Of a stretch of DNA of 26,019 bases, positions 1 to 26,019 are shown one piece after another; position 1 is the first letter of the stretch; every line of letters starts with the position of its first letter. This DNA comes from an uncultured Clostridia bacterium (GTDB lineage: Bacteria > Bacillota > Clostridia > Oscillospirales > Oscillospiraceae). Where the stretch lies: the NCBI GenBank assembly GCA_946011705.1, contig CAMGCA010000001.1:1-26019 (forward strand), given 5' to 3'. The notes under the pieces were generated by a model. That model saw nothing but the letters and a program-made list of their open reading frames with translations. It was not told the origin of the DNA and made no database searches. A program made the translations under genes and the position numbers.

Positions 1-5
1 TTACT

Positions 6-866
6 TTATCTATGGCTTCCCAGGAAGAACAAGGCCAGGGTGCCCGGGCCGGAGTGGGAGCCGATCACCGCGCCAACGTAGCTGATGACTACCTCCTTCA
101 CGCCGCACTTCTCTTTGAGCTGCTGGGCCAGGTATTCGGCGTCCTCCCGGCAGTCGCCGTGGGAGATGAACATGGTGCTGTTGTCGTAGCCCGCGCCCAG
201 CTCCTGGGCCTTGCGCACCAACGCGTCAATGGCGGCCTTCCGGCCCCGGGCTTTGGCCATGCTGATCAGATGCCCTTCGTCGTCCACATGGAGCAGGGGC
301 TTGATTTGCAGCATGGTGCCCACCAGCGCGGTGGCGGCGCTGATCCGTCCGCCCCGTTTCAGATACATCAGGTCGTCCACGGTGAACCAGTGGCACAGAT
401 GCAGCCGGTTCTCCAGACACCAGCCGTACAGCTCTTCCAGGGACATCCCCTCGTCCCGCTTCTTGCAGGCGTACCAGACGAGCAATCCCTGACCCATGGA
501 GGCGCACAGGGTATCTACCACCCGGATGGTGCGCTCGGGGTATTTTTCGCCCAGCTCCTCCGCGGCGATGACCGCGGACTGGTAGGTGGTGGACAGGCCG
601 GAGGAGAAGGCCAGCACCAACACATCCTTCCCCGCGGCCAGGGCGGCTTCCATGGCGTCGCTCCAGCGGCTGGGGTTCACGGCGGAGGTTTTGGCGGCAT
701 CGCCGGCCCGGAGACCGTCGTACATTTCCTTCAGACTGTCGTCGTTTTTATCATCGCTGGTTTTTCCCCGGAACTCCACAGACAGGGGCACAAAGGAAAG
801 TCCCAGAGTCTCGTACATGGGCGTGGGAAAATCGCAGCAGGAATCGGTGATGATCTGGTAATTCAT
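6..866 (-). CDS. DegV family lipid (fatty-acid)-binding protein
   Basis: About 286 residues, the usual DegV length (~280). The N-terminus has the family hallmark ITDSCCDFP, where a DSxxD(L/F)P loop begins the fatty-acid-binding fold. Further family-like segments follow: SSGLSTTYQSA near residue 90, VDTLCASMGQGLLV near 120, and GGRISAATALVGTMLQIKP near 170-190. DegV proteins bind a fatty acid and in Firmicutes are linked to exogenous fatty-acid uptake (FakB with FakA kinase); no fakA is visible here, so that role is inferred. The ATG at 866 is preferred because GGAG lies 10 nt upstream. An in-frame GTG at 875 would sit only 1 nt from that GGAG. Its TAA is at 6-8, so any terminator lies outside the window. 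Transcribed divergently from the CDF transporter. Confidence 0.93.
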   Translation of the reverse strand: MNYQIITDSCCDFPTPMYETLGLSFVPLSVEFRGKTSDDKNDDSLKEMYDGLRAGDAAKTSAVNPSRWSDAMEAALAAGKDVLVLAFSSGLSTTYQSAVIAAEELGEKYPERTIRVVDTLCASMGQGLLVWYACKKRDEGMSLEELYGWCLENRLHLCHWFTVDDLMYLKRGGRISAATALVGTMLQIKPLLHVDDEGHLISMAKARGRKAAIDALVRKAQELGAGYDNSTMFISHGDCREDAEYLAQQLKEKCGVKEVVISYVGAVIGSHSGPGTLALFFLGSHR

Positions 867-887
867 AATTGACACACTCCGTTACTC

Positions 888-917
888 TAGACAAACCGCG
901 CTGCCCCGTGCTAGAAT
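888..917 (+). promoter_or_regulatory. Possible sigma-A promoter for the CDF transporter transcript
   Basis: TAGACA (888-893) and TAGAAT (912-917) are separated by 18 nt, an acceptable but weak match to TTGACA/TATAAT. It would start a transcript carrying a leader of about 140 nt before the ATG at 1065. It lies in the divergent gap with the DegV gene. Sequence match only. Confidence 0.25.
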
Positions 918-958
918 AGGACAACGCACGAAATTTACCATAACATCATACAATAATC

Positions 959-1043
959 CCCAGAGGAAGTCACGCCTTTCCTGGGAGAAACCCGGGATGC
1001 AAGCCCCACCGGGGGTAGAAATCCCACTCTACCGTGGGTAGAG
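959..1043 (+). other. Hairpin-rich 5' leader upstream of the CDF transporter (unassigned RNA or IS605-end-like remnant)
   Basis: Several stems stack in about 85 nt. CCAG-A-GGAA near 960 can pair with the run ending in CTGG near 984. CCTGGG (980-985) pairs with CCCGGG (991-996) as an alternative. CCCC (1004-1007) pairs with GGGG (1011-1014). CTCTACC (1027-1033) pairs perfectly with GGTAGAG (1037-1043) over a 3-nt loop. Some stems are mutually exclusive, as in a switching RNA, but there is no T-tract, so it would have to act on translation. I could not match it to the yybP-ykoY, NiCo or M-box consensus as I remember them. The order of a GGGATGCAAGCCCC-type segment followed by a hairpin ending in GGGTAG also resembles the right end (omega-RNA scaffold) of IS200/IS605 elements. 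Identity is open. Confidence 0.4.
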
Positions 1044-1064
1044 TCGCGTATTTGGAGGAAAATC

Positions 1065-2237
1065 ATGACCAATTTGCTGCTTCGTCTGTTTGTAAAGGAC
1101 GCGGACAATACGGATAGCCCCAAGGTTCGCGCGGCCTTGGGGACTCTGGCGGGGCTTGTGGGCATTGTTTTCAATGTTCTGCTGTTTTCGTTCATTCTGC
1201 TGGTGTGCACCTTGACCAGCTCCGTCTCCATTACCGCCGATGCCATGAACAACCTGTCCGACGCCTCCGGCTCCATCGTCACCTTCATCGGTTTCCGAGT
1301 GGCGGATAAGCCCGCCGACGAGCACCATCCCTACGGCCACGCCCGGGCGGAATACTTAAGCGGTCTGGGTGTAGCGGCCCTCATCTTAGTCATCGGCATT
1401 GAGCTGGTGAAAACCTCGGTTAAGAAAATTTTCGCCCCCACGCCGGTGGAGTTTACTGCCGTAGCGGCGGTGGTGCTGTTGGCATCCATTGGGATGAAAT
1501 TCTGGATGAACCTGTTTAACCGGAGTCTTGCCAAACGCATCGACTCCACCGCCCTGATGGCCACCGCCGCCGACAGCCGCAATGACTGCATCACGACCTT
1601 CGCGGTGTTGGTTGCCGCCGTGGTGGAAAAGCTGACCCATATCCCCGTGGACGGCTGGATCGGTCTTGCTGTGGCGTTGTTCATCCTCTACAGCGGCCTG
1701 AATCTGGCTAAGGACACCATCTCCCCTCTGCTGGGCGAAAATGCCGACCCAGAGCTGCGGGAGAAAATCGTGGACTACATCGTGTCCCAGCCCAAGGTGC
1801 TGGGCTATCACGATCTGATGGTCCACGATTACGGCCCGGGCCAGCGGTTTGCCAGCCTCCATGTGGAGATGGACTGCCGGGAGGACCCCCTGGACTGCCA
1901 TGAGCTGATTGACGACATGGAGCGGGAGTGCCTGCGCAGCCACAACGTGCACCTGGTCATTCACTACGACCCGGTGGTCACCGACGACCCGGTGATGACG
2001 GCCCTGAAAAACAGAGTTCTGTGCCTGCTGCAGGCCAAGGATCCCCGGCTGAGTCTCCACGATTTCCGCATGATTCCGGGAAAAAAGCACATGAATCTGG
2101 TATTTGACGTGGCCCTGCCCCGGGATTTGAAGGACAAGGGCGAGGAGCTGCGCAGTTGGGTGGAGGACACGCTGAATGCCGAGGGCGGCATGGTCTACCA
2201 TGTGATCATCACCTTCGATGTGGCGGATTTCGTGTAA
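1065..2237 (+). CDS. Cation diffusion facilitator (CDF) family metal efflux transporter
   Basis: 390 residues. Membrane segments lie roughly at 25-50, 65-80, 100-118, 130-150, 175-190 and 195-215. The conserved CDF signature TADAMNNLSDASGS is at 57-70 and HHPYGHARAE at 87-96. Metal-site residues look like D59/N63 in TM2 and D170/D174 (DSRND) in TM5, a pattern I associate with manganese-type CDFs (MneP/MneS-like) rather than the His-containing zinc type; the substrate is inferred. The cytoplasmic domain with GYHDLMVHDYG starts near 225. An extra region of about 80 residues follows (305-388) and looks like a second copy of that domain. The ATG at 1065 has GGAGG 7 nt upstream. A hairpin-rich leader precedes the gene and an intrinsic terminator follows at 2285. 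Confidence 0.93.
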   Translation: MTNLLLRLFVKDADNTDSPKVRAALGTLAGLVGIVFNVLLFSFILLVCTLTSSVSITADAMNNLSDASGSIVTFIGFRVADKPADEHHPYGHARAEYLSGLGVAALILVIGIELVKTSVKKIFAPTPVEFTAVAAVVLLASIGMKFWMNLFNRSLAKRIDSTALMATAADSRNDCITTFAVLVAAVVEKLTHIPVDGWIGLAVALFILYSGLNLAKDTISPLLGENADPELREKIVDYIVSQPKVLGYHDLMVHDYGPGQRFASLHVEMDCREDPLDCHELIDDMERECLRSHNVHLVIHYDPVVTDDPVMTALKNRVLCLLQAKDPRLSLHDFRMIPGKKHMNLVFDVALPRDLKDKGEELRSWVEDTLNAEGGMVYHVIITFDVADFV

Positions 2238-2284
2238 AACGAAGGGCTGCCCCTCGTACTTTTCAAGAATCAGGTAATAGAGAA

Positions 2285-2310
2285 CAGCCCGCTCCACGCG
2301 GGCTGATTTT
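2285..2310 (+). terminator. Intrinsic terminator after the CDF transporter
   Basis: CAGCCCGC (2285-2292) pairs perfectly with GCGGGCTG (2298-2305) over a 5-nt loop, and ATTTT follows. It is placed 48 nt after the CDF stop, with the ParB-like gene starting 120 nt further on. The T-tract is short, so efficiency is uncertain. Confidence 0.65.
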
Positions 2311-2432
2311 CTACCCAAAATGCACTGCAAAAAAAGTCGCACAGTTTCCGGAAACGGGCTTCCCCTTTCGCTGTATTTCCCGCTTCCACCGGACTAAAAT
2401 GGAGCCATCAATCTGACAAGGAGGACGGCGTA

Positions 2433-3215
2433 ATGCAGTGCCAGAAGCTGAAAACCTACATGGAAACCGGACGGGTGGTTTTCCTGCCTGCCCAATCCAT
2501 CCAGCCCAACCCGGCCCAGCCCCGGAAGGTCTTCGCCGCCGGGGCGCTGGACGAGCTGGCGGAGTCCATCCGGCAGCACGGCATCTTGCAGCCGTTGTCC
2601 GTCCGGCGGCGGGATAACGTCTACGAGCTGATCTCCGGGGAGCGCCGGCTGCGGGCTGCCCAGCTGGCCGGGGTCACGGATATTCCCTGCATATTGATGC
2701 GCATGGACGATCTGGAATCGGGCATGGCGGCGCTGGTGGAGAATTTGCAGCGGCAGGATCTGGACTTCATTGAGGAGGCCCAGGGAATCCGGTGCCTGCT
2801 TGACCGCTTCGACATGAGTCAGGAGCAGGCGGCCCGGCTGCTGGGCAAAAGCCAGAGCAGCGTAGCCAACAAGCTGCGGCTTCTGCGCCACACCCCGGCG
2901 GTGCTGGAGGCTCTGCGGGAAGCGGGACTGACGGAGCGCCACGCCCGGGCGCTGCTGCGGCTGCCGGATGAAGCTTCCACCCTGTCGGCCATCAAGGAAA
3001 TCGTCCGGCAGAATATGAGCGTAGCCCGGACGGAGCGATACATCGAAAGCCTGCTCAGCACCTCCACCGCAAAAAAGCGCAGCGCCAGCGTGGGGGCATT
3101 CCTAAACAATCTGACCCAGAATCTGCAAAAAATACAGCTGTCCGGCATCCCGGCGGTATCCGAACGCCGGGAGACAGACAGTCAGATCGTGCTGACCATT
3201 ACGATACCTAAATAA
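2433..3215 (+). CDS. ParB/Spo0J/Noc-family DNA-binding protein
   Basis: 260 residues. The N-terminal ParB CTPase domain has IQPNPAQPRK (23-32), GERRLRA (69-75, nucleotide-binding box) and ENLQRQDL (103-110). A helix-turn-helix follows at about 127-150 (MSQEQAARLLGKSQSSVANK), then a basic helical region. Such proteins bind parS- or NBS-type sites and spread as CTP clamps. Without a parA neighbour this resembles Noc (nucleoid occlusion) or an orphan ParB more than a partition pair. The short Noc membrane-binding N-terminal helix is not obvious, so I leave the symbol empty. Start: ATG at 2433 behind AAGGAGG. After the stop, AGCGGC/GCCGCT (3215-3231) forms a short hairpin without a T-tract. Confidence 0.9.
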   Translation: MQCQKLKTYMETGRVVFLPAQSIQPNPAQPRKVFAAGALDELAESIRQHGILQPLSVRRRDNVYELISGERRLRAAQLAGVTDIPCILMRMDDLESGMAALVENLQRQDLDFIEEAQGIRCLLDRFDMSQEQAARLLGKSQSSVANKLRLLRHTPAVLEALREAGLTERHARALLRLPDEASTLSAIKEIVRQNMSVARTERYIESLLSTSTAKKRSASVGAFLNNLTQNLQKIQLSGIPAVSERRETDSQIVLTITIPK

Positions 3216-3329
3216 GCGGCGGGTCGCCGCTGACAATACGTCACGAACCCAGGCAGTTAACCCACATCCTTTGGACCCCTCGACTGGCAGTGCCCACTAA
3301 TGTGGTAAAGCAGAATTTATCTGAGTAGT

Positions 3330-3434
3330 GTGTCATCCTGAGCGAGCGCAAGCGAGTCGAAGGATCTACGCACTTACGTTCCTGCATATGGTCAAATCGG
3401 TGCCAAGATCCCTCGACGACCCTCGGGATGACAC
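3330..3434. repeat. MITE-like palindromic intergenic repeat
   Basis: GTGTCATCC (3330-3338) is matched by the inverted GGATGACAC (3426-3434). The similarity continues inwards: GTCGAAGGATCT on the left against AAGATCCCTCGAC on the right, giving an imperfect palindrome of about 105 bp with no reading frame. Sequences of the type GTCATCCTGAGCG...AAGGATCT recur in intergenic regions of many bacterial genomes from memory; copy number in this genome cannot be seen here. It lies between convergent genes (ParB-like + and DUF2284 -). It could also act as a bidirectional RNA hairpin. Confidence 0.6.
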
Positions 3435-3447
3435 GGTTTTCTTTGCC

Positions 3448-3981
3448 TTAGAATAATAACAAGGAAATCCAGGTGACCACATTGGAGCCGAACTGGAAAT
3501 CCAGTCCCAGTTTTTCCAGAATGGGCACCACGTTGATGCCGTGGCTCTCCACACAGGGGTGCATCTTCTCCGGGAACCGGCAGGGCTGGTTGTCCAGAAT
3601 GGCGCAGCGGTCGCAGATGGCGCAGGCCTGGGTGGACAGAATGTAGGGCTTCTCCCCCTGTTCCCGCAAAAGCTCCGCCACCTGCTCTGTCAGCTCCTCG
3701 TGGGCCGGACGGGTAGCCAGGGTCTCGTCAATATCCGCAATGTCCGTTACCTCGGCAATGGAGGAAATCAGCAGGCAGTTATGGTAAACCATGCACCGTG
3801 CATGACATTCTTCCACAGTGCCCACGCCGGGGGGACAGGCCCAGGTGGTGCCATACTTGGGGCACTCATTCCGGCAGATCCAGCGGATGCGGTCGGAGAA
3901 TTCCAGCTCCTGCGGGTCAAAAAAATCATAGATGTACAGCGGCAGTTCCGAAAGCTTTTCTTCCAGCAGTTCTCTGTTCAC
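3448..3981 (-). CDS. DUF2284 domain-containing putative metal-binding protein
   Basis: 177 residues, cysteine-rich. The DUF2284 signature is present as CRNECPKYGTTWACPPGVG (C36, C40, C49). A second cluster, C120-x2-C123-x2-C126 with C134 and C143, resembles an Fe-S or zinc site. DUF2284 proteins are predicted metal-binding proteins without a firmly assigned function. The start is a GTG (3979-3981) that directly follows the TAA of the upstream phosphatase with no gap. GGAGGA lies 7 nt upstream inside the phosphatase gene, so translation is probably coupled. The last few residues (WISLLLF) are hydrophobic. Confidence 0.85.
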   Translation of the reverse strand: MNRELLEEKLSELPLYIYDFFDPQELEFSDRIRWICRNECPKYGTTWACPPGVGTVEECHARCMVYHNCLLISSIAEVTDIADIDETLATRPAHEELTEQVAELLREQGEKPYILSTQACAICDRCAILDNQPCRFPEKMHPCVESHGINVVPILEKLGLDFQFGSNVVTWISLLLF

Positions 3982-4410
3982 TTAGAATTCCTCCAATATT
4001 TTCTGACAGCCCTCCAGAATATCCGCATAGGTTTGGGCAAAATCCCCGGTGTACCAGGGATCGGCCACGTCCCGGTCAAGCAGCGGGCGGATTTTGTCGG
4101 GGTTGCGGGGCAGAAGCCGGGCGAGATACCTGGCGTTGCTTTCGTCCATATAATAAATTCGGTCAAAATGCCGGTAGTCTTCCATGGTTACCTGCCGTGC
4201 CCGGTGACCGCCGCAGGTCACGCCCCGCTTTTCCAGCTCCCGCCGGGCAGGGGGATAGACGGGATTTCCGATTTCCTCCCGGCTCACCGCGGCGGAGTCA
4301 ATCTCGAATTCCTCAGACCGCCCCCGCCGTGCCGCCAGGTCCTTCAGAATGTACTCGCCCATAGGGCTTCGGCAGATATTGCCGTGGCATAAAAATAAGA
4401 TTTTCACCAT
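3982..4410 (-). CDS. Low-molecular-weight protein-tyrosine/arginine phosphatase
   Basis: 142 residues, the normal size for the family. The catalytic P-loop is complete: C8-HGNIC-R14-S15 in FLCHGNICRSPMGE. The general-acid loop is DPWYTGDF with D117, where DP(Y/W)Y is usual. These enzymes hydrolyse phosphotyrosine, or in some Firmicutes phosphoarginine, through a cysteinyl-phosphate intermediate; the true substrate is unknown. The ATG at 4408-4410 is preceded by AAAGGG about 9 nt upstream. It forms a two-gene unit with the DUF2284 gene. Its 5' flank borders the integrase element, so its native upstream region may have been altered by insertion. Confidence 0.94.
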   Translation of the reverse strand: MVKILFLCHGNICRSPMGEYILKDLAARRGRSEEFEIDSAAVSREEIGNPVYPPARRELEKRGVTCGGHRARQVTMEDYRHFDRIYYMDESNARYLARLLPRNPDKIRPLLDRDVADPWYTGDFAQTYADILEGCQKILEEF

Positions 4411-4442
4411 GCTTTATATCCCTTTATAACCATTTATACATT

Positions 4443-4469
4443 AAAAAGTTTTAATTTTTTAAACTTTTT
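4443..4469. terminator. AT-rich bidirectional hairpin after the integrase gene
   Basis: AAAAAGTTT (4443-4451) pairs with AAACTTTTT (4461-4469) and has T-runs on the exit side in both directions. It lies 66 nt beyond the integrase stop codon and could end integrase transcription, but an A/T-only stem is weak. It is also close to the presumed integration junction, where AT-rich DNA is common. Confidence 0.35.
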
Positions 4470-4470
4470 T

Positions 4471-4479
4471 GATTTGTAA
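4471..4479 (+). other. Candidate attachment-site core (left end of integrase element)
   Basis: GATTTGTAA occurs here, between the integrase 3' end and the phosphatase gene, and again at 9076-9084 beyond the element's regulator gene, in the same orientation. The two copies would bracket an insertion of about 4.6 kb. A 9-bp match between two such stretches is not significant by itself, so this is tentative. Confidence 0.25.
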
Positions 4480-4510
4480 ATCTCCGCAGATCTCCATAAC
4501 TGTACCACCG

Positions 4511-4531
4511 ATTGGTGTAGAATTGGTGTAG
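4511..4531 (+). repeat. Tandem direct repeat, possible integrase arm-binding sites
   Basis: ATTGGTGTAG is repeated at 4511-4520 and 4522-4531 with an 11-nt period, so both copies face nearly the same side of the helix. It lies just outside the integrase stop codon. Tn916-type integrases bind direct repeats near the element ends through their N-terminal domain. No third copy was found near the other end. Confidence 0.4.
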
Positions 4532-4534
4532 TAC

Positions 4535-5719
4535 TCAGCCGAGCTTCTGCTCCGGGCTGCCCGGCTGGAACTGAAGGATCTTCTGCATTGCGGACTCCGC
4601 GTGGGCGTAGGAGGCGTGAGTGTAGACATTCAGCGTTACCTCAGCATCCGAGTGACCCATCAGGTATTGCAGATCCTTGATGTCCATTCCGGCGTTCGCC
4701 ATATCGGTGCAGAAGGTATGCCGCAGCACATGAGGCGTGATGGTGGGCAGCGGATCGTTGGGATGGAGCTTGCGGTACTTTTTCATAGCCCACTGCATAT
4801 GGTGCTCAATGTGCATCGCCACGCAGGGCTTCCCGTTCTTGTCCAGCAGCAGAAACCCGGAGTGCCCATCCACAAGATATTCCACGCTGGGATTCCTTCG
4901 ATTGGCAAGGATATTCTTCAACGCTGCGTAAACATTGTCCGTCATGGGGATGAAGCGGCAGCCGCTCTCCGTTTTGGTCTTCTCCACATAGAGCGTCCCG
5001 TCTGCCTTACGGACAAGCTGATGATCGACCCAGATTTTCCGTTTTTCAAAGTCCAGCTGATCCCTGGTGAGCCCACACAGCTCGCTCACCCGCATGCCGG
5101 TTTCCAGCAGGACGGTGAACTCATCGTAGTATCTGGAGAAATGTCTATCCTCTTGAATGAAACCCATGAAGATGTCCTTCTGCTCCTGTGTCAGAGCAAT
5201 CCGTTTCTTGGAGTCGTTCTTCACAACATCGGACAGCTTGAAATCAAAGGGGTTCCTGCGGAGAATTTCCTCCTCATAGGCCATCTGGAAGGCGGGCTTC
5301 ACAACGCCTCTAACGCTGGTGATGGTGCTGTAGCCCCTTCCGTCTCTCTGGAGCTTCATAAACCACAGCTTTGCATCCGAGGGTCTGATGTCACGGATAC
5401 ATCTTTGTCCGAAGGCCTCCTTTTTGACGAGGTTCAAAACAAAGCTGTAGCCCACCGTGGTGGCATAGCGGACACCCTGCTTGAGACTGATGTAGCGCTC
5501 CAGAAGCTCCACTACGGTGATTCCGCCATCGTGATAGCTTGCACCGTCAATTTCGGTTCGATTGATTTCTTCCTCTTTCTTCCGCAGCCCTTCCAGCGTT
5601 GGCGCGTAAACCGTATGCCGTTTGCCGCAGGAGTCGGTATAGCGGTACTGGTAAATCAAATCCTTTCTCTGGCTTTCTCCGGTTTTGAGGATGCGGCCTC
5701 TGGTATCTTTCCTTTTCAT
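4535..5719 (-). CDS. int: Tyrosine recombinase/integrase (Tn916 type)
   Basis: 394 residues. An N-terminal arm-binding domain occupies about 1-60, a core-binding SAM-like domain about 65-165, and the catalytic domain about 175-380. The catalytic set looks complete: R210 (TGMRVSELCGL), K249 (TKTES), H330-x2-R333 (HVLRHTF), H356 (GHSD) and nucleophile Y366 (NVYTH). It would catalyse integration and excision of the surrounding element. The ATG at 5719 follows AAGGAG at 7 nt spacing. It lies downstream of xis on the same strand, with a 12-bp perfect hairpin in the 87-nt gap. The gene appears intact, so the element may still be mobile. Confidence 0.95.
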   Translation of the reverse strand: MKRKDTRGRILKTGESQRKDLIYQYRYTDSCGKRHTVYAPTLEGLRKKEEEINRTEIDGASYHDGGITVVELLERYISLKQGVRYATTVGYSFVLNLVKKEAFGQRCIRDIRPSDAKLWFMKLQRDGRGYSTITSVRGVVKPAFQMAYEEEILRRNPFDFKLSDVVKNDSKKRIALTQEQKDIFMGFIQEDRHFSRYYDEFTVLLETGMRVSELCGLTRDQLDFEKRKIWVDHQLVRKADGTLYVEKTKTESGCRFIPMTDNVYAALKNILANRRNPSVEYLVDGHSGFLLLDKNGKPCVAMHIEHHMQWAMKKYRKLHPNDPLPTITPHVLRHTFCTDMANAGMDIKDLQYLMGHSDAEVTLNVYTHASYAHAESAMQKILQFQPGSPEQKLG

Positions 5720-5745
5720 GGATGTACTCCTTCCTGGTGAAAGGA

Positions 5746-5782
5746 GCCTCGGTGTGACATGACTATCATATCACACCGAGGC
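5746..5782. promoter_or_regulatory. Perfect 12-bp hairpin between xis and int
   Basis: GCCTCGGTGTGA (5746-5757) pairs perfectly with TCACACCGAGGC (5771-5782) over a 13-nt loop. It sits upstream of the integrase start codon (5719) and downstream of the excisionase stop (5807). There is no T-tract on the minus strand, so it is not a simple terminator for xis. It may be an attenuator, an mRNA processing or stability element, or a palindromic protein-binding site. Confidence 0.55.
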
Positions 5783-5806
5783 GGTTTTGGCTACGGATGA
5801 AATGTA

Positions 5807-6001
5807 CTAAATTGAATAGGAACGCTCAATAAATTGGTCAAAAAGCCGCTTTTTGATTAGCCGCTTGGTGCCGACCCACAGCACAAAATTACAGCCTTCC
5901 TCGTTGGTGATTTCCCGCAGCTTCCCAGTACCAATGCCAGAGTACGCCGCGGCCTCCTCCAGTGTCAGGTTGGCCTTCTCCCAGATGGGAACCTCTTTCA
6001 T
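5807..6001 (-). CDS. xis: Excisionase (Tn916 Xis-like)
   Basis: 64 residues, typical for Xis. The sequence ANLTLEEAAAYSGIGTGKLR reads as a winged-helix/MerR-like recognition helix, and LWVGTKRLIKKRLFDQFI as the wing and C-terminal helix, as in Tn916-type excisionases. Xis bends DNA at the element ends and steers integrase towards excision. The ATG at 6001 is behind AGGAGG at 6 nt spacing. It is located between the helicase and int genes on the same strand, so co-expression is likely. Confidence 0.88.
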   Translation of the reverse strand: MKEVPIWEKANLTLEEAAAYSGIGTGKLREITNEEGCNFVLWVGTKRLIKKRLFDQFIERSYSI

Positions 6002-6065
6002 AAGAATCCTCCTTGCAACGGCACAGCAACAAAAAACTTGCTGTCAAACAATTTTGATGGTATAG

Positions 6066-7658
6066 TCAAATAAGCATCAGCCCGCAGTAACCGTTGCGGG
6101 GAACGCCGTCTACCCGTTTCTTCTTATTCTCGTAGCCCGGACAGAGGGCCTTAAAACGCATCGAGAACGCCTGTTTGTTCACGATACTCTCATGGCCGAT
6201 TCCCCGGCAGAAGGCCTGATAACTTTCATACAGCTCGTCTGTCGTGACAAAGCCATCGGCCTTTTCTACACAGTGCGTACTGATAAACTTCTTCAGATCC
6301 TCCTCCATGTCAGCGGTCTGCTCGCCAGTCTGGTGCGCCCTTGCGATGTCGAAGACGTCGTCACCGCTGAACACAAATCCCGTGGATAACAGCCGCTTAT
6401 ACGCCTCCAGGGCCTTCCAGAAGATTCCCGGGCGCTCCTGCCTCAGCAGGTTCCGAAGGTTGGGGTTCTGCAGATGATGCGGAACGGGGTGTTCAAAAGG
6501 CAGATACAGCACGCGCTTCCAGAATGCCATATCATAGGAGTTGGTGCGAAGCCTGTGGTTCGTACCGAAGATCAGCTTACAGCCAATTCTTGCTGCGTAG
6601 GGGGTCTTGTACTTTTCCTCCACCTGCACCAGATCCCGTCCGGTGATCTGCTTGATGATGGACATGGGCTGCTCATGCAGAGCCGCATCCGTGAGGTCCA
6701 TGGAGATATTGAGCCGCTTATAAACAAGCGTCGACAGAGAGAAGCGATCCCCCAGGCGGAAGATGTCTACGCTCCCGACAGCCTCCGGCATAAAGAACGA
6801 AGCTGCCAGATCGCCCCATACACTCTTGCCGGTGTCGCCCAAACCCATAAGGAGAATAAAGCGTTTAGCACGATCGTCAGGGATGATGGCGTAGGCCAGG
6901 GCCTCCCAATTCCTCTGAATCAGCACGGGATTCCCGCCTGCTGCATACTCGAAGAAGAAGTCACAGGTAGGGCACGGCTGCTGTCCCATGTAGTTCACAT
7001 CCATCATCCACGTGAGAAAGTACTGAGGACTGTGCGCATACAGCTTGAAGTCATGGAGGTTCAATACACCATTCTGCAGACAGATCATGTCAGCAGCAAA
7101 GTCATCCGCCTTCACTTCGATGAAAGGTTCTGCCATAATTGCTGCCGCCACACTGCGGATCTGCTTGGAACTGCCGTTAATGCTCAGTTCTTCACGTAGC
7201 GTGTCGTAGATCAAAGTATGAAATTTATCAGTCGTAAGACGTTCATAGTAACGTCCGTTGAATTGATAGATTTGCTCCCCTTGTCTGCGCAGGGTCACGC
7301 GGTTCAGCAGGATCTGCGCCAGTTCCATATCCGAAGGAGCCCCTCGATGGTAACGCACAATGTTCCCCGGGACCACTTGTGGCTGATGGGGAGCTGATTG
7401 CCTCAGGGGCACTAGAATGGGTGGAAGCTGCAGTTCGTTCTGCATCTGATATCGTCGCTGCAGATCTATTCTCTTCCCGATGATTTCCCGTTCAGCCTCC
7501 GTGTCGAAGGTCATAAGCGGTGCGATCAGACCCGCAGGGCAATTCTCCTGGGCTCTGGCAGCAGCAGCGATCTCCACATCCTCCGCCATCTGAATGATTT
7601 TCGCATCCTCGCCGCTGACTCCGATAATCTGGCGTTCATCGTTGTTCAAATTGTTCAT
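6066..7658 (-). CDS. D5/P4-family phage-plasmid primase C-terminal SF3 helicase
   Basis: 530 residues from the ATG at 7658, chosen because AGGAGG lies 8 nt upstream. A longer in-frame start at 7736 has no good site. A D5_N-like region at about 100-250 precedes an SF3 helicase core: Walker A GLGDTGKS (272-279), Walker B LNISMDLTD (~316-324) and sensor KLIFGTNH (361-368). A C-terminal winged-helix-like segment follows. Such proteins load onto an origin and unwind it for element replication. No clear archaeo-eukaryotic primase domain is visible in the first ~100 residues, so it may be helicase-only and rely on host primase. It belongs to the int-xis element and is divergent from the HTH regulator. 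Confidence 0.88.
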   Translation of the reverse strand: MNNLNNDERQIIGVSGEDAKIIQMAEDVEIAAAARAQENCPAGLIAPLMTFDTEAEREIIGKRIDLQRRYQMQNELQLPPILVPLRQSAPHQPQVVPGNIVRYHRGAPSDMELAQILLNRVTLRRQGEQIYQFNGRYYERLTTDKFHTLIYDTLREELSINGSSKQIRSVAAAIMAEPFIEVKADDFAADMICLQNGVLNLHDFKLYAHSPQYFLTWMMDVNYMGQQPCPTCDFFFEYAAGGNPVLIQRNWEALAYAIIPDDRAKRFILLMGLGDTGKSVWGDLAASFFMPEAVGSVDIFRLGDRFSLSTLVYKRLNISMDLTDAALHEQPMSIIKQITGRDLVQVEEKYKTPYAARIGCKLIFGTNHRLRTNSYDMAFWKRVLYLPFEHPVPHHLQNPNLRNLLRQERPGIFWKALEAYKRLLSTGFVFSGDDVFDIARAHQTGEQTADMEEDLKKFISTHCVEKADGFVTTDELYESYQAFCRGIGHESIVNKQAFSMRFKALCPGYENKKKRVDGVPRNGYCGLMLI

Positions 7659-7957
7659 AATATGTACCTCCTGATTCATGTTTTCAAATAGGATAGCCAT
7701 ATTAAAGCACAAAGATCTGCGTTCTGCAATTCGCATAATCTACAGTTGTGACATACACATCGCAAGTCGCATAGATAAAAATGTACATATTTAATATATC
7801 CGTCAATATATGCTCTTTATATATTGTGCATTTTGAGTGCTTCAAATCTAATTGAACCATATACTATGCGCAATAAAGCGTAGATGATAGTTAATTGTTG
7901 AAAATGCCGAATCCCCAAAGTCGCAAAAAGTAAAAAGATAAAAATAAGGAGGGTATT
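7659..7957. promoter_or_regulatory. AT-rich divergent control region with repeated motifs (possible operator/origin)
   Basis: About 300 nt between the helicase gene (-) and the regulator gene (+). On the minus strand a fair promoter is TTGCAG, 17 nt, TTTAAT, with the -10 near 7700. The 12-mer GCAATTCGCATA (7726-7737) recurs as GCAAGTCGCATA (7762-7773), 11 of 12 identical, exactly 36 nt apart. Shorter relatives are TATGCG at 7865 and AAGTCGCA near 7920. The stretch near 7780-7840 is very AT-rich with several ATATAT tracts. This fits operator sites for the neighbouring HTH protein and/or an origin for the SF3 helicase; neither is proven. Confidence 0.45.
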
Positions 7958-8887
7958 ATGCCATTATCCGCTGATAAAAAAGAGAAGGTTCTTTGTAATT
8001 TACGACGTAGTCACAATCATACTGATCAAAGAATGATTGAATCAGACAGATCCTTGGAATTCTCTGAACAAGTGCGAAGCGACGTACAAGAGATTGTAAA
8101 AAACCAGCAAAATCAAAACGTTGTAAATTGGGGAAAGACCATTTCCCAGTTTCGGACTAAGAAGAGAATTACCTTGTGTGAAGTAGCACACAAATTAGGC
8201 GTTTGCCATAAAACCATCCAATTGCAGGAAAGTAAAAATGATCCAATCACGGTAGATCCTTTTTTCCTAGAGGCTTTTTCTCTGGTTTACCACATGTACC
8301 CCTATGAGCTATTAAACCTACCGCTAAAACATCCTGTCAATCCGTTTCTCTCTCTGGATGATACGACATCCAAGTACAGTAACGTGATTATCAATACCCT
8401 TTGGGATGGGGAGGATCCGAATAAGCTGTCACTTTTGAAGGCAATCACAACAATCGGCAGGCTGACCGTTGAGCGATATGACTATTTCATGTCCTTTCTT
8501 TCGGAAACGCGCTCATTCAAGAAGGTACTTAAAATTGATCCTCTGGACTGTAAAGCTGCGGATGACAATTCCTGGAGGGGGCTCTTTAGAACTGTAGTCG
8601 GGAAGGTCGATGATCGCAATTCAGATCTCTATCAAACAACATACACATTATGGGAAGCATTTCTGGTAATTGACTGGCTGGAAAGGTATGACTCTGTACG
8701 ATTAGAGAATCTTGCAAAGCTCTCCCTCTGCGATGAAGACTGCGCAAAAAAACTAGCTTACCTGGTTCTTGAGATTGGTTATCCAAAGGATCCAAGATCC
8801 CTTATTAATTACGATGCAGACAGTCATGCACTGAAATTCTCGGATCCGCCAACCAGAAAAAGGACGCGGCCATATGACGCTTGGTAG
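7958..8887 (+). CDS. Helix-turn-helix (XRE-like) transcriptional regulator of the integrative element
   Basis: 309 residues. An XRE-type helix-turn-helix is read at about 57-120 (ISQFRTKKRITLCEVAHKLG, then a second helix with CHKTIQLQESK). The N-terminal ~55 residues are charged. The C-terminal ~190 residues have no domain I recognise. The ATG at 7958 follows AAGGAGGG. Its position, divergent from the helicase-xis-int genes, is that of a phage- or ICE-type repressor/activator, so control of element excision and replication is the natural inference. Its base composition is more AT-rich than the CDF or MATE genes, consistent with acquisition. Confidence 0.75.
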   Translation: MPLSADKKEKVLCNLRRSHNHTDQRMIESDRSLEFSEQVRSDVQEIVKNQQNQNVVNWGKTISQFRTKKRITLCEVAHKLGVCHKTIQLQESKNDPITVDPFFLEAFSLVYHMYPYELLNLPLKHPVNPFLSLDDTTSKYSNVIINTLWDGEDPNKLSLLKAITTIGRLTVERYDYFMSFLSETRSFKKVLKIDPLDCKAADDNSWRGLFRTVVGKVDDRNSDLYQTTYTLWEAFLVIDWLERYDSVRLENLAKLSLCDEDCAKKLAYLVLEIGYPKDPRSLINYDADSHALKFSDPPTRKRTRPYDAW

Positions 8888-8897
8888 AAGAATCCGA

Positions 8898-8980
8898 GAG
8901 ATAGTGTTCAGCTCTCCGGCAAGAATCCATCGTACAGACGCTTCGTTCCGTGTACTGCGTTCTTCGCGCTAAACTATCTC
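8898..8980 (+). other. Long structured palindrome downstream of the regulator gene
   Basis: GAGATAGT (8898-8905) pairs with ACTATCTC (8973-8980). Allowing two single-base bulges, the stem extends through TT and AGC against GCTAA to about 13 bp. Further inside, GTAC/GTAC and AGAA/TTCT can continue the stem, so the whole 83 nt may fold as one branched hairpin. CTTTTCCC follows on the plus strand, so it could be a terminator for the regulator, or a non-coding RNA or miniature repeat. No reading frame is present. Confidence 0.45.
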
Positions 8981-9046
8981 CTTTTCCCTATATATGGGTA
9001 TTTAACCCGGAAGAACGGGGAACCGGAACACATTTTTTCCCAGAAA

Positions 9047-9080
9047 AAATCGGAGGACACCGAAACGTGTCCTCCGATTT
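9047..9080 (-). terminator. Strong intrinsic terminator, minus-strand orientation
   Basis: AAATCGGAGGACAC (9047-9060) pairs perfectly with GTGTCCTCCGATTT (9067-9080) over a 6-nt loop: a 14-bp stem. On the minus strand the stem is followed by a T-run (6 Ts in all). On the plus strand there is no following T-tract. It would stop minus-strand transcription entering the integrative element from the right, although no minus-strand gene is close by; it may also work in both directions. Confidence 0.65.
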
Positions 9081-9084
9081 GTAA
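9076..9084 (+). other. Candidate attachment-site core (right end of integrase element)
   Basis: Second copy of GATTTGTAA (first at 4471-4479). It overlaps the 3' arm of the strong hairpin at 9047-9080. If correct, MATE and everything to its right was originally next to the phosphatase gene as a divergent pair. Tentative. Confidence 0.25.
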
Positions 9085-9093
9085 TCGTATAGG

Positions 9094-9212
9094 GCCACGC
9101 GTAGCGTGGCACCCTAATGAAATCTTTCAATTATCCAGTACTTCATCCGAGGAGTTTACAAGTGGACTGCAATCGGCAAAAATGAATTCCCGTAGGAACG
9201 GAGGGAATTCAT
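9094..9212. other. Non-coding stretch upstream of MATE with two perfect hairpins
   Basis: GCCACGC (9094-9100) pairs with GCGTGGC (9104-9110) over GTA, flanked by AGGG and CCCT. ATGAATTCCC (9182-9191) pairs with GGGAATTCAT (9203-9212) over 11 nt. I see no gene, and neither hairpin has a T-tract. Both are upstream of the predicted MATE promoter, so they are not part of its leader if that promoter is used. Confidence 0.45.
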
Positions 9213-9292
9213 CCTCAAAAGTCGGTGAGTCGGCTTCCCACTGAAACGCTCGGCGTCAACGCCAGCGCCTTATGTGCTGTCTTTCTATATCC

Positions 9293-9321
9293 TTGCAATT
9301 CAGGCTGTTTTTTGGTATCCT
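9293..9321 (+). promoter_or_regulatory. Predicted sigma-A promoter of the MATE gene
   Basis: TTGCAA (9293-9298), a 17-nt spacer and TATCCT (9316-9321). It is placed 43 nt before the MATE start codon, leaving a short leader with a GGAG ribosome binding site. Sequence match only. Confidence 0.5.
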
Positions 9322-9364
9322 TAGCAGGAAAACTACACTAAAAACGGAACTGATTGGAGAAATC

Positions 9365-10759
9365 ATGAGTAAGAAGCGGCTGGACATCCCTATGCTGGGT
9401 GTCATTTTCTCTCTGGCCTGGCCCACCATGCTGCAGGAGCTGATGCAGACGGCGGTGCAGTACATCGACACCGCCATGGTCGGCTCTCTGGGTACCCAGG
9501 CGACAGCAGCGGTGGGGGCTACCGGCACGGTTTCCTGGCTGGTAAACGGCACCGTATCCGCACTGGGCGTGGGCTTTCTGGCCTATATTTCTCAGGCAGT
9601 GGGAGCAGGCGAGCCGGAACGGGCCAGACGGGCCGCTGCCCAGTCTGTCCTGATGGCGCTCATCGCCGGTACCGTCCTGACGGTTCTCACCACGATCTTA
9701 AGCGGCTCCATCGTCCGGTGGATGCAGGTGGCACCCGCAATCCGGGATGCGGCGGCACAGTATTTCCGCATTCTGTATCTGAGCATGCTGTTTCGCACCA
9801 TGAACATTCTGTTCAGTATGGTGCTCCGGGCCGTGGGAGACTCCCGAACACCCATGAAGGTGGGATTGCGGGTAAACTTCCTGAACGTCCTGCTGAATAC
9901 GCTCCTCATCTACCCTGCCGGAACAGTACATCTGATGGGGATTTCCTTTCCCATGTGGGGCGCCGGCTGGGGAATCAACGGCGCGGCTGCCGCCAGCGCC
10001 ATCGCATACACCTACGGCGGGATCTCCATGGCGGTCAGGCTGTGGCGGCATCCGCTGATCTGCCCCCGGGGGCAGCGGTTTGCGCCGGATCCCCAGGTGC
10101 TGAAGCCCTGCCTGAAGGTTGCGGTTCCGAATATGCTCCAGCGCTTCGGTACCTCTCTGGGCTATGTGGCTTTCGCGTCCATGATTAATGCGTTGGGGGA
10201 TGTATCCGCCGCGGCTCACACCATTGCCAATACGGTGGAATCCCTGTTTTACATCCCCGGCTGGGGAATGCAGACTGCCGCGGCGGCGCTGGCAGGCAAC
10301 GCCTACGGCGCCCGGGACGATAAAAAGCTGAGAAGCCTTGGCCGCACCTTCCTCCCGCTGGAGGTTGGGCTGATGCTGTTTTCCGGCGGCATGCTCTTCC
10401 TGTTTGCGCCCCTTCTGGTAGGGCTGTTTTCCAAAGACCCTCAGGTGACGAAGCTGAGTGTCACGGTATTGCGGATGGTGGCGGTTTCCGAGCCGTTTTA
10501 TGGGGTGCCCATTGTTCTGGAGGGGCTGATGCAGGGAATCGGAAAAACCACGATTCCGTTTCTGTTCAACATCGCTGGAATGTGGGGCGTCCGAATTCTG
10601 GGTACGTTCCTGTGTACCCGCCTGCTGGGAATGGGGCTGGTCAGTGCCTGGGGGTGCATGATCGGTCACAATCTACTGCTGTTCGTTCTCTTCACCGTCT
10701 ATTACGCCGTGGGTAAGGCTTTGCCCGGGCTGAAAGACGGAAGTCTAACATCTCCGTGA
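9365..10759 (+). CDS. MATE family multidrug/cation antiporter
   Basis: 464 residues with about 12 hydrophobic segments in two homologous halves, as for the MATE family. Characteristic N-terminal sequence: LAWPTMLQELMQTAVQYIDT near 13-32, then VGATGTVSW. A second-half repeat includes NMLQRFGTSLGYVAF near 255. Members export drugs or other cationic compounds using Na+ or H+; the substrate here is unknown. The ATG at 9365 is chosen because TTGGAG lies 7 nt upstream and the family N-terminus begins here. An in-frame extension upstream to 9272 lacks support and overlaps the predicted promoter. Monocistronic: its own promoter and terminator are visible. Confidence 0.94.
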   Translation: MSKKRLDIPMLGVIFSLAWPTMLQELMQTAVQYIDTAMVGSLGTQATAAVGATGTVSWLVNGTVSALGVGFLAYISQAVGAGEPERARRAAAQSVLMALIAGTVLTVLTTILSGSIVRWMQVAPAIRDAAAQYFRILYLSMLFRTMNILFSMVLRAVGDSRTPMKVGLRVNFLNVLLNTLLIYPAGTVHLMGISFPMWGAGWGINGAAAASAIAYTYGGISMAVRLWRHPLICPRGQRFAPDPQVLKPCLKVAVPNMLQRFGTSLGYVAFASMINALGDVSAAAHTIANTVESLFYIPGWGMQTAAAALAGNAYGARDDKKLRSLGRTFLPLEVGLMLFSGGMLFLFAPLLVGLFSKDPQVTKLSVTVLRMVAVSEPFYGVPIVLEGLMQGIGKTTIPFLFNIAGMWGVRILGTFLCTRLLGMGLVSAWGCMIGHNLLLFVLFTVYYAVGKALPGLKDGSLTSP

Positions 10760-10780
10760 TTTATTGCGACATGATATTTT

Positions 10781-10809
10781 GGGTGCGTCCTTCGGCGCGC
10801 CCATTTTTT
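10781..10809 (+). terminator. Intrinsic terminator of the MATE gene
   Basis: GGGTGCG (10781-10787) pairs with CGCGCCC (10796-10802) with one G-T pair, over a TCCTTCGG loop, followed by A and six Ts (10804-10809). It lies 22 nt after the stop codon. Confidence 0.88.
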
Positions 10810-10820
10810 GTTCAAAACAA

Positions 10821-10852
10821 CCGGTGCATCGTACTTACTTACGAAGCACCGG
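10821..10852 (-). terminator. Hairpin downstream of the ribbon-helix-helix gene
   Basis: CCGGTGC (10821-10827) and TCGT pair with ACGA and GCACCGG (10846-10852), with a single A-A mismatch and an 8-nt loop. On the minus strand TTGTTTTG follows, so it can act as a terminator for the small gene ending at 10908. Together with the MATE terminator it separates the two convergent genes. Confidence 0.55.
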
Positions 10853-10907
10853 CTGGGACACAGTAGAAAAGTCGTCTTTGCTGTTCAATGTGTTCTCCAA
10901 AAGAACG

Positions 10908-11108
10908 CTACTTCCTCGGCGGCTTGACATTCTCTGCCGCGTCGATATCCCCGGCGATCGTCCCGTGGGCTTTTTCAAAGGCTTTGATGTCGTCGCGAAT
11001 CAGGCACAGGATATGGCTGTTGATGGAGCGGCCCTCGTAATCCGCCACATAACCAATCTTTTTGAGCATTGCTTCTTCAATTCGGATGGAAACGCTCTTA
11101 ACAGCCAC
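10908..11108 (-). CDS. Small ribbon-helix-helix (Arc/CopG-like) DNA-binding protein
   Basis: 66 residues. The N-terminal strand SVSIRI (5-10) is followed by helix A (EEAMLKKIGYVADYEG) and helix B (SINSHILCLIRDDIKAFEKA), the usual RHH pattern that inserts a two-stranded sheet into the DNA major groove as a dimer. The start is a GTG at 11108 with GAGG 8 nt upstream. No toxin gene is adjacent on this strand, so an antitoxin role is not supported. It is divergent from the 587-residue gene and may control that promoter. An overlapping plus-strand frame is rejected because this product matches a known fold. Confidence 0.72.
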   Translation of the reverse strand: MAVKSVSIRIEEAMLKKIGYVADYEGRSINSHILCLIRDDIKAFEKAHGTIAGDIDAAENVKPPRK

Positions 11109-11152
11109 AAATATCGCCTCACAATAAAATATGTGTTTATTTTACGGCAATC

Positions 11153-11197
11153 TTGTGATAGAATACGGAATTAGATATACTGCATATCTATAGTATA
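11153..11197 (+). promoter_or_regulatory. Promoter and palindromic operator before the 587-residue gene
   Basis: TTGTGA (11153-11158), a 17-nt spacer and TATACT (11176-11181) make a good sigma-A promoter. AGATAT (11173-11178) and ATATCT (11184-11189) form an inverted repeat over the -10, and TATACT is mirrored by AGTATA (11192-11197). These palindromes suit a dimeric repressor such as the adjacent RHH protein; that link is inferred. Confidence 0.55.
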
Positions 11198-11214
11198 TTT
11201 GCGGAGGGATTACT

Positions 11215-12978
11215 TTGGCTGAGCAAAACCTGATCAGTGCGTCGCGACAATCTGATTTTTATGATTTCTACACAGATGACTACTGCAACAAGCTGCGCCG
11301 GAGGACGTTCTCTAAAGAGTCTCCCGCAAAAGGAGAAGCCCGTCCCAGGAAGCCGCACGGACTGCTCATATGGAGGTTTCTATTTTACCTTCTGCTGATC
11401 CCCACAATCATAGCCGTCGGTGCCTCGATCCCCGCATTGCAGCCGATATACCAGCGAGGGGCGGAACTGCTTAGCATCCCATCCTTAGTCAAATATGAGC
11501 CCTCTGAGGAAGAAAAGGAAATTAGCGGCTTCCTGGGTAAAAACATTGACACCGTGCAGGACAGACTTCCGCTTCAAGTTAAGTCGGGAGGCAAATATGA
11601 CTGCAGAATTGTTGACCCGGGGCTGTACGCAAGTTCCTCTGCTCTGTTCCGCTGCCTGTGTGATGATAACGGAAAGATTATCCAAATCTCGCTGTCTCAG
11701 TTTGGAACCTCTCCCTATACCATCTACGGGATCGATCAGAAGTCAGATAATGCCGCTGCCAACAGTCTATTGACCCGTCAAGGTTTTCATATGCTGACCG
11801 ATGGGTATTGGGTAAGTCAGGATTCTACCCGTATTGTGCTTTACGAGGATGGTGACTGGATTCTGCGGTATGCAAACGCTGCTGATGATGACATCCAGCT
11901 AAGAGCAATGATCGACCGGGATTTCAAATATATCTACCCGGATTCCGTTGGGGCCTACTATCTGGGGAATGGTCAGGTGCTGGAATACTACCATGATTCT
12001 TTTGCGGAGTTCTGCTATCAGTACAGTCAAACTACGCAGTTCAACCGCCAAAGCATGGGAGAAAAAGCCGATGGGCGCTATATCCTCGTTCCCGGAGAAG
12101 TCACGGATGTGCTTGAAAATGGGATGGTTAAGGTATTCTGCGCCGACAATGAAGCTACGCAGGCAGCCGGAAAAATCTGGCCCATGCAGGGTATTGCCAA
12201 TGTCACAATCCGGCCGGAACAGGCCGCTCTGCTCGGTAAACTGAAAAAGGATACCAAGGTGATGCTCTTTGCCCGGCTGATTACCTCCTCGTACGATGGG
12301 ATTTTGGGAAGCGAATTCTCCATGGAGGACGGAATCATTCTCCAGATCGATGGAGCCGAGCAGGATGTCCCGGTTTTCGCCGATGCCATACCGGGCATCC
12401 AGCACTATCATATCGAAAATGGTATCGCTGTTTCAGTTGAATTGGCAACTATTCCTCAAACTGTACCCAGTGAAGAAAACCTTTACATGGAAATAGAACC
12501 AATCCAAGCAACAGCAACAGATGAGAAATACCGCAAGAAAGTAATGGATTCTCTGTCTGCCGTACTTAATAACTTTGTACCTTTCTTTTTCTGTGAGCGA
12601 AACGAGTTCTGCTATCTCAATCAAGTTGACAGTGCTGGAGAAAACCAGTTTGACTACCCTCTTACACCGAAATCCTATGCTTATGTGGATATGGATAACG
12701 GTGACGATGGTGTGGAAGAACTCTTGATTCAAATGGAGAACGACATGAACGGATGGGTTTTGGTTTTATACTTTAACCCAAACCTAGACTATGTACAAGG
12801 CTATATTTTCCCTTTCCGTGGTATGAACATGGTCATGATTGATGGAACATTTTACGGTTCCAGCAGTGCGTTTGACACCAACCTGTACAGATTGAAATTC
12901 AATGATGACTGGTATGAAGAGGTTCCCGTCTATGACCATTGGACTGAGGAAGTGGCCTATTGGATTGATATTTCTTAA
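11215..12978 (+). CDS. Membrane-anchored protein of unknown function
   Basis: 587 residues. A charged cytoplasmic N-terminus (1-48, many Arg/Lys) leads to one membrane segment at about 50-73 (LLIWRFLFYLLLIPTIIAVG), so most of the protein is probably outside the cell. The extracellular part has no domain I recognise. Its last ~110 residues include YAYVDMDNGDDGVEELLI, an Asp-rich pattern like FG-GAP/VCBS calcium-binding repeats. The start is TTG at 11215 with GGAGGG 7 nt upstream; no better start is visible. The promoter lies just upstream. The zinc-ribbon gene follows after 18 nt, so the two are probably co-transcribed. Confidence 0.7.
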   Translation: MAEQNLISASRQSDFYDFYTDDYCNKLRRRTFSKESPAKGEARPRKPHGLLIWRFLFYLLLIPTIIAVGASIPALQPIYQRGAELLSIPSLVKYEPSEEEKEISGFLGKNIDTVQDRLPLQVKSGGKYDCRIVDPGLYASSSALFRCLCDDNGKIIQISLSQFGTSPYTIYGIDQKSDNAAANSLLTRQGFHMLTDGYWVSQDSTRIVLYEDGDWILRYANAADDDIQLRAMIDRDFKYIYPDSVGAYYLGNGQVLEYYHDSFAEFCYQYSQTTQFNRQSMGEKADGRYILVPGEVTDVLENGMVKVFCADNEATQAAGKIWPMQGIANVTIRPEQAALLGKLKKDTKVMLFARLITSSYDGILGSEFSMEDGIILQIDGAEQDVPVFADAIPGIQHYHIENGIAVSVELATIPQTVPSEENLYMEIEPIQATATDEKYRKKVMDSLSAVLNNFVPFFFCERNEFCYLNQVDSAGENQFDYPLTPKSYAYVDMDNGDDGVEELLIQMENDMNGWVLVLYFNPNLDYVQGYIFPFRGMNMVMIDGTFYGSSSAFDTNLYRLKFNDDWYEEVPVYDHWTEEVAYWIDIS

Positions 12979-12996
12979 AGAGATTGGAGAATAGAG

Positions 12997-13863
12997 ATGA
13001 AGTGTCCATTCTGTGGATCGGAGCATGTTCAATATGTGTTGCACACTACACGAACAAATTTCGGAGGACTGCAGGCCTGCTGCGGTTTTCTGCTTATGGG
13101 CCCCTTGGGCCTGCTATGCGGTCTATGTGGGCAATCTGAATCTACCAGTGAATACTGGGTCTGCCACGACTGTGGCAATACCTTCCCCACCTTCATGGGA
13201 ACCTGGAAGATGCAGCGCGAAAACAACAAGGAACAAAGCCGAAAACAGCAAGAAGCGCTTCGGCAGAAAGAGCGCGATCAATATTACAGCAACAAGGTCT
13301 ATCTTTCGCCCCTGGCAAATGCAGAGGGCACCTATACGGAGACTCTGAAAGCTTACGAAAAAGCAGTATCTGAACGAGTTTTCTACGAGAAGAAAAGGCG
13401 TGATGTACTGATTCGACTGCAAAAGCATCCTGAGAGGAAGGTTCGTCGTGCCGCAAAGAATCAGCAGGGCGGTATGGATGTGTTGCCCTGGTTCCTGTGC
13501 CCAATCCTGATCATTGTCGGATTACTGAGGTTTTCGGACTATCTTGATGGCATTCTACTGATTATCCTCGGCATTTTGGGGTTAATTATCACTGTGAAGA
13601 AAAATTCCAACAGTGAACGCTTCCTGTGCTATCGGTTTCCTGCATATCAGAGGCTGACCAGAACCATTGACGAACTGACCGCGAAAACCAAGCGAATGGA
13701 GTTTACCATCGACAAAATCAAACAGGTGGAGCAGTATGAGAAAAAGCATCCTCACGAAATATCCGCTCCCGAGCCAGCTGTCCCGGAAGGAACAGATCTA
13801 TCTCAGGATGATGATGCTTGGTTCCGCCAGTGGTTGTCATCAGAGGGCGGATCGGAGTTTTAA
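12997..13863 (+). CDS. Zinc-ribbon membrane protein of unknown function
   Basis: 288 residues. The N-terminal zinc ribbon is split: CPFC (C3, C6) and CHDC (C56, C59), with a glycine-rich hydrophobic insert between that carries CC (28-29) and CGLC (41-44). A charged helical stretch lies at about 70-150, two membrane segments at about 165-205, then a coiled-coil-like tail. It was probably co-transcribed with the 587-residue gene: an 18-nt gap containing GGAG. The ATG at 12997 begins right at the CxxC motif, which is typical for such proteins. Function unknown; the last 128 nt overlap the DUF2085 gene. Confidence 0.72.
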   Translation: MKCPFCGSEHVQYVLHTTRTNFGGLQACCGFLLMGPLGLLCGLCGQSESTSEYWVCHDCGNTFPTFMGTWKMQRENNKEQSRKQQEALRQKERDQYYSNKVYLSPLANAEGTYTETLKAYEKAVSERVFYEKKRRDVLIRLQKHPERKVRRAAKNQQGGMDVLPWFLCPILIIVGLLRFSDYLDGILLIILGILGLIITVKKNSNSERFLCYRFPAYQRLTRTIDELTAKTKRMEFTIDKIKQVEQYEKKHPHEISAPEPAVPEGTDLSQDDDAWFRQWLSSEGGSEF

Positions 13864-14143
13864 GTATAAAGGGTATCAGTTCCCGGTCTGCGCCAGATGC
13901 ACCGGTGTTCTGATCGGATATCTCCTGTCGGTGCCGATGTATCTACTTTTGGGTGAAAGCGTTCTGCTGTGCATATCCTGCATGGCGATTATGTTCATGG
14001 ACTGGCTGATTCAGTATCTGAAAATCCGTTCTTCCACAAATATAAGACGGTTGTTTACAGGGATTGCCGGAGGATATGGCTTGATGACGATTCAGATTAT
14101 GATTCTGGTGCAGCTATGTCGCTTCGTAGCACAATTTCTGTAA
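13736..14143 (+). CDS. DUF2085 domain membrane protein
   Basis: 135 residues from the first ATG. The family signature is clear: GCHQRADRSFKYKGYQFPVC followed by ARCTGVLIGY, with CHQ and CARC as candidate metal ligands, and then about three membrane segments (roughly 56-75, 78-95 and 110-130). DUF2085 has no established function. Start uncertain: the ATG at 13736 has GGAG only 4 nt upstream and overlaps the previous gene by 128 nt. Alternatives at 13808-13814 (a run of ATGs) reduce the overlap to about 50 nt and still keep the signature. The family often has a short helix before CHQ, which favours the longer form. A strong hairpin follows at 14152. Confidence 0.78.
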   Translation: MRKSILTKYPLPSQLSRKEQIYLRMMMLGSASGCHQRADRSFKYKGYQFPVCARCTGVLIGYLLSVPMYLLLGESVLLCISCMAIMFMDWLIQYLKIRSSTNIRRLFTGIAGGYGLMTIQIMILVQLCRFVAQFL

Positions 14144-14151
14144 AATGGTAA

Positions 14152-14179
14152 GACCGGGGCAGATGTTCCTGCCCCGGTC
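14152..14179. terminator. Bidirectional terminator hairpin between convergent genes
   Basis: GACCGGGGCAG (14152-14162) pairs perfectly with CTGCCCCGGTC (14169-14179) over a 6-nt loop. It sits in the 40-nt gap between the DUF2085 gene (+) and the HTH gene (-), so it serves both. Flanking T-tracts are poor, but the stem is very stable. Confidence 0.65.
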
Positions 14180-14183
14180 ACTA

Positions 14184-14372
14184 TTATTTGCTCAGATTTG
14201 CGTTGTCCAGAATGTATTTTTTGATGGATTCTTTGGGAATCCGCCACACGCGGCCGTTTCGGTACCCTTTCAGCTTCCCGCTGCTTAGCAATTCGTATAG
14301 CGCGTTATACCCGATTCTGAGGGCTTCCGCCGCCTCTTCTGCTGTGAGAATATCAGGATATTCCTCAAACAC
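14184..14372 (-). CDS. Small excisionase/MerR-type helix-turn-helix protein
   Basis: 62 residues. ILTAEEAAEALRIGYNALYE followed by LLSSGKLKGYRNGRVWRIPK is the classic HTH_17 (excisionase-family, winged MerR-like) arrangement. The start is a GTG (14370-14372) placed directly after the TAA of the upstream gene, with GGAGGT inside that gene 6-7 nt before, so it is translationally coupled. It could be a DNA-bending factor or regulator. No integrase is paired with it within several kb, so true excisionase function is doubtful. Confidence 0.8.
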   Translation of the reverse strand: MFEEYPDILTAEEAAEALRIGYNALYELLSSGKLKGYRNGRVWRIPKESIKKYILDNANLSK

Positions 14373-14711
14373 TTACTCAACCTCCGGTTCTGCCATGTAA
14401 TGCTTACAGTTGGGACAGCATGCGGGATCCACCCGACAGTTTTCACATAAGCAAACAGGGGGTTTCGGAAGCGATTTCCGCCGCTGGGGCTGGCTTTTCC
14501 GGTTATACAAATCCAGCTTTTCAATCATCTGATAGATTGCCGGCTCCGAGCGCTGGAGTTCCAAGGCAATCGCTGTAATCCCCTCACCTTCCATAAACTT
14601 CTGAACCAATTTCTGCTTTTCTTCATCCGTCCAGTAATCGCCCTCGCGATCTAAGCGGACAGTTCTGCGGCGCATGTTGATTACGCCCTCTGTTTCAATG
14701 TAGGAATTCAT
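14373..14711 (-). CDS. Myb/SANT-like helix-turn-helix plus C-terminal zinc-ribbon protein
   Basis: 112 residues. About 26-70 reads as a helix-turn-helix (YWTDEEKQKLVQKFMEGEG, then AIALELQRSEPAIYQMIEKL), like Myb/SANT or sigma-70 region 4-like domains. A basic linker follows, then a cysteine cluster (C87, C89, C92, C98, C99, C102) that should bind zinc. Function not known to me; DNA binding is likely. The ATG at 14711 has GGAGGT 8 nt upstream. It is the first gene of a two-gene minus-strand unit with the HTH_17 protein. Its start and ribosome binding site lie inside a large inverted repeat that may control it. Confidence 0.68.
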   Translation of the reverse strand: MNSYIETEGVINMRRRTVRLDREGDYWTDEEKQKLVQKFMEGEGITAIALELQRSEPAIYQMIEKLDLYNRKSQPQRRKSLPKPPVCLCENCRVDPACCPNCKHYMAEPEVE

Positions 14712-14752
14712 TATGGTATACCTCCAGTTATTTATTTTGGTTTACCATTATG
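14709..14752 (-). promoter_or_regulatory. Inverted repeat covering the RBS and start codon (operator or translational hairpin)
   Basis: CATTATGGTATACC (14709-14722) and GGTTTACCATTATG (14739-14752) are inverted repeats matching at 12 of 14 positions, separated by 16 nt. In the minus-strand mRNA the arms could pair and hide the ATG and part of the GGAGGT. As DNA, the pair looks like a dimer-binding operator, and the upstream arm contains CATAAT, a possible -10. Confidence 0.5.
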
Positions 14753-14789
14753 TTCCTTTATGTGTAGTGAATTACATAGAAAAATACCG

Positions 14790-14815
14790 AAAAATGGAGG
14801 AAATATAGCCATTTT
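14790..14815 (-). terminator. Possible weak terminator after hsdR
   Basis: AAAATGG and CCATTTT (14791-14797 and 14809-14815) form a 7-bp stem with an 11-nt loop and an extra T on the minus-strand exit. It lies 48 nt after the hsdR stop. Weak stem, so low confidence; no better terminator is visible in this gap. Confidence 0.3.
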
Positions 14816-14862
14816 ATCTCTATGAGAACCGCATGAGCATTCCCAGCTCGTGATCCCGTCTG

Positions 14863-17800
14863 TTATGCCACATCTTTGTACCGCATATAGATATACTGAT
14901 ATATTTCCTGACGATAAGCGGAAACGCTCAGTTCATCATAGCTCTCAGGAAGCTCTGCCCACAGGGTGTCACGAATCAGATTATCAATAATCGCTTTGGT
15001 CTCCGTCTTATCTGTCCAGTGATCCAATTCAGAAATCTTTGCTTTCACTTTTGCCAGCAGATCCACCGCCACCTTCTTGATCATTTCGATTTCTTTCTTG
15101 TTCAGATCCTCCTTAAACAGCAGATCAAATACAGAAAGCTCCTCGTCACTGGAAAAACCTTCGCGGACATATCGCTTTTCTTCCTGAGAAAGATCCTGGG
15201 CAAGCTTTGTCAGCTCATCAAAAATGCGTTCAATCTCCGAGCGGTCTTTCTCAGCATTGTACTGCTCAATAATGCTCTGATAACGTTCATAATAATCAAT
15301 GCGGGCAGGGTTGCTTCGGAGCATCTGTTTGAGCCGTTCCTCCACAAGCTCTGACAGGTCTTTGATAATCAGTCCCTTATTCGAGGCTTTCGCAAATTCC
15401 CGATGCAGCAAATCAAAGTCAATCTTGGAAATGTCAAAACGCTTCGATTCCATCAGCCCTTCCGATGTTGGCTCCAGGGCAAGGCTTTCACTGACAATCC
15501 TGTTAATCTCAACCATCAGATCCGTGTTGTCCGCATGCTTCCGCTTTGCCTGCAGTTCCTTGTAAATTGCCACAATGGCGTCCCTGTAGGAAAGCTGCTG
15601 CTCTGTCAAATCATCACGCTGTAAATATTTCATGACCCGGACAAGCTCAGAGGCGTAGGTTTGAAATTCCTTTTTCTCCTCCATGGAGCCGCAGACGGCA
15701 TCCGCGCCTGCTCGGATGAGCGCCTGTTTCGCGAAGTCTTTCGCCTCGACCAGGGCGGCCAGGGAGAATCCTTTTTCCCGCAGAAAAGCATCTGTCTGTC
15801 CGATCAGTTCCACGACTCTGGCTACCAGCACCGCTTTGTCAATGGTCGGATCTGCGCCGCCCTGCCCGGAAGAATTGGCCGTGTAGTCGGCAAGGGCCTT
15901 CCGCAGCGCCTTAACGATACCGATGTAATCGACGATCAGGCCGTTGCTCTTGCCTTCGGAAACGCGGTTGGCCCGGGCAATGGTCTGCATCAGCGTGTGG
16001 GCTTTCAGGGGCTTGTCCAAATACAGGCAGGACAGGCTTTTCACATCGAAACCGGTGAGCCACATGGCGCACACGAACACGACCCGGAAGGGGTTCTCCG
16101 CGTCTTTGAACTCCTTGTCCAGTTCCCGCTTCTCCATCTTCGCCCGGTGGGTCAGAATGTCCAGGCCCCACTTTTTGAACGTCTGAATCTCGTTCTGCTC
16201 CTGGCTGATGACCACGGCCATTTCCGTTTCTTTCAACCAATGCAGCTTCCGTTCCAGCTCCTGAAAGGACTGTTGGGACGTTGTCTTTTTCAGAGCCGCT
16301 TCCGTTTCCACGATTTTTTCCGCCCAGTATTTCTGTGCCAGATTGTACATCCGTACACAGGTCACCTTGTTCAGGCAGACAAACATGGCTTTTCCGGAAG
16401 TCCACACGTTGGTGTAGTGCTCCACGAAATCTCTGGCAATCGCGTCCAGTCGGGGCGCGGCTGTCAGAATATGGATTTCCTTTGCAAATTCCCGTTCCAG
16501 CTTTTCCTGTTGGCTGACATCCAGATCCGCCGCTTCGATGGCATCCATGATCTCCTGCGTGATTTCCGGATTCTTGATGGTGCCAAGCTTTTCACCGCGG
16601 TTTTCATAGTACAGCGGAACCGTGGCGCCGTCCTCTACGGCGCGCTTAAAGTCATAGATGGAGATATAGCCGCCGAAAGTGCGTTCCGTGATGGAATCAT
16701 TGGAGAACAGGGGCGTGCCGGTGAAACCAATTCTGGAAGCGGTAGGCAGCAAGGCCATCATATTTTCCGCGAAAATACCATTCTGGCTGCGGTGGGCTTC
16801 GTCGGACATGATGATAATGTCATAGTTCGGCGTAATCGGCGGCAAGCCCTTCTGATTGAATTTCTGAATCAGCGTGAAGATGAAGCTGGGATTGCTTTTC
16901 AGCTTATGGATGAGATCCTCACCGCTCTGGGCTATGTACTTGGATGCTTTCACGTTGCCCAGCATTCCGCAGTTTTCAAAGGTATCGCTGATCTGTGTAT
17001 TCAGTTCCTCCCGGTCGGTGAGCACCACAAAAGTGGGAGAGCCGTCAAATTTCCGCCGAATCTTCTGAGCCAGGAACAGCATGGAATAGCTCTTGCCGCT
17101 TCCCTGGGTGTGCCAGAACACGCCCAGCTTGCCGTCTCTGAGCTTGCGCTGCTTGTAGACCTCCACCGCCTCATTGACGCCGAGATACTGGTGGTTCCGG
17201 GCCAGAATTTTGGCAGTGTGCCCGCCGGAGTGGTCAAACAGAATGAAATTCTCAAACAAATCCATGAGATTGCGCTTGTTGCAGATGCCCCGCAGCATGG
17301 TTTCCAGGGCAACAGAACCTTCTTCGTCCTCTTTCAGGCGCTTCCACTCATGGAAAAAGGCGTACTTGCTGCCCAGAGTACCGACCTTGGCTTCCTCCCC
17401 GTTGGACAGGATCAGGAAAGCGTTGTAATAAAACAGGTGGGGGATGGTGTCCAGATAGTCGGTGTAATTGCAGATGTAGGCATCCTGCACATCCACATTG
17501 AAATTCTTCAGCTCCACGAACAGCAGGGGGATGCCATTGACAAAGCCCACGATATCCGTCCGGCGGCGGTACAGTTCGCCGTGGATTTTCAGTTCCTTGA
17601 TGGCCAGAAAGTGGTTGTTCAGCGGGTCATCAAAGTCAAATACCCGAACACGCCGGATTTCCGGCTTTCCGTCCAGCTTCTTGACCGAAATCGGGATGCC
17701 GTCCCGAAGATAGCCGTACTTCTCCTCATTGATCTGCATCAGGGAGGACGAGGTCAGGTGATACTCCAGCTTCTTCGCCGCGTCCTGATAGAGTGCTTCC

Positions 17801-18003
17801 GTCAGCCAGGGATTCAGCTTCATCACAGCCTGCCGGAAGTAACGCCAGAGCACGATTTCCCGATAGTTTTTCCGTCCAAAGGTGCCGTTTTCGCCCAGCT
17901 TCTCCGTATTGTAAGCGTAGGCAACCTCCCAGCCCAGCTCGTCACGGAGCAGATTTCCTGCACTGTCCTGGACTAATACATTTTCGGAATAGTCGTAGCT
18001 CAT
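14863..18003 (-). CDS. hsdR: Type I restriction enzyme, R (motor/nuclease) subunit
   Basis: 1046 residues, normal for HsdR. The N-terminal PD-(D/E)xK nuclease is visible as D150 and E164-L-K166 (RRTDIVGFVNGIPLLFVELK). The SF2 translocase follows with Walker A GSGKS (301-305), DEAH (401-404), TGTP (428-431) and the later motif IARANRVSEGK, then a long helical C-terminus that docks on the methylase. All catalytic residues appear intact. In complex with HsdM2HsdS it translocates DNA and cuts far from an unmethylated site. The ATG at 18003 is 4 nt after the upstream unknown gene. It is the last gene of the operon whose hsdM is interrupted, so assembly of an active complex is doubtful in the present state. 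Confidence 0.97.
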   Translation of the reverse strand: MSYDYSENVLVQDSAGNLLRDELGWEVAYAYNTEKLGENGTFGRKNYREIVLWRYFRQAVMKLNPWLTEALYQDAAKKLEYHLTSSSLMQINEEKYGYLRDGIPISVKKLDGKPEIRRVRVFDFDDPLNNHFLAIKELKIHGELYRRRTDIVGFVNGIPLLFVELKNFNVDVQDAYICNYTDYLDTIPHLFYYNAFLILSNGEEAKVGTLGSKYAFFHEWKRLKEDEEGSVALETMLRGICNKRNLMDLFENFILFDHSGGHTAKILARNHQYLGVNEAVEVYKQRKLRDGKLGVFWHTQGSGKSYSMLFLAQKIRRKFDGSPTFVVLTDREELNTQISDTFENCGMLGNVKASKYIAQSGEDLIHKLKSNPSFIFTLIQKFNQKGLPPITPNYDIIIMSDEAHRSQNGIFAENMMALLPTASRIGFTGTPLFSNDSITERTFGGYISIYDFKRAVEDGATVPLYYENRGEKLGTIKNPEITQEIMDAIEAADLDVSQQEKLEREFAKEIHILTAAPRLDAIARDFVEHYTNVWTSGKAMFVCLNKVTCVRMYNLAQKYWAEKIVETEAALKKTTSQQSFQELERKLHWLKETEMAVVISQEQNEIQTFKKWGLDILTHRAKMEKRELDKEFKDAENPFRVVFVCAMWLTGFDVKSLSCLYLDKPLKAHTLMQTIARANRVSEGKSNGLIVDYIGIVKALRKALADYTANSSGQGGADPTIDKAVLVARVVELIGQTDAFLREKGFSLAALVEAKDFAKQALIRAGADAVCGSMEEKKEFQTYASELVRVMKYLQRDDLTEQQLSYRDAIVAIYKELQAKRKHADNTDLMVEINRIVSESLALEPTSEGLMESKRFDISKIDFDLLHREFAKASNKGLIIKDLSELVEERLKQMLRSNPARIDYYERYQSIIEQYNAEKDRSEIERIFDELTKLAQDLSQEEKRYVREGFSSDEELSVFDLLFKEDLNKKEIEMIKKVAVDLLAKVKAKISELDHWTDKTETKAIIDNLIRDTLWAELPESYDELSVSAYRQEIYQYIYMRYKDVA

Positions 18004-18007
18004 AAAA

Positions 18008-18673
18008 TCACCATTTCTTATTTCCTGATAACTTCATTAACTCTTCGTATGATTGTTGATTCATCCAAAACGGATATTGTCCACTTAGTATGTCGGCTTC
18101 TGACAGTCGGATGTTTGCTTTATGGCCTGTCAGCACATCCCAAATCCACCATGTTGCAAACATATCAGGAAAAATCACAAAAACATTGCTAAATTTCTTA
18201 CTATCTATGCACTGCGATTTAATCCACTCAAAAAAGTCCTGTCGGTCACCATCTAATAGGCAATGCGTTACAGATCCATATTCATCCAGAACCCAATCAG
18301 TCAGATCGATCAAACAGAGAATGCAAAGGTGTACGTTGCGTACGGAATATGTTTTCTTCAGTTTCTGCTGTATGGATTCTTGAATGTACTGAAAGGCATC
18401 TTGCGCTACATCGTCCGTTGTATATTGTCCGCTATAGAATTTTTGAATATAGTTTCCTTTGTTCTTTCGATCCGAAGCCATTGTAAACTCAAAGGGGATA
18501 CCATCGCAGAAATAATCTGGCTGAAACTTATTTGCGTTACCTGGAATCCAATTTCTGTGCCCCAGTGCCAATTCCATCATTTTTTGAATAAACGGCTCAT
18601 TTACAGATTTATGCTTAAAATCTGGGGGCAAATAAACGTTTACGATTTGGCTTGGCGGTTCCAACATATCCAT
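18008..18673 (-). CDS. Uncharacterised protein embedded in the type I restriction operon
   Basis: 221 residues, not recognised. It starts 3 nt after hsdS and ends 4 nt before hsdR, so it is a true operon member; GAGG lies 8 nt before the ATG at 18673. Visible: P52-D53 (QPDYFCDGIPFEFTM) with E62-F63-T64 nine residues on, flanked by a helix containing NEPFIQKMMELA and later hydrophobic strands VHLCILCLID and FSNVFVIFP. This order (helix, PD, ExT, strand) is reminiscent of the PD-(D/E)xK fold, but the usual Lys of ExK is Thr, so nuclease activity is not supported. It is soluble with no membrane segment. It may be a regulator, inhibitor or accessory defence protein of this Hsd system. Confidence 0.7.
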   Translation of the reverse strand: MDMLEPPSQIVNVYLPPDFKHKSVNEPFIQKMMELALGHRNWIPGNANKFQPDYFCDGIPFEFTMASDRKNKGNYIQKFYSGQYTTDDVAQDAFQYIQESIQQKLKKTYSVRNVHLCILCLIDLTDWVLDEYGSVTHCLLDGDRQDFFEWIKSQCIDSKKFSNVFVIFPDMFATWWIWDVLTGHKANIRLSEADILSGQYPFWMNQQSYEELMKLSGNKKW

Positions 18674-18676
18674 AAT

Positions 18677-19933
18677 CTATGCCTCGATTTCTCCACTCAT
18701 CAGCTTGGGGAGCAGACGGTCGCGGGCTTCTGTCAGCAACGCGAACTGGCCTTGGATAATACTAATTTTTGCCATTATTGCTTCGATAGGTTTCAACATG
18801 CATGCGTTATCCGGAATTAACAACTCATGGTTAAGAAAGCCATCAAAATCAAAATTGTTGATTCCATTAGCCCCGTGTTTTTTTAGCGGGAGCATTCTTC
18901 CGCTTGTTTGCATATCTTGAATTTCCCAATACAGTATCAAGGAATGCAGCCTGTTAACCGGGCGGAGCAACTTACAGAAGCTGGCGCAGATTGTATTCTC
19001 GCCACAGTTTTTCAAAACCAAATCATCAATGAGCAAGCAACGACCGATGTTGTTAATGTTGCCATTTGACAGCTCAAAAACAAGATCATGGATTTTTAGC
19101 GTTCTCTTTTTGATATCGTTATCTGTGTGGTATCGCAGAGGGATATCATTAAATCGACCTGCTTTTACATCTTCGATATCTGTTCCTCGTATTACTTTTC
19201 CGGGATGCTCATTTTTGCCCATCGATGTTTCTTTGCCCCAGCCACCATTTCCGTGGAAAGAAAGGCATTCTTCTACTGTTTTGCGACTCCACCCCTCCGG
19301 GATACCATTCACGATAGGGGTGGTTTCGTGACCGGGGAAGCGCAGGTCTACGAACCATTCCTTATACAGTCGCTGCGCCGCTTCTTCCAGCAGTTTGATT
19401 TGTTTCTGGTTGTTTTCAATCAAGGTATCATAGGCAGAAAGAATGTTAGCAATTTGATATTGTCTTTCAAGTGCAGGGATATCTAATTCTATTTTGCTTA
19501 GATTTTTTATGGGTAGTTGGGGTTGAGCACTGCCCGTACAGTATTGCTGGAAATATGGCCTATAGTAACTGCTTTTGAGAATCTGATAAAGGAATTCGGT
19601 ACACACAACGCTTTCGTTTGGACGAATAATGACCATACCAGAGTTGATTCGTATATGCTCATAAGGGACACTTTCGCTAAAGAATCCAGCATTTCCAACC
19701 GTTCCCCGTGTGGTGTACACAATATCTCTTCTACGGAGTTTTCCTTTTCTCAGCAAATCACTCTTTTCCTTTGTTATGAATTGATTGCTTTCAAAAGAAA
19801 AGCCTGATGTTGTCACGTTTCCAGTATTTAAAAACAGGCAATATCCCTCCGCCATAAACTCAGACTGCTGTGGATAGTTTTTCCCTCTATCACCATCTAT
19901 AATTTCTGCCAGTTCTCCTATGGTATATCTCAT
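18677..19933 (-). CDS. hsdS: Type I restriction-modification specificity (S) subunit
   Basis: 418 residues, normal for HsdS. Two target-recognition domains, at about 1-150 and 205-365, are each followed by a conserved helical spacer: LERQYQIANILSAYDTLIEN near 154-173, and a matching C-terminal helix ending in LLTEARDRLLPKLMSGEIE. The pair sets the bipartite DNA recognition site. Its ATG overlaps the hsdM stop by 4 nt (ATGA, 19930-19933), with GGAG just upstream, so it depends on hsdM translation. It is lower in GC than hsdR, as is common for fast-evolving specificity genes. Confidence 0.94.
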   Translation of the reverse strand: MRYTIGELAEIIDGDRGKNYPQQSEFMAEGYCLFLNTGNVTTSGFSFESNQFITKEKSDLLRKGKLRRRDIVYTTRGTVGNAGFFSESVPYEHIRINSGMVIIRPNESVVCTEFLYQILKSSYYRPYFQQYCTGSAQPQLPIKNLSKIELDIPALERQYQIANILSAYDTLIENNQKQIKLLEEAAQRLYKEWFVDLRFPGHETTPIVNGIPEGWSRKTVEECLSFHGNGGWGKETSMGKNEHPGKVIRGTDIEDVKAGRFNDIPLRYHTDNDIKKRTLKIHDLVFELSNGNINNIGRCLLIDDLVLKNCGENTICASFCKLLRPVNRLHSLILYWEIQDMQTSGRMLPLKKHGANGINNFDFDGFLNHELLIPDNACMLKPIEAIMAKISIIQGQFALLTEARDRLLPKLMSGEIEA

Positions 19934-20937
19934 AGCCCCATCTCCTTCAAATTTTTGGAAATGGTCTGCATCAATTCATTGGATTCTGCCTGCAACGTCA
20001 GCAGCTCCCGATGAATTTCCGCCATGCGCTGGGCAAAGTCCACGCCGTCATCTTCCACAGCGGCCACACCTACATAGGCTCCCGGTGTCAGAGAATAATT
20101 CCTCTCCTTGATCTCCTCACGGGTTGCCACCTTGCACAGGCCGGGGATGTCCCGATACTCGCCCTCGCCGAACTTCTCATAGAGCCAGCAAGCCTCTTTT
20201 AAAATGACAATCATCGCTTCTGCTGCGGCGATTCGCTCATTCCATTCAGCGTCAACTGTCTTCTTTTCTCGCTTCGCTGCCGTATCAACTGCCTGCTTTG
20301 CTTTCTTGCGAATCAGCTCCAATTTTGCTTGCAGCAGATCCAGATTCTCAGAAAAACTGCGCTGGATTCCGTAACCGTCCGGAACATCCTCGATATGCTT
20401 AGAGGTGTTAACAAACTCCGCAACTTGATCTATATACTCATTGATCAGGTCAGCATACTTTTCTCTTTCGCCCCGGTAGAGCCAGACAATGGCGTTCAAA
20501 TTCTTGAGCTGCCACTCGCTCCACTCGTTGAGGGTACGGTCAACCACGGTATAGTAATTCCGGGCATCGATGAACAGCACCTTGTCCAGCAATTCCTCCC
20601 CCTTGCCTTTGTCGAAGAACCACAGGGAGCAGGGCAGGCTCTTGGTATAGAAAAAGTTGTTGCCAACGCTCATCATCACATCCACATGGCCGGTCTGCAC
20701 CAGCTTCTCCCGGATGTCCCGGTCTTTGCCGGAGCTGTCTGTAGCAGAGGACGCCATAACGAAACCCGCCCGGCCTTTCTCGTTCAGGTAGGCGTAGAAA
20801 TAGGAGATCCAAAGATAGTTGGCATTGCCGAACTCCTTGGCAGAATTAATGGAAGGTGTGCCGAAGGGCAGTCTGCCGGCACTCATGGCGGCCTCGGATT
20901 TGACCTTGTCCACGTTAAACGGCGGATTTGCTGATGT
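19930..20937 (-). pseudogene. hsdM: Type I DNA methyltransferase (M subunit), C-terminal part, interrupted by mobile element
   Basis: About 335 codons remain, starting at the catalytic motif IV ANPPFN (near 20931-20914) and running to a normal C-terminus (SKNLKEMGL). Full HsdM is about 500-700 residues; the N-terminal domain and SAM-binding motif I are missing. Upstream of ANPPF the open frame continues to 21000 with residues unlike HsdM (for example NSPYFFSLC), encoded by the T-tract and hairpin of the recombinase operon, so the junction lies at about 20931-20945. Starts at TTG 21000 or ATG 20886 would give a product with no SAM site. Downstream motifs (GKDRDIREKL, GVAAVEDDG) read normally. 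No frameshift is seen, so precise excision could restore the gene. Confidence 0.88.
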
Positions 20938-20949
20938 TAAGCAAAGACT

Positions 20950-20974
20950 AAAAAAATATGGGCTGTTCAAGCCC
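20950..20974 (-). terminator. Intrinsic terminator of the recombinase operon at the element edge
   Basis: On the minus strand GGGCT (20974-20970) pairs with AGCCC (20964-20960), followed by AT and a run of seven Ts ending at 20950. It is placed right at the junction with hsdM, so it would block read-through from the element into hsdS-hsdR. Confidence 0.75.
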
Positions 20975-20980
20975 ACATGC

Positions 20981-21018
20981 GAAGGAGCGGTACCCGGCAA
21001 TCCAGGGCCCGCTCCTTC
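20981..21018 (-). terminator. Second hairpin directly after the last recombinase stop codon
   Basis: GAAGGAGCGG (20981-20990) pairs with CCGCTCCTTC (21009-21018), a perfect 10-bp stem with further CCC/GGG pairing inside. It begins 3 nt after the recombinase stop (21021-21023). It lacks its own T-tract but backs up the terminator at 20950-20974. Confidence 0.55.
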
Positions 21019-21020
21019 TG

Positions 21021-22628
21021 TTATTCTGCTGTATTCTCCTGCCCAATCAACCGGGCAATCTCATCAGAGAATCGATAGATGATCTCCACCCTCATGCCGC
21101 TGTACACATTCACACGGTCGATAAAGAACAGGAGCATTTCATTGGTCAGCTCGTCCGCAGTCAGCGTCCGGCGGGCCATATCGCAGGTCTCCGTTAATTC
21201 GTGGTTTCTGCTCTGAGAAAGGGCTAAAAGCTCCTTTTCCAGCCGCTCTTTCTCGGAGCTGAGGCTGTCGTTCTCCGCGTTCAGTTTATCGCGTTCCATG
21301 AGGTATATATCCCTCTGAAGTCGTCCTTCGGCATACCGCTCGTAAGCACTGACCCGGCTGACGGAAATCTGCTTCATGCGTTTCTCAATCTGTTCCAGCC
21401 GAAATCTGAGGTTTTCCTCTGTGCCTTCGCTGGCCGCTGCCGCCGCATACAGGCGATCATCTGCATCCACCAGCAGACGGAGCTTCTCAATCAGGTCGTT
21501 CTTCACGATGCGCTCCAGGTCGGCCTCAATGAACCGTTCGCCCACCGGGCAGGCGGTTTCTCTGTTGGATACAGACTTGAGGCAGGTGTAGTAAATCACC
21601 GGGGAGTGTTTCTGCCGCTGCATGGTGCGTCCGCAGGCCCCGCAGTGAACCAGACTGCGCAGCAGATACTGATCAGGACTCCGCTCATACCCCTTGCGGA
21701 TTTTACGGAACACTTTCTGTGCTTCTTCATACTCGCTTTCGCTGACAATGGCTTCATGGCAGTCCGGGATGATCTGCCACTCGGATTCATCCGTCCATAC
21801 CGTCCGAGGATTGTCCAGCCCCTTCCAGCGGCGCTGATTCATGACCATCACGCCGGTATACTCCCGGCGCTTCAGAATCTCCCGCACATTGCTGACCGTC
21901 CAGCAGGCTTCCTTAGAAGCAGTGCGGAACTTTTTGCTGTCGGGATTCATCCGCATATAATAGGCCGATGGCGTTTCCAGCTTATAATCGTTCAGGACAA
22001 CGGCAATCTCTGCCGCCGTTTTTCCTTCCAGCGCAAGGTCAAAGATTTTCCGCACCACAGGCGCGGTATCCGGATTGGGAATGATCTTCCGTTTCACATC
22101 CGGGTCTTTCATGTATCCGTATGGAGCCTGCGAAGCTACGAACTCGCCCTTGCTCTTTCTGGTACTCATGACGGTTTTGATCTTCTGGGACAGGTCGCGG
22201 CTGTAATAGGAGTAGACGATGTACTTCATGACCACTTCCATGCCGGCCGTGGAGCCCTTGTAATCATCGCTGTCATACCCGTCGTTGACGGCAATGAAGC
22301 GAACGCCCAGGAACGGAAAAATACGCTCCAGATAGTCGCCGATCTCCACATAGTCGCGGAAAAAGCGGCTGAAATCCTTACAGATGACCACGTTTGCCTC
22401 GCCGTTTTTCAGGCTTTCAATCATCCGCTCAAAGGACGGACGGTTGCCGTTGGTGCCGGAGTAGCCGTCATCGATGAACTCGACCACTTCATAGCCGTCA
22501 AACTCCCGGCGGGCGCGGATGAACCGATACAGCAGCGTGCGCTGATTGGCGATGCTCTCGCTCTCGGTCTTGAATTTCAGGTCATCGTCGGCATCCGACA
22601 GGCGGATGTACAGGTACAGTTTCTTCAC
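21021..22628 (-). CDS. Large serine recombinase 1 (element-end proximal)
   Basis: 535 residues. The resolvase-type catalytic domain has nucleophile S11 (YIRLSDADDD) and the arginine-containing stretch CKDFSRFFRDYVEIGDYLE at 83-101. A recombinase domain follows at about 165-270, a zinc ribbon (C329, C332, C349, C360) and a long coiled coil at about 390-480. All are standard for the large serine recombinase family. The start is GTG at 22628, overlapping the previous gene's TGA by 4 nt, with GGAGGTG about 7 nt upstream. It is the last gene of the three-gene operon, next to the hsdM junction. Confidence 0.93.
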   Translation of the reverse strand: MKKLYLYIRLSDADDDLKFKTESESIANQRTLLYRFIRARREFDGYEVVEFIDDGYSGTNGNRPSFERMIESLKNGEANVVICKDFSRFFRDYVEIGDYLERIFPFLGVRFIAVNDGYDSDDYKGSTAGMEVVMKYIVYSYYSRDLSQKIKTVMSTRKSKGEFVASQAPYGYMKDPDVKRKIIPNPDTAPVVRKIFDLALEGKTAAEIAVVLNDYKLETPSAYYMRMNPDSKKFRTASKEACWTVSNVREILKRREYTGVMVMNQRRWKGLDNPRTVWTDESEWQIIPDCHEAIVSESEYEEAQKVFRKIRKGYERSPDQYLLRSLVHCGACGRTMQRQKHSPVIYYTCLKSVSNRETACPVGERFIEADLERIVKNDLIEKLRLLVDADDRLYAAAAASEGTEENLRFRLEQIEKRMKQISVSRVSAYERYAEGRLQRDIYLMERDKLNAENDSLSSEKERLEKELLALSQSRNHELTETCDMARRTLTADELTNEMLLFFIDRVNVYSGMRVEIIYRFSDEIARLIGQENTAE

Positions 22629-24346
22629 CGGGCTTCACCTCCTTCCAATTCGTGATAAGCCGCTTCCAGTGCGTCCCGTTCCTCCTGAAAGCAGAATATG
22701 ATCTCCAGCCTGTGCTGGGCATAACCTGTTTTATATACGTTGATGTGGTCAATCATCGCCTGGGCGATTTCCGGCGTCAGCTTCCGCGCCTTGCGGATAT
22801 TCCGGATGTTCACAAGCCACTTGTTCTCATCGGAAAGCATCCGGTTCAGCCTGGCCAGTTCTACCGACAGCTGATTGAGGCGGGAACTCTGCTCCTGATA
22901 TGCGGTGTCAAAACGGGTTTTCAGCTCCATATAGTCCCCGGCAGAGAGAATGCCGTCCACATAGTCATTGTAGAGCTGCTCCCGTTTGTTCTGATAACCG
23001 GACAGCTGATTACCGACTTCCAGCATTTCCTGCTGAAGTTCGGTCTGCCGTTTCGTCTGAATACCGCTGTCCTTCAGCCGCCCGGCTACTTCCTCAAAAT
23101 CCGCGAACAGGGCAAACTGTGTCTGGATTGCGTTCCAGACAATCGGCGCGAGCTTTTTCTCCGAGATGCCGACGGCAACATCGCAGCGGCCATACTGCTT
23201 GTTCCGGCAGTTGTACCGGCCTTCTTTTTTCTCGCCGTGGCGGCTGTAACCGAGGTTGGAGCCGCAGTGCCCGCACCGGACGATTCCGGTTCTGAAGATC
23301 TGCGGATGCTTTTCGCGGTAATTCCGGCTGGCTTCCAATTTGGCCTCATTCTCACGGCGGCCTGCCTCCAGAATTTCTCTGACCTGATAGAAGTCGCCCC
23401 GGCTGACCAGTGCCTCATGCATATCCGGCAGGATACGCCACTTGCTCTCATCCGGCTCATAGTGATAATCCGGCTGTCCCAGATACAGCGCCGTCGGCAT
23501 CCGTCCAAAGACAAGGTCGCCCATATAGGTCGGATTCATCAATATCTGTTTGATGACCTGCTGTGTCCAGAGGCAGTCGGAATAACATGCCCGCCTGGTC
23601 TGTCCGCGCAGATAGCGGAGCTTTCCTGGCGAGGGAATACCTTCTTCATTCAGCTGACGCATGATGGGGCGCGCTCCGGTGCCGCTGAGAAACTGTGCGT
23701 AGATTCTCTTGACAATCGGTGCGGTCTCCGGATCGGGTTCAAACCGGTACTCCTGTGTGGTCGATTTCCGGTATCCGTAGGGGATCATGCTGGGAATGTG
23801 TTCGCCGGCCAGCTGTTTGGCATGAACCGCCAGCGACACCTTCTTGGACTGGTCTCTGGAATAGAAGCTGTTAATCAGGTTCTTCAGTGGAATCAGCAGG
23901 CTGCTGGCTGAGCCGTCCGTTTCAAAGCTGTCATAGCGGTCAACCACCGAAATGAACCGCACACCCATGGCCGGGAAGATGTTCTCCAGCAGGTTGCCTG
24001 CCTCAATATAATCACGGGAGAAGCGGCTGAAATCCTTGATGACCAGCGCCTTGATTTTTCCCTCCCGAATATCGGAAAGCAGTCTCTGAAACTCCGGGCG
24101 GTCCGTGTTGGTTCCGGTCCAGCCGTTATCCACATAGGTATCCGCCAGATGAAGATACGGGTGCTCCGCTACATAGTCCCGGCAGATCTCAATCTGACCT
24201 TCGATGGAATCGCCATCATCATTCTTTTTGCTGTTTTCAACCGAGAGTCGGGCGTAGATGGCCGTCTCCCAGACGGACGGCAGCATGGCGCTGACCGGTT
24301 CCTGCGTCTGCTCCTGCTGTAAATACTGCCTTTTCTTTCTTGCCAT
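22625..24346 (-). CDS. Large serine recombinase 2
   Basis: 573 residues. The catalytic Ser is S35 (IYARLSVENSK) after a ~25-residue extension; KDFSRFSRDYIEAGNLLE is at 104-121. The recombinase domain lies at about 185-285, the zinc ribbon at C358, C361, C380 and C388, and the coiled coil at about 395-490. The ATG at 24346 shares one base with the TAA of recombinase 3 and has GAGGAGG 8 nt upstream, so it is translationally coupled. The three recombinases are clearly paralogous but well diverged. They may act jointly, as CcrA/CcrB do, or with divided roles in integration and excision; which is unknown. Confidence 0.93.
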   Translation of the reverse strand: MARKKRQYLQQEQTQEPVSAMLPSVWETAIYARLSVENSKKNDDGDSIEGQIEICRDYVAEHPYLHLADTYVDNGWTGTNTDRPEFQRLLSDIREGKIKALVIKDFSRFSRDYIEAGNLLENIFPAMGVRFISVVDRYDSFETDGSASSLLIPLKNLINSFYSRDQSKKVSLAVHAKQLAGEHIPSMIPYGYRKSTTQEYRFEPDPETAPIVKRIYAQFLSGTGARPIMRQLNEEGIPSPGKLRYLRGQTRRACYSDCLWTQQVIKQILMNPTYMGDLVFGRMPTALYLGQPDYHYEPDESKWRILPDMHEALVSRGDFYQVREILEAGRRENEAKLEASRNYREKHPQIFRTGIVRCGHCGSNLGYSRHGEKKEGRYNCRNKQYGRCDVAVGISEKKLAPIVWNAIQTQFALFADFEEVAGRLKDSGIQTKRQTELQQEMLEVGNQLSGYQNKREQLYNDYVDGILSAGDYMELKTRFDTAYQEQSSRLNQLSVELARLNRMLSDENKWLVNIRNIRKARKLTPEIAQAMIDHINVYKTGYAQHRLEIIFCFQEERDALEAAYHELEGGEAR

Positions 24347-26007
24347 TATGCGTTCCTCCTCTCCGGCATTGTTACGCCTTCCTCAGCTGGAAGGACATCC
24401 TCAAACCGTTCTATATACTGCAGTGCGTTTTCCAGTTCATCTTTGTAGCGGAAGCACACTTCGATGCGCTTGCCGTCATAGATCAGGATTTTCTCAATCA
24501 GGTGAACGATGCACTCCCTGTCCAGCTCCGTCAGGTGCCGGTACTTCTTGAACTGTTCAATCCACTCGATGTTCCCGGAGCTGATCTCCATGGCCTGACT
24601 GCGTTCATCCTTCAGCTTTCCCAGCTGCCGCTGCCTGTCCGCAATCCTGCGGTCATAGCCCGCATGGAATTCTCTGTACTCCTCACGGCTGATTACACCA
24701 TCCGCCATATCCGAATACAGGTTGATTTTCAAATCCTGATACCGCTTGATTTCATTTTCCAGCGCCGTCATCTGGGCGTCATAATTGATGATTCGCCGCT
24801 CCTGTTCCGGCAGCGATGCAATGTAATCCAGCACCTGTTCCACCTGGGCGATCAGCTCAATATGGTCATTTACCACCCGGAGCACAATTGCTTTCAGCTT
24901 GTCCTCGCTGAATGTATGCGGAGAACAGCCCTTGCCCGCTTTGTTGGTGGAACAGACCAGGTAATGATACTTTTTCCCGCCGCTGGGGACGGTCTTCCGC
25001 ACCATGGTATGTTTGCAGTCGCCGCAGAACACGAAGCCGGAAAACAGATGAACTTTTTCCTGCTTCGGCGCTGTGCGGACGTCCCGCAGCATCAGATTCT
25101 GAACGGTATCAAAATCCGAGCGGCAGATAATGGGCTCATGGTTGTTCTCGATGACAATCCACTCATCCCGGTCATACTCCACACGCTTTTTGATTTTGTG
25201 GTTCGGAGTGCCGGATTTATGCTGAATCAGCGTTCCGATATAGATTTCATTGGACAGGATTCGCTTCACCAGCATGGGGCTCCACTCTGCCTGTTCGTTG
25301 CTGCGGAATCCGCAGGAGTAATTGAAGCCCTGCGCCTGCTTGTATTCCATGGGGCTCAGGACGCCCATTCTGTTGAGCCGGTCGGCAATGGCGGAATTGC
25401 ACAGTCCCTGTATGCGGAGCCGGAAGATCAGCTCCACCGTGCGGGCGGCCTCCTCATCCACCACCAGCCTGTTTCTGTTTGCCTCGTCCTTCCGGTAGCC
25501 ATAGGGTGCAAAGGCTCCGATGAAGTCGCCCATCTTGCGCTTGATGTCCAGCTGAGAGCGAATCTTAACGGATATGTCGCGGCAATAGGCGTCGTTGATC
25601 AGATTCTTGAACGGCACGATCAGCGCATCGGACTGCGCCTTTTCGCCGCAGGAATCATAGTTGTCATTGATGGCAATGAACCGCACGCCCATGAACGGAA
25701 AAATCTTTTCCAGATACCGTCCTGCATCGATGTAATTTCTGGCAAACCGGCTGAGGTCTTTGCAGATCACACAGTCGATTTTCTTGGCCTTGATATCCTC
25801 CATCATCTGCCTGAAGCCCGGACGTTCAAAGTTGACGCCGGAATAGCCGTCATCCGCATACTCCTTAACGATCACAAATTCCGGATGCCTGCGCACATAG
25901 TCCCGGATGATCTCCTTCTGACTCGTTATGGAATTGCTCTCCGCCTTGTCGCCGTCATCGCGGGAAAGACGGGTATATTCTGCTGCGTTCCAGATTCTGT
26001 CTGGCAT
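24346..26007 (-). CDS. Large serine recombinase 3 (first gene of the operon)
   Basis: 553 residues from the ATG at 26007. A GTG at 26016 is possible but overlaps the apparent GAGGTG ribosome binding site, so the ATG is preferred. Catalytic S15 (EYTRLSRDDGD) and CKDLSRFARNYIDAGRYLEK (82-101) are present. A recombinase domain, a zinc ribbon near 320-365 (FVFCGDCKHTM ... LVCSTNKAGKGC) and a coiled coil follow. This is a normal full-length large serine recombinase. It begins 12 nt from the window edge, so the operon promoter and any genes before it are not visible. Confidence 0.92.
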   Translation of the reverse strand: MPDRIWNAAEYTRLSRDDGDKAESNSITSQKEIIRDYVRRHPEFVIVKEYADDGYSGVNFERPGFRQMMEDIKAKKIDCVICKDLSRFARNYIDAGRYLEKIFPFMGVRFIAINDNYDSCGEKAQSDALIVPFKNLINDAYCRDISVKIRSQLDIKRKMGDFIGAFAPYGYRKDEANRNRLVVDEEAARTVELIFRLRIQGLCNSAIADRLNRMGVLSPMEYKQAQGFNYSCGFRSNEQAEWSPMLVKRILSNEIYIGTLIQHKSGTPNHKIKKRVEYDRDEWIVIENNHEPIICRSDFDTVQNLMLRDVRTAPKQEKVHLFSGFVFCGDCKHTMVRKTVPSGGKKYHYLVCSTNKAGKGCSPHTFSEDKLKAIVLRVVNDHIELIAQVEQVLDYIASLPEQERRIINYDAQMTALENEIKRYQDLKINLYSDMADGVISREEYREFHAGYDRRIADRQRQLGKLKDERSQAMEISSGNIEWIEQFKKYRHLTELDRECIVHLIEKILIYDGKRIEVCFRYKDELENALQYIERFEDVLPAEEGVTMPERRNA

Positions 26008-26019
26008 TTTAATCACCTC

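Follow-up and report, generated by a model that had tools for sequence, protein, structure and literature searches.

A probable ICE right end in hsdM of a Clostridia type I restriction-modification operon, with a serine-recombinase triplet at the code for methylase motif IV

Described triplet-integrase elements and the present locus

ICEs that carry a triplet of serine integrases and lie in hsdM are known from Streptococcus (PMC4701971; PMC7563491); for these and the other papers cited, our statements cover the accessible portions of the text. For the Tn1806-like ICEs of Streptococcus agalactiae (ICESag167 and others), entry into hsdM, snf2 and an Eco57I-type methylase gene was shown by conjugation, the snf2 target being called a methyltransferase with an SNF2 domain (PMC12942858). 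Like the element described here, these ICEs have three serine integrases, a split target gene and methylase targets that include hsdM (YeeA-type), but their repeats are TGGG-GGGA or TGGG-GGGT whereas ours is AAT, and the accessible part of the paper gives the targets as a list of genes, with no protein motif (PMC12942858). Judged from their published sequences, these repeats would match the codons for Pro-Pro in the motif discussed below, read on the other strand. The ConjTn1549-family ICEs of streptococci resemble our element in having the triplet in one orientation to its target, in disrupting hsdM and in their repeats of 2-8 bp, and in our reading the RepA_N-type and Tn1549-like genes of a relative of our element in genome G201 are of the same general kind; they differ in host group and in having one target family per lineage (hsdM, mutT or traG), and the accessible text gives no motif rule (PMC4701971). 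An ICE in hsdM of Streptococcus salivarius, which belongs to the Tn1549 family, likewise has the triplet in one orientation, but it is a single example for which the accessible portion of the paper gives neither a motif nor a target range (PMC7563491).

Since triplet ICEs in hsdM have already been described, the single insertion reported here belongs to a known kind; what is new is the 20-residue tail acquired by in-frame targets and the occurrence of tail-bearing chimeras across methylase types. In the literature searched, with subscription papers mostly outside the search, we found no report of the NPPF/NPPY methylase motif as an attachment site and, within the same limit, no motif rule spanning many methylase families. 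NPPF/Y is motif IV of adenine methylases. The window (the whole stretch of DNA analysed, 26,019 nucleotides from an uncultured Clostridia bacterium of the Oscillospiraceae) very probably represents the right end of an ICE in hsdM of a type I restriction-modification operon, placed by triplet integration at the code for this motif.

The divided hsdM and the point of exchange

A minus-strand frame of the window reads ...SLCLTS, then ANPPFNVDKVKSEAAM..., and is HsdM from there on. The hsdM piece comprises 333 codons including that for Ala, matches the N6_Mtase profile from position 131 in a profile search, and is 58-71% identical to four intact relatives (L010-L013). The initial annotation had described a switch of frame from HsdM to element residues at ANPPF and a mobile element inserted just before the NPPF codons of hsdM; the switch is real, on the minus strand and at the Asn codon, and the insertion stands, while its position has to be corrected, the break lying inside the codon for N.

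The missing 5' part, which the same annotation had suggested looking for and whose absence it would have counted against the insertion, is present on contig C88 of the source assembly (2.26 Mb, 372 contigs, 73% complete; the window is its contig C1), where a profile search of the genome's contigs found an hsdM piece of 294 codons matching N6_Mtase positions 3-132. This piece ends ...CDYVMAN, gives way to element DNA at the same Asn codon, AAT, and continues for 20 foreign residues to a stop, beyond which C88 runs on to a RepA_N replication gene, forming the left end of the element. When joined, the C88 and C1 halves give a 625-residue HsdM (78% identity to L010 and approximately 70-71% to L011-L013), and the suggested comparison with intact relatives bore this out, the joined halves aligning end to end with the four uninterrupted hsdM genes, in which the AN codons are directly continuous with PPFN.

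We infer that C88 and C1, which are separate contigs in the assembly, flank one element. The genome is incomplete and in many contigs, both contigs end inside the element and several VirB4-like genes are present, all of which would suit two different insertions or an assembly artefact; such an origin is nevertheless hardly credible, as the assembly has a single copy of the right-end pattern, on C1 (exact search), and a single copy of the left-end pattern, on C88 (up to 3 mismatches allowed), the halves meet at the same codon, both have L010 as their best intact match, and the same junction is present in an independent genome (G200). Another hsdM of the source genome (L007, contig C52, 5702-6640, minus strand) stops before NPP (...EFDYII; N6_Mtase positions 5-129) and continues, as judged by eye, to a tyrosine recombinase-like fragment, reflecting either a different event or an assembly join.

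The short direct repeat that had been expected at the far junction is the 3-bp AAT, common to the left end on C88 and the right end in the window. With the pairing of the contigs inferred as above, the insertion thus splits hsdM with a 3-bp direct repeat, inside the 2-8 bp of triplet modules. At the left ends of three genomes (our own, G200 and G201) the third base of the Ala codon is G, A and C, respectively, and is the host's, while at all four right ends read it is A; because this base varies on the left and is constant on the right, the exchange is placed within AAT, the 2-bp core being likely AA or AT. The right arm of the attachment site (Table 1) resembles a partly inverted copy of the left arm, with 15 of 29 positions matching, a score that 48 of 5000 shuffles also reached. 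A terminator-like site is predicted at 20956-20978, and the fold of 20936-21026 has a z-score of -6.35.

Table 1. Features of the hsdRMS operon, the attachment site and the recombinase triplet in the window
Feature	Position	Strand	Domains or basis
hsdR, restriction subunit, same operon as hsdS and hsdM	14863..18003	-	HSDR_N, SWI2_SNF2, ResIII
hsdS, specificity subunit, 3' of the broken hsdM	18677..19933	-	Methylase_S
hsdM 3' part, Ala-Asn codons to stop	19930..20931	-	N6_Mtase positions 131-310
AAT, Asn codon of ANPPF and crossover region; 3-bp repeat with C88 left end (L006 6463-6465)	20926..20928	-	left/right end comparison
Right arm of attachment site (TTAGTC-N6-TAACA)	20929..20958	-	conserved at right ends of related elements
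Two hairpins and T run, terminator-like, between outermost recombinase and attachment site	20956..21018	-	
recE, outermost serine recombinase, 535 aa	21021..22628	-	Resolvase, Recombinase, Zn_ribbon_recom
recM, middle serine recombinase, 573 aa	22625..24346	-	Resolvase, Recombinase, Zn_ribbon_recom
recI, innermost serine recombinase, 556 aa; contig ends here	24346..26016	-	Resolvase, Recombinase, Zn_ribbon_recom

The three recombinases, each with the domains of large serine integrases, are adjacent and on the same strand as hsdM, and their positional order is kept in related loci. In best-match comparisons that covered sequences other than streptococcal ones, each recombinase matched its positional counterpart in close relatives (e.g. 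L039, L040, L043, L046 and L047), whereas in the more distant L051, L104 and L105 the best matches were not true to position. Elsewhere in the window are a 221-residue frame between hsdS and hsdR (18008-18673, minus strand) and a second mobile-element module (4535-7736), in which a Tn916-type tyrosine integrase is accompanied by a small frame resembling an excisionase and by a D5-type primase.

In the mechanism we propose, the three-recombinase module would have joined the attP of the element to an attB in the chromosome formed by the codons of methylase motif IV (two hydrophobic residues, a small residue and Asn, followed by Pro-Pro-Phe/Tyr), the exchange falling within AAT. A 20-residue element tail and a stop now follow the 5' part of hsdM, and the 3' part lies beyond the recombinases and the terminator-like structure. 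Loss of HsdM would presumably end both methylation and restriction by the HsdRMS complex. HsdR requires HsdM and HsdS, so with HsdM lost the remaining HsdR and HsdS should be inert, as established for type I enzymes.

Both half-frames are open and the element ends are intact, which fits the suggestion in the initial annotation of a recent or reversible insertion, and the element would presumably be able to excise; neither an excised circle nor an empty site was observed. A reversible switch, in which excision restores hsdM in some cells or the two parts still cooperate, could draw on these open frames, on a TTG approximately 20 bases beyond the recombinase stop as a possible start for the 3' half, and on the suggestion that elements of this sort may leave at times when the gene is of use (Ambroset 2016, accessible portion). 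We regard such a switch as unlikely: the insertion puts motifs I and IV into different proteins, the 3' half is preceded by a terminator-like structure, and a family profile search of the (incomplete) source assembly found no full-length N6_Mtase match.

Relatives of the element and the range of targets

Nine loci resulted from a comparison of the outermost recombinase with species genomes, and four (L039, L040, L041 and L047) reach 91% identity or more; the L047 contig ends within the recombinase gene, and the right end could be read in the other three. All three right ends lie at NPP of N6_Mtase genes, and these genes are divergent, in agreement with the earlier proposal of a site-specific element at the NPPF codons. 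The L039 target is an hsdM that shares 67% identity with that of the window over the 3' half; the L041 target reads ANPPFGTKKGG and the L040 target NPPYSAKW. Two of these elements look decayed from their sequences: in L041 the match to the 535-residue recombinase breaks off at residue 462 and the hsdM frame has just 112 residues, and in L040 the left hsdM part is divided between two frames. The stretch from the recombinase stop to the element end is also absent from L040, resulting in a frame (G201 contig C99, 39-2318) in which the outermost recombinase is fused to the 3' part of HsdM, giving 759-761 residues; this fusion may be decay or an assembly artefact.

The relative in G201 has both ends on contig C99 (approximately 714 to 75097, 74.4 kb) in hsdM, and its recombinases are 91-96% identical to ours. 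Eight of its 63 predicted frames were scanned, and among these were a relaxase, a VirB4-like ATPase, TrbL, NlpC/P60, ParB and RepA_N, along with an SNF2 protein of 2801 residues and a C5 DNA methylase, so that the gene content looks like that of a conjugative element. The element in the window has RepA_N at its left end and would, by analogy, be conjugative as well; VirB4-like genes occur several times in the source genome, with at most 63% identity to the G201 VirB4 over the full length, and could not be assigned to the element in the window. Sampled whole genomes contained no close relative: with its own genome set aside, the best match to the outermost recombinase was 54% identical among 200 family genomes, 54% among 394 genomes from the order and 36% among 398 from the phylum. 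The two exact element-end patterns gave no match in viral contigs.

The left end of the element gives in-frame targets a 20-residue tail, which was used as a search handle. A search with the last 40 residues of the chimera returned 597 matches, and of the best 120 listed, 57 carried the tail; two tail-only searches with fillers of different length (best 120 of 273 matches, and 56 of 56, listed) added 150 proteins, all with the tail, giving at least 207 chimeric protein clusters, which are not to be equated with independent insertion events. According to their Pfam domains, 196 of the 207 clusters listed have a methyltransferase domain, in keeping with the initial proposal that a conserved stretch serves as the target in many hosts. 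Four of the remaining 11 are other genes (an amidase, Dak1, a PAS protein and a subtilase) and seven had no domain listed; on rescanning these seven, four matched MmeI_Mtase and Eco57I below the cut-off and P0258 a general methyltransferase, also below the cut-off, while P0183 and P0212 gave no domain match.

By domain, the targets comprise HsdM, MmeI-type, Eco57I-type and EcoRI-methylase-type enzymes (PF13651 we take to be the EcoRI methylase, and PF20464/PF20465 parts of MmeI). NCBIfam models applied to 10 chosen chimeras placed P0207 and P0230 above the BREX-1 PglX cut-off, and others matched type I, type II and type IIG models. Against a BrxX/PglX of solved structure, the break in P0230 falls before PPYMGG, in an alignment that is locally weak; P0237 matched no solved structure, and P0154 (Eco57I type) had no homologue in 147 genomes at E 1e-30.

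The residue before the tail is Asn in 206 of the 207 clusters listed and Asp in one, in 162 different 18-residue contexts; upstream of the break the sequence is mostly Asp, hydrophobic residues, then Ala, Thr, Gly or Ser, and then Asn. A homologous frame reaching the junction was available for 175 of the clusters listed, leaving 32 chimeras without a homologue for this check; for 165 of the 175, NPP stands at the break in the best homologue. The 10 exceptions consist of two that read NVP (for P0258 at 57% identity and for P0041 at only 27%), two with VMNPPY out of register, one that is itself a chimera with another tail, and five that are apparently misaligned or weak. The NVP of P0258 comes from the large SNF2 protein of the related element (L092), where a stretch with 57% identity reads NVPFGQ; a break in an SNF2-like stretch recalls reports that Tn1806 enters snf2 in other ICEs.

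As the survey covers in-frame fusions, in which AAT is an in-frame codon, the Asn is partly forced by the detection, while the methylase identity and the following PP are not. Insertion of low specificity, of which only the in-frame Asn fusions are visible, would profit from this and from the part of the matches listed (the best 120 of 597 and the best 120 of 273). We consider it very unlikely, given that any gene has in-frame Asn codons and yet methyltransferase domains and NPP predominate as described among the clusters listed, and that all four right ends, which are the frame-blind DNA evidence (two of them in the decayed-looking L040 and L041), lie at NPP in N6_Mtase genes. The landing site thus seems, from these comparisons, to be a short stretch common to these DNA methylases, and one integrase module could land in many adenine DNA methylases because they share motif IV.

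Five HsdM fragments among the best 120 matches listed (P0023, P0024, P0030, P0033 and P0035) break at the same Asn with other tails (AREVFGLT or ASDIFGLT), which suggests further elements using the same site. A role of the 20-residue tail, which ends in Ala-Ala, as a degradation tag was considered; the tail varies among the chimeras.

The outer recombinases of more distant loci (approximately 35-57% identical) have other coding stretches as their sites among the loci listed. L050 lies at ANPPF of an MmeI-type methylase, L042 and, with a weak match, L051 in serine recombinase genes, L105 at DEAH of an HsdR-type SWI2/SNF2 domain, L104 at DECH of a ResIII-type gene and L097 in SpoVT; L043 and L046 are, by eye, in repeat-protein genes, presumably with leucine-rich repeats. 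For L051, L053, L054, L095, L096, L104, L105 and L097 the sites are seemingly at SRLGRN of the recombinase, at DEAH/DECH or at the start of AbrB/SpoVT. Landing on conserved motifs may therefore be broader than methylases. The L045 target (DPPYYDN) was considered as another methylase; it had no Pfam match and was left out of the methylase count.

A general address and host defence

Two readings of the target choice, both compatible with the anatomy of the insertion, compete with each other. In the first, which we put forward tentatively, the integrase of this ICE lineage would have evolved to use motif IV as a general address, and landing would in itself counter host defence and make the host accessible to more transfer. 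If so, insertion would disable whichever restriction or BREX system is entered, and no nuclease would stay active once its methylase is gone, as these nucleases depend on the methylase protein; the element could bring modification genes of its own, such as the C5 methylase gene of the G201 relative. In the second, to which we give moderate credence, the motif is a good address merely by being conserved, widespread and dispensable, and loss of restriction is a side effect that brings the element no benefit. The conserved stretches unrelated to defence that distant relatives of the outermost recombinase occupy (SpoVT and serine recombinase genes) argue for the second reading, as do rumA and mutT, named as other dispensable targets (Ambroset 2016, accessible portion); the predominance of DNA methylases in this lineage (196 of the 207 targets listed) argues against it, as does the distant relative in an HsdR-type ATPase domain (L105).

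The landing rule proposed here is the code of one catalytic motif common to unrelated methylases, not a list of genes, and as such it predicts insertion sites in new hosts. The 20-residue tail provides a signature by which insertions can be found in protein databases, and the findings point to large serine integrases with a target that is present in many bacteria. They also open to test the question of whether mobile elements select sites at which insertion shuts down restriction and BREX defences.
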